NCBI GenBank assembly: GCA_944325215.1
Contig: CALUZC010000005.1
Span: 1-64,000, forward strand
DNA length: 64,000 bases
Direction: 5' to 3'
Source: an uncultured Mucispirillum sp.
GTDB taxonomy: Bacteria; Chrysiogenota; Deferribacteres; Deferribacterales; Mucispirillaceae
In this document: positions 1 through 64,000 of the stretch, in pieces
Position numbering within the stretch: position 1 is the first letter of the stretch
Layout: each line of letters begins with the position of its first letter
The notes under the pieces: generated by a model
Told to the model about the DNA's origin: nothing
The model's input: only the letters and a program-made list of their open reading frames with translations
The model's database searches: none
Program-made: the position numbers and the translations under genes

Positions 1-2
1 CA

Positions 3-116
3 GTAAAGAAAACTGTAACTATCCCCCAGTGGATGGCAGATATGGCAGAAAGTAAAAAACTAAAACTTTCTAAAATATTACAAGAAGCTTTAAAAGAAAA
101 ATTAAAAGTTGTATAA
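3..116 (+). CDS. HicB-family antitoxin, C-terminal fragment (cut by window edge)
   Basis: The open frame enters from the left edge and ends at TAA 114-116, giving 37 visible residues. They read like the C-terminal ribbon-helix-helix segment of HicB antitoxins: a strand with TVTIPQWM, then two helices ending in KLSKILQEALKEKL, close to the family pattern of TIP-W followed by S-x-x-LQEALK. HicB proteins neutralise the HicA RNase toxin and repress their own operon. The toxin gene, normally just upstream of hicB or sometimes downstream, is not in this window. The family call rests on a short tail only. Confidence 0.7.
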   Translation, partial: VKKTVTIPQWMADMAESKKLKLSKILQEALKEKLKVV

Positions 117-160
117 AAGCATTTTCAAAATAAGTTGACTTATAATATGATTTGTTATCA

Positions 161-186
161 AGCAGGGGCGAACCCTGCTAATTTTT
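161..186 (+). terminator. Hairpin terminator after the HicB-like gene
   Basis: A 7-bp perfect stem (AGCAGGG 161-167 with CCCTGCT 173-179, loop GCGAA) is followed by a short T run (182-186). It sits 45 bp after the HicB-like stop, so it probably ends that transcript. The T run is interrupted, so strength is uncertain. Confidence 0.5.
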
Positions 187-221
187 GCGTAACAACTTAT
201 CTATATAATTTACTGGAGTAG

Positions 222-377
222 AAAACTCTATACTTAAAGGGTAACTCTATTCTTGAAAAAGGATACACTATCACAGCTTTAAGTGGTATTGATAATGCAA
301 AACAAACAATTGGTGATATGGCAAAAGAAGGTGCAAATCAAGTAAAAGGTGCTGTTAATGATGTTAAAATGCTGTAA
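222..377 (+). pseudogene. Startless ORF remnant of unknown origin
   Basis: After an in-frame TAG at 219-221 the frame stays open to TAA 375-377 and reads as 51 plausible residues, including ALSGIDNAKQTIGDMAKEGA and NQVKGAVNDVKML, an amphipathic-helix-like tail. No ATG, GTG or TTG is in frame, so it looks like the 3' end of a gene whose front has been lost. A strong hairpin terminator follows at 402-432, as expected behind a former gene. I do not recognise the family. It could also be a chance frame. Confidence 0.3.
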
Positions 378-401
378 AAAGTGTGTTTTAAAATAGAAAT
401 C

Positions 402-432
402 AAAAAGGCTAGAATTAAATTCTAGCCTTTTT
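402..432. terminator. Bidirectional terminator
   Basis: A perfect 13-bp stem, AAAAAGGCTAGAA (402-414) with its complement 420-432, around a TTAAA loop, ends in T runs on both strands. It lies between the plus-strand remnant ending at 377 and the minus-strand gene ending at 465, so it can serve both. Strong intrinsic terminator by shape. Confidence 0.85.
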
Positions 433-464
433 GATGATAAGTATTATTAAGTTATATACCTAAA

Positions 465-752
465 TTAATCATTATATAATGGATTATATAACGGACTGTT
501 TGGAATAGGGTTGTATCTACCTTTTCCATCAATATGATCAGAAGCACAATCTCTATTCATCAAGTTATTGTTTTTACTCACCCTATTTTTATTTACCCCA
601 TGAAACATCATATTTTTATCAACATAGCCAATAAGTATCCCGTTATCATCATAAACAGGTTGGTTATCTTTAGATGCTTTTATTCTTTTCCCTAATGCAA
701 AAAGCACTAACACAGCAATAAATAACATTATTAATACATTTACAAATAACAT
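465..752 (-). CDS. Small single-pass membrane protein, unknown function
   Basis: A 95-residue protein. Residues 1-19 form one hydrophobic segment (starting MLFVNVLIMLFIAVLVLF) followed by basic GKRIKASK, so the tail should face the cytoplasm or be processed by position. The tail contains VYDDNGILIGYVDKNMMFHG, reminiscent of short MORN-like or YD-type strands, then an Asn/Pro/Tyr-rich end (NSPLYNPLYND). A GGAG 8 bases before the ATG supports the start, and the 402-432 hairpin follows the stop directly. I do not recognise the family; it has no operon partner. Confidence 0.6.
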   Translation of the reverse strand: MLFVNVLIMLFIAVLVLFALGKRIKASKDNQPVYDDNGILIGYVDKNMMFHGVNKNRVSKNNNLMNRDCASDHIDGKGRYNPIPNSPLYNPLYND

Positions 753-994
753 AATCTCAACTCCATAATTTATTTAATAATTAGTAAATAGTTTACTTTG
801 TATCATATGTATAATATACATTAAAAATATTAAAAAGTCAATAATTATTTTTAAATTTTATTGTATTTTTCTGTTTACTATCAATAATTTATAAAATTAT
901 TGATAGTAAGAATATTTATGTGTTGATATAAAAACAATAATTATATATCATGAATAATAATAAATATATGGAGTTAAGACTATATCTACAACGA

Positions 995-1282
995 TTAAAT
1001 AGTAGCTAATAATTGATGAATAAATCTTTCTTTATATATATTAGGCATTACTGCTTTATCTATTAAATTCAGATTCTTCTTAAAAAAATTATCAGAAATG
1101 TTAAGTATGTCTTTTGGAATATTGTTTATGTCAACAATATTAAACTTATTAATATCTATTTTTTCATCTTTTTTATGACTATATACCAAGAATCTTTTTC
1201 CATTATATGTATGTCTCAAAAACAAATCAAAAAGAATTACAGTATCAGAATTTATTTTTTTTAAAATATCTAATCTTATCAT
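995..1282 (-). CDS. Hypothetical protein, possible second half of a split gene
   Basis: A 95-residue soluble, Lys/Asn/Ile-rich protein of no recognised family. Its ATG overlaps the stop of the next upstream minus-strand frame (1279-1440) as ATGA. That is either translational coupling of two small genes or the scar of a frameshift that split one gene. No good separate Shine-Dalgarno precedes the ATG beyond AAGAG directly abutting it, which favours coupling or a split. The surrounding 0.8-1.6 kb is otherwise gene-poor and very AT-rich. Confidence 0.4.
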   Translation of the reverse strand: MIRLDILKKINSDTVILFDLFLRHTYNGKRFLVYSHKKDEKIDINKFNIVDINNIPKDILNISDNFFKKNLNLIDKAVMPNIYKERFIHQLLATI

Positions 1283-1440
1283 CTCTTAAAACTGTTAAGG
1301 TAAAATGCCTCATCTATAAGGGTAAGTATATCGTTAATATATAGTTTAGCTGTTTCATAATCCCTTACATGTACAATATTCTCTGGTAATGGTGTTGCAT
1401 GAAACAATGGATTTCTATTGATGGTATAATATTGATACAT
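1279..1440 (-). CDS. Short hypothetical ORF upstream of and overlapping 995-1282
   Basis: Reads 53 residues from ATG 1440 and stops at TGA 1279-1281, overlapping the next start by ATGA. The composition (FHATPLPENIVHVRDYETAK, then a helix YINDILTLIDEAFYL) looks like real protein. The frame is open for another 18 codons upstream of this ATG to a TAA, without a better start. It is likely an N-terminally truncated or frameshifted gene together with 995-1282. Function unknown; 1441-1590 upstream shows no clear gene. Confidence 0.35.
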   Translation of the reverse strand: MYQYYTINRNPLFHATPLPENIVHVRDYETAKLYINDILTLIDEAFYLNSFKR

Positions 1441-1593
1441 TTTTTCTACTATGTCAATTATTTTTTCATTTTCAGCTATTATTAATAAATTATATTATTT
1501 AATTTATATATATTAAGATTTACTAAAATGAAAAAAATTACTTGTAATTTAAAATATAATATGGTAGAACTTACTTCTATTTTATAGGACTAT

Positions 1594-1625
1594 GACGGTC
1601 AGAACCCGTCAAATATAATAAGGAG
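1594..1625 (+). promoter_or_regulatory. Small leader hairpin and Shine-Dalgarno of rpmE
   Basis: A 5-bp GC stem (GACGG 1594-1598 with CCGTC 1606-1610) stands 10 bases before AGGAG (1621-1625), which is 8 bases from the rpmE ATG. Structured L31 leaders that regulate rpmE autogenously are known in several phyla; whether this short hairpin is one is inference only. Confidence 0.3.
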
Positions 1626-1633
1626 CCCTAATA

Positions 1634-1867
1634 ATGAAAGAAGGAATTCACCCAGATTATCATGAAGTAGTTTTTAAATGTGCATGTGGAGCAGAGCATA
1701 AAACTCGTTCTACTACTACTAAAACATCTATTGCTATTTGTTCTAACTGCCACCCATTTTATACTGGTAAACAAAAATTTGTTGATACTGCAGGTAGAGT
1801 GGAAAAATTTATGCGTAAATACGCTCAAGCAGAACAAAAACAAACAGAAAAAAAAGGTAAAAAATAA
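1634..1867 (+). CDS. rpmE: 50S ribosomal protein bL31
   Basis: A 77-residue bL31, part of the central protuberance of the large subunit. It begins [19 protein letters not shown], with CxC at 16/18 and CxxC at 36/39 ([11 protein letters not shown]), the zinc-binding form, and has the usual lysine-rich tail. Length is typical. AGGAG lies 8 bases before the ATG. Transcription appears to end at the hairpin just after the stop. The zinc-type protein is often swapped for a Cys-less paralogue under zinc shortage; no paralogue is in the window. Confidence 0.97.
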
Positions 1868-1878
1868 TTTTTATAAAT

Positions 1879-1904
1879 ACAGCCTGTTATATCAGGCTGT
1901 TTTA
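1879..1904 (+). terminator. Terminator after rpmE
   Basis: An 8-bp perfect stem, ACAGCCTG (1879-1886) with CAGGCTGT (1893-1900) and loop TTATAT, is followed by a short T run. It lies between the rpmE stop and thyX, only 12 bases before the thyX ATG, so thyX may rely on read-through or a promoter inside rpmE. Confidence 0.6.
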
Positions 1905-1915
1905 TAGGTATTTAT

Positions 1916-2629
1916 ATGCGTAATACAGAATTAAAAGTAGAATTACTGCAGCATAATGCAGAGCCTGAAAAAATAGCAGCTTTAGCAGCAAAACTTTGCT
2001 ATTCTGGGGCTGATTTAGCAGCGTTGCAGGAAAAAGTAACAAATGAGGAACAGACTGATTTTATAAAAAAACTTATTAGTATGGGACATTTTTCTGTATT
2101 TGAGCATGTAAGTTTTACTTTTGGTGTAGAAGGTGTTTCTCGTGCGTTAACCCACCAGCTTGTTCGCCACAGGCTTGCAAGCTATTCTCAAAAATCTCAA
2201 AGATATGTTAAAGCAGGGGAAAACTTTCCATTTATTATGCCTTACACTGTTGAAGAAAATCCTGAAACAGCAGCTATATTTAACGAAACAATAAACCAAA
2301 TTTCTGTTGCATATAAAAAACTTATTGATTTAGGTATACCAGCAGAAGATGCCAGATATCTACTTCCTAATGCCTGCGAAACTAAAATTATTGTTAGTAT
2401 GAATGCTAGAGAACTGCTCCATTTTTTTGCTTTAAGATCGTGTAATCGTGCCCAATGGGAGATTAGAGAATTGTCTGATAAAATGCTTGCTTTATGCTAC
2501 AGTGTAGCACCTGCTATATTTGAAAATGCAGGGCCAGGTTGTGTTAAAAAAGGCTGTACAGAAGGTAAATTTAATTGTGGGCAGGCAGTTCAAGTTCGTA
2601 AACGTATTGCATCTTTAAAACAGCATTAG
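1916..2629 (+). CDS. thyX: FAD-dependent thymidylate synthase
   Basis: A 237-residue ThyX, which makes dTMP from dUMP with methylene-tetrahydrofolate, FAD and NADPH. The signature RHRxxSxxxxSxR is present at residues 84-96 (RHRLASYSQKSQR), and the Ser/Arg dUMP-binding set is intact. The protein ends with a Cys-rich tail (GPGCVKKGCTEGKFNCGQ). No thyA is seen here. The dCMP deaminase at 41516 would help supply its dUMP. The Shine-Dalgarno before the ATG is weak (AGG at about 9 bases), and the rpmE terminator is very close. Confidence 0.96.
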   Translation: MRNTELKVELLQHNAEPEKIAALAAKLCYSGADLAALQEKVTNEEQTDFIKKLISMGHFSVFEHVSFTFGVEGVSRALTHQLVRHRLASYSQKSQRYVKAGENFPFIMPYTVEENPETAAIFNETINQISVAYKKLIDLGIPAEDARYLLPNACETKIIVSMNARELLHFFALRSCNRAQWEIRELSDKMLALCYSVAPAIFENAGPGCVKKGCTEGKFNCGQAVQVRKRIASLKQH

Positions 2630-2733
2630 CTATCCATAATATTATCTTGAAGAAAAAGTGTCTTTTTTATAAATAAATGTTTATTAATATGCTTAATAAG
2701 GTATTATTGTAAGAAAAAAATAAGGTGTTATAT

Positions 2734-3666
2734 ATGAGTGAAGAAAAGAAAAATATTGGAGGGCAGGCAGTTATAGAGGGTGTTATGATGCGTGCACCTA
2801 ATAAATTTGTTATAGCTGTCCGCCAGCCTGATGGAACAATTGCTGTTAAAAGAGATAATATAAAATTAGATTCTAATAAAATATTAAAAAAACCAATAAT
2901 TCGTGGTCTTATAGGGCTTTATGATGCCTTAGTACTGGGTATTAAAGCGTTAAATTTTTCAGCAGAAAAAGCTATGCCTGATGAGTTTGAAAAAAATGGT
3001 AAAACTTCAAAATTAGAAACATTTTTTTCAATGTTTTTAGGTATTGCATTAGGTATAGTTTTATTCCTATATTTACCATTACAGCTTACAGAACTTTCTA
3101 AAAAGATTTTTCCTATTGTGGAACATTCTTTTTTAGTTTTTAACCTTGTAGATGGTGTTTTAAGAATAGTATTTTTTATTATATATCTGCTTATTATTTC
3201 GCAGATGAAAGATATTAAACGAGTATTCTCATACCATGGGGCAGAGCATAAATGTATATATGCTTATGAATCAGGTAAAGAATTAACAGTTGAAAATGCA
3301 AGAAGTATGAGCAGATTTCACCCAAGATGTGGAACAAGCTTTTTACTTATTGTTCTTATTGTATCTATCTTTGTATTTTCTTTAATACCAAAAGATTCCC
3401 ACTTTTTAATAAAATTTGGTTCTCGTATTTTATTTATGCCGTTAATTGCGGGTATAAGCTATGAAATATTAAAATTAAGTGGTAAACATGCTAATAATAT
3501 TATTGTAAAAATATTAATAACACCAGGGCTTTGGCTGCAGAAAATTACTACTAGAGAACCAGATGATGATATGCTTGAAGTTGCTATGATATCTATTAAA
3601 GAAGCACTTCGTAAAGATGATGATGAAACATATATAAAACCAGAAAATGTAGAATATTGTAATTAA
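2734..3666 (+). CDS. DUF1385 family membrane protein (YqhQ-like)
   Basis: About 310 residues. The N-terminus (EEKKNIGGQAVIEGVMMRAP) and RGLIGLYDALVLGIKALN are typical of DUF1385, followed by about four hydrophobic segments and the conserved YHGAEHKCIYAYE and RFHPRCGTSFLL motifs. The molecular function is unknown. I start at ATG 2734, 8 bases after AAGG; an in-frame GTG at 2725 overlaps that Shine-Dalgarno. In many bacteria this gene lies, as here, just ahead of prfA and prmC, with which it probably forms an operon (17-base gap). Confidence 0.9.
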   Translation: MSEEKKNIGGQAVIEGVMMRAPNKFVIAVRQPDGTIAVKRDNIKLDSNKILKKPIIRGLIGLYDALVLGIKALNFSAEKAMPDEFEKNGKTSKLETFFSMFLGIALGIVLFLYLPLQLTELSKKIFPIVEHSFLVFNLVDGVLRIVFFIIYLLIISQMKDIKRVFSYHGAEHKCIYAYESGKELTVENARSMSRFHPRCGTSFLLIVLIVSIFVFSLIPKDSHFLIKFGSRILFMPLIAGISYEILKLSGKHANNIIVKILITPGLWLQKITTREPDDDMLEVAMISIKEALRKDDDETYIKPENVEYCN

Positions 3667-3683
3667 GTTAGGAGATTATTATA

Positions 3684-4751
3684 ATGTATGATAAGCTTGA
3701 AGAAGTAGTCAAAAGATATGATGAACTTACAAATTTACTTTCAAATGCAGATGTTTTAAAAGACCAGTCTCAGTTTGCAAAGTATTCTAAAGAACATGCT
3801 GAAAAGCGACCAATTGTTGAAACTTTTTTAAAGCTTAAAGAAGTAAAGAAATCTCTTGATGATGCTCATGAAATATTAAAAGGTGATGATAAAGATTTAG
3901 AAGAGCTTGCAGAAATGGAAATAGAGGAAGCAAAGGAAACTATTCCTGCTTTAGAACATGAATTAAAACTGTTATTACTTCCTAAAGACCCATATGCTGA
4001 TAAAAATATTTATTTAGAAATTAGGGCTGGTACTGGTGGTGATGAAGCTTCACTATTTGCTGCTAATCTTTTTAGAATGTATACCCGTTATGCAGAACTG
4101 CACAGGTGGAAGTTTGAAATTGTTGAAATGAATGAAACAGGTGTTGGTGGTTATAAAGAAGTTATTGTTGCCATACGTGGTAAATCTGTATACAGCAGAT
4201 TAAAGTATGAAAGTGGCGGCCACCGTGTGCAGCGTATACCAGATACAGAATCTTCTGGTAGAATACACACATCAGCCTGCACTGTTGCTGTTCTTCCAGA
4301 AGCTGATGATGTGGAAATTCAAATTGAACCAAAAGATTTAAGAATAGATGTATATAGGTCTGGTGGTGCCGGTGGGCAGCATGTAAATACTACAGATTCT
4401 GCTGTTCGTATTACACATATTCCAACAAATATTGTGGTAACATGCCAAGATGAACGCTCTCAAATAAAAAATAAAGAAAAAGCAATGAAATTATTAAAAT
4501 CAAGGCTTTTAGAAGAGGAAATAAGAAGAGCAGAAAGTGAACGTTCTGAAGAAAGAAGGCTTCAAGTTGGTTCGGGAGATAGGTCTGAAAGAATAAGAAC
4601 TTATAATTTTCCACAAAACAGGCTTACAGACCACAGAATTAATTTAACAGTATATAGTCTTGATAAAGTAATGGAAGGGGATTTAGATGAAATACTAGAT
4701 GCACTTTCAGCTTATGACCAAACAGAAAGGCTAAAAAGTGCAGGTTTATAA
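3684..4751 (+). CDS. prfA: Peptide chain release factor 1
   Basis: A 355-residue class I release factor that reads UAA and UAG. The GGQ peptidyl-hydrolysis loop is at 230-232 ([16 protein letters not shown]), the target of PrmC methylation encoded next door. The codon-recognition tripeptide of RF1 (PxT, usually PAT or PVT) reads P-D-T at 186-188 in [13 protein letters not shown], an uncommon middle residue. GAGRAGTGG-type surroundings and length are standard. AGGAG precedes the ATG at good distance. It lies in the operon DUF1385-prfA-prmC-murA-hisG-bamA. Confidence 0.97.
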
Positions 4752-4769
4752 GTAGTAAAAGGCAATAAT

Positions 4770-5579
4770 TTGGTAGTAAATGAATTTTTAAAAGAAGTAA
4801 AAAAATTTGGTTTACCACTTTCTCATGGTCTTGATATAGCTTCTTATTTACTGGATATAAATTATAATGACATAGGCAGTTATTATAATGCGGTGTTGGA
4901 AGAAAATAAGGTAGAAATAGTTTTAGAGAAATTAAAACAACACATACCAACAGCATATATTACTGGTAGAAAAGAATTTTATGGCAGAGAATTTATTGTT
5001 AATGAAGATGTTTTAATTCCAAGAGTTGAAACAGAAATATTAATTGATGAAGTTTTAAAAAAATATAAAGATGGCAGTAATTTAGAAATTATTGATATTT
5101 GCTCTGGCAGTGGAGCAATAGGTTTAACTGTTATGCAGGAACTTAATAACTGCCATTTAACACTGCTTGATATAAGCCAAAAGGCAATAGAAATAAGTAA
5201 AAAAAATGCTGATAAATTTAATTTAAAAAATATTAAATATATATGCAGTGATATATTATTATATACTACTGCAAAAAAATATGATATAGTCCTTTGTAAC
5301 CCACCCTATATATCTTATGATGAATATGAAGGGTTGCAGGAAGAAGTAAAATATGAGCCAAAAAATGCACTGGTGGCTGATGATAATGGGTTGATATTTT
5401 ATAAAAATATATTGAGTAAATTTTCATTATTATGTAAAAGTAATGGAGCTGTTTTTTTTGAAATAGGGGCAAATCAAGCAGATAGTGTAATGGGTATAGC
5501 AAAAGTGAATAATCTTATGGCAGAATGTGTAAAAGATTATTCTTTAAATAATAGAGTAATAATTGTCTATAATAAGTAA
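4770..5579 (+). CDS. prmC: Release factor glutamine methyltransferase
   Basis: A 269-residue SAM-dependent N5-glutamine methyltransferase that modifies the GGQ glutamine of release factors. The SAM-binding motif is IIDICSGSGAIGL and the catalytic NPPY motif lies in DIVLCNPPYIS. The start is TTG 4770, supported by AAAGG 8 bases upstream; the first ATG in frame comes much later and would cut the helical N-terminal domain. It follows its substrate gene prfA by 18 bases and precedes murA by 12. Confidence 0.95.
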   Translation: MVVNEFLKEVKKFGLPLSHGLDIASYLLDINYNDIGSYYNAVLEENKVEIVLEKLKQHIPTAYITGRKEFYGREFIVNEDVLIPRVETEILIDEVLKKYKDGSNLEIIDICSGSGAIGLTVMQELNNCHLTLLDISQKAIEISKKNADKFNLKNIKYICSDILLYTTAKKYDIVLCNPPYISYDEYEGLQEEVKYEPKNALVADDNGLIFYKNILSKFSLLCKSNGAVFFEIGANQADSVMGIAKVNNLMAECVKDYSLNNRVIIVYNK

Positions 5580-5591
5580 ATTGAGGGCTAA

Positions 5592-6854
5592 ATGGAAAAG
5601 TTAATTATTAATGGAGCATCTTCTTTAAATGGTGAAGTGATTATTAGTGGGGCGAAGAATTCATCTTTACCTATTCTTGCAGCAACTATTTTAGCAGAAG
5701 GCACATATAATATAGATAATATACCAGCATTAAGAGATATTAATACTATGTTTAAATTATTAGAAAATGTTGGTGTAACTTCTAGTTTTCAAAATAATAG
5801 TGCAGTTATAGATAATACAGGAACAAATGTTTATGAAGCACCTTATGAGCTTGTAAAAACAATGCGTGCTTCAATTGTTCTGCTTGGTCCATTACTTGCA
5901 AAAAAGGGAAAAGCAAAAGTCTCACTTCCTGGAGGCTGTGCTATTGGGGAACGCCCTGTTGATTTGCATATTGCAGCTTTAGAAAAAATGGGTGCAAATA
6001 TTGAAGTTAAAGATGGTTATATTTTTGCAGAGTGTCCAAGACTTCAAGGTGTAGAAATTGTATTTGATAAAGTTACTGTTACTGGAACAGAAAATATTAT
6101 GATGGCAGCAGCTTTAGCAAATGGAACTACTATTTTAAAAAATGCTGCACAAGAACCTGAAGTGGTTGATTTGGCAGATTTTTTACGTAAAATGGGTGCA
6201 GATATTGAAGGGGACGGAACAAATACTATTACCATAAAAGGTAAAGATAAACTTCACAGTGCAAACCATTCCATTATGCCTGATAGAATTGAAGCTGGGA
6301 CATTTTTATGTGCAGTTGCAGGTGTTGGTGGTGATATAACACTGAAAAAATGCCCTGTCCATACAATGGACGCAATTATTGAAAAACTTCGCCTAGCTGG
6401 GCTTGAAATTAATGTTATAGATGATGAAACAATAAATGCTAAAATGCATGGGCAAATTAAGGCAGTAGATGTGAAAACTGCTCCATATCCTGCTTTTCCT
6501 ACCGATATGCAGGCTCAATTTATGGCAGTTATGCTTAAAAGTAATGGTGTATCTGTTATTAATGAATCTATATTTGAAAATAGGTTTATGCATGTTCCTG
6601 AATTTAAGAGAATGGGTGCAGATATTACTTTAAATGATTCTAATGCAGTAGTAAAAGGTGTTCCATCTTTTAGTGGTGCTCCAGTTATGGCTTCTGATTT
6701 AAGGGCAAGTGCTGGGCTTGTAATTGCTGCATTAATGGCAGAGCATGGAAGTTCTGTTCACAGAATTTACCATTTAGATAGAGGTTATGAGGGTTTTGAG
6801 GTTAAACTTAATAAACTTGGGGCAAATATAGAGCGAGTAAAAGATAATGAATAA
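5592..6854 (+). CDS. murA: UDP-N-acetylglucosamine 1-carboxyvinyltransferase
   Basis: A 420-residue MurA, the first committed step of peptidoglycan synthesis (enolpyruvyl transfer from PEP to UDP-GlcNAc). The catalytic Cys is retained at residue 116 in LPGGCAIGERPVDLH, so fosfomycin sensitivity at this residue is expected. Lys22-Asn23 (SGAKNSSLP) and RASxxLLGP are intact. Full length. It overlaps hisG by 8 bases, pointing to coupled translation. Confidence 0.97.
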   Translation: MEKLIINGASSLNGEVIISGAKNSSLPILAATILAEGTYNIDNIPALRDINTMFKLLENVGVTSSFQNNSAVIDNTGTNVYEAPYELVKTMRASIVLLGPLLAKKGKAKVSLPGGCAIGERPVDLHIAALEKMGANIEVKDGYIFAECPRLQGVEIVFDKVTVTGTENIMMAAALANGTTILKNAAQEPEVVDLADFLRKMGADIEGDGTNTITIKGKDKLHSANHSIMPDRIEAGTFLCAVAGVGGDITLKKCPVHTMDAIIEKLRLAGLEINVIDDETINAKMHGQIKAVDVKTAPYPAFPTDMQAQFMAVMLKSNGVSVINESIFENRFMHVPEFKRMGADITLNDSNAVVKGVPSFSGAPVMASDLRASAGLVIAALMAEHGSSVHRIYHLDRGYEGFEVKLNKLGANIERVKDNE

Positions 6855-7473
6855 TAATATATCTATTGCACTTCCAAAAGGTCGTTTGGCAGAAGAAACA
6901 CTGGAGTTATTTATTAATAAGGGTATCTGTGGCAGTGATGTTGTAGATTTTAATTCTAGAAAATTAATCTTTACTGATGAGAAAAATCATATTAGTTTTT
7001 TATTAATTAGAAATACAGATATTCCTGCATATGTAGAATATGGTGCTGCTGATTTAGGTGTTGTTGGAAAAGATGTGCTGCTTGAAAGCAAAAGCCCATT
7101 ATATGAGTTTATGGATTTAGGGTTTGGTTACTGCAGGCTTTGTTCTGCTGGTATAAAAGACAGGGATAATACATACAGGCAGAATATGAAAATTGCTACA
7201 AAATACCCACACATTACAAAAGAGTTTTTTGCAAAAAAGGGTATTATGGTAGATATTATAAAACTTTACGGTTCTATAGAGATAGCACCAATTGCAGGGC
7301 TTTCTGATTTAATTGTTGATTTAGTTTCCACTGGGGAGACTATGCGAAAAAATGGTCTTTGTGAAGTTGAAACTATTATGGAATCAACTGCTCGTCTTGT
7401 AGCAAATAAAAGTTTGTCACGAGCAAAACATGTAAGGATTAAAGAAATTTTAAACATGCTGGAGCTTTACTAA
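6847..7473 (+). CDS. hisG: ATP phosphoribosyltransferase, short form
   Basis: A 208-residue HisG, the first step of histidine synthesis. It begins NISIALPKGRLAEET and has the PRPP-binding region IVDLVSTGETMRKNGL. It lacks the C-terminal regulatory ACT-like domain of the about 300-residue form, so it is the short HisG that works as a complex with HisZ. No hisZ or other his gene lies in this window. It overlaps murA by 8 bases and ends 2 bases before bamA. The murA-hisG pairing is a known arrangement in several phyla. Confidence 0.96.
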   Translation: MNNNISIALPKGRLAEETLELFINKGICGSDVVDFNSRKLIFTDEKNHISFLLIRNTDIPAYVEYGAADLGVVGKDVLLESKSPLYEFMDLGFGYCRLCSAGIKDRDNTYRQNMKIATKYPHITKEFFAKKGIMVDIIKLYGSIEIAPIAGLSDLIVDLVSTGETMRKNGLCEVETIMESTARLVANKSLSRAKHVRIKEILNMLELY

Positions 7474-7475
7474 GT

Positions 7476-9737
7476 ATGATAAGAAAAGTGTGGCTGTTTT
7501 TAATCACTTTTTTATATATATTTTTTAGTTATAACAGCCTTCATGCTGCTGTAATAGATGAGGTTCGTTTTGAAGGTAATAAAAGAATACCTGACAGCCG
7601 TATTACACCTTATCTTATTAAAGCAGGTAAAGAGTTAAATATTGAAGAAGTAAATGACAGTATAAAAAAATTGTATGGTACTGGCTTATTTTTAAGTATT
7701 GATACTGATTTATCAGTTGATGGTGATAAGTTTGTGTTAACATATCAACTTGAAGAAATGCCTATTATTGGAAGTATTATATATAAAGGTAATAAAGAAG
7801 TAAAAGCATCAAAATTAAAAGAAGACTTGCCTCTAAAAACAGGTTCCGTATTAAGTTTTTCTAATATTGAGCTTGCATTAAATAAAATAAAAAGTGTATA
7901 TGAAGAAGAAAATAGATATGGCACAACTGTTGAATTTAGAGTGGAGCCTAGAACAGTTAATAGTGTTGATGTTTATTTTGATATTAAGGAACAGCCAAAA
8001 GCAAAAATATATAATATCTATATATATGGTAACGATAATGTTACTAGAGACCAAATTGTTGCATCTATTCCTACAAAAGAACGTGGTTTCTGGTCATTTA
8101 TTACAAGCAGTGGTAAAATATCTCAAGAAATGATGGAGGCTGATAAAGAGTTAATCAGGCTTTTATATCTTGAAAGAGGATATGCTAAGGTATCTATTGG
8201 TGAACCAGAACTTGTATATGAAAAGGATAATCCATCGCGCGCAAGCCTTTATTTTAGAGTGCAGGAAAATGACCAGTATTTTGTTCGCTCTATTGATATA
8301 GCAGGTAATAAAAAATTATCTAAAGAAGAACTTTTTAAACTTGTTCAGCTTCAAAAGAAGGAAGTTTTTAATATTCGTAAATATCAGGAAGATATTCAAA
8401 GATTAACAGAAGCTTATACTTCCATAGGTTATGCATACGCCAACGTTGAGCCTGTTATTTCTTTAGATGATGAAACGAAAGAAGTAGATATTACATATAA
8501 AATAGAAGAAAGTTTTTTAGTGCGTATAGGCAGAATTAATATTAAAGGAAATACTGTTACAAATGATAGAGTTATAAGACGCCAAATAGACCAAATGGAG
8601 GGAGCATTATATAATAGTAAATTAATTCGCGAAGCAAAAGCAAATACTATGGGCACAGGTTACTTTGAAAATGTGCAGATAGCAGAAAGAAATGTGGCAG
8701 CAGATGTGGTAGATTTAGATGTTACAGTTAAGGAACAGTCTACAGGAACATTTAGTTTAGGTGCTGCTTATTCTACAATTGATGGTTTATTAGGTATGGT
8801 TCAGCTTTCTCGTAATAACTTTATGGGTTGGGGGCATTCATTATCTTTAAGGGCAGAAATATCTCAAGAAAGAATGGACTTCTTTTTTAGCTATACAGAC
8901 CCTTGGCTTTTTGACTGGCCAGTTTCTGCAGGGCTTGATGTATTTTCATTAGAAAGGGAATGGTATGAATATTCCAGATATTCTTTAGGTGGCTCCATTA
9001 GGTTAGGTCATGCACTTATAAAAAGAAGATTGTTTATGAATTACAGGCTGTCCATGTATACTGTTGATATTTTTGATATTCAAAGTGATGCATCAAAATA
9101 TGTGTGGGAGCAGCAGGGTAGAACAGAAACACATAGTTTTTCACCATCTATTGTATGGAACTCTTTAGATAATCCAATGGACCCTACAAGAGGTAATAAA
9201 AGCCAGCTTTATTTTGATTTTGCAGGAAGTTTTTTAGGTGGTGATGCGCAATTCTTTAAAATTGGTGCAGAAACAACTCAATATTTCCCTGTAGCATTAA
9301 ATGGTGCTTTAGGTTTTATGCTCCATGGGGAAGCAGGTTTTATTACTTCAACTAAAGCAGGGGTTAAAATACCTATTGATGAAAGGTTTAGGCTTGGTGG
9401 TATAAATAGTATACGTGGTTTTGATTATGGTGAAATTAGCCCACTTGATGAAGATGGGCTTCCATATGGTGGAACATCATACTATCAAGTAAATGCAGAG
9501 TTTATATTCCCAATTAAGCAGGATATAAAATTAAAAGGTGTAGTCTTTTTAGATATGGGGCAGGCTTTAGCAGAAAAAGAAAGCTGGTTTAATATTGAGC
9601 CAAGATTTAGTGCAGGTGTTGGTTTAAGATGGGTTACACCAATGGGACCATTTAGAGTAGAGTGGGGTTATAAATTAAATAGAAAACCGGGTGAAACACC
9701 TTATAAATTTGAGTTTTCTATTGGTGGAACATTCTAG
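7476..9737 (+). CDS. bamA: Outer membrane assembly factor BamA
   Basis: A 753-residue Omp85 protein. A hydrophobic signal peptide (about 1-24, ending SLHAA) precedes five POTRA repeats (about 25-425) and a C-terminal 16-strand barrel (Bac_surface_Ag). The VRGF-type loop motif appears as SIRGFDYG, and the protein ends in an aromatic beta-signal (KFEFSIGGTF). It is the core of the machine that inserts beta-barrel proteins in the outer membrane. It starts 2 bases after hisG, so it is co-transcribed with it; skp and lpxD follow, the classical bamA-skp-lpxD order. Confidence 0.97.
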   Translation: MIRKVWLFLITFLYIFFSYNSLHAAVIDEVRFEGNKRIPDSRITPYLIKAGKELNIEEVNDSIKKLYGTGLFLSIDTDLSVDGDKFVLTYQLEEMPIIGSIIYKGNKEVKASKLKEDLPLKTGSVLSFSNIELALNKIKSVYEEENRYGTTVEFRVEPRTVNSVDVYFDIKEQPKAKIYNIYIYGNDNVTRDQIVASIPTKERGFWSFITSSGKISQEMMEADKELIRLLYLERGYAKVSIGEPELVYEKDNPSRASLYFRVQENDQYFVRSIDIAGNKKLSKEELFKLVQLQKKEVFNIRKYQEDIQRLTEAYTSIGYAYANVEPVISLDDETKEVDITYKIEESFLVRIGRINIKGNTVTNDRVIRRQIDQMEGALYNSKLIREAKANTMGTGYFENVQIAERNVAADVVDLDVTVKEQSTGTFSLGAAYSTIDGLLGMVQLSRNNFMGWGHSLSLRAEISQERMDFFFSYTDPWLFDWPVSAGLDVFSLEREWYEYSRYSLGGSIRLGHALIKRRLFMNYRLSMYTVDIFDIQSDASKYVWEQQGRTETHSFSPSIVWNSLDNPMDPTRGNKSQLYFDFAGSFLGGDAQFFKIGAETTQYFPVALNGALGFMLHGEAGFITSTKAGVKIPIDERFRLGGINSIRGFDYGEISPLDEDGLPYGGTSYYQVNAEFIFPIKQDIKLKGVVFLDMGQALAEKESWFNIEPRFSAGVGLRWVTPMGPFRVEWGYKLNRKPGETPYKFEFSIGGTF

Positions 9738-9773
9738 AATTCTGTTATTTTTTTGTATTTTAGTGTTAAAAAC

Positions 9774-9803
9774 TTGCATTTAAGATATAAAATATGATAT
9801 AAG
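9774..9803 (+). promoter_or_regulatory. Candidate sigma-70 promoter for skp-lpxD-fabZ-lpxA
   Basis: TTGCAT (9774-9779) and TATAAG (9798-9803) are spaced by 18 bases in the 118-bp gap after bamA. No terminator is evident after bamA, so this may add to read-through. Judged from sequence only. Confidence 0.4.
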
Positions 9804-9855
9804 GATATTTAAAATAAAAAAATAAATTTTTTGAATATAATTTTAGGAGATTACA

Positions 9856-10383
9856 ATGAAAAAAACATTATTATTAACAATACTTTTTTGTTTTGCAGTG
9901 GCATCTTTCTCTTTTGCTCAAGGGAAAATTGCTGTTGTAGATATTCAACTTATTATGCAGCAGTCTAAAGCTGGTGTTAAAGCTGCTGGTGAATTAGAAG
10001 CATTACAAAAAAGTGCAATGAGTAAAGTTCAAGCTAAAAAATCTGAAGTAGATAAATTGGCTGCAGATATTAATAAACAAAAAGCTTCTTTATCACCTTC
10101 AGCACTTCAAAATAAAAATATAGAATTAAATAAAAAAAGTGTAGAACTTGAAAGACTTCAAAATGACTTAAATGCAGATTTTCAGAATGAATATGCTAAA
10201 AAATTAGATGGAATTTTAAGAGAATTAGAACCAGTAATTAATGATTATGCATCAGAAAAAGGATTAGATGTTGTTTTTATTAAGCAGCCTGGCATAATGG
10301 CATATGCAAATCAAAATATTGATATTACAAAAGATGTTATATCTAGATATGATATAAAATGGTCTAAAAAAGGAACTAAATAA
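9856..10383 (+). CDS. skp: OmpH/Skp family periplasmic chaperone
   Basis: A 175-residue exported protein: signal peptide MKKTLLLTILFCFAVASFSFA, then KIAVVDIQLIMQQS, the Skp/OmpH opening. A long Lys/Glu/Gln coiled coil (about 45-115) forms the tentacle helices, followed by a short strand region with GLDVVFIKQPG. It holds unfolded outer membrane proteins in the periplasm for BamA. AGGAG lies 6 bases before the ATG. It sits between bamA and lpxD as in many Gram-negatives. Confidence 0.93.
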   Translation: MKKTLLLTILFCFAVASFSFAQGKIAVVDIQLIMQQSKAGVKAAGELEALQKSAMSKVQAKKSEVDKLAADINKQKASLSPSALQNKNIELNKKSVELERLQNDLNADFQNEYAKKLDGILRELEPVINDYASEKGLDVVFIKQPGIMAYANQNIDITKDVISRYDIKWSKKGTK

Positions 10384-10396
10384 CAGGTAACTTATT

Positions 10397-11407
10397 ATGG
10401 CATCACATAACATAAAAGTTAATCTTGCAAGTATTGCAAAACTTTTAAATGGTCAGCTTAGAGGCGATGATATAGAGATTACAGGTCTTTGTACTCCAGA
10501 AGAGCAGGTAAGTGGCTGTATGTGTATTATCGCCCAGAAAAAACTTACCGAATTAACAAAAAATGGCTCTGCTGCAGCTTATATTGTTGCAGAAGGGCTT
10601 GTACTTGAAACAGATAAACCACAGATTATTATAAAAGATGTTAAAGATGCTTTAGTTAAGATTTTAAATTTTATATATCCTTCAGAAGAAATCAAGCATC
10701 ATATTTCAAATCATGCGGCAGTTGGTGAAAATGTTAATATATCAAACCCATGTTATATTGATAATTTTGTATCAATAAGCAGCAATTCATCAATTGGAAA
10801 AAATACTAAAATATATCCATCAGTAGTTATTGGTGAAAATGTAACTATTGGTGAAAACTGCATTATTTATCCTAATGTGACTATATACGATAATGTTACT
10901 ATTGGTAATAATGTAATTATTCATGCTGGAGCAGTTATTGGTGCAGATGGGTTTGGTTTTATTCCAGGAGCAAACCCTACAAAAATACCACAAAAAGGAA
11001 CAGTAATATTGGAAGATTTTGTGGAAATAGGTGCTAATTCATGTATTGATAGAGCAACTATTGGTGCTACTATAATAGGTTTTGGAACAAAACTTGATGA
11101 TTTAGTAATGGTAGGCCATAATACGCAGCTTGGTAAAGCTTGTTTAATAGCAAGCCAGGTAGGTTTTAGCGGCAGTATAAAAGTAGGTGATTATGTAGTG
11201 GCAGGTGGTCAAGCTGGTTTTGCAGACCATATAACTGTTGCTTCAGGCAGCATGTTTGGTGGCCAGACTGGTATCCCTAATAATATAACGAAAAAAGGTA
11301 TGTATATGGGTTCACCATGTATGGATTTTACTAAATTTGCAAAAGCTCATGCAGTTTTTCAAGAATTACCAGAATTAAAAAGGAGGATTAAAGACCTTGG
11401 AAAATAG
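10397..11407 (+). CDS. lpxD: UDP-3-O-acyl-glucosamine N-acyltransferase
   Basis: A 336-residue left-handed beta-helix acyltransferase of lipid A synthesis. An N-terminal substrate domain (1-100) is followed by many hexapeptide repeats ([20 protein letters not shown] and so on). The catalytic His region [14 protein letters not shown] is present, as is the C-terminal helix with [12 protein letters not shown]. It overlaps fabZ by 11 bases and follows skp by 13. Confidence 0.96.
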
Positions 11408-11843
11408 AGTAATGGAAATAGACGAAATAAAAACAATATTACCACATAGATATCCTTTTTTACTTGTGGATAGAGTTACAGAGATTACACCTGAATATAT
11501 AAAAGGTTATAAAAATGTAACTGCAAACGAAGAATTTTTTAATGGCCATTTTCCTGATTTTCCTGTAATGCCAGGTGTTTTAATTATTGAAGCTTTAGCA
11601 CAGATTTCAGGTATATTGGGAATATTAAAAATGAAAGATGATGGCACTTATAAAGAAGGGCAAAAAACGTTATTTACTGGTATTAATAATGTTAAATTTT
11701 CAGCACCTGTAAGACCAGGGGATAGGCTTGAACTGGAATCTCAATATGTAAAAGATAAAATGGGTATCTGGTGGTTTAATGTTGTTGCTAAAGTAGATGG
11801 TAAAATTGCAGTTAAAGCTGAAGTTTCCGCAGCTTTAAAATAG
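11397..11843 (+). CDS. fabZ: 3-hydroxyacyl-ACP dehydratase FabZ
   Basis: A 148-residue hot-dog fold dehydratase of fatty acid elongation. It has [13 protein letters not shown], the catalytic His in [14 protein letters not shown] (about residue 51) and the catalytic Glu in IIEALAQ (about 65). I start at TTG 11397 because AGGAGG stands 10 bases before it; ATG 11412 would be 25 bases away, though the shorter form would also be functional. Its place between lpxD and lpxA is classical: it competes for the same hydroxyacyl-ACP. Confidence 0.96.
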
Positions 11844-11863
11844 TTTGTTATTGGAGAATTATT

Positions 11864-12643
11864 ATGGCTTTTATACACCCTAGTGCAGAAGTAGATAAAA
11901 CGGCACAAATTGCAGACAGTGCAGAAATTGCAAGGGGAGCTTACGTTGGTCCTCATTGTATAATTGGCGAGAATGTAAAAATAGGTATGAATGCCATAGT
12001 AGAGTGCCATACGGAAATAGGTGATGGAACAATTCTTGCGCCTAATGCTCATATTGGTGGTGCACCTCAAGACTATTCATATAAAAATGAAGATACAAAA
12101 CTAATTATAGGTAAAAACTGTGTAATTCGTGAGTTTGCTCCAATACACAGGGCAACTACTAAAGAAGACTGGAAAACTGAAATAGGTGATAACTGTCTTA
12201 TTATGGCACTTTCCCATATAGGTCATGATTGTAAATTTGGTAATAATGTTACATTAGTTGCATCAATGATACCAGGTCATATTCATATTGATGATTATGC
12301 TCTAATTTCAGGTTATACAGCACTTCATCAAGGTGTGCATATTGGAACTATGGCTATGGTTTCTGGTATGAGCAGAATTTCATTAGATGTTCCACCTTAT
12401 TGTATAGCAGCAGACCCTGTTAAAGGAAGAATTGCAGGGCTTAATGTTGTAGGTTTAAAAAGGCGTGGAGTATCAGCAGAAGCAAGAATGGAACTTTCTC
12501 GTGCATTAAAAATATTTTTAAACAGATCGTATTCTTTAGATGAAGCAAAAGAAAGATTAAAAGATTTAAACCAGCTTGATGAAGTTGTTAAATTTAGAGA
12601 GTTTATAGAAGCTTCTTCTCGCAGAGGTATTACAAGGGTATAA
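11864..12643 (+). CDS. lpxA: UDP-N-acetylglucosamine acyltransferase
   Basis: A 259-residue left-handed beta-helix protein, the first step of lipid A synthesis. Hexapeptide repeats run from residue 1 to about 190, then a helical C-terminal domain. The catalytic His lies in LSHIGHDCKFGN (residue 121 by analogy with the E. coli AHIAHDC motif). The second gene downstream, past the hairpin array, is a GnnA-like dehydrogenase, so the acceptor could be the 3-amino sugar GlcNAc3N rather than GlcNAc; that is inference from neighbourhood. GGAG precedes the ATG. Confidence 0.96.
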   Translation: MAFIHPSAEVDKTAQIADSAEIARGAYVGPHCIIGENVKIGMNAIVECHTEIGDGTILAPNAHIGGAPQDYSYKNEDTKLIIGKNCVIREFAPIHRATTKEDWKTEIGDNCLIMALSHIGHDCKFGNNVTLVASMIPGHIHIDDYALISGYTALHQGVHIGTMAMVSGMSRISLDVPPYCIAADPVKGRIAGLNVVGLKRRGVSAEARMELSRALKIFLNRSYSLDEAKERLKDLNQLDEVVKFREFIEASSRRGITRV

Positions 12644-12654
12644 AAAAGTAATTC

Positions 12655-13128
12655 AAATAAATTTTGTTACACGCCCAAAATTTATTTAGCAGATAGTTTT
12701 GAAATATAAAAAAACTAATTTATTTCGTTTATAAGCGCAGTAAAAAACAGAATGTTTTTTTAAATTGGTTAAACAGTTTATAAAAATACAGGACGTATTT
12801 TTATATAAAGAGGTTACTGGAGCCACATGACGTGGCGACTTTAGTAGGCAAAAACCAAATGGCAAAAAATAAATTTTTTGCCAGAATATTTGCCAAACTA
12901 ACAATGCTCACCGCATTATTAGTTTACAAGGAAAATAAATTTTGGTACACGCCCAAAATTTATTTAGCTATATTAATTTTATACTGCATAAACTAATTTA
13001 TTTCGTTTATAAGCGCAGTAAAAAACAGAATGTTTTTTAAATTGGTTAAACAGTTTATAAAAATACAGGACGTATTTTTATATAAAGAGGTTACTGGAGC
13101 CACATGACGTGGCGACTTTAGTAAGCGA
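12655..13128. repeat. Two diverged tandem copies (period about 277 bp) built from hairpins
   Basis: The 557-bp space between lpxA and the gnnA-like gene holds no gene. Segments 12655-12932 and 12933-13128 share two long near-identical blocks: an AAATAAATTTT palindrome with TACACGC loop (12655-12687 and 12933-12965), and about 135 bp from AACTAATTTATTTCG to GACTTTAGTA (about 12714-12846, 12991-13122). Inside are stacked hairpins with mostly five-base loops: AAAAAAC/AGAAT/GTTTTTT (12742, 13020), a 27-bp palindrome with AGGAC loop (12779, 13056), GCCAC/ATGAC/GTGGC (12822, 13099). Copy 1 alone adds hairpins at 12860-12883 and 12895-12925; a 9-bp stem at 13127-13149 follows copy 2. Confidence 0.85.
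12933..12965. repeat. TACACGC-loop palindrome (best copy)
   Basis: A perfect 13-bp stem, AAATAAATTTTGG (12933-12945) with 12953-12965, encloses the loop TACACGC. A second copy with one mismatch lies at 12655-12687. Elements with other arm sequences but the same loop occur at 18157-18189 and, inverted and decayed, at 21243-21276. The covarying arms with a fixed loop suggest a REP-like family whose structure is conserved. Confidence 0.75.
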
Positions 13129-13159
13129 AAACTAATTTATTTAGTTTTCAAGCGTTATT

Positions 13160-13186
13160 TATAAAAATACAGGACGTATTTTTATA
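13160..13186 (+). promoter_or_regulatory. Third copy of the AGGAC-loop palindrome, in the gnnA-like 5' leader
   Basis: TATAAAAATAC (13160-13170), loop AGGAC, complement 13176-13186: an 11-bp perfect stem identical to those at 12779-12805 and 13056-13082. Its right flank provides AGAGG (13190-13194), 6 bases from the ATG at 13201. The hairpin therefore stands just ahead of the ribosome-binding site and could influence mRNA stability or initiation. Confidence 0.6.
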
Positions 13187-13200
13187 TAAAGAGGTTAAAT

Positions 13201-14172
13201 ATGTTGAACGTAGGTCTAATAGGTCTTGGAAAAATGGGAAAATATCACTTAAATTTATATAGTGATATTAGAGATGTTAAATTAATGGGGATATGTGATG
13301 CAAATGCAGAAGTAGTAAATGAGCTGGCATCTAAAGTTGGTGTTAATGGTTATACTAATTATAAAGAAATGTTTCCATATGTTGATGCTATAACTATTGC
13401 AGCACCTACTCGTTTTCATTATGAAATTGCAAAAGAATGTTTGCTTGCTGGTAAACATTTACTTGTGGAAAAGCCTATTACTACAAATTATGACCAAGCA
13501 AAAGAGCTTTTTGATATAGCATTATCAAAAAACCTTGTTTTACATATTGGGCACGTTGAAAGATTTAATGGTGCAGTTCAAGAAATAAGAAAAATTACTG
13601 AAAATCCTAGATTTGTTGAATCTAAAAGGGTAGCACAATTTAACCCAAACTTTAAGGCTGATAGTATTGTTCTTGATTTAATGATACATGATATTGATAT
13701 TATCTTAAACCTTGTTAACAGTCCTGTAAAATCTATTCAAGCTATGGGTTCAAAGGTGTGTACTGAATTGGCTGATTTTGCTTCAGTAAATATTGCTTTT
13801 GAAAATAATACTGTAGCTAATCTTTTTGTAAGCCGTATGAGCCAGATAAAAGAAAGATATATGACAGTTTATGAGCAGGACGCTTTATATAAACTTGATT
13901 TTACTACTCAGGATATTAATATATACCGTCAAGGTCAAACACAGCAGACAATTAGTGATAAAGAATTGCGTTATAAAAATGAGTTTATTCAGGAAAGATT
14001 ATTTGTATATAAAGAAAACCCACTAAAAAGTGAGATTATGCATTTTATTAGTTGTGTTACTGGTAAAACTAAAAGGACAGTTACTGTTGAACATGATTTA
14101 GCTTCGCTTAATGTGGCTTTAAAAACAGATGAACTGCTTAGAAAGGGAACTTTTGGTAGTATTGATTTATAA
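13201..14172 (+). CDS. Gfo/Idh/MocA oxidoreductase, GnnA-like UDP-GlcNAc 3-dehydrogenase candidate
   Basis: 323 residues. The Rossmann motif GLIGLGKMGKYH is at 6-16, the family EKP motif at 90-92 (LLVEKPITTN), and MIHDIDIILNLV carries the conserved His region. In bacteria such as Leptospira and Acidithiobacillus an lpxA-linked Gfo/Idh enzyme (GnnA) oxidises UDP-GlcNAc at C3 so that GnnB can aminate it for lipid A with amide-linked 3-acyl chains. Position between lpxA and an lpxI-like gene fits that role; the partner aminotransferase GnnB is not in the window. Substrate is inferred from context. Confidence 0.8.
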   Translation: MLNVGLIGLGKMGKYHLNLYSDIRDVKLMGICDANAEVVNELASKVGVNGYTNYKEMFPYVDAITIAAPTRFHYEIAKECLLAGKHLLVEKPITTNYDQAKELFDIALSKNLVLHIGHVERFNGAVQEIRKITENPRFVESKRVAQFNPNFKADSIVLDLMIHDIDIILNLVNSPVKSIQAMGSKVCTELADFASVNIAFENNTVANLFVSRMSQIKERYMTVYEQDALYKLDFTTQDINIYRQGQTQQTISDKELRYKNEFIQERLFVYKENPLKSEIMHFISCVTGKTKRTVTVEHDLASLNVALKTDELLRKGTFGSIDL

Positions 14173-14189
14173 TATGTAATAGGTTTCAA

Positions 14190-14648
14190 ATGCTGCAAAA
14201 TAGTTTATCCATTATAAAAAAAGGAGTTTATTCTAAAAAAAAACCATCTACTAATATAAATAATGATATATCTTATGGAGCATTTATATCATATGCTATA
14301 GGAAGAGATGATGCAGGACAATGTGTAGTTGTAAAAAATAGAACCATTATGGCAGTGCAGGCCTATGAAGAAAGGAAGGATACAATACAGCGTGGCTGCA
14401 GCCTTTCCCATAATAAAGCATGTATTATTATAATGAATAAATTATCAAATAGTGATAGTGATAAGGTAGTAATAAATAATGATATTTTACTTTCATTAAA
14501 GGAGTATAAAGCACAAGCATTAGCATTAGAAGAAAATGTATATATAGAAAATATAGATGAATTTATAAAAAATGCTAATAAATTAAAACTTGTAGTTATG
14601 TCTTTTAATAAAGATGAAATAATGGATTTTGTAAGTAAAGGAAAGTAA
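14190..14648 (+). CDS. LpxI-like (DUF1009) protein, C-terminal domain only
   Basis: A 152-residue protein that aligns by eye with the second half of LpxI, the UDP-2,3-diacylglucosamine pyrophosphatase of lipid A synthesis. Shared features: KKGVYSKKKPS near the start, DISYGAFISYAIGRDDAGQ, then VVVKNRTIMAVQAYE and a late TKLKLVVMSF-like strand. Complete LpxI is about 270 residues; only 17 bases separate this gene from gnnA, so the N-terminal domain is missing, not misframed. The family EGTD stretch reads E-E-R-K-D here. It may be a remnant, a minimal form or a repurposed domain. It overlaps the next gene by TAATG. Confidence 0.65.
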   Translation: MLQNSLSIIKKGVYSKKKPSTNINNDISYGAFISYAIGRDDAGQCVVVKNRTIMAVQAYEERKDTIQRGCSLSHNKACIIIMNKLSNSDSDKVVINNDILLSLKEYKAQALALEENVYIENIDEFIKNANKLKLVVMSFNKDEIMDFVSKGK

Positions 14649-15436
14649 TGGATATAGTAATACTTATATTTATTGGACTAATTGGATTATCAATGGGAAG
14701 TTTTATGAATGTATTAATACTTCGTGTTCCAAAAGATATTAGTATTATTTCGCCTGGTTCTTACTGCCCACAATGTATGGAAGATTTATCATGGAAAGAT
14801 AATATTCCAGTATTAAGCTATATTTTATTACGTGGTAAATGCAGGCATTGTAAAAAGAGTATTCCATTAATGTATCCTATGACAGAAATAATTACAGCAT
14901 TATTATTTGTTATGGTACATTTAAAATTTGGTTTAGAAATTGAGTTTTTTAAATATATATTTTTTGTTTTTTTAGTGCTTACAGTATCATTTACTGATAT
15001 ATATACATCTGTAGATGATTTTGAAACAGGTATGATACCAACTGTATATATAGCATTAGGTATTTTTGCAGGGCTTATTTTTGCTATTATAGAAGGTCAT
15101 TTACCATATTATTTGGCAGCTGTAGCTGCTGGATATTTAGTGCTTTTTTTCCCTGCTTACCTATATTCATTAATTCGTAAAAAAGAGGGTATGGGTGAGG
15201 GAGATTTTATGTTTTTTGCTATGATTGGTGCTTTTACAGGGCTTGGTTCAATTCCAGCGATTTTAACCATGGCTGCTTTTTTCGGTGTAATTGCAGGAAT
15301 TACTGTAATAATTATGACAAAAAATAGGAGTTATCCAATACCGTTTGCACCAATGCTTGGAGCAGCAGCAATAATATACATGTTTTTTGAAGAACTGCTT
15401 AATAGTTACAACTGGAGTAGTTATATTATAAATTAA
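14648..15436 (+). CDS. pilD: Prepilin peptidase (A24 family)
   Basis: A 262-residue polytopic inner-membrane aspartic protease that cleaves and N-methylates type IV prepilins and type II secretion pseudopilins. It has GLSMGSFMNVLILRVP at the N-terminus, a zinc-type pair of CxxC motifs (CPQC about 38-41, CRHC about 63-66), the first catalytic Asp within TDIYTSVDDFETGMIP and the second in GMGEGDFMFF. About seven hydrophobic segments. The first Asp motif carries a few extra residues. No pilin genes are nearby. Confidence 0.9.
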   Translation: MDIVILIFIGLIGLSMGSFMNVLILRVPKDISIISPGSYCPQCMEDLSWKDNIPVLSYILLRGKCRHCKKSIPLMYPMTEIITALLFVMVHLKFGLEIEFFKYIFFVFLVLTVSFTDIYTSVDDFETGMIPTVYIALGIFAGLIFAIIEGHLPYYLAAVAAGYLVLFFPAYLYSLIRKKEGMGEGDFMFFAMIGAFTGLGSIPAILTMAAFFGVIAGITVIIMTKNRSYPIPFAPMLGAAAIIYMFFEELLNSYNWSSYIIN

Positions 15437-15453
15437 CAATATGAGGTATATTG

Positions 15454-16632
15454 GTGGAAGATATAAACACGCAGCTTGAATTAATCAGACGTGGAACAGC
15501 AGAGATTATTTCAGAAGAAGATTTAATTGCTAAATTAAAAGAAAACAGACCATTAAATGTAAAAGCAGGTTTTGACCCTACAGCACCAGATTTACATTTA
15601 GGGCATACAGTAGTGCTGCAAAAAATGAAACATTTCCAAGAACTTGGACATAATGTTACGTTTTTAATTGGTGATTTTACTGGAATGATTGGCGACCCTA
15701 CTGGAAAATCAGAAACTAGGAAACCACTTACTAAAGAACAGGTTCTTGCTAATGCTGAAACATATAAAGAGCAGGTTTTTAAAATTCTAGACCCAGAAAA
15801 AACTAAAATTTGTTTTAATTCTTCATGGCTTGAGCCTATGACTATGAAGGAAACTCTTTCGTTAATGGCTAAATTTACAGTAGCAAGAATAATTGAAAGA
15901 GATGACTTCCAAAAAAGATATAAAGCAGGGGAACCAATTGGTATGCATGAATTTATGTATCCTATTATGCAGGGATATGATTCTGTATGTATGAATGCAG
16001 ATATAGAGCTTGGTGGCACAGACCAAAAGTTTAACCTTTTAGTAGGCAGGGATTTATTAAGGCAGTATGGCAAACAAGCTCAAATAGCTATAACTATGCC
16101 TATAATAGAAGGGCTTGATGGTGTTCAGAAAATGAGTAAATCTCTTGGCAACTATGTAGGTATCTCTGAAAGCCCTAAGGATATGTTTGGTAAGCTTATG
16201 TCTATAACAGATGAATTAATGTTTAGATATTATACATTACTTAGTGATATGAGTTTAGCAGATATTGAAAAAATGAAAAAAGATATTGAAACAGGTGATT
16301 TTCACCCTATGCAGGCTAAAAAGAATTTAGCAAGGGAGATTGTTACAAGGTATCATGGTGCACAGGCTGGTCTTGATGCAGAAGAAGAATTTGTTCGTAT
16401 TTTTTCTAACAGAAATACGCCTACAGATATACAAGAATATAAAATATCTGGTAACTTTTTAGATATTATATTAGCTTTAAATTTTGCTTCTTCAAAATCA
16501 GAAGCAAGAAGGCTTGCTGAACAGGGTGGTGTTCATTTTGAAAATGAAAAAATATATGATTTAACAATTACACCAGATCATGAAGGCATATTAAAAGTTG
16601 GCAAGAGAAAATTTGCAAAACTTGTAAAATAA
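15454..16632 (+). CDS. tyrS: Tyrosyl-tRNA synthetase
   Basis: About 392 residues, class I synthetase. The HIGH motif appears as HLGH in [20 protein letters not shown] lies in [13 protein letters not shown], and a C-terminal S4 RNA-binding domain covers about 330-392 ([20 protein letters not shown]). I start at GTG 15454, 7 bases after GAGG; the TTG at 15451 is only 4 bases from it. It follows pilD by 17 bases and may be co-transcribed. Confidence 0.96.
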
Positions 16633-16751
16633 AACAATCTAAACAAATATGCTTGTAATATTTACTGTAGTATGGTAATCAAGGTATATAAGTTTAGTTA
16701 ATATATATAGTGCAAAATGATTTTAAGCTTTAAAGCAGGAGGCATATTACC

Positions 16752-18011
16752 GTGTCTATTGTTAGGCCTTTTAGAGGCGTTAGGTATAATACAGAACAAG
16801 TATTATTAAAAAATGTTATTACTCCACCTTACGATGTAATCTCTCCAGAAATGAGAGAGCATTTTCTTGCAAAATCACCATATAATGTGGTGCAAATTGA
16901 TTTACCTGTAGGTGATGATGACAGATATACTGTCGCAGGTAATTTATATCGTAAGTGGAAGGAAGATGGGATTTTACAAAAAGATAAGGAAAAATCTTTT
17001 TATCTTTATGAACAAGTTTATGAATATGGTGGTAAATCATATGTTCGTTCAGGTTTTGTAGGAGCCTTAAAATTATCAGAATTTGGCAAGGGGCAGGTTT
17101 TTCCACATGAAAAAACATTATCAGGCCCTAAAGTTGATAGATATGAATTAATGAAAGCTTCAAAAGCTAATTTTTCGCAAATTTTTGGTTTATATCAAGA
17201 TAGTGAAAACAGGCTTTCAAGTTTATTTAATGATGTAAAAAAAACAATGCCTGCAGCTTCTGCTGTTGATGAAAATGGTGTAAAACATTCTGTTTGGGCG
17301 ATTAGTGATGAAGAAAGCATTACAAAAATAGAAAGCTTCATGCGTGATAAATCAATTTATATTGCAGATGGTCACCACAGATATGAAACAGCATTAAAAT
17401 ACAGAGATGATATGCGTGTAGAAGAAGGACTTACAGAAGGGGAAGAACGTAATTATGACTATGTTATGATGATGTTTGTGAACTTTATGGACGAAGGTTT
17501 GAAAGTTTTCCCTACACACAGGGTTATTGATGTTGCAGATGATTTTGATGATAAAGTATTTCTTGACTATGCATCATCACTTTTTGAGATAACCCCGATT
17601 ACTGATCAGCCTGCAGCAGAAACATACTTAAAAGAACATATAGATAATGCTGGTGCATGGGTATATTATGGTAAGCAGGGTATATATGGCATGAATTTGC
17701 TTGCAGAATCTTATGAAAACCTGCATACAGTTTATAGAAAAGTAAGCACATATTTACTAGAAGACCTTGTTTTAAAAGGTTATTTTAAATACAGTGATGA
17801 AAGATTGCTTGCAAAAGCAGGTATCCATTTTATACAAACCTGGCAGGAAATAGATGAGTATAAAAAATCACACTCATCAGTGGCATTTATACTGAATGGG
17901 GAACATATGGAATCTATTAGAGATGTTTCTGAGCAAGGGCTTGTAATGCCGCAAAAATCAACTTATTTCTATCCAAAATTAGCTACAGGATTATTGTTTA
18001 ATGATTTATAA
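16752..18011 (+). CDS. DUF1015 family protein
   Basis: A 419-residue soluble protein of the DUF1015 family, whose biochemical role is not established. Family hallmarks: IVRPFRGVRYN at the start, NVITPPYDVISPE, VFPHEKTLSGPK, and IYIADGHHRYETAL near the middle, a His-rich motif that looks like an active site. The start is GTG 16752, 9 bases after AGGAGG. A strong hairpin terminator follows, so it ends its transcript. Confidence 0.92.
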   Translation: MSIVRPFRGVRYNTEQVLLKNVITPPYDVISPEMREHFLAKSPYNVVQIDLPVGDDDRYTVAGNLYRKWKEDGILQKDKEKSFYLYEQVYEYGGKSYVRSGFVGALKLSEFGKGQVFPHEKTLSGPKVDRYELMKASKANFSQIFGLYQDSENRLSSLFNDVKKTMPAASAVDENGVKHSVWAISDEESITKIESFMRDKSIYIADGHHRYETALKYRDDMRVEEGLTEGEERNYDYVMMMFVNFMDEGLKVFPTHRVIDVADDFDDKVFLDYASSLFEITPITDQPAAETYLKEHIDNAGAWVYYGKQGIYGMNLLAESYENLHTVYRKVSTYLLEDLVLKGYFKYSDERLLAKAGIHFIQTWQEIDEYKKSHSSVAFILNGEHMESIRDVSEQGLVMPQKSTYFYPKLATGLLFNDL

Positions 18012-18050
18012 TAAAAAATCCTGCTTATTATAATAAGCAGGATTTTTATT
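18012..18050. terminator. Strong terminator after the DUF1015 gene
   Basis: A long near-perfect palindrome centred on CTTATTATAATAAG, with AAAAAATCCTG on the left and CAGGATTTTT on the right, ends in T runs in both directions. It starts directly behind the DUF1015 stop. Confidence 0.9.
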
Positions 18051-18115
18051 TAAGCCATTTCTTTTATACAAATCTTATATTATCAAAAAAATACATTGTT
18101 GCCAGTTTTATCATG

Positions 18116-18148
18116 AGCCCAATAATACTCGTCGCATTTTATTAGGCT
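18116..18148. repeat. Hairpin with CTCGTCGCAT loop, related to 12895-12925
   Basis: AGCC-C-AATAA (18116-18125) pairs with TTATT-A-GGCT (18139-18148) around a loop containing CTCGTCGCAT. The element at 12895-12925 has the same plan: a stem, a C/A bulge pair, a second stem and a loop containing CTCACCGCAT. It stands 8 bp before the TACACGC palindrome, as if the two form one composite unit. Confidence 0.5.
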
Positions 18149-18156
18149 GCTAAGGT

Positions 18157-18189
18157 AACTAAACTTGGATACACGCTCCAAGTTTAGTT
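18157..18189. repeat. TACACGC-loop palindrome
   Basis: A perfect 12-bp stem, AACTAAACTTGG (18157-18168) with 18178-18189, encloses ATACACGCT. The loop core matches the 12655 and 12933 elements while the arms differ in compensating fashion. It lies in the 250-bp gap between convergent genes, after the DUF1015 terminator. The rest of the gap shows nothing I can name. Confidence 0.7.
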
Positions 18190-18261
18190 CAATAGATTAA
18201 TTTTAAATGTATCTAATTTTTATTATTTCAAATTTAAAAATAATAAACTATTTTTTACAGT

Positions 18262-19368
18262 TTATAAGATATGTTTACCATCTTTATAAACAAGCACGCC
18301 ATCAGCTTCTACTGTTCCACCATTTTTCATATCTTTTATTAAGTCCCAGTGCAGTGCAGAAATATTTTTTCCACCAACTTCCTGATAGCTTGCTCCAATT
18401 GCTAAATGCATTGATTTACCAATTTTTTCATCAAAGAGTATATTTTTTGTAGGGATTTGGATATTATCATTTAATCCAAAAGCAATTTCTCCAGCAAAGC
18501 GAGAGCCATCGTCCATATCAAGCATTTTATGTAGGAAATCCTGCCCCTTTTCAGCACGAGCTTCTACGACTTTGCCTTTTTCAAACCTTAAAAATACATT
18601 TTTAGCTTCTACTCCATTATAAGTAGTAGGAATATCAAATAAAATTGTTCCTTCTGCACTATCTTCCACAGGGCTTGTAAAAACTTCTCCGTCTGGCATA
18701 TTTCTGTAACCACAGCAGTTTTCCCATTTTCTCCCTTCTACTTTTAATTTTAAATCAGTATCTTTTCCTTTAATATGCAGCCATTTTGTGCCTGTCATTC
18801 TTTTAACAATTGCTTCCTGCTCTGCTTCTACTTTTTTCCAAGCTGCAATAGGGTCATCTTCATTTAATTTGCAGGCTTCATAAACAAAAGCAGAGTATTC
18901 ATCTAATGACATTTCTGCATCTTGAGCCATAGATTGATTAGGATATGGGCATAATGACCAGCGAAATTTTCCTTCCAACTCTCTTTTATTCATGATTTCT
19001 CTAACAGGTAGTGCAGTTTTACGCATTAAAGCTATTTTTTGATGGTCTGCATTTGTAAGTGATTTTGTATTGATAGTAGAATCAATATAAATATATGCAG
19101 TCATAATTTCAGCTTGTTTTAAATCAAATTCAGGAAGATATGTAAGTTGTTCTTGAGAGCCATATTTTGCCATATATTCTTGGCTTTCTGGAATAAAAAG
19201 CCTTAAAAATGGATATGCACCTAATTTAATAACTTCTTTATACATTGCTTTAATTAATGGTTCTGCAGAAGTTTCTGCTTTTATTTGAACTACATCACCT
19301 TTTTTTAAATTTAGTGAATGGTGTGTAATTAATTTTGCAAGTTTTTCTTCGTATGAAATGTATTTCAT
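18262..19368 (-). CDS. M29 family metallo-aminopeptidase
   Basis: About 368 residues, the AmpS/AmpT/PepS-type leaf of family M29. The C-terminal half has the expected metal-ligand set: Glu in DGEVFTSP, Glu in FAGEIAFGLN, His in KSMHLAIG, and HWD in ALHWDLI. These enzymes remove N-terminal residues using two divalent metal ions. I start at ATG 19368, 6 bases after GAGG; the in-frame GTG at 19380 overlaps that Shine-Dalgarno. It is monocistronic, convergent with the DUF1015 gene. Confidence 0.93.
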   Translation of the reverse strand: MKYISYEEKLAKLITHHSLNLKKGDVVQIKAETSAEPLIKAMYKEVIKLGAYPFLRLFIPESQEYMAKYGSQEQLTYLPEFDLKQAEIMTAYIYIDSTINTKSLTNADHQKIALMRKTALPVREIMNKRELEGKFRWSLCPYPNQSMAQDAEMSLDEYSAFVYEACKLNEDDPIAAWKKVEAEQEAIVKRMTGTKWLHIKGKDTDLKLKVEGRKWENCCGYRNMPDGEVFTSPVEDSAEGTILFDIPTTYNGVEAKNVFLRFEKGKVVEARAEKGQDFLHKMLDMDDGSRFAGEIAFGLNDNIQIPTKNILFDEKIGKSMHLAIGASYQEVGGKNISALHWDLIKDMKNGGTVEADGVLVYKDGKHIL

Positions 19369-19526
19369 TATACGCCTCACTTATGTATTTTAAATTATTA
19401 TTGAAAATAAATATTTTTTCATATATCCTATATAAATATAGTTATGCTTAAATAGGTTTGAATGTCAATATTTTTTAATACTATTTTCATATTTCTGCAA
19501 ACTTATGTAACAAAAAAGAGATTATT

Positions 19527-20534
19527 ATGAAAAAATTCATATTTCTAGTATTTATAACATTGATTGTATCTGGTAATATTTTTGCTCAAAATGATTTTGG
19601 GTTTATGCAGCTTCTTACACCAAAAGATTATTTTGCTTCTGGTAATATTTCATATTATTATGGAAACGATGGTGGGTTTGAATTTTGGTTTGATAATGCA
19701 TCATTAGTAATTAATGACTTTTTAGATATCAATAAACCATACAATAATGCACCATCATTAAAAAAATTTTTAAGTAATGCAAAGGAAGTATTATACCTAA
19801 ATGATGGAACAGTGGTAATATATAGAACAAATGATGATAACAGCTGTTATAGCAATCCTAAAAATAATTGTATTTATTCACCTTTATACATTAGAAAGAT
19901 TAACAAAAAGAGTTTGACAGGTAATATTTCATTGTATAGAATAGATAAAAGCATACCAGTAACAAAATATGATGTTATAAACTTTCCAGTGGGTGCTGTT
20001 TTATATTCTATGGTTATGGAATCGCCAGCCTATGATTTTAGTGTATTTACTGAATTTGATAGTTTGGTATGCATTAAAAATGAAGAAGATATATGTAAAG
20101 GTGTAATAAATCAAGGTGAACTAGATAAGATTGCATTATTTGAATTAGATTATTTAGGTAAAGATAATATATTTTTGTATAAAGATACTGGGGAGTCTTT
20201 AGTTTATAAAGTTGATTTAGGTAATAATATACTTACACCATATAATAAATCATGTATATTATCACAAACAGAAGGTGATGATTTTAAGAAATGCGAAATA
20301 GCAGATATGCCTAAAGGTTCAATTAAGCAGTTTCATCACCCTAATGGCTATGTTTACTGGCAAATGTATTTTAATAACCCATTACTTGATAATATTATAT
20401 ATTGGATTAATGAGAGAGGTGAACCTTTTAAAGTCTATACAAACAGTCATTTAGTATATAATTCTAGTTTATTTAACAGCACAGCTTCGGAATTGATTAT
20501 GGATAAGATAACTCAAAAAAATAACAGGAGGTAA
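19527..20534 (+). CDS. Secreted protein of unknown function
   Basis: A 335-residue protein with a clear signal peptide (MKKFIFLVFITLIVSGNIFA, then QNDFGF). The mature part is rich in Tyr, Asn and Asp with repeated beta-like stretches (KEVLYLNDGTVVIYR, HHPNGYVYWQMYF) and several Cys that could pair in the periplasm. I do not recognise the family. It is followed immediately by a TetR-family regulator whose Shine-Dalgarno lies inside its last codons, so the two are one operon. An AGAG precedes the ATG at 19527. Confidence 0.75.
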   Translation: MKKFIFLVFITLIVSGNIFAQNDFGFMQLLTPKDYFASGNISYYYGNDGGFEFWFDNASLVINDFLDINKPYNNAPSLKKFLSNAKEVLYLNDGTVVIYRTNDDNSCYSNPKNNCIYSPLYIRKINKKSLTGNISLYRIDKSIPVTKYDVINFPVGAVLYSMVMESPAYDFSVFTEFDSLVCIKNEEDICKGVINQGELDKIALFELDYLGKDNIFLYKDTGESLVYKVDLGNNILTPYNKSCILSQTEGDDFKKCEIADMPKGSIKQFHHPNGYVYWQMYFNNPLLDNIIYWINERGEPFKVYTNSHLVYNSSLFNSTASELIMDKITQKNNRR

Positions 20535-20542
20535 TGATTTGT

Positions 20543-21145
20543 ATGAGAGAATCCCACAGGTCTATTGAAACAAAAGAACGTTTTAAAAAAGCTTTTTTTA
20601 CTTTATATGCTGAAAGAAAGATTGAAACCATTACTATTAAAGAAGTTGCAGACTTAGCAGGATTTAACCGAGGAACGTTTTATTTATATTATAAAAGTAT
20701 TTATGATTTACTTCAAAAAACAGAGCAGGAATTATTAGAAGATTTTGCCAAAAGGGTAGATTATCATTTAAAGCTTTATTACAGTAAAATTGATAATCCA
20801 GATGAAAAAGTATTTCAAGATATGCAGGAAAACTTCTTAAAGAATGGTGAATATTTTAAAGTTTTAAATGGTGAAAATGGTGACCCACGTTTTAAAGCTA
20901 AAATGAAAAATATTGTAAAAGATGCTTATAGAAAACATTTAAATGTAGATAGCAGCAAAAGGGTAAGTAAATTTGAATATCTGCTGGAATATTTGGTGGA
21001 AGCAAATACTTCAATTATCCAATACTGGCTTATGAACAGGGATAAAGATACCCCAAGAATAACAATAAAAGATGTAGGGGATATTATGCATTTTGTAAGC
21101 GAGCATGGATTTAAGAAAGCATTTGAAACATTTACTTCAAAATAA
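20543..21145 (+). CDS. TetR-family transcriptional regulator
   Basis: About 200 residues. The N-terminal helix-turn-helix fits TetR: ETKERFKKAFFTLYAERKIE, then ITIKEVADLAGFNRGTFYLYYKSIYDLL. The C-terminal ligand domain is closest in style to TetR_C regulators of the YkgK/DhaS group, but the ligand cannot be told. ATG 20534 overlaps the previous stop (TAATG) but is only 2 bases from AGGAGG; ATG 20543, 11 bases away, is the more usable start. Unusually, its operon partner is a secreted orphan rather than a pump or enzyme. Confidence 0.88.
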   Translation: MRESHRSIETKERFKKAFFTLYAERKIETITIKEVADLAGFNRGTFYLYYKSIYDLLQKTEQELLEDFAKRVDYHLKLYYSKIDNPDEKVFQDMQENFLKNGEYFKVLNGENGDPRFKAKMKNIVKDAYRKHLNVDSSKRVSKFEYLLEYLVEANTSIIQYWLMNRDKDTPRITIKDVGDIMHFVSEHGFKKAFETFTSK

Positions 21146-21150
21146 AAAAA

Positions 21151-21172
21151 CTGCCAAAGTTTTCTTTGGCAG
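21151..21172. terminator. Hairpin after the TetR gene
   Basis: A perfect 9-bp stem, CTGCCAAAG (21151-21159) and CTTTGGCAG (21164-21172) with a TTTT loop. An A run precedes it and only a broken T run follows. The same core recurs at 21363-21384 behind enolase. Confidence 0.55.
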
Positions 21173-21242
21173 GTAAGATTTTGTAAAAAGTCATTTATGT
21201 TTTATTTTTAAAATAGTAAATGTTATTTAAATTGATTTGATG

Positions 21243-21276
21243 AGCAAAATTTAGAGCGTGTATCTAGGTTTAGTTT
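21243..21276 (-). repeat. Decayed TACACGC-loop element (inverted)
   Basis: On the minus strand it reads AAACTAAACCTAG, then ATACACGCT, then CTAAATTTTGCT. The loop matches the elements at 12655, 12933 and 18157, and the two inner arms pair (TAG/CTA), but the outer arms look like one arm from each of the other two types and pair only partly. It lies in the 249-bp gap between convergent tetR and eno genes. Confidence 0.5.
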
Positions 21277-21356
21277 TCATTTAATGTCTGAATAAAGAGA
21301 AGTAAGAATTATTAGGTTTATAAAAGACTAGCGAAAAAAATGTATTTTAGATAAGC

Positions 21357-21390
21357 TAAACCCTGCCAAAGTTTTCTTTAGCAGGGTTTA
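21357..21390 (-). terminator. Terminator after enolase
   Basis: TAAACCCTGCCAAAG (21357-21371) pairs with CTTTAGCAGGGTTTA (21376-21390), with one mismatch and a TTTT (AAAA on the minus strand) loop. It lies 4 bp past the eno stop. The inner 22 bases are a near copy of 21151-21172. Confidence 0.65.
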
Positions 21391-21394
21391 TTTA

Positions 21395-24121
<2,727 letters not shown>

Positions 24122-24129
<8 letters not shown>

Positions 24130-24814
24130 TAGAAATTTACCAGTAAATATATACGGCGATAAAAAAATTATTAATACATATGACGGCTCTTACACTTTTT
24201 ATAGTATGGAGTATAATGAATCATACAAAACAAAATCAGTAGGAGCCTATGCTGAAAGTCTGCATAAATTTGTAAATGGCACTGAAATTATAAAAAGGGC
24301 AGAAAAAAGTGATATAAGAGTATTAGATATTTGCTTTGGTTTAGGGCTAAATTTAGCTGTTACAATAGATGAAGCATTAAAACATAATATAACAAATAAA
24401 ATACATATAGTATCCGTTGAAAAAGATGCAAGCCTTTTGCATATTGTTAAAAATACACATATTTTAATGCCTAATGCAGGGTATAAAGTGCTGCGTAAGT
24501 TAATAAATAATGGTATATATAACAATTTTTCTTTAGAATATTATATTCAAGATGCAGTAGAATTTATATACTCTTTAGACCATAAATTTGATGTAATATA
24601 TTTTGATCCATTTTCAAAAAAGCATAATAGTGAAATGTGGAGCGATAAAATGATTAATAAACTTTATTCTCTACTGCGTGATAATGGGGTGCTAACTACT
24701 TATGCTTCAAGCAAAGCCATAAAAGAAAGTTTTTTAAATGCAGGCTTTAATATTTCAAGCTTAACTTCTCTTGGCTCTCGTTATCAGCCAGCTACAAAAG
24801 CTGTGAAAAAATAG
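24122..24814 (+). CDS. MnmC-like SAM-dependent methyltransferase (probable ATA start)
   Basis: About 230 residues. The SAM motif VLDICFGLGLNLAVT and the later FDVIYFDPFSKKHNSEMW with DNGVLTTYASS match the MnmC/DUF752 methyltransferase domain. The family N-terminal signature (TYDGSYTFYS, then YNESYKTKSVGAYAE) begins upstream of the first ATG (24206). The frame is open back to a TAA at about 24095 and contains no ATG, GTG or TTG. ATA 24122 has AAGGGG ahead of it (last G 7 bases away) and spans the radical SAM stop. Loss of one base in the preceding A6/G4 runs would instead fuse it to the radical SAM frame. Confidence 0.75.
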
Positions 24815-24830
24815 CAGTATATATTCTTTT

Positions 24831-24858
24831 TTGATATTGTATTCAATTTTGTTATACT
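24831..24858 (+). promoter_or_regulatory. Orphan candidate promoter ahead of a gene-free stretch
   Basis: TTGATA (24831-24836), 16 bases, TATACT (24853-24858). The next 270 bp up to the tRNAs hold no reading frame I can support; they are strongly AT-rich. Either this is an upstream tRNA promoter or it drives a small RNA. Sequence judgement only. Confidence 0.35.
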
Positions 24859-25089
24859 CTACTTGTAAAAATAATATTGTTATTCTACAAAAGCTTATAC
24901 ATTAAGATATAACTATGCAAAAATTAAATATATAATTATCATCTTAATTTAAAAGTTGTTGATAAAATATATCTCGGTAAAGTTGGTGCTTAAAATAAGT
25001 TCGAATATGATTTGACAAAAAATTCTATTATTATTTCTAATTGATATATATAAAAAATTTACAAATTTAAAAATTAATAAAATTTTTTA

Positions 25090-25118
25090 TTGACTTTATT
25101 TTTTAAATCATATATATA
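25090..25118 (+). promoter_or_regulatory. tRNA operon promoter
   Basis: TTGACT (25090-25095), 17-base spacer, TATATA (25113-25118), placed 11 bases before the tRNA-Gly 5' end. A textbook layout for a stable-RNA promoter. A second TTGACA lies at 25012-25017 without an equally good -10. Confidence 0.65.
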
Positions 25119-25129
25119 TTAATTCCCAT

Positions 25130-25202
25130 GCGGGTGTAGCTCAGTTGGTAGAGCGTGACCTTGCCAAGGTTGAGGTCGCGAGTTCGAGTCTCGTCACCCG
25201 CT
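25130..25202 (+). tRNA. tRNA-Gly (GCC)
   Basis: A complete cloverleaf: acceptor GCGGGTG/CACCCGC, D arm AGCTCAGTTGGTAGAGCG, anticodon loop in CCTTGCCAAGG (anticodon GCC), T arm with GTTCGAGTC. No encoded CCA: a T run follows. Shares a transcript with tRNA-Cys 16 bases downstream. Confidence 0.97.
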
Positions 25203-25218
25203 TTTTTTATATTTGTGT

Positions 25219-25289
25219 GGCGACGTGGCCGAGTGGTTAGGCAGAGGCCTGCAAAGCCTTGTACTCCGGTTCAAATCCGGACGTCGCCT
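25219..25289 (+). tRNA. tRNA-Cys (GCA)
   Basis: Cloverleaf with acceptor GGCGACG/CGTCGCC, D arm GGCCGAGTGGTTAGGC, anticodon loop CTGCAAA (anticodon GCA) and T arm CCGGTTCAAATCCGG. CCA is not encoded. Followed by a short T run. Confidence 0.96.
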
Positions 25290-25355
25290 TTTCTTTTCTT
25301 CTCTAATATTTCAATGGTTATAATACACTTTATAGATATATAATGCGAGGTAAAT

Positions 25356-25805
25356 ATGAGAATATATATTGCTGTATTTCTAATATTCTGCACTGGTTTT
25401 TCTGTTTTTGCTTATGAAAAAGCATGCCCAACATGTAATTTTGTTGTTATTGAAAAATCAGCTAATACTAAAGAATGTAAGGAATATTATAAGTATTTTT
25501 TTGAAAAAAAGAGAATAGATAAAGCATATGAGGAATTTGGTGCATATTTTGTCCCTAATCACAAATATGCTGAATATTGGAAACGTTTTTTACCTGAATC
25601 AAATGAAAAATATACTGTAGATAGGCAGTATGTAAATAATTCATACGTTATGATGTTTTATGAAATTATACCTAAAAAAATTCATATTAAAGAAGGTAAG
25701 AAAGCAAATATAGAAATGGTGGTAGATAAAGAACGCTATTATTTTCAACTACAGGAAGTTGATAATGGCACAGAAATATCATCATGCTATTCTATTTTAA
25801 AATAA
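25356..25805 (+). CDS. Small exported protein, unknown function
   Basis: 149 residues with a signal peptide (MRIYIAVFLIFCTGFSVFA) and a mature part starting YEKACPTCNF, with CxxC near the new N-terminus. The body is rich in Tyr and Lys (YYKYFFEKKRIDKAYEEFGA, then WKRFLP), and the helix-then-strand pattern faintly recalls NTF2/SnoaL folds, but I cannot assign it. GAGG stands 6 bases before the ATG. No operon partner within 90 bp; a thiol-disulfide lipoprotein follows. Confidence 0.7.
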   Translation: MRIYIAVFLIFCTGFSVFAYEKACPTCNFVVIEKSANTKECKEYYKYFFEKKRIDKAYEEFGAYFVPNHKYAEYWKRFLPESNEKYTVDRQYVNNSYVMMFYEIIPKKIHIKEGKKANIEMVVDKERYYFQLQEVDNGTEISSCYSILK

Positions 25806-25897
25806 ATTTGTAAAAAATATGTAATATATATATGTGGTTGTTTAATAAATACGTGAAATATGATAGAACCACAAGAAATATAGTTAAGGAGCATTAA

Positions 25898-26902
25898 ATG
25901 AAAAAAATACTTTTGCTTATACCTGCTTTAATTATTGTATTAGCAGGCTGTAAAGAAAATGCAGATGCTACACAAACAAATAATGAACAAGTATCTATTC
26001 AAAAAACAGACGTTGCACAAGCAAGTAATGGAGAAGTTTCTATTCCAAAAGCAGATGTTGCACAGTTTGAAAAATATATTAAAGAAATAGAAGGTGCAAA
26101 TTCAAACGTTAAAGTTGAAAAATTAACTGATATTAGTGAAATGCCTGGTTTTGCATATGTAAAACTTATGGTTGAACGTGATGGGCAAAAACAAGAGAAA
26201 AATATAATTACTAATGGCAGGCTTTTAATTGATGCTGAAATAATTGATTTAAAAGAAAGAAAATCACTTACAAGCCGTTTAGAATTTAACTACGCTAAAC
26301 CAAAAGATATTGATGTATCAGGTCTTACACTTGCAGGTGGAAAAAAAGATGGAAAAACTGTAATTGTTGAAATTACTGATTTTCAATGCCCATATTGTAA
26401 AGAAGCAAATAAACTTTTCAAACAAAAATTAAAAAATAAAAGTGATTATGCATTATATATTATTCATATGCCTTTAGATATGCACCCAAATGCCCGCATT
26501 ATGGCACAAATATTTGAAGCAGGTATGAAAATGGGTAAAAATTTTAAAAATGACCTGTTTGAATTTGATGCTGAAAAATTAATAGATTCAACTGCCAAAA
26601 AATATCAAGCAGATAAAAATAATGCTGGAGAAAATGCAGAACAGTTGACTCAAGAAGACGTAAACAAAATCTTTAAATTAGTAGATGAAGCATTAGTTGA
26701 AGAATTTGCTAAACAAACATCAAACCCAGAAAAATTTAAATCATTAGTTTACTCTACAGAAATAGTAGATATAGTTAATGCAAGCATTAAAAAAGCAGAA
26801 GAATTAGGCGAACGTTCTACACCAGCTTTTTACATTAATGGTAAAAATATACAAGGTTATAATGCACCATTATTAAATCAAGTATTAGATGAAGTAAAAT
26901 AA
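25898..26902 (+). CDS. DsbC/DsbA-like thiol-disulfide lipoprotein
   Basis: 334 residues. A lipoprotein signal ends in VLAGC (lipid-modified Cys18). A short low-complexity linker holds an imperfect duplication (QVSIQKTDVAQ, EVSIPKADVAQ). Residues about 55-125 resemble the DsbC dimerisation part, and a thioredoxin fold follows with CPYC at 164-167 (DFQCPYCKEANKLF), a helical insert and the cis-Pro strand RSTPAFYINGK. It probably isomerises or oxidises disulfides in the periplasm. AAGGAG precedes the ATG, and a strong terminator follows. Confidence 0.88.
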   Translation: MKKILLLIPALIIVLAGCKENADATQTNNEQVSIQKTDVAQASNGEVSIPKADVAQFEKYIKEIEGANSNVKVEKLTDISEMPGFAYVKLMVERDGQKQEKNIITNGRLLIDAEIIDLKERKSLTSRLEFNYAKPKDIDVSGLTLAGGKKDGKTVIVEITDFQCPYCKEANKLFKQKLKNKSDYALYIIHMPLDMHPNARIMAQIFEAGMKMGKNFKNDLFEFDAEKLIDSTAKKYQADKNNAGENAEQLTQEDVNKIFKLVDEALVEEFAKQTSNPEKFKSLVYSTEIVDIVNASIKKAEELGERSTPAFYINGKNIQGYNAPLLNQVLDEVK

Positions 26903-26928
26903 TATTAAAATATGTAAAATAATCATAT

Positions 26929-26957
26929 AACCCCTGAAAATAATTCAGGGGTTTTTT
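26929..26957 (+). terminator. Terminator after the DsbC-like gene
   Basis: A perfect 10-bp stem, AACCCCTGAA (26929-26938) with TTCAGGGGTT (26944-26953), and a run of six T at the end of the right arm. A clean intrinsic terminator. Confidence 0.92.
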
Positions 26958-26979
26958 ATTGAAAATTTATTTTAATCAC

Positions 26980-27008
26980 TTGTAAAAATAATAAATATCT
27001 TGTAAAAT
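26980..27008 (+). promoter_or_regulatory. Candidate promoter of the mutL operon
   Basis: TTGTAA (26980-26985), 17 bases, TAAAAT (27003-27008), 27 bases before the mutL ATG and just after a terminator, so a promoter is required here. Confidence 0.5.
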
Positions 27009-27035
27009 AGTATAAATTAATTTTAAGGATTATAC

Positions 27036-28889
27036 ATGGCTGTAATTAAAAAATTAGCCCCTGAAGTTGCTTCTAAAATAGCAGCTGGTGAAGTGGTGGA
27101 AAAACCTTTTAATGTGGTAAAAGAGTTAATAGAAAATTCTTGTGATGCTGGGGCTAAAAAAATAACTGTAGAAATAGTAAATGGTGGGCTTGATTTAATA
27201 AAAATTACTGATGATGGTCATGGTATAGATAAAGATGATTTACCACTTACTGTAGAGCGTTTTGCAACAAGTAAAGCCCAAACTGTTGAAGATGTATATG
27301 CTGCTTCCACTTTTGGTTTTCGTGGGGAAGCTTTAGCCGCTATTTCATCTGTTAGTGATTTTAAAATAATCAGTGGAAAAAATGGCAGGGCTTATGAAAT
27401 GGCGTGTAAGTATGGTAATATAGAAGAAGTAAAACCTGCTCCAGCTATTAAAGGCACAATGATTGAAGCATCTCGCCTTTTTGAAAACTTACCTGCAAGA
27501 AGAAAGTTTTTAAAAAGTTCTAAAAGTTTAGAAGGGGAAATATTAAGGCTTATTAAACATTTTTCGCTTATTAATGAAAATATAGAAATATCACTTACAA
27601 GTGATAATAAACTTTTATACCATGCAAAACAGTCTGAAGATGTGGTAATGCGTGCATCAAAAGTCTTTACAGGAAAAGCATTTGTAAAAGGTGAAGTATT
27701 ATATGAAGATAAGAAAGTTAATGCCTGTGTTACTCTACCTTCAGCAAGTGATAGGTTAAAACGTGATGCCATAATAATAGGTGTGAATGGCAGGCTTATT
27801 AAAGATAATAGCCTTGTACAGGCAGTAATAAACTCATACCACAGGCTTATACCAGATGGCAGATATCCACTTGCTGTTATTGATATACGAATGAATCCAT
27901 CTAATTTAGACGCTAATGTGCACCCTGCAAAAATGGAAGTTAGGTTTTTAAATGGTGGAGAAATGTTCTCATTAGTAACCGATGCATGCAGCGGTGCATT
28001 TACTGGCAGAGGTGTTAATACCAGTTATCACCATAAAGAATCAAGCAGCAGCTTTGTTATAGAAGATAATAAGCAAAATAATATTCAAGAAAAAAAACAT
28101 ATAAGCTACAGTAAAGAAAATATACCACAAAATAACAGCCATAATTATACAAAGGAAAGCTATAATGCGAAAAAGGAAGTAACTGTTCCACAGGCTGATT
28201 ATTCTTTTAAAATTGATGAAAAGCTTGAGCAGGTATCGATAAAAAATAATGCAGATATTCAACAAACATATCATACTAATAATACACAAGAAATAGATAA
28301 TTCACTAGATGAACGAATAGCTAAGGGAGAATTTAGGGTTGTAGGGCAGATAGATAAAACATATATTATAATAGAAACAGAAAATAAAGAGATACTTTTT
28401 ATTGACCAGCATGCAGCTCATGAACGAATTCTTTTTGAAAAACTACAGGCAGAAAATCAAACTTCTGCCAAGCCATCTATTGTGCTGCATGATGCAATAG
28501 AAGTTATATTGACAGATGAGATTATTGAAAATATTGATAACTATAATATGATTATAGAATCCTTTGGTTATGGTTATAAAATAACAGGTATTGACAAGCT
28601 TGAAATATCGAGAATACCTTATCATATGGTAAGAAAGAATATAGCAAAAGAATTTAGTAAAATTGCTGCTGATTTATGCTTAACTGGTAAATCAAAAAAT
28701 GAGGAAGCACCAAGGGCTATGCTTTCATGTAAGTCAGCTATTAAAGCAGGTGATGAGCTTACATATGCAGAGATGGAATATCTTGTAATGTTGCTTTTTA
28801 ATACAAATAATTTTGGCACATGTCCACACGGCAGGCCTATTATTTATTTAATGAGAGTAGATGAGCTTGCAAGGAAATTTTATAGATGA
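27036..28889 (+). CDS. mutL: DNA mismatch repair protein MutL (endonuclease type)
   Basis: 617 residues. The N-terminal GHKL ATPase has KELIENSCDAGAKK, DDGHGI, FGFRGEALAAI and FENLPARRKF. An Asn/Lys-rich linker (about 325-425) leads to the C-terminal domain with the metal-binding endonuclease motif DQHAAHERILFE (from about 456) and CPHGRP near the end. This is the nicking MutL typical of bacteria without MutH. It overlaps miaA by ATGA and starts a long operon. Confidence 0.96.
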   Translation: MAVIKKLAPEVASKIAAGEVVEKPFNVVKELIENSCDAGAKKITVEIVNGGLDLIKITDDGHGIDKDDLPLTVERFATSKAQTVEDVYAASTFGFRGEALAAISSVSDFKIISGKNGRAYEMACKYGNIEEVKPAPAIKGTMIEASRLFENLPARRKFLKSSKSLEGEILRLIKHFSLINENIEISLTSDNKLLYHAKQSEDVVMRASKVFTGKAFVKGEVLYEDKKVNACVTLPSASDRLKRDAIIIGVNGRLIKDNSLVQAVINSYHRLIPDGRYPLAVIDIRMNPSNLDANVHPAKMEVRFLNGGEMFSLVTDACSGAFTGRGVNTSYHHKESSSSFVIEDNKQNNIQEKKHISYSKENIPQNNSHNYTKESYNAKKEVTVPQADYSFKIDEKLEQVSIKNNADIQQTYHTNNTQEIDNSLDERIAKGEFRVVGQIDKTYIIIETENKEILFIDQHAAHERILFEKLQAENQTSAKPSIVLHDAIEVILTDEIIENIDNYNMIIESFGYGYKITGIDKLEISRIPYHMVRKNIAKEFSKIAADLCLTGKSKNEEAPRAMLSCKSAIKAGDELTYAEMEYLVMLLFNTNNFGTCPHGRPIIYLMRVDELARKFYR

Positions 28890-29806
28890 TTATTCCTATA
28901 ATTACAGGGCCAACATCATCAGGAAAAAGCAGTATAGTTTATAATGCTGGGTTTTTAACTAACAAGGTAGAGATAATTAGTGCAGATGCATTTCAGGTTT
29001 ATAAAGGGCTGGATATCGGCACAGCAAAAATAACAAAACAGGAAATGCAAAATGTTCCCCACCATTTAATAGATATTTTAAACCCTGATGAATGTTATTC
29101 AGCAGGTATGTTTAGGGAGCATGCTGAAAAACTAATTGAAGATATATTAAATAGAGGCAAAATTCCTGTTATTGCAGGTGGCACAGGGCTTTATATAAAA
29201 TCATTAACGGAAGGGATTTTTGACTGCCCAGAAATTGATGAAAATATTAGAAAAGATTTACAAATAAGACTTGAAAAACAAGGTATAGAAGAATTATATA
29301 ATGAACTTAAAAAAGTTGATATAGAGTATGCAGAAAAAATAAGCAGCAATGACCCTGTTCGCACAGTGAGAGCATTAGAAGTTTATTACGGACTTGGTAT
29401 AACTTTTACACAAGCCCATAAAATATATAATAAACCACCAAAATATAGTTATACAGTTGGTGTTTTATGGATAGATAGAAAGAAATTATATGAAAATATA
29501 AATGAAAGAACTAGTGTTATGTGGAATATGGGCTGGGTAGATGAGGTTCAAGATTTACTGAACAAAGGTTATAATATAAAATGCCCTTCTTTCAGAGCAA
29601 TAGGGTATAAACTTATTGCAGATTTTCTAATGCATGGTGGCAAAAGCCATGAAGTAATTAACCAGATAGCAAAAGAAACAAGGCATTTTGCTAAACGACA
29701 GCTTACATGGTTTAGACACAGGGAAAATGTTATAATGTATGAAGATAAAGATAAACTTGAAAATAATTTAATAGAAATAATAAATGGTCATAGGAGCAGG
29801 TTATGA
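28886..29806 (+). CDS. miaA: tRNA dimethylallyltransferase
   Basis: A 306-residue MiaA that adds an isopentenyl group to A37 of tRNAs reading UNN codons, using DMAPP from the pathway started by Dxs encoded in this window. The P-loop is GPTSSGKSS (8-16), DIGTAKI follows, and the catalytic region has GGTGLYIKSL. RFAIGYKL-like FRAIGYKLI and RHFAKRQLTWFRH close the substrate domain. It starts inside the mutL stop (ATGA) and overlaps the next gene by 4 bases. Confidence 0.96.
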   Translation: MIIPIITGPTSSGKSSIVYNAGFLTNKVEIISADAFQVYKGLDIGTAKITKQEMQNVPHHLIDILNPDECYSAGMFREHAEKLIEDILNRGKIPVIAGGTGLYIKSLTEGIFDCPEIDENIRKDLQIRLEKQGIEELYNELKKVDIEYAEKISSNDPVRTVRALEVYYGLGITFTQAHKIYNKPPKYSYTVGVLWIDRKKLYENINERTSVMWNMGWVDEVQDLLNKGYNIKCPSFRAIGYKLIADFLMHGGKSHEVINQIAKETRHFAKRQLTWFRHRENVIMYEDKDKLENNLIEIINGHRSRL

Positions 29807-30096
29807 GATACGCTGTAATTTTTACGATAGTTATTGCCGTTATAGTATTTTATATTGTATTTGGTCATAAAGGGGTTATGGAGTATATTGAACTTGTAAA
29901 GGTTCGTCAGGCAAATGAAGAACGTATTAGACTAATGGAAAAAGAAATTGCAGAAAAAGAAAGGGAGTTAGAACTTGCTAAAAAGAATAGGGAATATTTA
30001 GAAGGTATTATTCGCAGAGAACTTGGTTTACAAAAAAATGGTGAAGATGTTTATATAATAGAAGATAACAGCACGCTACAAAGTGAAACAAAATAA
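29803..30096 (+). CDS. FtsB/DivIC-like septum formation initiator
   Basis: 97 residues: one transmembrane helix (about 4-21, IFTIVIAVIVFYIVFG) and then a heptad-rich coiled coil (KVRQANEERIRLMEKEIAEK and on), ending in REYLEGIIRRELGL, the usual FtsB/DivIC close. Such proteins bridge FtsL and FtsQ in the divisome. The assignment is by architecture. It overlaps miaA by 4 bases and precedes xseA by 14. Confidence 0.8.
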   Translation: MRYAVIFTIVIAVIVFYIVFGHKGVMEYIELVKVRQANEERIRLMEKEIAEKERELELAKKNREYLEGIIRRELGLQKNGEDVYIIEDNSTLQSETK

Positions 30097-30110
30097 CAGG
30101 ACATAAATTT

Positions 30111-31688
30111 ATGCAGGAATTTAGTGTTGCAGAATTAAGTAAAATTTTAACAGCTCTTTTTAAAGAAGCGTTTCCAGAGATGATAGCAGTAACTGGTGAA
30201 GTTGGTGATTTATCTCGTCAAAATGCAAGTGGTCACATATACTTTAATTTAAAAGATGGTGACTATAATATTAGTGCAACTTATTTTAAATTTTACCAAA
30301 ATTCAGCATCATTTATCCCAAAAAATGGTGATAAAGTAAAGGTTATTGGAGAGCTTAAAACATATGATAAACAAAGTAAATACCAAATAAATGTAAGAAA
30401 AATAGAATATGATTCTGAAGGGCTTTTATGGAAACAGTATGAAGAAACAAAAAAGAAACTGGAATTAGAAGGACTTTTTAGAGAGGAAAGAAAACGCCCA
30501 ATACCACAATACCCATATCGTGTTGCAGTATTAACTTCTGTTACAGGGGCAGTTATTAGAGATTTTATTGTTACAACAAATAATGAAAAAGGTAAATACT
30601 TAATTGAAGTGTGGAATATTCCTGTGCAGAATATAGAAAATGCTGCACTTATAGCAAAAACCATTGAAAAAGCAGGTAAATATACAGAAAGATATGATGT
30701 TATAGTTGTAATGCGTGGTGGTGGCAGTATGGAGGATTTATCTGTTTTTAACCAGGAAGTAATTGCACGGGCAGTTGTTAATTCTAAAGTGCCAGTGGTT
30801 AGTGCTGTTGGTCATGAAACAGATTATACAATTATTGATTTTGCTGCTGATAAAAGGGCAGCAACACCAACAGCAGCAGCAATTATGCTTTCTTCATATT
30901 ATAAGGCTGCCGTTAATGATGTGGATAAATTTAGAAGTAATATATACAGGCATATGGAAAATGTGATACAAAAATATGCTCAGTATATGGATTATATGAA
31001 TGTGAAACTTGAAAATAAATCTCCACATATGAAAATTAATAAGCTTTACCAAAAATTAATTCAGTATGAAAAAATATTAGAAAATACAATTAATAAAAAA
31101 TTATATAATATAAAAACTAATTTATTAAAAATAGAAAATACTATTAAAACATATAACCCAAATAATAAACTGGAAAATTATAAACTGCGTATAAAAAACA
31201 GCCAAAAGCATTTATATGCTGCAATTATCCATAAGCTTGAGAAAAAGCATAATCAAATTAACGGATTACATAATAATATTTTAAGTAATAACCCATTGAA
31301 ATTACAAGAAACATATTATTATAAATTAGATACATATTTTAATTCATTATGCAGGATAATTTGTAATATACCAGTAGATTATAAAAATATAATAGAAAAA
31401 CATGAAAAATCACTTGAACAGCATATAATAAATTATTTATTTAATAAAAATGCTGATTTATCACAATTAGAAAGTAAGCTTTCACTGCTGGACCCTAAAA
31501 ATGTAATGGAAAGAGGTTATGCCTTAATTACTCAGGAAGAAAAAGTTGTATCCAGCATTGAAGATATTCATTTGAATGCATCACTTAAAATACATTTAAA
31601 AGATGGTAATATTTATGCGCTGCCTGAAAAAATTTCTAAAGATAATAATAAAATAGATACTGAAAAGGAAGAAAATATAGTAAAATAA
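30111..31688 (+). CDS. xseA: Exodeoxyribonuclease VII large subunit
   Basis: 525 residues. The N-terminal OB fold (about 1-100, with GEVGDLSRQNASGHIYFNLK) is followed by the catalytic domain with VAVLTSVTGAVIRDF, RGGGSMEDLSVFN and SAVGHETDYTIIDFAADKRA. The C-terminal coiled-coil part is longer than usual (family about 400-460 residues) and very Lys/Asn-rich. The small subunit gene xseB is 19 kb away at 50556. The enzyme degrades single-stranded DNA to oligonucleotides. Confidence 0.95.
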   Translation: MQEFSVAELSKILTALFKEAFPEMIAVTGEVGDLSRQNASGHIYFNLKDGDYNISATYFKFYQNSASFIPKNGDKVKVIGELKTYDKQSKYQINVRKIEYDSEGLLWKQYEETKKKLELEGLFREERKRPIPQYPYRVAVLTSVTGAVIRDFIVTTNNEKGKYLIEVWNIPVQNIENAALIAKTIEKAGKYTERYDVIVVMRGGGSMEDLSVFNQEVIARAVVNSKVPVVSAVGHETDYTIIDFAADKRAATPTAAAIMLSSYYKAAVNDVDKFRSNIYRHMENVIQKYAQYMDYMNVKLENKSPHMKINKLYQKLIQYEKILENTINKKLYNIKTNLLKIENTIKTYNPNNKLENYKLRIKNSQKHLYAAIIHKLEKKHNQINGLHNNILSNNPLKLQETYYYKLDTYFNSLCRIICNIPVDYKNIIEKHEKSLEQHIINYLFNKNADLSQLESKLSLLDPKNVMERGYALITQEEKVVSSIEDIHLNASLKIHLKDGNIYALPEKISKDNNKIDTEKEENIVK

Positions 31689-31810
31689 AAATTTTTTATA
31701 CCGTTTTATAAAAAAATATGATATGCTTGCAAAATATTTTAAAAGCCTTTTTAAATGGTTTTATTGATTAATTATAAGAAAAATTTATATAGATGAGAGG
31801 AGCAAAGGTT

Positions 31811-32290
31811 ATGAGCAGAATACCTATTACAAAAGCAGGTTATGAAAAACTTAAAGCAGAGCTTGATAAACTTCGTAATGTGGATAGAAATGAGGTAATT
31901 TTAGCTATTCAAGAAGCAAGAGGTCACGGTGATTTAAGTGAAAATGCTGAATATGATGCTGCAAAAGAGCGTCAGGGTATGATTGAAGCTAGAATTAATG
32001 AATTAGAATATAAAATGAGCCTTTTTGAGATAATGGATATATCTAAAATGGCAGGTGATAAGGTTGCCTTTGGTGCTACTGTAACAATTGAAAATATGGA
32101 TACCGAAGAACGTAAAGTATATACAATTGTTGGCAGTGATGAGGCAGATATTTTCAGTGGTAAAATCTCTATTATGTCACCGCTTGCTAAAGCTATGCTT
32201 GGTAAAGAAGAAGGTGATGATTTTACTGTGCAGGCACCAAAAGGTGAAACAGAGTATGAAATTATTAAAATAGAGTTTATAGAAGAATAG
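31811..32290 (+). CDS. greA: Transcription elongation factor GreA
   Basis: A 159-residue cleavage factor that rescues backtracked RNA polymerase. The N-terminal antiparallel coiled coil carries the acidic tip (HGDLSENAEYDAAKERQ), followed by an FKBP-like domain (VTIENMDTEERKVYTIVG, SPLAKAMLGKEEGD). I start at ATG 31811, 8 bases after GAGGAG; an ATG at 31793 would place this Shine-Dalgarno inside the gene. About 120 bp after xseA, likely with its own promoter (TTGCAA at 31727). Confidence 0.97.
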   Translation: MSRIPITKAGYEKLKAELDKLRNVDRNEVILAIQEARGHGDLSENAEYDAAKERQGMIEARINELEYKMSLFEIMDISKMAGDKVAFGATVTIENMDTEERKVYTIVGSDEADIFSGKISIMSPLAKAMLGKEEGDDFTVQAPKGETEYEIIKIEFIEE

Positions 32291-32312
32291 TTTTATTTTT
32301 CTGGAGGCTTTT

Positions 32313-32891
32313 ATGAAACTTGAGCTTAATATTGCTAACCAGCTTACAATTGTTAGAATAGTTGCTATTCCTTTATATTTATTAGTTTTATATATTAATA
32401 AAGACTGGAGTAATGTAGCAGCTACAATTATATTTATTTTTGCAGGTGTTTCTGATTTTCTTGATGGTTATATTGCAAGAAAGTATAATATGATTACAGA
32501 TTTAGGAAAGATTTTAGACCCTATTGCAGATAAAATTCTTGTGGCAGCTGCATTGATTGCGTTAATTGATTTAGACAGGCTATACTGGTGGATAGCTGTT
32601 ATCATGCTTGCAAGAGATTTTACTATGGAGGCATTAAGAAATTTAGCAGCAAGTAAAGGTATTATTATAGCTGCAGGTATTTGGGGTAAATTAAAAACCA
32701 CATTCCAAATGGTTGCAATAGGCATGATATCATTTCAAAATATATGGCTTGGTATAAACTGGTATATTATAGGTCAGGTTTTAATGTATATAGCTTTATT
32801 TCTTTCTATTTATTCGGCTGTTATTTATTTTAGAGATTATTTTAAAAATGAAAGTAGTAATAATGAAAATAATATGGAGAGTTTTGAGTAA
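32313..32891 (+). CDS. pgsA: CDP-diacylglycerol-glycerol-3-phosphate 3-phosphatidyltransferase
   Basis: A 192-residue membrane enzyme of phosphatidylglycerol synthesis. The CDP-alcohol phosphatidyltransferase signature D-x2-DG-x2-AR-x8-G-x3-D-x3-D is complete (from SDFLDGYIARKYN to LGKILDPIADKI). Four to five membrane helices. Its stop overlaps the plsY start (TAATG), pairing two phospholipid genes. Confidence 0.95.
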   Translation: MKLELNIANQLTIVRIVAIPLYLLVLYINKDWSNVAATIIFIFAGVSDFLDGYIARKYNMITDLGKILDPIADKILVAAALIALIDLDRLYWWIAVIMLARDFTMEALRNLAASKGIIIAAGIWGKLKTTFQMVAIGMISFQNIWLGINWYIIGQVLMYIALFLSIYSAVIYFRDYFKNESSNNENNMESFE

Positions 32892-33499
32892 TGAATTTAT
32901 ATCAAATATTATTAGTAATAGCAGCTTATTTTATAGGCTCTATTCCTTTTGCTTATATAATAGTAAAGCTAGTTAAAAAAATAGATATTAGGACTGTAGG
33001 CAGTGGTAATGCAGGTGCAACAAATGCAGCACGTGTTCTTGGTAAATGGGGTTTTATAAGTGTATTTTTATTAGATGCTTTTAAAGGATTTTTGCCTGTA
33101 TTTATATCTCGTCATTACTATGGGGAGACAATGGTAACATTAGTTGTGGCTGCTGTTGTTGTTCTTGGTCATACATACACTGTATTTTTAGGCTTTAGAG
33201 GTGGAAAAGGTGTAGCTACTGGAGCAGGTGTATTTTTAGCTTTAGCACCAAAAGAAATAGGTATTGGGCTTGTGGTATTTATTATTGTATTTCTTGCTAC
33301 AAAAATGGTTTCTGCAGGTTCAATATTGGCATCAATTACACTTTTAATTGCAGTATGTTTGATGAGCAACTGGTTTGCTTTAAAGGTTTTAACGGCTGTA
33401 ATTGTTTTCTTTGTTATATTTAAGCATCGTTCAAATATTGTGCGTATCTTAAAAGGCGAAGAAAATAGATTTGTTAGGAAAAAGAAAGAAGATGAATAA
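32891..33499 (+). CDS. plsY: Acyl-phosphate:glycerol-3-phosphate acyltransferase
   Basis: A 202-residue polytopic enzyme making lysophosphatidic acid from acyl-phosphate. The three conserved loops are seen: GSIPFAYI, VGSGNAGATNAARVLGKWG with LLDAFKG, and GFRGGKGVATGAG, plus FKHRSNI near the end. Its acyl-phosphate donor comes from PlsX, not encoded here. It overlaps ribD by 8 bases. Confidence 0.95.
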   Translation: MNLYQILLVIAAYFIGSIPFAYIIVKLVKKIDIRTVGSGNAGATNAARVLGKWGFISVFLLDAFKGFLPVFISRHYYGETMVTLVVAAVVVLGHTYTVFLGFRGGKGVATGAGVFLALAPKEIGIGLVVFIIVFLATKMVSAGSILASITLLIAVCLMSNWFALKVLTAVIVFFVIFKHRSNIVRILKGEENRFVRKKKEDE

Positions 33500-34631
33500 A
33501 TATGAAGCCCTTATGAGCAAATGTATAAAAAATGCTTATAAGGCAAAGGGCAGCACAAAAACAAACCCACTTGTTGGAGCTGCTGTATTAGATAATAATA
33601 ATGTTTATTATGGAATACATGAAAAATATGGATTTGCCCATGCTGAAGTTAATGCAATTAATAATGCAGGCAATAAAGCAATGGGAAGTGAGCTTTTAGT
33701 TACTTTAGAGCCATGCTCTACACACGGCAAAACACCACCTTGTGTGGAAAAGATAATTAATGCTGGCATAAAAAAAGTATATGTGGGTGTGCTTGATGTA
33801 AATCCAAAACATGCAGGTAAGGGTATATCAATACTTAAAAATGCAGGTATTCAAGTAGAATATGGTATATTAAGTAAAGAAAGCAGTCTTTTAATAGAAG
33901 ATTTTATTAAATACCATACAAAAAAGCTGCCTTATGTTACTTTAAAAACTGCAGTTAGTTTAGATGGTAAAATTGCAGCTTATACTGGAGATTCTAAGTG
34001 GATAACCTGTGAAAAATCAAGGCAGTATGTCCATAAATTACGTGGTTTTTCTGATGCTGTTATAACAGGGGTTGGCACAGTTTTAGCAGATAATCCACTT
34101 ATGACAAATAGAGTATATAAAAAACTTAACCAACCGGCACGTGTTATACTGGATAGTTTTTTAAAAACACCAGTGGAAGCAAATATAATAGAAAGTGTAA
34201 ATATTTCTCCAGTGATTATTTATACTTCAAAAAATATAGATAATAAAAAGGCAGATATTTTAAAAAAGAAGAATGTAGAGATTATAGAGATAGATGAATA
34301 TAATGGCTTTCTTGATTTAGAAAGTGTGTTAAAATCACTTTATAATAAAGGGTTTATGAATGTGCTTGTAGAATCTGGCTCAAAAGTAAACGGCTCTTTT
34401 TTCGATAATATGCTTGTGGATAGGGTAGAATTTTTTACTGCTCCAAAAATAATAGGTGGAGAAAATGCAGTATCTGCCATTGGTGGCAGGGGAATATCCT
34501 GCATGAACGATGCATTTGTATTTAAAAGCAGCACAGTAAAAAAATGTGGCGATGATGTTCATATTAGTGCGAGAATAACTGATTATACAAAAGATGTAAT
34601 AGAGTTTACAAATAATTTTAAAGTTGAATAA
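33492..34631 (+). CDS. ribD: Riboflavin biosynthesis bifunctional deaminase/reductase
   Basis: About 379 residues. The N-terminal cytidine-deaminase-like domain has the zinc motifs HAEVNAI and PCSTHGKTPPC; the C-terminal reductase domain has TLKTAVSLDGKIA and VESGSKVNGSFF. It converts the GTP cyclohydrolase product into the pyrimidinedione precursor. ATG 33492 fits the family start better than the earlier in-frame TTG 33471. First gene of the rib set; no FMN riboswitch can precede it, since plsY overlaps it. Confidence 0.95.
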   Translation: MNKYEALMSKCIKNAYKAKGSTKTNPLVGAAVLDNNNVYYGIHEKYGFAHAEVNAINNAGNKAMGSELLVTLEPCSTHGKTPPCVEKIINAGIKKVYVGVLDVNPKHAGKGISILKNAGIQVEYGILSKESSLLIEDFIKYHTKKLPYVTLKTAVSLDGKIAAYTGDSKWITCEKSRQYVHKLRGFSDAVITGVGTVLADNPLMTNRVYKKLNQPARVILDSFLKTPVEANIIESVNISPVIIYTSKNIDNKKADILKKKNVEIIEIDEYNGFLDLESVLKSLYNKGFMNVLVESGSKVNGSFFDNMLVDRVEFFTAPKIIGGENAVSAIGGRGISCMNDAFVFKSSTVKKCGDDVHISARITDYTKDVIEFTNNFKVE

Positions 34632-34634
34632 AAA

Positions 34635-35270
34635 ATGTTTACAGGTATTATAGAAGAAACAGGCAAAGTTATTAGCATTATTAAAACTGGTAGTTCTGCA
34701 AAAATAAAAATAGGTTGTGAGAAAGTAATAGAAAATACTGCATTAGGTGATTCTATTGCTGTTAATGGTGTATGTTTAACAGCAGTTAGTATTGGCAGTA
34801 ATTATTTTGAAGCAGATATAAGCAGCGAGACTCTTAATAAATCTTCATTAAGCAGTGTAAATATTGGTGCTTTTGTTAATTTAGAAAGAGCATTAACACT
34901 TTCTACAAGGCTTGGTGGCCATTTGGTGCAAGGTCATATTGAAGGTGCTGGGGTATTAAATAAAATTATAAAATCTGGTGAGTTTTATAATATTACAGTA
35001 AGTTATCCCAATGAGCTTGATAAATATATTGTAGAAAAAGGCTCTATTGCTATAGATGGTATTAGTTTAACAGTTGTTAATGTGGTAAATAAGTCTTTTA
35101 GTGTTGCAGTTATTCCGCATACTTTTGAAAACACTAATTTAAAATATAAAAAAAATGGCGATATTGTTAATTTGGAAACAGATATTTTAGCAAGATATGT
35201 AGAAAAAATGATATTATCTGATAATAAAGATGATAAATTAAAATCAATGATTTTAAATTTTAAAAGGTAG
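34635..35270 (+). CDS. ribE: Riboflavin synthase, alpha subunit
   Basis: 211 residues made of two similar lumazine-binding halves: MFTGIIEETGKV opens the first, and GGHLVQGHIEGAG the second. Conserved GDSIAVNGVCLTAV and IDGISLTVVNV are the paired sites. It dismutates dimethyl-ribityllumazine to riboflavin. Three bases after ribD and six before ribBA, in a tight rib operon. Confidence 0.96.
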   Translation: MFTGIIEETGKVISIIKTGSSAKIKIGCEKVIENTALGDSIAVNGVCLTAVSIGSNYFEADISSETLNKSSLSSVNIGAFVNLERALTLSTRLGGHLVQGHIEGAGVLNKIIKSGEFYNITVSYPNELDKYIVEKGSIAIDGISLTVVNVVNKSFSVAVIPHTFENTNLKYKKNGDIVNLETDILARYVEKMILSDNKDDKLKSMILNFKR

Positions 35271-35276
35271 TATGTA

Positions 35277-36485
35277 ATGGATTTAAGTGTAAGGGCGACA
35301 GTTGAAGAAGCCATAGATATAATAAAGTCTGGTGGTATGATAATATTAACAGATGATGAGACACGAGAAAATGAAGGTGATTTAGTTTTTGCTGCAGAAT
35401 ATGTAACACCTGAAAAAGTTAATTTTATGGTCACATATGGCAGGGGATTAATATGTGTGGCATTAAGTGAAAAACGATGTGATGAATTATTGTTAAACCC
35501 AATGGCTGCTAATAATTCATGCAGGTTTGGTACGGCTTTTACTGTATCTGTAGAAGCAAGGCAGGGTGTTACCACAGGTATATCAGCATATGATAGGGCA
35601 AAAACCATATCAGTATTAGCAGACCCTTTATCTAAAAGCTCAGACTTAAATAGACCAGGGCATATATTTCCTTTAAGAGCGAGAAATGGTGGAGTTTTAG
35701 TTCGCCCAGGGCAGACTGAAGGTTCAGTTGATTTAACTCGTCTTGCAGGGCTAAATCATGCTGGGGTAATATGTGAAATAATGAATGATGATGGCAGTAT
35801 GGCAAGAATGGACGATTTAGAAAAATTTGCCCATATTCATTCATTAAAAATATTGACTATTGCTGATTTAATAGAGTATAGAAAATTAAATGATAATTTA
35901 ATAGAAAAAGTATCACAGGCTATTTTACCTACAGAATATGGAACATTTATTATAGAAGGTTACCAAAATAAAGCAGATGGTAAGGAAGCTGTTGCAATAA
36001 TTAAAGGTGATGTTAATGGTGGTAATCCACCGCTTGTAAGAGTTCATTCCCAGTGCTTAACAGGGGACGGGTTTGCATCTTTAAGGTGTGACTGTGGTAA
36101 TCAGCTTCATACTGCAATGCAGATGATAGAATCAGAAGGCAGGGGTGCTATTTTATATATGTTTCAGGAAGGCAGAGGAATTGGGCTTCTAAATAAAATA
36201 AAAGCTTATAAACTGCAAGATGAGGGCTATGATACTGTTGAAGCAAATCTTAAGCTTGGTTTTTTAGATGATGAAAGAGATTACTCTTTTGGTGCACAGC
36301 TTTTAAGAAAGCTTGGTATTACTAAAATGCGGTTGCTTTCTAATAACCCGCGTAAATTTACAGGGTTACAGGAATATGGGCTTGAAATAGTAGAAAGAAT
36401 ACCTATTCAATGTGGTATTGGTGGAGATAATTTAAAATATATGCAGACTAAAAAAGATAAATTAGGACATATATTAGATATATAA
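35277..36485 (+). CDS. ribBA: DHBP synthase / GTP cyclohydrolase II fusion
   Basis: 402 residues. The N-terminal RibB half has [18 protein letters not shown] and [11 protein letters not shown]; the C-terminal RibA half has the zinc cysteines in [20 protein letters not shown], then [15 protein letters not shown]. The fused enzyme supplies both precursors of riboflavin: dihydroxybutanone phosphate from ribulose-5-phosphate and the pyrimidine from GTP. Both active sites look intact. Confidence 0.97.
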
Positions 36486-36502
36486 AAATAAAGAGGTTGC
36501 AA

Positions 36503-36967
36503 ATGAATATTTTCGAGGGCAGTTTTGACGGGAAAGGAGCTAAAATAGCAATAGTAGCTTCAAGGTTTAATGAGTTTATTACAAAGGAATTAATAGGTGG
36601 TGCAGAAGACACATTAGTGCGTCATAATGTAGATACTAAAGATATAGATGTATATAGGGTGCCGGGTGCTTTTGAAATCCCTGCAGTTTGTAATAAAATT
36701 GCTGAAAAAGGAAAGTATGATGCAGTTATTACATTAGGTGCTGTAATAAGGGGCTCTACACCTCATTTTGATTATGTGGCAGCAGAAGTTTCAAAAGGTG
36801 TTGCTTCAGTTTCTATGAAATATAATATGCCTGTAATTTTTGGTGTATTAACTACCGATACAATAGAGCAGGCTGTTGAACGTGCTGGCACTAAAGCAGG
36901 CAATAAAGGAAGTGATGCTGCTATGGCTGCCCTTGAAATGATAAACCTTTATAAAGGAATCAAATAA
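36503..36967 (+). CDS. ribH: 6,7-dimethyl-8-ribityllumazine synthase
   Basis: A 154-residue beta subunit. It has [17 protein letters not shown], the VPGAFEIP loop, [15 protein letters not shown] and [20 protein letters not shown]. It forms icosahedral or pentameric assemblies and completes the rib set. ATG 36503 is 6 bases from AGAGG, better than TTG 36497. NusB follows 2 bases later, the common ribH-nusB pairing. Confidence 0.97.
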
Positions 36968-36969
36968 AT

Positions 36970-37404
36970 ATGGTTAGAAAAAGAACCAAAGGGCGAGATT
37001 ATGCTGTTCAAATGCTCTATAGTGTAACTATATCAGAAAATACAGCAGAAGAAACAAAAGATGCTTTTAGAATGGAATATCAAAAAGAATTACCTGAAAT
37101 TTTAGATTTTGCAGATAAACTATTTGATGCAGCATATAAAAATAAAGAGAAAGATGAAAATATTATATCAGAATTTATATCTAAAAACTGGACGATAGAT
37201 AGAATAGGTATAATAGAAAGATGTATTTTAAGGCTTGGAATTTCTGAACTTTTTGAAGGTAATGCACCATATTATGCTGTAATAGATGATTATGTTACAC
37301 TGGCAAAACATTATGGTGATGAAAAATCTGCATCATTTGTTAATGGTATATTAGAGAATATTAAAAATAAATTTTCATTAGAGATGGCTCATGACAGTAA
37401 ATAG
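36970..37404 (+). CDS. nusB: Transcription antitermination factor NusB
   Basis: A 144-residue all-helical RNA-binding protein acting with NusE at boxA of rRNA operons. It has RDYAVQMLYSV near the start and the C-terminal ILRLGISELFEG, VIDDYVTLAKHYGDEKSASFVNGIL. It follows ribH directly and overlaps the next small gene by 14 bases. Confidence 0.95.
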   Translation: MVRKRTKGRDYAVQMLYSVTISENTAEETKDAFRMEYQKELPEILDFADKLFDAAYKNKEKDENIISEFISKNWTIDRIGIIERCILRLGISELFEGNAPYYAVIDDYVTLAKHYGDEKSASFVNGILENIKNKFSLEMAHDSK

Positions 37405-37792
37405 TAATATTTTATACATTGATTATGGTCAGGTTGATTATTCTCCAGCCATAATAGATTATGACTTTTTAAATAAACGACCACGTGGTGGTTCATGCAG
37501 AATAGATTTTTTCTCACATGGCATGATATCTTCTTCCTTAGAAGGTATTTCTTTTGATAATAAAGTGTATTTAAAAAAGGATAATATATTTTTTGAAAAA
37601 GGTATATTTTTGCTAGATTTCAGCCAAATTTTAAATTCTCCAGAAATATTTATAGAGATGGTGGAAAACTTAAAATTTACAAAAATATACATGGAAAATT
37701 CAAAACATTATGATATTATGCCACTAGTGGAAAAACTTAAAAATATTGATGTGATACTTATGAATTTTGGGTATGATGAAAGTGAACAATAA
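37391..37792 (+). CDS. Hypothetical protein, 133 residues
   Basis: A soluble acidic protein of no recognised family. It reads as alternating beta strands (NILYIDYGQVDY, IDFFSHGMISSSLEG, FLLDFSQIL) and a late helix-strand KLKNIDVILMNFGYDE, which could be a small Rossmann-like or ribonuclease-H-like fold; this is a guess. It overlaps nusB by 14 bases and the next gene by about 20, so it is coupled into the operon. Codon usage matches its neighbours. Confidence 0.65.
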   Translation: MTVNSNILYIDYGQVDYSPAIIDYDFLNKRPRGGSCRIDFFSHGMISSSLEGISFDNKVYLKKDNIFFEKGIFLLDFSQILNSPEIFIEMVENLKFTKIYMENSKHYDIMPLVEKLKNIDVILMNFGYDESEQ

Positions 37793-38045
37793 CTTATATA
37801 CTGTTAGGATACGTTTTACCTGCAGTAAGGAAGATATTGTTATTGTTAACTCTATCATTGATTCTTACGGTGGTTTAGGGCTTATACGAACATTAGATAA
37901 AGAAAAATGCAACTGTGCTGTTTTTACTACAAATTCAATGTATGAAACAACGCTGCAAGTAATGAATTCACTACAAAAAGAAGGTCTTTCTATTCATGAT
38001 ATTATTGTAGATGAATCAGAAAATGTTGATGATTTTGTTTTATAA
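37773..38045 (+). CDS. DUF4911-like small protein
   Basis: About 90 residues. The pattern YTVRIRFTCSKEDIVIVNSIID, YGGLGLIRTLDKEKC and then an LQVMNSLQKEG helix resembles DUF4911, a short regulatory-looking alpha/beta domain of unknown role. The start is uncertain: ATG 37773, ATG 37776 or TTG 37767 all lie inside the previous gene. It precedes the YhaM-like gene by 12 bases. Confidence 0.6.
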   Translation: MMKVNNNLYTVRIRFTCSKEDIVIVNSIIDSYGGLGLIRTLDKEKCNCAVFTTNSMYETTLQVMNSLQKEGLSIHDIIVDESENVDDFVL

Positions 38046-38057
38046 AAGGGAGCAGTA

Positions 38058-38993
38058 ATGGATTTAGGTGTTAAAAAGAAATATATGATATTTAGTATTG
38101 TAACAAATACTACAAAAGATAACAGACCTTTCATTCGTATGACTTTAACAGATACTGATGGGGCAAGTATGAATGCTATTATGTTTGACAGTAATAAGCT
38201 TTCCTTTAGCCCAGAAAGAAGTCAGGTTGTGGAAGTAACGGGAGCATTACAGCAGTATAATGGTGTTACTCAATTAAAAGTAAGCGATATGATATTACTT
38301 GAAGGTGAAGATGCGAATGATTTTTTGCCAAAGTCTGATAAAGATGCAAAAGCTATGGAAGATGAATTAAAAGCAGTCCTTCAAAAACATATTAAAAGTT
38401 CATACTTTAAAAGTCTTTGTAATGCTTTTTATGCAGATAAAGATGTATATAATATATTTGTAAAAAGCCCTGCTGCTAAAAGTGTTCACCATGCATATAT
38501 TAATGGGCTTTTAGAACATACTCTATCTATGGTAAAACTTGCTGCTTTAATATGTGATTTTTATGGAAAAGATGTTTGCAATAAAGAACTAACAGTTATG
38601 GGCGCATTATTCCATGATATAGGTAAAACTCAGGAAATAGATTTAGAAAATTCATTTGAATATACAGATGAAGGCAAACTTTTAGGTCATTTAATTATGG
38701 GTATGAATATTGTGGATAAATATATTGCTTCAATTCCTGATTTTCCTAAAAAAGCAAGAGATTTACTGCTTCATTTAATAGCAAGCCATCATGGTTTATT
38801 AGAATATGGCTCGCCAAAACGTCCTAAAACGAAAGAAGCTTTTATATTACATTATGTAGATAATATTGATGCTAAAATTAATGCATTTAATAATGCTTTT
38901 GAAAAAGAAAATGTGGTAGAAGGTGGCTGGAGCCAGTATGACAGGATACTGGAGCGTCAGTTTTATAACCACGGGCTTATACCTGAGGAATAG
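38058..38993 (+). CDS. YhaM-type 3'-5' exoribonuclease (OB fold plus HD domain)
   Basis: 311 residues. The N-terminal OB-fold (about 10-90, with FIRMTLTDTDGASMNAIMFD) is followed by an HD phosphohydrolase domain with HHAYINGLLEHTLSM, the metal pair in GALFHDIGKTQEID and the later HLIASHHGLLEYGSP. This is the layout of YhaM/CBF1-like exoribonucleases acting on RNA or DNA 3' ends. Its stop abuts the next start (TAGATG). GGGAG precedes the ATG. Confidence 0.88.
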   Translation: MDLGVKKKYMIFSIVTNTTKDNRPFIRMTLTDTDGASMNAIMFDSNKLSFSPERSQVVEVTGALQQYNGVTQLKVSDMILLEGEDANDFLPKSDKDAKAMEDELKAVLQKHIKSSYFKSLCNAFYADKDVYNIFVKSPAAKSVHHAYINGLLEHTLSMVKLAALICDFYGKDVCNKELTVMGALFHDIGKTQEIDLENSFEYTDEGKLLGHLIMGMNIVDKYIASIPDFPKKARDLLLHLIASHHGLLEYGSPKRPKTKEAFILHYVDNIDAKINAFNNAFEKENVVEGGWSQYDRILERQFYNHGLIPEE

Positions 38994-39767
38994 ATGAAGT
39001 TTTTATTTGCTGGGGATATTGTAGGCAGAAGTGGTAGAAACGCCCTTAGGCTGCATTTAGAAAACAATAAATACGATTTTATTGTGGCAAACGTTGAAAA
39101 TTCTGCTGCTGGTTTTGGTATTACAGATAAAGTTTATAATGACTTGAAAAGTATGAAAATCCATGCTATGACAGCAGGTAATCATGTTTGGGATAAAAAA
39201 GAAGTAGAAACATGTATAGATAAATGGGATATGTTTATTCGCCCTGCTAATATTAGCTCAAAGGCCTGTGGGCAAGGTTATAGAATATTTGATGCCTGTG
39301 GTAGAAAAATATGTGTTATTAATCTTTTGGGCAGGGTATTTATGAATATAAGTAACTGCCCCTTTGAAAGTTTTGATAATATTTATGAAAGTTTAGATAA
39401 AGACTGTTTTATTATTGTAGATTTTCATGGGGAAGCAACCAGTGAAAAAATCGCTTTTGGCAATTATGTAAAAAATAGAGCCCATGTGGTAACAGGCACA
39501 CATACTCATGTGCAGACAAATGATTTAAGATTGATGGATAACACTTTATACTTAACAGATGCAGGTATGTGTGGAGCATATGACAGCATACTTGGTATGG
39601 AAAAAGAAAGTATAATTGACCGTTTTACTACAAATATGCCGCACAGGTTTAAAGTGGAGACAAAAGGAAATATTTTGTTTAACGGTTTTTCCTTTACAAT
39701 AGATGATGATAATATTATAAGAGATTATAAACTTATAAATGAAGTATATGAAAGCGTAGAAGCCTAG
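38994..39767 (+). CDS. YmdB family metallophosphoesterase
   Basis: 257 residues (TIGR00282-type). Metal-binding residues appear in FLFAGDIVGRSGR, ANVENSAAGFGI, MTAGNHVWDKKE, VDFHGEATSEK and TGTHTHVQTND. Members hydrolyse 2',3'-cyclic nucleotides, and the Bacillus YmdB protein affects RNA turnover and development. It stands directly behind the YhaM-like gene, suggesting a joint role in RNA end metabolism; that link is inference. Confidence 0.92.
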   Translation: MKFLFAGDIVGRSGRNALRLHLENNKYDFIVANVENSAAGFGITDKVYNDLKSMKIHAMTAGNHVWDKKEVETCIDKWDMFIRPANISSKACGQGYRIFDACGRKICVINLLGRVFMNISNCPFESFDNIYESLDKDCFIIVDFHGEATSEKIAFGNYVKNRAHVVTGTHTHVQTNDLRLMDNTLYLTDAGMCGAYDSILGMEKESIIDRFTTNMPHRFKVETKGNILFNGFSFTIDDDNIIRDYKLINEVYESVEA

Positions 39768-39784
39768 TATATATTGAGGGTTAT

Positions 39785-40216
39785 ATGGATATTGTTGTAG
39801 TATCAGACCATGCAGGTTATGAATTAAAAGAAAGTGTTAAGGAGTACTTAACATCGTTAGGTCATAATGTAATAGATTGTGGCACTAATTCTAAAGATTC
39901 TGTGGATTATCCTGATTTTGCAGATGCGGCAGCTAAAAAAATTGTAAATGGTGAAGCAGAACGTGGAGTATTCATATGTGGCACTGGTATTGGTATATCA
40001 ATAGCAGCTAACAGGCATAAGGGAATAAGAGCTGCTCTTTGTTCTGATATATACAGCACTCGATTAAGCCGTCAGCACAATAATGCTAATGTGCTTGCAA
40101 TGGGAGCAAATATTGTAGCACTGCCTTTGGCAAAAGAGATGATTAATGTTTGGCTTTCAGAAGGTTTTGAAGGCGGCAGACATGAACGCAGAGTATGTAA
40201 ATTAGATTTAGACTAA
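39785..40216 (+). CDS. rpiB: Ribose 5-phosphate isomerase B
   Basis: A 143-residue RpiB/LacAB-type isomerase. It has VVVSDHAGYELKE, DCGTNSKDSVDYPDFA, the catalytic Cys in FICGTGIGISIAANR and the HNNANVLAMGA loop. It interconverts ribose-5-phosphate and ribulose-5-phosphate, the RibB substrate. The rpiB-glyA neighbourhood is common in bacteria. Confidence 0.96.
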   Translation: MDIVVVSDHAGYELKESVKEYLTSLGHNVIDCGTNSKDSVDYPDFADAAAKKIVNGEAERGVFICGTGIGISIAANRHKGIRAALCSDIYSTRLSRQHNNANVLAMGANIVALPLAKEMINVWLSEGFEGGRHERRVCKLDLD

Positions 40217-40257
40217 TATAATTTATATTAATTGAACTTTAAGGAGTTATGAAAAAA

Positions 40258-41514
40258 ATGAGCCTTTACGAAAACGTAAAACAATTTGACCCAGAAGTCT
40301 ATGATGCCCTTATGAAAGAGGCAAACCGTCAGGAAGAACACATTGAGCTTATTGCCAGTGAAAACTTTGTAAGCCCAGCTGTTTTAGAAGCTGTTGGTTC
40401 TGTATTAACAAACAAATATGCAGAGGGTTACCCTGCAAAACGTTACTATGGTGGCTGTGAATTTGTAGATATTGCAGAACAGCTTGCTATTGACAGAGCA
40501 AAAAAATTATTTGGTGCAGAATATGTTAATGTTCAACCTCATTCTGGCAGTCAGGCAAATTTTGGTGCTTATTTTGCGGTATTACAAAGCGGCGATACTA
40601 TTTTAGGTATGAATTTATCTCATGGTGGCCATTTAACTCATGGCAGCCCAGTAAATTTTTCTGGTAAATTCTTTAATGTAATCCCATATGGTGTTACAAA
40701 AGATACAGAAACAATAGATTATGATGAAGTTGAAAAATTAGCAGTCGAAAATAAACCAAAGTTAATTATTGCAGGTGCAAGTGCATACCCTAGAGCTATT
40801 GATTTTGCTCAGTTTAGAAAAATTGCTGATAAAGTAGGTGCAGTATTAATGGTAGATATGGCTCATATTGCTGGGCTTGTAGCTGCAGGAGTTCACCAAA
40901 ACCCAGTTCCATATGCCGATATTGTTACTACTACTACTCATAAAACTTTAAGAGGTCCAAGAGGTGGTATGATACTTGCAAAAGCTCAGTATGAAAAAGC
41001 TATTAACTCGCAAGTTTTCCCTGGTATGCAGGGTGGTCCATTAATGCATGTGATTGCAGGTAAAGCAGTGGCGTTAAAAGAAGCATTAAGTGATGATTTT
41101 AAAGCATACCAAACTCAAATAGTAAAAAATGCAAAACAGCTTGCAGAAACAATTAAAGCAAGAGGTTATAGAATAGTTTCTGGTGGCACAGATAACCACC
41201 TTGTATTGATAGATGTTCAGTCTAAAGGTTTAACTGGTAAAGACTGCCAAAATGCTTTAGATAAAGCAAATATTACTACAAATAAAAATACTATTCCTTT
41301 TGAAACATTATCTCCATTTGTTACAAGTGGTATTCGTATTGGTGCTCCAGCTGTTACAACAAGGGGTATGAAAGAAAAAGAAATGGAATTAATTGGTAAT
41401 TTTATTGCAGATGTTTTTGAAAACATTAATGATGATAATAAAATTGCAGAAATAAAAGGTAAAGTTAAAGAATTATGTGCAGCTTTCCCTTTATATAAAG
41501 GAAGGTTATACTAA
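40258..41514 (+). CDS. glyA: Serine hydroxymethyltransferase
   Basis: About 418 residues, a PLP enzyme making glycine and methylene-tetrahydrofolate, the one-carbon donor that ThyX uses. It begins [17 protein letters not shown], has [13 protein letters not shown], and the PLP lysine in [18 protein letters not shown] 40249 is only 2 bases from AAGGAG, so ATG 40258 (11 bases) is the likelier start; three residues differ. Confidence 0.97.
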
Positions 41515-41515
41515 A

Positions 41516-41968
41516 ATGAAAAGACCCAGCTGGGACGAATATTTTATGGAAATGACAAAACTGGCGGCCAAGCGTTCAACATGCCTTCGCCGTCATGTTG
41601 GGGCAGTTCTTGTAAAAGATACTCGTATTATTGCAACAGGATATAATGGGGCACCAAGTGGTGTTACCCACTGCGAAGTTACAGGCTGCCTTAGGCAGAA
41701 ATTAAATGTTCCCAGCGGGGAGCGTCATGAGTTATGCCGTGGGCTTCATGGTGAGCAAAATGCTATAATTCAAGCAGCACTTCATGGAGTTTCTACAGAA
41801 GGTGCAACAATATACTGCACTACAAAGCCATGCTCTATATGCACAAAAATGATTATTAATGCTAAAATATCTAGAATAGTTTATGATGAGCATTATAATG
41901 ACCCATTAGCTGATGAGCTTTTAAAAGACACAGATATAAGAGTGTTGCAATTTAAGAAAGAAAACTAA
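41516..41968 (+). CDS. dCMP deaminase (ComEB-type)
   Basis: 150 residues. The zinc site is formed by HGEQNAI and [20 protein letters not shown] and the extra Cys/His in CRGLHGE fit dCMP deaminases. It converts dCMP to dUMP, feeding thymidylate synthesis by ThyX. ATG 41516 is one base past the glyA stop, with GGAAGG 10 bases upstream inside glyA. It overlaps rnfC by one base. Confidence 0.93.
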
Positions 41969-43264
41969 TGTTAGGTCAGTTTGGATTAAAAGGTGGCATA
42001 CACCCTGCAGGTCATAAAATTGCAGATGTATCCATAGTAAAAGATTTTCAAATATTAAAAGGGGACGAGTTTTTTATCCCCTTTATTCAACACATTGGCT
42101 CTCCTGCTGTAAGTGTAGTTCAAATAGGAGATTATGTTAAAAAAGGTTCTTTAGTAGCAGAATGTGGTAAAGGGCTGTCATCTAATATTCATAGTCCAGT
42201 TTCTGGCACAGTTAAAGATATATCATCAGTGTTTCACCCAGCAATAGGGCAGATTCAAGGCTGTATTATAACAGCAGACGGCATAAACAGTGATTATAAA
42301 AAAATTGATGGTGGCTCAAATTTAGCAGAAGTTGCTTTAAAAGCGGGAATAGTTGGGCTTGGTGGAGCTAGTTTTCCAACATATGTAAAATTAAAACCTA
42401 ATAAGCCTGTTGATACTGTTGTAATAAATGGGGCAGAGTGTGAGCCATACTTAATGTGTGACCATGCATTAATGCATGAAAAACCTGATAATATTTTGCA
42501 GGGTGCTTTAATGATAAAAGAACAGGTAAAAGCATCTGCCTGCATCATAGCTGTTGAAAATAATAAAAAAGATTGTATTGCATTATTAAAACAATCAGCA
42601 GGTAAATATGGTATAGATGTTATTGGGCTTCCCGTAAAATATCCACAAGGTGGTGAAAAACAACTTATTTTTTCTATACTTGGAAGAGTAGTGCCTTCTG
42701 GCAGGCTGCCTGCAGATATTGGTGTTTTAATACAAAATGTGGCAACAGCTAATGCATTATATGAAGCAGCTATTTTTTCAAAACCATTATATGAAAGAGT
42801 TGTTACTATTTCTGGAGATGTGGAAAACCCTGCTAATTATCGTATGCCTTTGGGCGTGCCAGTTGACAGATTTTTAGAGCGAAGCAGTAATAAATATAAA
42901 AAAGGTTACAAAGTTATATTTGGTGGTCCGATGACTGGTGGTTCTGTTGCTTCACTTCAAATACACTTATTAAAACAACAGGTGGAGTTCTTTTGCTGAA
43001 AAAATAAAAAAACAAGAAATACTTGCCTGTATTAGATGTGGAAAATGCAGCGAAGTATGTGTTATGGGGCTTGTACCCAGAGAATTAGAACAGAACTTTT
43101 TAATAAATGATACTTCAAAAAATATTGATGATAATATTATGAGCTGTATTGAATGTGGCTGCTGCTCATATATTTGCCCATCTAGAAGGCTTTTAGCAGA
43201 AACTATAAAAGCAGGTAAAAAAAAGGCTGCAATTTATTTATCTCACCATAAGGAAAGTAAGTAA
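41968..43264 (+). pseudogene. rnfC: rnfC, disrupted by two single-base losses
   Basis: RnfC is the NADH/ferredoxin-side Fe-S and FMN subunit of the Rnf ion pump. Residues 1-330 are good RnfC (GGIHPAGHK, GLGGASFPTYVKL, NGAECEPYLMCDH, PQGGEKQL, FGGPMTGGSVASLQ). Then the frame goes wrong at about 42964: expected KTTGGVLL is in the next frame (42966 onward), and AEKIKKQEILACIRCGKCSE is in the third frame from 42995. The remaining ferredoxin part with two C-x2-C-x2-C-x3 motifs runs to 43264. Read literally, translation stops at TGA 42997-42999, losing both 4Fe-4S sites. Assembly error is the alternative. Confidence 0.85.
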
Positions 43265-43265
43265 A

Positions 43266-44246
43266 ATGAAAGAGTTAATGAATGTAACATTTGCTCCACA
43301 TGTTCGAAGTAATATGACCACATCTACCATAATGCTTTATGTTATAGCAGCATTAATGTCTTCTGTAGTCTTGTCTGTAATAAATTATGGGCTTTATGGG
43401 TTAACATTATATGGTGTATTTGTTAGTGCTGCATTACTTTTTGAGCATACATTTTGTGTTATTCAGGGTAAAAAAAGCAGTATAAAAGATTTAAGTGCTG
43501 TTGTTACAGGTTTATTATTTGCAATGACACTGCCACCTACACTTCCTTTATGGACAGCTGTTGTAGGGGTTTTCTTTGCAATAGTAGTAGGTAAAATGGT
43601 GTTCGGTGGAATAGGACAAAACCCATTTAATCCTGCTTTAACTGGTAGAATGGTGCTTCTTGTTTCTTTTCCTGCACTTATGACATCATTTCAAAGACCA
43701 GTTTATACTACGATAGATGCATTAAGTGGTGCTACAATACTAGGTAATGCCAAAACTGATATTGCAACATATGGATATATAAGCCATTTTCCAATAGATA
43801 TAAATTATTTACTATTTACAGCAGGTGGTTCTTTAGGAGAGATTTCTCTAATTGCATTAATTATTGGTGGTCTTTTATTATTATATAAACAAATAATTTC
43901 GTGGCATATTCCTGTTACATTTATTGGAACAGTTTTTATATTTACATTTATACTTAACCAAATAGATGGTAACATAACCATATCATCATTTCATCATGTT
44001 TTTAGCGGCGGGCTTCTACTGGGTGCTTTTTTTATGGCAACAGATTATTCTATAAGCCCTATGTTTATAGTTGGAAAAATAATTTTTGGAATAGGCTGTG
44101 GGTTTTTAACTGTAATTATAAGGGTATATGGTGGTTATCCTGAAGGTGTTGGTTTTGCCATATTAATAATGAATGCTTTTGTTCCTATGCTTGATAAATT
44201 TTTTAGACCAAATGTTTTTGGAGACAGAGATGAAAAATTATTTTAA
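43266..44246 (+). CDS. rnfD: Rnf complex subunit RnfD
   Basis: A 326-residue polytopic membrane protein with about nine helices, homologous to NqrB. The covalent FMN attachment region is present (DALSGATILG, with Thr), as are FGGIGQNPFNPALTGR and the C-terminal GGYPEGVGFAILIMNA. It forms part of the membrane electron path and ion channel. It appears intact and overlaps rnfG by 17 bases. Confidence 0.95.
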   Translation: MKELMNVTFAPHVRSNMTTSTIMLYVIAALMSSVVLSVINYGLYGLTLYGVFVSAALLFEHTFCVIQGKKSSIKDLSAVVTGLLFAMTLPPTLPLWTAVVGVFFAIVVGKMVFGGIGQNPFNPALTGRMVLLVSFPALMTSFQRPVYTTIDALSGATILGNAKTDIATYGYISHFPIDINYLLFTAGGSLGEISLIALIIGGLLLLYKQIISWHIPVTFIGTVFIFTFILNQIDGNITISSFHHVFSGGLLLGAFFMATDYSISPMFIVGKIIFGIGCGFLTVIIRVYGGYPEGVGFAILIMNAFVPMLDKFFRPNVFGDRDEKLF

Positions 44247-44784
44247 ATCTGTTATAACAATCACATTAATTACTGTAACGGCAGCTATAATGCTTGCTTT
44301 ATCATACAATGCTACTAAAGATAAAATAGCGTATCAAGAAAGGCAGGAAGTGCTAACTGCATTAAAATCAGTTTTACCATTTCATAATAATGAACCAGAT
44401 AAAGATGTTATAATAAAAGATGGAGTGAAAGTTTTTGTTGGTAAAAAAGATACTGAAATAACAGGTTATGCAGTAAATGTAATTGAAACATCAGGTTATG
44501 GTGAAGCAATTTCTGTGCTTACTGGGGTAGATGTAAAAGGTGCTGTTACAGGTGTTGCTGTTATTTACCATTCAGAAACTCCGGGGCTCGGTGATAAAAT
44601 AATAGATAAATCATTTTTAGATTCATTTACAGGTAAAAAAAGAGAAGATAAAATAGCAGTTATAAAAGATGGTGGTGATATAGAGCAGTTTAGTGGTGCT
44701 ACTATAAGCCCAAGAGCTGTCGCAAAAGCAGTTCAAAATTCATTAGAAGCTATTAATAAAGCAGCAGGGTTAGAAAATGATTAA
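44230..44784 (+). CDS. rnfG: Rnf complex subunit RnfG
   Basis: About 184 residues: one N-terminal membrane anchor (VITITLITVTAAIMLAL) and a periplasmic FMN-binding domain. The flavinylation motif with acceptor Thr is retained in FSGATISPRAV, and the family stretch HSETPGLGDKI is present. I start at ATG 44230; frames open further upstream lie within rnfD. It appears intact and overlaps rnfE by 8 bases. Confidence 0.94.
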   Translation: MKNYFKSVITITLITVTAAIMLALSYNATKDKIAYQERQEVLTALKSVLPFHNNEPDKDVIIKDGVKVFVGKKDTEITGYAVNVIETSGYGEAISVLTGVDVKGAVTGVAVIYHSETPGLGDKIIDKSFLDSFTGKKREDKIAVIKDGGDIEQFSGATISPRAVAKAVQNSLEAINKAAGLEND

Positions 44785-45280
44785 AAATATTATACTTAAT
44801 GGATTATATAATAATAATGCAATATTTAAACAAATGCTAGGTTTATGCCCAACCCTTGCTGTTACAACAAGTGCTGTAAATGCATTAGGTATGGGGCTTG
44901 CAACAACAGCAGTGCTTACTGGTTCTAATTTTGTAATATCACTGGTGGCAAATTTTATTCCTAAAAATGTTCGTATTCCGTCATATATTGTAATAATAGC
45001 ATGTTTTGTAACTATTATAGACCAGCTTATGAAGGCAAACTTATATTCACTGCATAAAGTATTAGGTATTTTTATACCTTTAATTGTGGTAAACTGTATT
45101 GTATTAGGAAGGGCAGAATCATTTGCATCTAAAAATAACCCACTTTATTCTTTATTAGATGGCTTAAGTGTAGGTATAGGTTTTACTGTTGCATTATTAA
45201 TATTGGGCAGTGTAAGAGAGATAGCAGGTGCAGGAACATTTTTTAATATGCCAGTTATATTATCATCATATAATCCTTAG
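44777..45280 (+). CDS. rnfE: RnfE, truncated at the C-terminus
   Basis: 167 residues of RnfE, a six-helix membrane subunit. The conserved MLGLCPTLAVTTSAVNALGM, VNCIVLGRAESFASKN and REIAGAGTFF are present. Homologues are about 200 or more residues and continue past this point with a last helix. Here the frame ends at TAG 45278-45280 after SSYNP, and the RnfA sequence begins at the same bases without its own N-terminus. One deletion has probably removed the end of rnfE and the start of rnfA. Confidence 0.85.
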   Translation: MIKNIILNGLYNNNAIFKQMLGLCPTLAVTTSAVNALGMGLATTAVLTGSNFVISLVANFIPKNVRIPSYIVIIACFVTIIDQLMKANLYSLHKVLGIFIPLIVVNCIVLGRAESFASKNNPLYSLLDGLSVGIGFTVALLILGSVREIAGAGTFFNMPVILSSYNP

Positions 45281-45819
45281 TTAATAATATTGTATTAAGC
45301 AGGTTTTTAGGAATATGCCCATTTATGGGTGTATCAAAAAGCTCTGAAACTGCCATAGGTATGAGTTTATCTGTTGCTTTTGTAATGACTATTTCATCTA
45401 CAGTATCCTTTATAATAGATAAATTTATATTAGTTCCACTTCACTTAGAAAATTTACGGACAATAATATTTATATTAATAATAGCAGCATTAGTTCAGTT
45501 TGTGGAGATGGTAATAGAAAAAACTCTTCCACAGCTTTATGCAGGTCTTGGAATATACCTGCCACTTATTACCACAAACTGTGCAGTTTTAGGCGTTGCC
45601 TTATTAAATGTTCAATATAAATATACATTTTTAGAAATGCTTGTATTTAGCTTTGGAACTGCAGCAGGTTTTGGACTTGCTCTTGTTCTTTTTTCACTTT
45701 TAAGAGAAAGAATAGAACATTCTACTGTTCCAAAATATTTTAAAGGAATGCCAATAGTATTTATTATGGCAGGAATATTATCCCTTGCGTTTATGGGCTT
45801 TTCAGGTATGGTGAAATAA
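45277..45819 (+). pseudogene. rnfA: rnfA, 5' end missing
   Basis: From 45277 the frame reads LVNNIVLSRFLGICPFMGVS, the conserved RnfA opening from about residue 15 of the family, and continues through ETAIGMSLSVAFVMT and TTNCAVLGVALL to a normal C-terminus. The first about 15 residues and any start site are absent: an in-frame TAA lies at 45271-45273 and rnfE coding sequence abuts. The only internal ATG (45325) would drop the first helix with its conserved Cys (GICPF), which in RnfA contributes to the inter-subunit Fe-S cluster. Confidence 0.82.
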
Positions 45820-45820
45820 T

Positions 45821-46594
45821 ATGTTATATACAGTGTTTGTTTTAGGTGGAATGGGACTTGTTGCAGGTGCTGCTCTTGCTTTTGCATCAAAATATTTTTA
45901 TGTTGAAAAAGATGAAAAAGTAGAAGCCGTTAAAGAAATGCTTCCGGGAGCTAACTGTGGAGTTTGTGGGTATGCAGGCTGTGGAATACTTGCTCAAGCA
46001 ATATGTAACAATGAAGTTCCTGTTAGTGTATGCAGTGCATTAAAAGAAGATGAAATACGTAATATTGCAAGTCTTTTAGGGCAAACAGTTACTGATAGTA
46101 TTCGTATGAAAGCATATATAAAATGCACAGGTGGAACAAACTGCCAAAATAGATATGAATATTTTGGACCAGCAGATTGTATATGTATGAGCCAGTATGA
46201 TGGTGGAGTTAAAAGCTGTATATATGGTTGTGTAGGTGGTGGCAGCTGCCAAAGAGCCTGTCCTTTTGATGCTATTATTATGAATGAATATAATATGGCA
46301 GAAATAGTTTATGATAAATGCACAGGGTGTGGAGTATGTGTAGAAGAATGTCCTAAAAATTTAATCTTTCTATCATCAGAACATTCTGTATATGTGGCAT
46401 GCAACTCTTCTGAAAAGGGTGGTATTCAAAAACAATTTTGTAATACTGGCTGTATAGTTTGTAAAAAGTGCGAAAAAGTGTGTAATGATAATGCAATACA
46501 TGTGGAGAATTTTTTAGCATCAATCGATTATTCAAAATGTATTAAATGTAATAATTGTGTAGATGTGTGCCCTTGCGATGTTATTAAATTTTAA
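45821..46594 (+). CDS. rnfB: Rnf complex subunit RnfB
   Basis: 257 residues. An N-terminal membrane helix is followed by the Fe-S domain signature GANCGVCGYAGCGILAQAIC, then several ferredoxin-type clusters (CVGGGSCQRACPFDA, CTGCGVCVEECPKN, CIVCKKCEKVC, CIKCNNCVDVCPCDV). It accepts electrons from ferredoxin. The gene itself looks complete. It lies 1 base after rnfA, the last gene of the cluster, so its product may persist although the complex is probably not functional. Confidence 0.93.
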   Translation: MLYTVFVLGGMGLVAGAALAFASKYFYVEKDEKVEAVKEMLPGANCGVCGYAGCGILAQAICNNEVPVSVCSALKEDEIRNIASLLGQTVTDSIRMKAYIKCTGGTNCQNRYEYFGPADCICMSQYDGGVKSCIYGCVGGGSCQRACPFDAIIMNEYNMAEIVYDKCTGCGVCVEECPKNLIFLSSEHSVYVACNSSEKGGIQKQFCNTGCIVCKKCEKVCNDNAIHVENFLASIDYSKCIKCNNCVDVCPCDVIKF

Positions 46595-46628
46595 CAATAT
46601 AAAAAATAATATATATATAAATATATAA

Positions 46629-46657
46629 TTGAAGTTTTTTTATTATTGTGTTAGTAT
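46629..46657 (+). promoter_or_regulatory. Candidate promoter of the pyrF operon
   Basis: TTGAAG (46629-46634), 17 bases, TAGTAT (46652-46657), 30 bases before the pyrF ATG, in the only gap of this stretch. No terminator is clear behind rnfB. Confidence 0.4.
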
Positions 46658-46687
46658 AATAGTAATAATTAAATAACAGGGAAAAAA

Positions 46688-47392
46688 ATGGAAGTAATTA
46701 CTGCATTAGATTTTAATGAAATAGAAAAGGCCAAATCATTGGTAAAAAGTGTTGGCAGTTGTATTAATTATTATAAAGTAGGTTTAGAGTTATTTGTTTC
46801 TTCAGGTCCTGCAATTATAGACTGGCTTAAATCAGAAGGTAAAAATGTTTTTCTTGATTTAAAATTTCATGACATTCCAAACACAGCTTCTCATGCAGTT
46901 TCTGCTGCTGCAAATTATGGGGCAGATATTATTAATATCCATACTCAAGGTGGTGTGGATATGATGAAAATGTGTGTTGATAAGCTTAATGATGAATGTA
47001 GTAAAAAAGGTCTTAAACGTCCATTATTAATTGGTGTTACATTACTTACAAGTTTAGATGAGGCTCATTTAAATGAGTATGGAATTAATGATTATTCTTC
47101 TGTAGGTTACGTTTTAAAACTTGCAGGTTTAGCTAAGGAATGTGGGCTTGATGGTGTAGTATCAAGTGCTCAAGAAACTAAAATAATAAAAGAAAATTTA
47201 GGTAAAGAATTTTTAACAATTACACCAGGTATTAGACCACTTGGAAATGATGTTACAGACCAAAAGCGTGTTGTTACACCAAAAGATGCACTTCTTTTAG
47301 GTTCTGATTATATTGTGGTAGGCAGACCTATTACAAAAGCAGATAACCCTGCAGCTGCTGCTGAAAGTATTATAAAGGAGATAAATGGTTAA
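46688..47392 (+). CDS. pyrF: Orotidine 5'-phosphate decarboxylase
   Basis: A 234-residue TIM-barrel enzyme, the last step of UMP synthesis. The catalytic DxKxxD motif is in VFLDLKFHDIPNT, with ITALDFNEIEKA at the start and TPGIRPLGNDVTDQKRVVTP near the end with the phosphate loop GSDYIVVGRPIT. AGGG stands 8 bases before the ATG. It is followed 2 bases later by pyrE, the enzyme of the preceding step. Confidence 0.96.
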   Translation: MEVITALDFNEIEKAKSLVKSVGSCINYYKVGLELFVSSGPAIIDWLKSEGKNVFLDLKFHDIPNTASHAVSAAANYGADIINIHTQGGVDMMKMCVDKLNDECSKKGLKRPLLIGVTLLTSLDEAHLNEYGINDYSSVGYVLKLAGLAKECGLDGVVSSAQETKIIKENLGKEFLTITPGIRPLGNDVTDQKRVVTPKDALLLGSDYIVVGRPITKADNPAAAAESIIKEING

Positions 47393-47394
47393 TT

Positions 47395-47973
47395 ATGAAT
47401 AACGATGAAGTTATAAAAAATTATGAAGAAAATGGTGCACTATTAAGGGGGCATTTTTTACTTTCTTCAGGCCTTCATTCTGATGCTTACTTACAATCAG
47501 AATTAATAATGCAAAACCCTGCTAATGCAAAAAAAATAATAAGTGGTTTAAAGGATATTTTAAAAGATGTAGAGTTTGATACTATTGTAAGCCCTGCTAT
47601 TGGTGGTATACGTTTTGGCTATGAGCTTGCATCGCAGTTAAATAAAAGAAGTCTTTTTACGGAAAGGGTAGATGGGACTATGACTTTTCGTCGCGGTTTT
47701 TCTTTAAAACAAGGTGAGAAAGTATTAGTGGCAGAAGATGTTGTTACCACAGGTAAATCTACAAAAGAGTGTATGAAAGCAATAGAGGAAGCAGGTGGTG
47801 TTGTTGTTGGTATTACTTCTATTATCGATAGAAGTTCAGGCACAGCAGGTTTTAGTGTTCCATTTTATCCACTTGCTGCTGTTGAAGTAAAAAGTTATAG
47901 TGCTGAAGAATGCCCAATGTGTAAAGAGGGTAAACCATGCGTAAAACCGGGAAGCCGTGTTTTTGCAAAGTAA
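47395..47973 (+). CDS. pyrE: Orotate phosphoribosyltransferase
   Basis: A 192-residue type I PRTase. It has GHFLLSSGLHSDAYLQ, IVSPAIGGIRFGYELA and the PRPP motif VLVAEDVVTTGKSTKE. A C-terminal Cys cluster (EECPMCKEGKPC) is typical of the archaeal/thermophile-like PyrE subgroup. Forms a pyrFE pair. Confidence 0.95.
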   Translation: MNNDEVIKNYEENGALLRGHFLLSSGLHSDAYLQSELIMQNPANAKKIISGLKDILKDVEFDTIVSPAIGGIRFGYELASQLNKRSLFTERVDGTMTFRRGFSLKQGEKVLVAEDVVTTGKSTKECMKAIEEAGGVVVGITSIIDRSSGTAGFSVPFYPLAAVEVKSYSAEECPMCKEGKPCVKPGSRVFAK

Positions 47974-47981
47974 GGTGAGCA

Positions 47982-48656
47982 ATGGAGACAGTTACTACTG
48001 TTAAAAAATTAATAGTTCCAAATATGAAATTATGGGTAAGTATTAAGGGAACATCACGTTTATTTCTAACTAGAGTATATGATGTTTACCCTGAATCATT
48101 TACTATATACCCGCCTACAGATAATGGTGAGAAATTAACTGTTACTAAAAAAACTCAGTTGGAATTTATGTTTATGATGGACAGTGGTAAGTATTACTTT
48201 ACAACAAATGCAATAGGTATTATAAAAGATAAATTTACGCTTTTGGCAATGAATTTACCAAAAGATATAGTTAGAAATGAAATACGTGCATTTTACAGGG
48301 TAGATTTATTACGCCATTTACCAGTATTTTTAAAACAAGATATAGAGGATAACCATACTGGTAAATTTTTTAAAAAAGGTGATATGGTTACAATGGTATG
48401 TACTGATATTTCTGGCGGTGGTTTAAAACTTTTAAGCCCAGTATATCTGCATATAGATGATAAAGTTGATATTGATTTAAGCGGCTTTATTGATGATATA
48501 GGGAGAATAGAAGGAACTGTAGTTCGGCAGACAGATTCTGAAGATGAGTATTATACTTATGGTGTAATGTTTACTTCATTATCAGAGTCGGATAGAGATA
48601 AAATAGTAAAACGTGTTTTTATGCGTCAAACAGAACAAAGAAAGCTTAATGGATAA
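47982..48656 (+). CDS. PilZ domain protein (c-di-GMP effector, YcgR-like layout)
   Basis: 224 residues. An N-terminal beta domain (1-100) of the YcgR-N kind precedes a PilZ domain with the c-di-GMP motif RxxxR (RAFYR at about 107-111) and DxSxxG (TDISGGGLKL). Such proteins bind cyclic di-GMP and commonly act on flagella, pili or exopolysaccharide machinery. AAGGTGAG precedes the ATG. It overlaps or abuts the STAS gene, so the two may be functionally linked. Confidence 0.88.
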   Translation: METVTTVKKLIVPNMKLWVSIKGTSRLFLTRVYDVYPESFTIYPPTDNGEKLTVTKKTQLEFMFMMDSGKYYFTTNAIGIIKDKFTLLAMNLPKDIVRNEIRAFYRVDLLRHLPVFLKQDIEDNHTGKFFKKGDMVTMVCTDISGGGLKLLSPVYLHIDDKVDIDLSGFIDDIGRIEGTVVRQTDSEDEYYTYGVMFTSLSESDRDKIVKRVFMRQTEQRKLNG

Positions 48657-48672
48657 TATATTAGGAGGAACA

Positions 48673-49023
48673 ATGTCTTTTAAAAGTAGGCGTGAAATAA
48701 TAGGAGAAAATATTAATGTTGAATTTATTTTTCCTATTCATGAGATTGATTCTTTTAATGGAGAAGAATTGAAAGTATTTGTTGAGGGTATTATTGGAGA
48801 AGTAAATAGTGTAGTTATTAATTTTTCTGATATTACTTATTTAAATTCAAGTGGTTTAAGAGAATTAATCCAGCTTTTTAAAGTATTAAAAGAAAAGGAC
48901 AAAGCATTAATTTTTTCAAATGTAAGTGATGATATTTATAAAATATTCGTCCATACTAACTTAAATAGGCTTTTTACCATAGTTAGTGATGATGAAGAGG
49001 CTCGCACAAAGCTTTTAAAATAA
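48673..49023 (+). CDS. STAS domain protein (anti-sigma factor antagonist-like)
   Basis: 116 residues. The STAS core is INFSDITYLNSSGLRELIQL, with the phosphorylatable Ser in NSSG, and then helix-strand DKALIFSNVSDD. Members act in partner-switching with an anti-sigma kinase; no kinase gene is nearby. I start at ATG 48673, 4 bases after AGGAGG; the frame is open further upstream inside the PilZ gene. Confidence 0.88.
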   Translation: MSFKSRREIIGENINVEFIFPIHEIDSFNGEELKVFVEGIIGEVNSVVINFSDITYLNSSGLRELIQLFKVLKEKDKALIFSNVSDDIYKIFVHTNLNRLFTIVSDDEEARTKLLK

Positions 49024-49040
49024 TCATTTACAGGGAAAAT

Positions 49041-50087
49041 ATGGAAAAAATCGACTGTTTATCTGCTGAAGAGTTAGATGGCGTAGTATTATCTTATGGT
49101 GAACCATCTTTTCGCAGCAGGCAAATATATAACTGGCTTTATCGTAATAATGTATCCTCATTTGATATAATGACCAATATTCCATCATCTCTTAGAGAAA
49201 AACTGGAAAATGATTATGAATTTACTTATTTTGAAGAAGTAAAAAGATTAACTTCTAGTGACGGCTCTATTAAATTTTTATTTAGATTAGAAGATGGGGA
49301 GCATATAGAGTCTGTTTTATTAAGAGATGGTGACAGAATTTCTGGCTGTATTTCTACCCAAGTGGGCTGTAAAATGGGCTGTAAATTTTGTGCTACATAT
49401 GCTGCTGTTGGTTTTAAAAGAAATTTATCAGTTGGTGAGATTTTACAGCAGGTATCAGCATTAAGAAAAAGTGCTGAAGAACTGTTTGATGAAAAGCTTT
49501 TAAACCTTGTGTTTATGGGTATGGGTGAGCCACTTGATAATATTGATAATTTAAAAAAAGCCTTAACTATACTTTTAGATGATAATGCCTTTGGTTTTTC
49601 TCACAGGAAGATTACGGTTTCCACATCTGGTTTAATAGATGGTATTAAAAAGTTTTTTGCAATGGAGACACCAGTTAATTTAGCTGTATCAATTAATGCT
49701 CCAAACCAAAATATAAGGCAGGAAATAATGCCTGTTTCAAATAAATACCCATTAAATGATTTAGTAAATATACTAAAAACAGTTGATATTGATAAAAGAA
49801 AACGTATAACTTTGGAGTATGTTTTGTTAGGTGGTATTAATGATTCTTTAAGCCATGCTAAAGAATTTTGCCAGTTAATTAAGGGAGTGAAAGCTAAGGT
49901 TAATTTAATATCTTTTAATGGTTCGCCTTTTTCTAAATTTAAGGCACCAATAGAGGAAAATGTATTGCAATTTCAAGAATATTTAATTAATAATAATGTT
50001 ACTACATTTATTAGAAAAAAATTAGGTCAGGATATATCTGGTGCTTGTGGTCAGCTTGCTGCTGAATATGAAGGGGCAGATAGTTAA
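49041..50087 (+). CDS. rlmN: 23S rRNA A2503/tRNA A37 C2-methyltransferase
   Basis: A 348-residue radical SAM methyltransferase. The cluster motif is CxxxCxxC in VGCKMGCKFCATYAAVGF, MGMGEPLDN is the SAM site, and the methyl-carrying Cys near the C-terminus is retained in DISGACGQLA. Full length. AGGG precedes the ATG. Confidence 0.96.
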   Translation: MEKIDCLSAEELDGVVLSYGEPSFRSRQIYNWLYRNNVSSFDIMTNIPSSLREKLENDYEFTYFEEVKRLTSSDGSIKFLFRLEDGEHIESVLLRDGDRISGCISTQVGCKMGCKFCATYAAVGFKRNLSVGEILQQVSALRKSAEELFDEKLLNLVFMGMGEPLDNIDNLKKALTILLDDNAFGFSHRKITVSTSGLIDGIKKFFAMETPVNLAVSINAPNQNIRQEIMPVSNKYPLNDLVNILKTVDIDKRKRITLEYVLLGGINDSLSHAKEFCQLIKGVKAKVNLISFNGSPFSKFKAPIEENVLQFQEYLINNNVTTFIRKKLGQDISGACGQLAAEYEGADS

Positions 50088-50100
50088 AAAGGAGAAAATT

Positions 50101-50556
50101 ATGTTACAAATTGGTGATAACGCACCTTTTTTTGAGTTAGAATCAAGTGATGGTGGTAAAATATCTAGTGAAGATTTAAAAGGTGTAAAATATGTTTTAT
50201 ATTTTTATCCAAAAGATAATACTTCAGGCTGCACAAAAGAAGCCATTGAATTTACAGAATTAGTTGATGAGTTTGCAAAAAAAGATATAAAAATATTTGG
50301 TGTAAGCCCTGATAAAATGGATAAACACCATAAGTTTATTAAAGACCATAATTTAAAAATCACTTTACTTTCAGACCCTGAAAATACAGTTTCAGCTGCT
50401 TATTATGCATATGGTGATAAAACTATGTATGGTAAAGTATATAAAGGCATTATTCGTTCTACTTTCATTATTAATGAAGATGGTGTTATCGAAGAAGCAT
50501 TTTATAAAGTAAAAGCAGCAGGTCATGCTAAAAAAGTATTGGATTGTGTGTTATAA
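50101..50556 (+). CDS. bcp: Thioredoxin-dependent peroxiredoxin (Bcp/PrxQ)
   Basis: About 151 residues. The peroxidatic Cys sits in YPKDNTSGCTKEAIEF, where the usual TPGCT reads TSGCT; the resolving Cys five residues on, present in many PrxQ proteins, is Ile here, so it should act as a one-Cys form or with another partner Cys. GGAG is 6 bases from ATG 50101. It lies between rlmN and xseB. Confidence 0.93.
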   Translation: MLQIGDNAPFFELESSDGGKISSEDLKGVKYVLYFYPKDNTSGCTKEAIEFTELVDEFAKKDIKIFGVSPDKMDKHHKFIKDHNLKITLLSDPENTVSAAYYAYGDKTMYGKVYKGIIRSTFIINEDGVIEEAFYKVKAAGHAKKVLDCVL

Positions 50557-50789
50557 TGAGTGCAACAAAAGATTTTGAAAATAATTTAAAACGTTTAGAA
50601 GCTATTGTTACTGCCTTAGAAAAAGAGGAACAGTCGCTAGAAGATACTGTTAAATTATTTCAAGAGGGTGTAAACCTTTCTAAAGAGTGCAGGAAAGCTT
50701 TACAGGAAGTAGAAAAATCAGTTAAACAGGTAATGGAAGAAGATAGTGATGGCAATATCATTACCAGTGATTTAAAAGCAGATGAATAA
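50556..50789 (+). CDS. xseB: Exodeoxyribonuclease VII small subunit
   Basis: A 77-residue helical XseB. The family core is FENNLKRLEAIVTALEKEE, then LEDTVKLFQEGVNLSKECRKAL. It binds the long arm of XseA, encoded far away at 30111. ATG 50556 overlaps the end of bcp (TAATG). It overlaps ispA by 8 bases, the usual xseB-ispA-dxs order. Confidence 0.93.
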   Translation: MSATKDFENNLKRLEAIVTALEKEEQSLEDTVKLFQEGVNLSKECRKALQEVEKSVKQVMEEDSDGNIITSDLKADE

Positions 50790-51675
50790 TATAGTTGATT
50801 TTTTTAAGGATTGTTCAAAGAAAGTAGAAGTGTTTTTAGATGGCTGCCTGCTAAATTCTTCTGTTTTTACAGCAGGTCTTAATGAAGGTATGCGTTACAG
50901 CGTTTTTGCTGGTGGTAAAAGGCTGCGTCCTACATTAGTTTATGCAAGTTATGGTCTTTTTAAAAAAGATTATGATGTTGTTACACCTTTTGCTGCAGCT
51001 ATTGAAGTTGTGCATACTTATTCTCTCATACATGATGATTTACCAGCTATGGATAATGATGATATGCGTCGCGGGAAACCATCTAACCATAAAGCTTTTG
51101 GTGAGGCTGAGGCAATTTTAGCAGGTGATGGGCTTTTAACAAAAGCATTTGAAATAATGTCTGATACAAGCTACAGCCCACAAATTCCAGCAGATATTAG
51201 GCTAAAAGCCATATATAAACTTGCCCGTGCAGCAGGTGATAATGGTATGGTAGGCGGTCAGTTTGCAGATATTACATCAGAAGGAAAAAAAACAACTGTT
51301 GAACTTGTAGATTATATTCATAAAAATAAAACATCGGCTTTAATTGAATGTGCCATATATTTAGGTGCAGTAGCAGCAGAAGCTGAAGAAAAAGAAATTG
51401 ATAATCTTATTGCATTTGGAAAAAATATAGGACTTGCTTTTCAAGTAGTTGATGATATTTTAGATATTACTTCATCATCAGAAGTATTAGGTAAAAATGT
51501 TAATAAGGATATGGAAAGTAATAAAGCAACATATCCTGCTGTATATTCATTAGAGGGTGCAAAAGCGAAGGCTGATGAATATATAGAAAAAGCAATGGCT
51601 CATTTAGATATTTTTAAAGAGCGTGCAGATATTTTAAAAGATATTGCAAAATTTATTACGGAGCGTAACTCATAG
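50782..51675 (+). CDS. ispA: Polyprenyl (farnesyl/geranylgeranyl) diphosphate synthase
   Basis: 297 residues. The first Asp-rich motif is in HDDLPAMDNDDMRRGKPS and the second in FQVVDDILDIT; GGKRLRPTLVYASYG is the IPP site. It elongates DMAPP with IPP for quinone tails and undecaprenyl precursors. It overlaps xseB by 8 bases. Its TAG stop (51673-51675) overlaps the proposed ATA start of dxs. Confidence 0.95.
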   Translation: MNNIVDFFKDCSKKVEVFLDGCLLNSSVFTAGLNEGMRYSVFAGGKRLRPTLVYASYGLFKKDYDVVTPFAAAIEVVHTYSLIHDDLPAMDNDDMRRGKPSNHKAFGEAEAILAGDGLLTKAFEIMSDTSYSPQIPADIRLKAIYKLARAAGDNGMVGGQFADITSEGKKTTVELVDYIHKNKTSALIECAIYLGAVAAEAEEKEIDNLIAFGKNIGLAFQVVDDILDITSSSEVLGKNVNKDMESNKATYPAVYSLEGAKAKADEYIEKAMAHLDIFKERADILKDIAKFITERNS

Positions 51676-53567
51676 AAAATAAACCAGAAGAAAGTTCCTT
51701 ATTAAATTCTCTTGATTTACCAGATGGCATAAAAGGTTTATCATATAGTGATTTAGAAAGGATATCAAACGAAATTAGGGAATTAATCATAGATGTTACA
51801 TCTAAAAATGGTGGTCATATTGCCCCTAGTCTTGGTGTGGTGGAGCTGACTTTAGCATTATTAAAAGTATTTGATTTACCAAAGGATAAAATAATTTGGG
51901 ACGTAAGCCACCAGGCTTATGCTTATAAAATTTTAACTGGTAGATTAAAAGAATTTCATACACTTCGCCAGTATGGTGGCATTAGTGGTTTTTCTCGTCC
52001 TGAAGAAAGTATTTATGATACCACTATTGCAGGCCATGCAAGCACTTCTATTTCTTCTGCTGTTGGTATTACTCTAGCTAATGATATTTTAGGCAGTGAT
52101 GGTAAAGCAGTTGCTGTTATTGGTGATGGAGCATTAACTGGCGGGGTAGCACTGGAGGCATTAAATAATATTGGTGAATATAAGAAAAATATTATTATTG
52201 TTTTAAATGATAATGAAATGTCTATAAGTGAAAATGTTGGTGGTTTTTCTGCCTATTTATCTAAATCATTAACAGGTGCTGTTGCTACGAAAATTAGGTA
52301 TGATTTAAAAAGTGCTGCAGGTGGTAAACCATTTGGTGGTGCCTTATTAAAAATAGCTAAAAAAATGGAAAAAATGATGATAACAGCAGTATCTCCAGGC
52401 TCATTTTTTGAAAATTTAGGTATAAGGTATATTGGACCAATAGATGGGCATAATATTAAGGAAGTAGAAAAAGCATTGACTAATGCGAAACTGCAAAAAC
52501 GCCCTGTTTTAGTTCATGTTGCTACTAAAAAAGGTAAAGGATATGAGCATGCAGAAAATAAACCAGATATTTTTCATGGTGTGCCGTCCTTTAATAAAGA
52601 AACAGGGATATCTGTTAATAAAAGCACAATTCTCTCATGGACAGATGTTTTTAGTAATAAAATATGTGAAATAGCGGAAAAACATAATAATGTGGCAGCT
52701 ATTACAGCAGCTATGAAAGACGGTACAGGGCTTAAAAATTTTGCTGAAAAATTTCCTGACAGGTTTTTTGATGTAGGCATTGCAGAGCAGTATGCACTTG
52801 CTTTTGCTTCTGGGCTTGCAACTGCTAATATGAAGCCATATTGTGCTATATATTCTACATTTTTGCAACGTGCTTATGACCAAATTATTCATGATATAGC
52901 TATTGCAGGGCTTCCTGTCACTATATGTATTGATAGAGGTGGGTTTGTTGGTGCAGATGGTTCAACACATCATGGTATATATGATATATCATATTTACTG
53001 CCTGTTCCTAATATTACTATTATGCTTCCTAAGGACAAATATGAGCTGGAATCTATGCTTGATTTAAGCTATGAATTAAACTGTCCTGTTACTATTCGTT
53101 ATGCAAGGGGGAATGTGTATGATAATCCAAGCCTTGAAAAAAATAAGATAGAAATAGGAAAAGTAGAAGTTGTAAAAAATGGTGGCAGCATAGTTATAAT
53201 CTCTATTGGACATATATTTGAAGAAGTTGGTAATGCATATAATATGCTTTTAAATGATAATATAGAAGTAACGCTAATAAATTTAAGGTTTTTAAAACCT
53301 CTTGACAGCAAGTATTTGTGTGATTTATTAAAAGATAAATCTTTAATTGTAACGGTAGAAGAAGGTGCTTTATTAGGCGGGGCAGGGCAAATGATTACTG
53401 CACTGGTTAATGATAAAGGACTAAACATTAAATGTAAAAATATAGGTATAGAAGATAAATTTTTTGAACATGGCAGTGTTGCAGAATTACGAAAAGATGC
53501 AGGTATTGATAGTGTATCTATCTATAATAAAATAAAAACATATATAGAAGATTTGAAAGTTAGTTAA
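51672..53567 (+). CDS. dxs: 1-deoxy-D-xylulose-5-phosphate synthase (probable ATA start)
   Basis: About 631 residues from ATA 51672, a normal Dxs length. It condenses pyruvate and glyceraldehyde-3-phosphate, the first MEP-pathway step. The TPP motif GDGALTGGVALEALNN, RAYDQIIHDIA and DRGGFVGADG are intact. The conserved N-terminus (LSYSDLERISNEIRELII, NGGHIAPSLGVVELT) lies before the first possible GTG (about 51834). Between the in-frame TAA 51666-51668 and there, no ATG, GTG or TTG exists; ATA 51672 has GGAG 8 bases upstream and overlaps the ispA stop as ATAG, mirroring the common ATGA coupling. Confidence 0.92.
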   Translation: MENKPEESSLLNSLDLPDGIKGLSYSDLERISNEIRELIIDVTSKNGGHIAPSLGVVELTLALLKVFDLPKDKIIWDVSHQAYAYKILTGRLKEFHTLRQYGGISGFSRPEESIYDTTIAGHASTSISSAVGITLANDILGSDGKAVAVIGDGALTGGVALEALNNIGEYKKNIIIVLNDNEMSISENVGGFSAYLSKSLTGAVATKIRYDLKSAAGGKPFGGALLKIAKKMEKMMITAVSPGSFFENLGIRYIGPIDGHNIKEVEKALTNAKLQKRPVLVHVATKKGKGYEHAENKPDIFHGVPSFNKETGISVNKSTILSWTDVFSNKICEIAEKHNNVAAITAAMKDGTGLKNFAEKFPDRFFDVGIAEQYALAFASGLATANMKPYCAIYSTFLQRAYDQIIHDIAIAGLPVTICIDRGGFVGADGSTHHGIYDISYLLPVPNITIMLPKDKYELESMLDLSYELNCPVTIRYARGNVYDNPSLEKNKIEIGKVEVVKNGGSIVIISIGHIFEEVGNAYNMLLNDNIEVTLINLRFLKPLDSKYLCDLLKDKSLIVTVEEGALLGGAGQMITALVNDKGLNIKCKNIGIEDKFFEHGSVAELRKDAGIDSVSIYNKIKTYIEDLKVS

Positions 53568-53570
53568 TTT

Positions 53571-54377
53571 ATGAAAAAAAAGCGAATGGATATTATGCTT
53601 TTTGAAAGTGGACTTGCTTCAAGTATAGATGAGGCAAGGCGTTTTATTATGGCAGGGCTTGCAATAGCTGATGATAAAAGGGTGGATAAAGCAGGGGATA
53701 TGGTGCCATGTGATGCTCATATAAGGCTAAAAGATAGATTACCCTATGTTAGCCGTGGTGGGTTAAAATTAAAACATGCCATAGATAGTTTTCATCTTAA
53801 CTTAAAAGATGCTTTAGTTTTAGATGTTGGTTCATCAACTGGTGGTTTTACTGATGTATGCTTACAGGAAGGGGCTTGTTTAGTATATGCAGTAGATTCT
53901 GGAACGGCACAGCTTCATAATAAACTTTTGCATGATGACCGCGTTAAATCTTTTGAAAATTCTAACTTTAAAAATTTCTATTGTGAAAGTATTGCTGCAT
54001 GTTGTGATTATATAGTTACAGATGTATCTTTTATATCCCTTTGTGCTATTATTCCAAATGCAGTTAATTTTTGTAAACAGGGAACAATATTTATACCACT
54101 TATAAAACCACAGTTTGAAGCTGAAAAAGATGAGGTTGAATCAGGTGGTATAGTTAATAATAAAGATATACATATAAAAGTAATAGAAAAAGTTATTGAG
54201 TTTGCCATAAAAAATGGATTTGCTTTTAAGGATATTATAGTATCACCTATTAAGGGAGCAAAAGGAAATATTGAATACTTGTGTTATTTTGTGTATAAGG
54301 GTATATCAGAAATAGAAAATATTGAAAAATTAATTGAAAAGGTAGTTTATAACAGTGAAGGCAGCATTAATTGTTAA
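53571..54377 (+). CDS. tlyA: TlyA-family rRNA methyltransferase
   Basis: 268 residues. An N-terminal S4 RNA-binding domain (1-60, MDIMLFESGLASSIDEARR) precedes an FtsJ-like domain with VLDVGSSTGGFTDV, DYIVTDVSFISL and IKPQFEAEKDEVESGGIV. Members 2'-O-methylate 16S and/or 23S rRNA and have been described as hemolysins. It overlaps nadK by 23 bases and follows dxs by 3, as in many genomes. Confidence 0.93.
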   Translation: MKKKRMDIMLFESGLASSIDEARRFIMAGLAIADDKRVDKAGDMVPCDAHIRLKDRLPYVSRGGLKLKHAIDSFHLNLKDALVLDVGSSTGGFTDVCLQEGACLVYAVDSGTAQLHNKLLHDDRVKSFENSNFKNFYCESIAACCDYIVTDVSFISLCAIIPNAVNFCKQGTIFIPLIKPQFEAEKDEVESGGIVNNKDIHIKVIEKVIEFAIKNGFAFKDIIVSPIKGAKGNIEYLCYFVYKGISEIENIEKLIEKVVYNSEGSINC

Positions 54378-55212
54378 ACCAAAAGGTGAAGTAAAACAGC
54401 AGGTAGAATATGCAGTATCTGTTTTAGAAAAGTATAATATAATTCCATTAATGGAAAATGAAACAGTAGAAAGGCTTATTTTAAATGCAAAAAGTTATAC
54501 TATTACAGAAATGCGCAATATGGCAGATTTTGTAATAGTTTTAGGTGGAGATGGCACATTATTATATGCTTCACGCATTTTTAGGTTTTTAAGTGTTCCT
54601 ATATTAGGGTTTAATCTTGGACGACTTGGTTTTATTATGGAACACCATATGGAAGATTTTGAACAGGTAATAAAATCATATATAGAAAATAAAGTAATCA
54701 TTCAAAGACGTATGAAACTTTCTGGTGAGATTATTGATAATGATATAAAAATATATGAAGAAGATGCATTAAATGAAATAGTTATTAATAAGGGTGCTCC
54801 ATCTCGTATGATAGAATTATCAATATATATAGATAATAATTTTGTTACAAGATACCGCTCTGATGGTGCAATTATTTCAACGCCAACAGGTTCTACTGGT
54901 TATACTATTTCAGCAGGTGGGCCTATTGTGCACCCTGATTTAGATACTATTATTCTTTCACCAATATGCCCACATGCATTAAATATTCGCCCAATAGTGC
55001 TGCCAAAATCAAGCACAGTTGCAATCAGGGTAGAAACACCTAATGTGGAATGTTATGCTACATTTGATGGGCAGATTGTGCGTCCTTTTGCAAGTGGAAG
55101 TATTTTAAAGGTAACAAAATCAACGGGAGATTTAAATTTAGTGGTATCACCAAATAGAAATTATTATAGTATTTTAAGGGATAAATTAGGCTGGGGAGGT
55201 ATGCCGTGCTAA
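54355..55212 (+). CDS. nadK: NAD kinase
   Basis: 285 residues. The catalytic GGDGT motif is in VIVLGGDGTLLYASR, with the Asn-Glu region DALNEIVINKG and the substrate loop RSDGAIISTPTGSTGYTISAGGP... present as TPTGSTGYTISAGGPI. It makes NADP. The start is GTG 54355 inside tlyA. It overlaps recN by 7 bases; nadK-recN pairing is common. Confidence 0.95.
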   Translation: MKAALIVKPKGEVKQQVEYAVSVLEKYNIIPLMENETVERLILNAKSYTITEMRNMADFVIVLGGDGTLLYASRIFRFLSVPILGFNLGRLGFIMEHHMEDFEQVIKSYIENKVIIQRRMKLSGEIIDNDIKIYEEDALNEIVINKGAPSRMIELSIYIDNNFVTRYRSDGAIISTPTGSTGYTISAGGPIVHPDLDTIILSPICPHALNIRPIVLPKSSTVAIRVETPNVECYATFDGQIVRPFASGSILKVTKSTGDLNLVVSPNRNYYSILRDKLGWGGMPC

Positions 55213-56861
55213 CATATCTTGCTGTTAAAAATATAGCAGTTATAGAAAAAGTCAGTTTAGAGTTTGAAAAGGGCTTAAATGTTATTACAGGGGAGACAGG
55301 TGCTGGTAAATCTGTCCTTGTGGGAGCATTAAAGTATTTAACAGGTGACAGACTTGGAAAGGTAAGCCCAAGAAATCCATCTGAAAAGTTTTCAGCAGAA
55401 GGTATTTTTGCAGATGAACTTAACATTGAATCTGAATTAAAAGAACAGTATGAAATAGATGATGAACTTATTTTATTTAGAGAAACAGATGAAAATGCAA
55501 AAAATAAAGCATTTATTAACGGCAGGGCAGCACCAGTTAATAAATTAAAAGATGTATCAGAATATTTAATAGATATACATGGTCAACATGAAAACCAATT
55601 TTTATTTAACCCAGCAAGACATCTTACATTTATAGATTTTTTTGTGGAAGACAGCTTAAAAACTGAATTTACAAATAAATATAAATTATACAGGGAAAAA
55701 TCAGATAATCTTGAAAACATTAAGAAAAATAAAGAAAATATTATAAAGATGCAGGAAATGTATAAGATGCAGTATAATGAACTATCATCTTATAATATTG
55801 ATTTAGAAAAAGACAGTCAGTTAGAAGAACGCATTAAATTTTTATCCAATATTGAAAAAGTAAAAGAAGCAGTTACTTCATCTATGGAAGCTTTAAGTGA
55901 TGGTGAAATATCTGCTACTGAACTAATAGAAAAATCTATTAGAGCATTAAGCAGCATAAGTAATATGTCAAATGATGCTTTAAAAGCAGAAGAATTTTTA
56001 AATGCAGCACTTGCAAATATTACAGAAGCTCAAAGCTATATAACAGGGCTTATAAATGAAGAAGATGAAGAAAATTCAAGTGATGATTTAAACCAATTAA
56101 TAGATAGAAAATATAAACTGCAGGATATTTGTAAAAGATATGGTGGCTCACTTGAAAGTGCCATAGAATATATGAAAAAGTTGGAAAATGATTTAGCAGG
56201 TATGGATAACCAAGATGATATGCTTGCATCTTTAGAAAAGGAAGTAGAAGAATTACATAAGGAAGCTAAAAAAAGTGCAGATGTTTTAAATGATGCAAGA
56301 AAAAAAGTATCTGTAGAAATTTGTAATAAAACTGTAAAAATATTAGAAGAACTGGAATTAAAATCTGCTAAATTTGAAGTAAAATTTAAAGATAATGAAA
56401 GCCTTGATTATCAGGCAGGAATATCAGCAGAATTTTATATATCTACAAACGCAGGTTTTCAAACAGCACCACTTGCAACAGTAGCTTCAGGCGGTGAGGT
56501 ATCACGGGTTATGCTTGCATTAAAAGAAGTTTTTGCAGATTATGATAATGTAGGCACAATGCTTTTTGATGAAATAGATACTGGTATAAGTGGTAAAGCA
56601 GCCCAAAGTGTTGCAAGAAAATTAAAAGAATTAAGCAAGAAAAAACAGATAATTGTAATTACTCATTTACCAGTTGTTGCAGCTATGGGCGACAGCCATT
56701 TTCATATATCAAAATCTGATAAAGATGGTATTTCTTCAACTAATATTTTAAAACTTGACAAAGCTTCAAAAATAAATATAATAGCGACAATGATTTCTGG
56801 TGAAGCTACTCCAACAGCTTTGCAGCAGGCAGAAGATATGATTAATAGAGGTAGTATTTAG
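55206..56861 (+). CDS. recN: DNA repair protein RecN
   Basis: A 551-residue SMC-like ATPase. Walker A is [18 protein letters not shown] near the N-terminus, coiled coils fill about 150-370, and the C-terminal head has [15 protein letters not shown] and [15 protein letters not shown]. It aids double-strand break repair. The start is GTG 55206, preceded by GGAGG. Its stop overlaps the next GTG start (TAGTG). Confidence 0.95.
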
Positions 56862-57520
56862 TGGAGTTTTTAAAGGGTATATACCACGATATTTTAGCAT
56901 TAGGCATAGTGTTTGTTACATTTTTAGTTAATACCGTTGGAAAACTTGGTTATGCAGGTGTAGTATTATTAATGGCTCTGGAAAGTTCATTTATTCCATT
57001 TCCAAGTGAAGTGGTTGTGCCGCCTGCTGGTTATTTGGCTTCAAAAGGTGAGATGAATTTATTTCTTGTTATTCTTGCAGGTACTGTAGGTTCTATATTA
57101 GGTGCACTTCTTAATTACTGGATTGCAGCTCGTTTCGGTAGAGATTTCTTGTTAAAATATTCTAAATACTTTTTCATTGATAAGGAAAAATTTGATAAGT
57201 TTGAAGTATTTTTTAATACTCATGGTGAAATAACTACGTTTGTCGGCAGGCTTATACCAGTTATAAGGCAGTATATTTCTTTTCCTGCTGGGCTTGTGCG
57301 TATGGATTTGAAAAAGTTTATATTCTACACAGGTTTAGGGGCTGCTATATGGTGTACAATTCTTGCACTTGTGGGTTACTATGTTGGTAATAACATTGAC
57401 ATTATCAAAGAAAATGTTGACCATATTATGATTTTTGTATTTCCGGCATTGTTTTTGCTAGTTGCATTATACGTCGTAAGATATAAGCTAAAAAAACGCA
57501 GGGAAACAATCTCAGAATAG
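56861..57520 (+). CDS. DedA family membrane protein
   Basis: 219 residues with about five hydrophobic segments. Typical DedA motifs: [21 protein letters not shown] written here as [29 protein letters not shown]-like [12 protein letters not shown], and the conserved [18 protein letters not shown]. DedA proteins act in envelope lipid recycling, some as undecaprenyl-phosphate flippases. The start is GTG 56861 overlapping the recN stop; GAGG stands upstream. Confidence 0.92.
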
Positions 57521-57530
57521 GTGTGAATGT

Positions 57531-58706
57531 ATGAAGAAGTTTATTTTTTTATTATTAATTGTTTTTATTTCAACATCAGTTTATGCTGAAACTTATGAAG
57601 TAAAATCAGGTGATACTTTATATGGTATTTTATCAGACAGATTTACTCCACAGGAAATGGCAGAAATAAATTCAAGAATTAAGAAAGAAGTGAAAGGTTT
57701 CGTTTTAAAACCGGGAATGAAACTTATTCTTGAATCAAATAAGGTTACTATTAATGCAGCTCTTGATAAAGATGTGATTATTGAAAAAGCAGCAGATGGC
57801 ACAGCTTCTGTTAAAGTAAACTCATATGAACAAGAGATGATGAATGTTGTTGTTCGTGGCACAATTGAAAATAATCTTTTTGATGCAATGGCAAAAGCAG
57901 GGGAAGATGCTGAGCTAGCAGCTAATTTAGCAAGTATTTTTGAATGGGAAATAGACTTTTTTAAAGACTTACGCCCAGGGGATAGATTTGTTGTTTTAGT
58001 TGAGAAAAAATTTGTAAAAGACAAATATGCAGGTTATGGTAAAATTTTAGCTGCTGATTTTTATAATCAAGGTAAATTAAAAAGAGCAGTTTATTATAAT
58101 GATGGCAAAAAAAATAAAGGATATTATAACGAAAAAGGTGAGGGGCTTGAACGTGGTTTCTTAAGGGTTCCATTAAATTATTCTCGTATATCTTCACGTT
58201 ATTCTACATCAAGATTACACCCAGTATTAGGTTATCACAGACCACATTATGGTGTTGATTATGCTGCTCCAACAGGTACACCTGTAAAAGCTACTGCCAG
58301 TGGTGTAGTTAAAATAAAATCAAGAACAAAAGGTAATGGTAACTATATTGCTTTGCGTCACCCAAATGGCTATGAAACATTTTACCTTCATTTAAATGGT
58401 TTTAATAGAGCAATTAGACAAGGCAGCTATGTGGAACAGGGGCAGATTATTGGTTATGTTGGCTCAACAGGCTATTCAACTGGACCACACCTTGATTATC
58501 GTATTAGGAAAAATGGCAAATGGTTAAACCCATTAACATTTGTAGCAACACCAAAGACACTTAAAAAAGATGAAGTTCCAGCATTTTTAGAGCATGCTTC
58601 AGTATTTTTTGATAAATTAAACATGTCTCATATTGTTTATGCTCAATATAGTCCGGCATTATCTGTATCACCAATAAACAATTCAATGTCTATGGTTCAA
58701 TTTTAA
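57531..58706 (+). CDS. M23 peptidase with LysM domain
   Basis: 391 residues: signal peptide (MKKFIFLLLIVFISTSVYA), a LysM repeat (YEVKSGDTLYGILSDRF, about 22-70), a Csd3/MepM-like middle region (DAELAANLASIFEWEIDFF) and a C-terminal M23 domain (about 230-335). The first metal pair is present in HYGVDYAAPTGTPV. The second motif, usually HLH, reads GPHLDYRI, so Asp stands where the third zinc ligand His is expected. It probably cleaves peptidoglycan cross-links. A strong terminator follows. Confidence 0.92.
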   Translation: MKKFIFLLLIVFISTSVYAETYEVKSGDTLYGILSDRFTPQEMAEINSRIKKEVKGFVLKPGMKLILESNKVTINAALDKDVIIEKAADGTASVKVNSYEQEMMNVVVRGTIENNLFDAMAKAGEDAELAANLASIFEWEIDFFKDLRPGDRFVVLVEKKFVKDKYAGYGKILAADFYNQGKLKRAVYYNDGKKNKGYYNEKGEGLERGFLRVPLNYSRISSRYSTSRLHPVLGYHRPHYGVDYAAPTGTPVKATASGVVKIKSRTKGNGNYIALRHPNGYETFYLHLNGFNRAIRQGSYVEQGQIIGYVGSTGYSTGPHLDYRIRKNGKWLNPLTFVATPKTLKKDEVPAFLEHASVFFDKLNMSHIVYAQYSPALSVSPINNSMSMVQF

Positions 58707-58728
58707 AAGATTAATTATAAATATATAT

Positions 58729-58766
58729 AACACAAAAGCCCGTTTATACGGGCTTTTGTGTTATTT
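58729..58766. terminator. Terminator after the M23 peptidase gene
   Basis: A perfect 15-bp stem, AACACAAAAGCCCGT (58729-58743) with its complement 58748-58762 and a TTAT loop. T-rich sequence follows on both strands, so it may also serve the minus-strand nifA-like gene ending at 58864. Confidence 0.9.
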
Positions 58767-58863
58767 ATTTCCTATAAGAATATTTTTTAATTAATATAAT
58801 ATATTAATAATACTGGTTGTATTATATTAATAGTAAAATATTATATATGGTATGTAATATTTT

Positions 58864-60429
58864 CTACTGCTTATCTTGATACCATTCTGGAGTAATGCCT
58901 AACCTGTGTATTTTATAGTGTATTACTCTAGGGGATAAATCTAAATCTCTAGCTGCTGCAGACATATTACCATGGTTTTGTTTTAATGCTTCTACAATTA
59001 ATTCTCTTTCATAAGAATCAACTAAAGTATTAAATGATGCTTTACCTTCTGGTAAAAGGGAAGAATTAGATGTTTTACCAGTCTGTAAAGATGCTGGCAG
59101 GTTATAACCATGTATGCAGTCATCTGTTGCAGTAATTACTGCTCTTTCAATGCAGTTTTCAAGCTCTCTTACATTACCAGGCCAGTGATAGCTCATAAGC
59201 ATATTTATGGCAGGTGTGGAAAGCCGTTTTATATTCTTTTTATACTTTAAATTATGCTTTTCTATAAAATATTCTGCTAAAAGTATAATATCGCTTCGCC
59301 TTGAGTTTAAGTCTGGCATAGTAATAGGGAAAATATTAAGCCTGTAATACAAGTCCTCCCTAAACTGACCCTTTGCTATCATATCTTCTAAATTTCTACT
59401 TGTAGCAGCAATAAGGCGAATATCTGATTTTAATTCCTGACTGCTTCCAAGCCTAGAGAATGTTCTTTCTTGAATAAATCTTAAAAGTTTTACTTGTGAT
59501 GATAGTGATAAATCTCCAACTTCATCTAAAAAAAGTGTGCCGGTATTTGCTTTTTCCACATGACCAATACGCCTTGCAACTGCACCAGTAAAAGCACCTT
59601 TTTCATGTCCAAAAAGCTCACTTTCTACTAAATTTTCAGGAATTGCTGCACAGTTTAATGTAATAAATGGTTTATTTTTTCTATCACTTAAAGAAACTAT
59701 GGCTCTTGCTGCCATTTCTTTACCGGTGCCAGATGAACCACGCAGTAAAACTGTAGCATCACTTGCTGCAACCTGTTTTATAAGGTCATATATTTCTCGC
59801 ATACTTTTGCAATTTCCAATTAAAGCTGGTGGGTTAGTATCATCTAACATATCCCTAAGCTGTTTATTTTCATGTAAAAGTTGCTGCATTTCTTCATGTT
59901 CTGCTATAACAGCCATTAATGCTTCCCCTACAATATTACCAACTATCTCTAAAAATTTTAAATCTTTTTGCAGGTCTGCATTTTTATCCATTACTCTATC
60001 AACACTTAATGTCCCAATAACTCTTTCCATATAAATAACAGGGACACATATAAAAGCTATCTTTTCTTTTTTATCTCTTGCACCAAGTCTGTTTAAAAAC
60101 CTTGGGTCATGGACTATATCTTCAATTAAATGTGGTCTGCCACACTCTGCCACATGTCCTGTTATTCCTTCCCCAAGATTATATGAAATATGTTTTTTTT
60201 CGGCATCAGCTAAATCGTGAGTGGCTTCAATATACAGCTTATTATTTTTTATGGTTGTAAAAGTGCCGCGTATCATATTAAGACGTAAACTTAATATTTC
60301 TAATATTTGGTGTAACAGTTCGCTTACATTTTTTTTATGAACTATAGCATAACTTATTTCCTGCAGCACTGTAATTTCAGCACTTAGAGTATGTTCTTCT
60401 TGATGATTAATAGTTTTTTTTCCTGCCAT
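58864..60429 (-). CDS. NifA-like sigma-54 dependent activator
   Basis: 521 residues. A GAF sensor domain (about 25-180, with [20 protein letters not shown]) precedes an AAA+ domain with Walker [16 protein letters not shown], the sigma-54 contact loop GAFTGA, and [11 protein letters not shown], and a Fis-type helix-turn-helix at the end ([21 protein letters not shown]). This is the NifA layout. The oxygen-sensing Cys set of some NifA proteins is incomplete: only C-x11-C is seen. AAGGA is 6 bases from the ATG. Nearby gltB/gltD suggest nitrogen control, which is inference; no nif genes are here. Confidence 0.88.
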
Positions 60430-60655
60430 TTATAATCCTTTTTATTATGAATAATAGGTTATAATTGTATTTTACAAAATTGTAAATAGAAAATAGTAAT
60501 TATTATATTACAATTTAATGCATTATGTTATAAAAATTTTATAAGCACTCGAAATGGTTATATTAATAAAGAAGCAATACTCTTAATATTTTTTTGGAGT
60601 GGAATATACTATATTATTGTTGTATATATTACAAGAATATATTTAGATAAAATAA

Positions 60656-60677
60656 ATCCCCCTAATAGCAGGGGGAT
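60656..60677 (-). terminator. Terminator after dapL
   Basis: A 7-bp GC-rich stem, ATCCCCC (60656-60662) with GGGGGAT (60671-60677), loop of 8, followed on the minus strand by a T-rich run. It lies 17 bp past the dapL stop. The 265-bp gap beyond it, ahead of the nifA-like gene, shows no gene. Confidence 0.75.
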
Positions 60678-60694
60678 ATGTGAAGGAATAAACC

Positions 60695-61927
60695 TTAGAA
60701 GCCACCTTTTATTATCCTTTGCATAGCTTCCTTAGTTTTCTCTTTATTTCCAAAAGCAGTTAACCTAAAGTAGTCTTCGCCACTTGGTCCAAAACCAGAG
60801 CCTGGAGTGCCTACTATTTGGTATTTATTTAAAAGTATATCCAAAAAGTCAAAAGATTTAATATTATCTGGCAGTTTCCACCATATATATGGAGCATTTA
60901 CCCCGCCGTAAGCTTCAAAGCCTGCTTGTTTTAAGCCATCTAAGATTATTTTTGCATTATCCATATAATAGCTTATAACTTCTTTTGTTTCTTTCATGCC
61001 TTCTATAGAATATACAGCTTCAGCAGCTCGTTGAGTCACATATGATACACCATTAAATTTAGTAGTCTGCCTTCTGTTCCATAATTTATTTAATTCTATT
61101 TTATTACCATTATCATCAAAAGCCTGTAAATCTTTTGGAACAACAGTAAATGCACATCTAATACCAGTAAAACCAGCAGTTTTAGAAAATGATTTAAACT
61201 CTATGGCACATTTGCGAGCATTAGGGATTTCATAAATTGAGCCACATACATTTTCTTCCTGAATATATGCACTGTATGCACTGTCATATAATATTATAGA
61301 GTTATTTTCTATTGCATAATCAACCCATGCTTTAAGTTCTTCTTTAGTTAATGCAGCCCCTGTTGGATTATTTGGAGAGCATATATATATTAAATCTGCA
61401 TGACGGCTTGGAAAAGATGGCTTAAAATTATTTTCTTTTGTAGAAGGCATATATATAATTTTTTCAAAATAGCCATTATTATTTAATGCACCACTTCTGC
61501 CTGCCATAACATTACTGTCTAAATATACAGGATAAACTGGATCTGCAATAGCAATTGTTGAGTTAATATCAAATATTTCTTGGATATTTGCTACATCACA
61601 TTTAGAACCATCACTAATAAATACTTCATCATGGGATATATCGATATTTCTTGATTTATATTCTCCCTTGATTACAGCATCAATTAAAAAATCATAGCCT
61701 TGTTCTGGTCCATAGCCTCTAAATGTATCTTTTTCACCCATTTCTTTAACTGCTTTTTCCATAGCTTTTGTTATAGCAGGGGTTAAAGGCATAGTAACAT
61801 CGCCTATGCCCATTTTAATAATATCTGCCTTTGGGTTTGCCTGCATATAGGCATTAACTTTTCTTGCAATTTCTGCAAAAAGGTAACTGTTTGGAAGAAG
61901 TAAATAGTTAGAATTAATCTTTGCCAT
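60695..61927 (-). CDS. dapL: LL-diaminopimelate aminotransferase
   Basis: A 410-residue PLP enzyme converting tetrahydrodipicolinate directly to LL-diaminopimelate for lysine and peptidoglycan. Family features: [21 protein letters not shown] at the start, [23 protein letters not shown], and the PLP Lys in [16 protein letters not shown]. It starts one base after the gltD stop, with AAGGA 8 bases upstream inside gltD, so gltB-gltD-dapL is an operon: GltBD makes the glutamate DapL uses as amino donor. Confidence 0.97.
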
Positions 61928-61928
61928 A

Positions 61929-63320
61929 TTATAGTCCTTTTAAATATTCATCTACATTTTTTGCTATATTTTTAGCATCAGTCATAGCACGTACAACTAA
62001 TGATTGTCCTGTTCTCATATCACCACATGTAAAGATACCTTGAGATGCAAGGCTTTCTACTCTGCCTCGTTTATCAACTTCTAAATTAATATCTTTCACA
62101 AATGAGTTAGCATCTACCCCTAAAAAGCCCATAGCAATAAATACATAGTCTGCCTTTAATGTTTGTAGAGTGCCTTCTTTTTCTTTAAAAGATAGCGGCC
62201 TGCCATTTTCTGAAAATTCCCACTGAGCATCTACAATATCAATTGCAGTTACTTTTCCATTTTCACCATGGAATTTTTTAACTACTTTAGCCCAAAGTCT
62301 TGTGCCACCTTCTTTATGACTAGAAGAAGTTTTTAGTTCATAAGGCCAGTCTGGCCATGGAGTAGAGGCAGAGCGTTCTTTTGGTGGCTCTGGCATAATC
62401 TCAATTTGAGTAATATTTGCTGCTTTTTGCCTGATAGAAGTTCCTAAACAGTCGCTTCCTGTATCCCCACCGCCGATAATTACCACATCTTTTCCTTTTA
62501 CATCAATCTCCAATTTATCAATCTCTTTACCAATAAGCTTATTTTGGCTTGATAAAAATTCTAATGCAAAATGAATATTTTTAAGCTGCCTGCCTTCCAC
62601 ATTTAAATCTCTTGGCAGTGGCGTTCCTATTGCTAAAACTAACGCATCATATTTCTTTTTTAAATATTCAGCTGAAATATCTTTTCCAATTTCTGTATTA
62701 AATTGAAATTTAATGCCTGATGCTATTAATAAATCAATACGTCTTTGAATAATATGCTTTTCTAATTTAAAATCAGGAATACCATACCTTAAAAGCCCAC
62801 CAGCATATTTTCTTTTTTCATAAACTGTTACATTATAACCTAACTTAAAAAGTTCATATGCCATATAAAGCCCACTAGGACCAGCACCAATAACAGCTAC
62901 TTTTTTATTCAGCTTATTTTTTTGAACAATAGGCGTTACATATCCCATTTCAAAAGCTTTTTCTACAACTGCTTTTTCAAGCTGCCTAATCATAACAGGT
63001 TCATTTTCAATATTTTTTGTACATGTGTTTTCACAAAGGGCAGGGCATACTCTGCTTGTAAATTCTGGCATATTACTAGTGCTTGAAAGTATATCCCACG
63101 CTGCTTTATAATCATTTTTTCTAACGGCTTCGTTCATATCAGGTATTACATTACCAAGAGGGCAGCCAAGCCCATGGCAAAAAGGTATACCACAGTCCAT
63201 ACATCTTGAAGCCTGCAATTGCAGTTCATCACTTTGTAATTTTCTTTCCACATCTAAATAGTCTTCTATTCTAGAAGATTCTGTTCTATATATATTTTGT
63301 ATTCTTGATATATTTTTCAT
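61929..63320 (-). CDS. gltD: Glutamate synthase, small (beta) subunit
   Basis: 463 residues. An N-terminal Fe-S helical domain has [18 protein letters not shown] and [12 protein letters not shown] binding is in [17 protein letters not shown] and the NADPH site in [15 protein letters not shown]; the late [14 protein letters not shown] closes it. It passes electrons from NADPH to GltB. Separated from gltB by 14 bases. Confidence 0.96.
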
Positions 63321-63334
63321 AATGCAGCCCCAAC

Positions 63335-64000
63335 TTATTTATTGCCTTGTTCTTTTAAAGCAAGTAACGCTTTTTTATAGTCTACTGGAAATACTTTAAC
63401 AAACATATCCCTATAGTTTTCCCAGTCTGAAACAATACTTTTTGCTTTTTCACTGCCTGTATATAAAATATGTTCTTTTAAAAGTGAAAGTAACTCTTTT
63501 TCATCTTCACTATCTTTTACAATATTTTCCAAATCAACTGAAGCAGTGTTACATCTTAAGTCAAAGTCGTTACTCATATCAAGGACGTAAGCAATACCAC
63601 CAGTCATACCTGCTGCAAAGTTTACACCAGTTTTACCAAGTATTACAACTCTGCCACCTGTCATATATTCGCAGCCATGGTCGCCAATACCTTCCACAAC
63701 GGAAGTGAAGCCACTGTTACGTATAGCAAACCTTTCACCAGCCTGACCGTTTAAGAATATTTTACCACTTGTACCACCATAGCCTATAACATTACCTGCA
63801 ACAACATTTTCTTCTGCTTTAAAAGAAGCATTCTCATCTGGTTTTATAATGATTTTACCACCAGATATACCTTTTCCTACAAAGTCGTTTGCTTCACCTG
63901 TTAAATTAAATGTAATACCGTGAGCTAAAAATGCACCAAAGCTTTGACCTGCACAGCCTTTAAAGTTAACTGTAATAGTATCATCATCTAAACCTTTTAA
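63335..64000 (-). CDS. gltB: Glutamate synthase, large (alpha) subunit, C-terminal part (cut by window edge)
   Basis: The frame enters from the right edge and runs 221 codons to the stop at 63335. It shows the C-terminal GXGXG beta-helix domain: FKGCAGQSFGAFLAHGI, GKGISGGKIIIKP, GNVIGYGGTSGKIFLNGQ, EGIGDHGCEYMTGGRVVILG. The amidotransferase and FMN domains lie outside the window. Together with GltD it forms glutamate from glutamine and 2-oxoglutarate. Confidence 0.96.
   Translation of the reverse strand, partial: LKGLDDDTITVNFKGCAGQSFGAFLAHGITFNLTGEANDFVGKGISGGKIIIKPDENASFKAEENVVAGNVIGYGGTSGKIFLNGQAGERFAIRNSGFTSVVEGIGDHGCEYMTGGRVVILGKTGVNFAAGMTGGIAYVLDMSNDFDLRCNTASVDLENIVKDSEDEKELLSLLKEHILYTGSEKAKSIVSDWENYRDMFVKVFPVDYKKALLALKEQGNK

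Follow-up and report, generated by a model that had tools for sequence, protein, structure and literature searches.

The DNA analysed here (the window, a stretch of 64,000 nucleotides from an uncultured Mucispirillum sp.) raises the question of what occupies the space between lpxA, which ends at position 12643, and a gnnA-like open reading frame, which starts at 13201. A hairpin array at 12644–13200 fills this gap exactly. Its folding energy was -146 kcal/mol, compared with -92 +/- 6 kcal/mol in dinucleotide shuffles (z = -8.8), and none of 100 shuffles was as good. A sequence-only reading had described a tandem array of hairpins without a reading frame at this place; every hairpin which it named could be located, and zero open reading frames of at least 80 aa were present within the array. 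The 557 bases are a rearranged tandem array of a dispersed hairpin repeat.

The period of about 277 bp which had been proposed for two copies was found (277/278). The copies, however, are not equal versions of one string; the array combines two unit types, of which one is inserted in the other, and contains a single complete CsrA-type unit besides partial ones. A single array family was rejected, and since the same loops are found on stems of unrelated sequence at other places of the window and of the genome, for example TACACGC on AACTAAACTTGGA stems at 18157–18189 and on contig C14, two nested families were modelled separately: R1 is a covariance model of the CsrA-type core unit, with matches counted at E <= 0.01, and R2 is a model of the core of the MITE-like type-1 element, with 135 positions. 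The features of the locus are as follows:

12655–12687, + strand: TACACGC-loop hairpin, remnant of a type-1 (MITE-like) element, helix B only; weak R2 match at 12585–12711.
12740–12816, + strand: partial CsrA-type unit with AGAAT hairpin (about 12742–12760), P3 with AGGAC loop (12779–12805) and SD-like AAAGAGG; R1 match at 12740–12814, 29.8 bits.
12818–12891, + strand: partial CsrA-type unit with P1 GCCAC-ATGAC-GTGGC (12822–12836) and CTTTAGTA, split by the type-1 element; R1, 37.3 bits.
12859–12989, + strand: type-1 MITE-like element with GGCAAAAAAT hairpin, helix A (TCACC loop) and helix B (13 bp, TACACGC loop); R2, 126 bits.
13018–13091, + strand: partial CsrA-type unit with AGAAT hairpin (about 13020–13038), P3 with AGGAC loop (13056–13082) and SD-like AAAGAGG; R1, 30.6 bits.
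13095–13195, + strand: complete CsrA-type unit with P1 (13099–13113, ATGAC), P2 (13127–13149, TTTAT) and P3 (13160–13186, AGGAC); R1, 85.7 bits, E 1.3e-14.
13201–14172, + strand: gnnA-like open reading frame, its start codon 6 nt past the last unit.

Both AGAAT hairpins and the additional stems with TCACC (12903–12917) and TTTAT loops were present as the sequence-only reading had described them, and the 11-bp stem with AGGAC loop proved to be present three times instead of twice. Other details needed correction: the TTACT/AGTAA pair outside the ATGAC hairpin is complete in the second copy only (AGTAG in the first), and the stem below the TACACGC loop has 13 bp at 12933–12965, but 12 bp plus a mismatch in the remnant. 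The complete unit ends in the SD of gnnA, AAAGAGG.

The type-1 element is about 195 bp long. Terminal inverted repeats and target duplication, as expected of a MITE, are represented by the ends CAGATTGTC...GACAGTCTG and by duplicated terminator hairpins, which flank many copies; the copy inside the array, which splits a CsrA-type unit, has no clear ends. R2 matches numbered 17 in the present genome and 0–16 in other Mucispirillum genomes, and were confined to Mucispirillum. A Y1 gene was considered as partner of type 1, since in G007 a type-1 element is found close to one such gene; the second copy of this gene has none beside it, and thus no link between Y1 and type 1 is apparent. Further type-1 elements of the window are at 18080–18214 (+) and 21218–21354 (-), the latter bordered by a terminator hairpin in duplicate, CTGCTAAAGAAAACTTTGGCAG / CTGCCAAAGAAAACTTTGGCAG. 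L105, L047, L070, L229 and L026:7400-7500 contain yet another, third hairpin repeat, whose inner sequence is CCCGACYGRRTAGGGAGGAA; in L229 it is inserted in a type-1 loop.

The CsrA-type unit of about 100 nt consists of the hairpins P1, P2 and P3, often with an SD directly following. The loop consensus is AGGAN for P1, TTTAY-like for P2 and either an ANGGAY hexaloop or an AGGAY pentaloop for P3, which has a long, AT-rich stem; in most units the loops are closed by C-G. GGA is contained in 106 of 115 P3 loops and in 90 of 109 P1 loops, most of the other P1 loops being ATGAN. In the array of the window, which is worn, neither P1 loop has kept its GGA (ATGAC in both), the two extra hairpins have AGAAT loops, and three AGGAC loops of P3 are left. 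The 109 P1 helices comprise 27 different stems, with pairing in 99% of the cells. In an alignment of 122 distinct units, which was fitted to the structure, 498 cells with double changes were counted, compared with 133 after shuffling (score 0.476 versus 0.130); the seed alignment, which was not so fitted, contained 45 changes on both sides, compared with 11.5 in shuffles. G-U pairs exceeded A-C mismatches (63 versus 17; in P1 helices 8 versus 0; in the other families 28 versus 3), as would be expected if RNA of one strand is the selected molecule, with the caveat that the R1-type model itself rates G-U above A-C. When 454 kb of the genome were scanned, seven of eight hairpins with a stem of at least 7 and a CsrA-type loop were R1 units. 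Rfam, at relaxed and at gathering thresholds, yielded no credible family; the literature searched contained no account of a repeat of this kind, and the main text of the M. schaedleri genome paper names neither CsrA nor such a repeat.

The sequence-only reading had proposed a covariance search for further copies and for conservation in relatives, and copies were indeed found throughout the genome and its relatives. R1 units numbered 20–21 in the present genome, 10–68 per genome in all ten Mucispirillum genomes, 30–82 in three genomes of another family of Deferribacterales (G019, G032, G039) and 1–13 in several further genomes, and were absent from nine genomes outside the phylum; the CsrA-type repeat is thus present across several families of the order. 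Tandem arrays are common, e.g., with six units upstream of glmS in G032 and, at 164-nt spacing, with five in G006. Between lpxA and gnnA, units are present, in differing numbers and states, in G001, G002 (at a contig edge), G003, G004 (worn), G007 and G009, while there are none in G006. Between argC and argJ the gap is empty and only 20–30 bp long in G000, G001, G005, G007 and G009, contains units in G003, G004, G006 and G008, and has a differing insert in G002. Orthologous sites, empty in some genomes and filled in others, indicate that units were gained and lost. No terminal inverted repeats of the unit were recognised by eye; direct repeats were present on both sides of 38 of 75 arrays, compared with 29 of 222 mismatched pairs, and some of them duplicate SD or start regions. 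These repeats could be due to target duplication, recombination or tandem duplication. A fourth repeat, AGATACTTCGC...CTCAGTATGAC, is duplicated on either side of CsrA-type units in G006 (L069, L120, L059, L135).

Units whose distance to a start codon was at most 60 nt were sense in 20 cases and antisense in one (about 14 independent loci), and the upstream gene was on the same strand as the array in 51 cases versus 21. In Mucispirillum, 30 arrays were sense and 16 antisense to both neighbours; in the other families, 18 were codirectional with both neighbours and none was antisense to both. Few units lie between divergent genes. Five units of the present genome are among genes of Mu-like prophages, four of them between head, neck and sheath genes on contig C14 (G000:C14:51500-60500, L140) and one just 3' of a MuB-like gene on contig C6 (G000:C6:50001-70000, L026). 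In the Mu-like stretches (MuA/MuB-like) on C14 and C6, units were seen directly 5' of structural genes, all in sense orientation.

Judged from loop and closing pair, P1 and P3 have the form of CsrA/RsmA sites. High-affinity targets of CsrA/RsmE contain an ANGGAX hexaloop directly on a stem, AGGAX being a variant of lower affinity (PMC4005645); the SELEX consensus of CsrA is RUACARGGAUGU, the repeats of CsrB are CAGGA(U/A/C)G, CsrA dimers bridge sites 10–63 nt apart, and in glgC a hairpin site is combined with a site at the SD (PMC7652899). P3 hairpins such as ATACAAGGATGTAT fit the SELEX consensus. An A(N)GGAN loop on a C-G-closed stem is the rule in the family; in the window it is present in the three P3 hairpins and absent from the two P1 hairpins, with their ATGAC loops. 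The distance between the GGA of P3 and that of the SD is 14–25 nt at argJ, rng and others (14–15 nt at argJ and rng), and the median distance between the GGA motifs of P1 and P3 is 63 nt, which is the upper limit reported for bridging. A csrA gene was found in each of the 23 genomes with units, and in 23 of the 37 genomes without (Fisher p 4e-4, kinship uncorrected); many relatives with csrA are devoid of the repeat. CsrA of the present genome retains the RNA-contact residues L4 and R44, and fliW is adjacent.

We infer from these patterns, with a probability of roughly 0.6, that the dispersed repeat of about 100 nt carries paired CsrA-type hairpins which place genes, including prophage operons, under the control of CsrA. 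As the loops match the landing sites of CsrA, the repeat may be a portable CsrA switch; transcription of the units, binding of CsrA, an effect on translation and the mode of spread are the conjectural parts of this proposal. The sense transcript would fold into P1, P2 and P3, and the pair of P1 and P3 could be bound by one CsrA dimer, or by two. If the SD at the end of a unit contains GGA, a dimer held by P3 could reach over the 14–25 nt and block the entry of ribosomes, similar to glgC; far from starts, in RNA that is 3' or intercistronic, tandem units might serve as CsrA decoys or stability elements. Genes and prophage operons would come under CsrA control as units spread and multiply in tandem. 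Points against the proposal are the 16 arrays of Mucispirillum that are antisense to both neighbours, the distance between the GGA motifs of P1 and P3 at the limit for bridging, the long stems of P3 and the absence of the repeat from many relatives with csrA. In the gnnA leader, the three AGGAC hairpins of P3 should still bind CsrA; however, the SD of gnnA is without GGA, and therefore a bridge from P3 to the SD is impossible. Since the copy is also worn, binding of CsrA to at most the three P3 hairpins, and a control weaker than at argJ, would be expected.

In the usual description of CsrA networks, a single regulator acts on sites which arose one by one in individual mRNAs. If such sites are carried by a dispersed repeat, the CsrA regulon could grow, shrink and differ between sister species by this route, and prophages would gain a hold on a global regulator of the host, or become obedient to it; the units also represent a list of candidate CsrA targets for a little-studied phylum. 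A bolder version, in which the repeat is a mobile translational operator, hopping between start sites with a pair of CsrA sites and an SD, connecting genes of host and prophage to the CsrA-FliW network and titrating CsrA by copy number, is conceivable, although we would rather doubt it. If it were true, the strategy would be a recurrent one, given the similar pairs of GGA hairpins in Treponema and in Gammaproteobacteria. The exact pattern of paired loops occurred in 32 stretches of public genomes, mostly from these two groups. The units of Treponema show strong covariation of their own and a similar architecture, with 1–12 copies per genome and G-U and A-C counts of 8 and 6, respectively; they are antisense to the following gene, usually 29–30 nt upstream of its start codon. 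Neither these counts nor this placement agree with the units of Deferribacterales; a CsrA leader would not account for the placement, and the Treponema units, possibly a 5' UTR element of their own, may belong to a separate, convergent family. Their paired A(N)GGAN hairpins end in CCGCTAACGCGG, an A/T-rich stretch and AGGAG, and are in tandem in L240 (L240, L243, L250, L271-L300). Several gammaproteobacterial matches contain series of three or four consecutive CAGGA hairpins; such runs resemble Csr sponge RNAs in L249, L258 and L264 (Luteimonas/Lysobacteraceae) and in L269 (Chromatiales).

Dispersed copies, tandem arrays, orthologous empty sites and flanking direct repeats, including those which duplicate SD or start regions, could also be produced by selfish DNA, i.e., a non-autonomous mobile repeat whose hairpins are seen by a transposase as single-stranded DNA or cruciforms, with loops that are enzyme contacts and with no regulatory role; the Treponema look-alikes of opposite polarity would agree with this. 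It is an unlikely explanation nevertheless, as no Y1 (PF01797)/RAYT transposase was detected in G000, G006, G019, G032 and G039, the large excess of G-U over A-C points to RNA of one strand, the bias towards sense orientation is strong, at start codons as well as in the other families, and the loops fit CsrA specifically, including the N that is optional in A(N)GGAN. Structure alone would not hold AGGAN/ANGGAY loops across 27 stem sequences of P1, which makes it somewhat less likely still that the units act independently of CsrA, as intercistronic hairpins whose folding alone would serve the stability, processing or insulation of transcripts or modulate the entry of ribosomes; their sense, intercistronic, 3' and leader positions, their scarcity between divergent genes and their strong stems would suit such a function.

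The sequence-only reading had offered a structured RNA, a mosaic of REP-like units, and a recombination or nucleoid-protein site. Tandem arrays and the rearrangement of the locus between species are compatible with the last of these, but 20–80 copies dispersed over the genome, their covariation of RNA type and their bias towards sense orientation, and no recombinase association seen, render it highly improbable; nothing was found that would favour it specifically. The structured RNA gained support from covariation, G-U bias, sense orientation and the copies in the genome and its relatives, and a portable element that would confer control by CsrA is the preferred reading. The array is a mosaic of repeat units, but not of REP in the strict sense, since Y1/RAYT is absent here and from the richest genomes.

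A Y1/RAYT transposase is the defining feature of REP systems, and REP/RAYT identity was rejected for this reason. Dispersed intergenic hairpins, arrays and scarcity between divergent genes are shared with REP/BIME, whereas the stems of the present units covary, with 27 stems among 109 P1 helices instead of one conserved palindrome, and have an RNA-type G-U bias. A search by blastn revealed no relatives in phage or plasmid DNA. BOX/MITE-type repeats are modular, short, non-coding and expand in tandem near start sites, as do the units described here; unlike them, the CsrA-type unit has no terminal inverted repeats that were found, while the nested type-1 element has them. TAACTGA repeats of Beggiatoaceae are likewise abundant 5' of start codons and were proposed to form a post-transcriptional network, but they are unstructured heptamers without GGA, and their author considered canonical CsrA unlikely (PMC4679880). 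Tandem GGA hairpins are typical of the sponge RNAs CsrB and RsmZ, and arrays of up to 5–6 units (10–12 sites), e.g., at glmS of G032 and in G006, are comparable; the units, however, are at many loci, many of them abutting genes, and no Csr/Rsm family of Rfam (CsrB/RsmZ) matched at gathering score. A close resemblance is also seen with the CsrA/RsmA/RsmE hairpins of CsrB and of the hcnA and glgC leaders, which have A(N)GGAN on a C-G-closed stem, paired sites and one site just upstream of the SD. SELEX favoured short stems, whereas those of P3 are long; and the pair of sites, here with predicted binding, is part of a fixed P1-P2-P3 repeat present in tens of copies per genome, instead of a single leader or small RNA.
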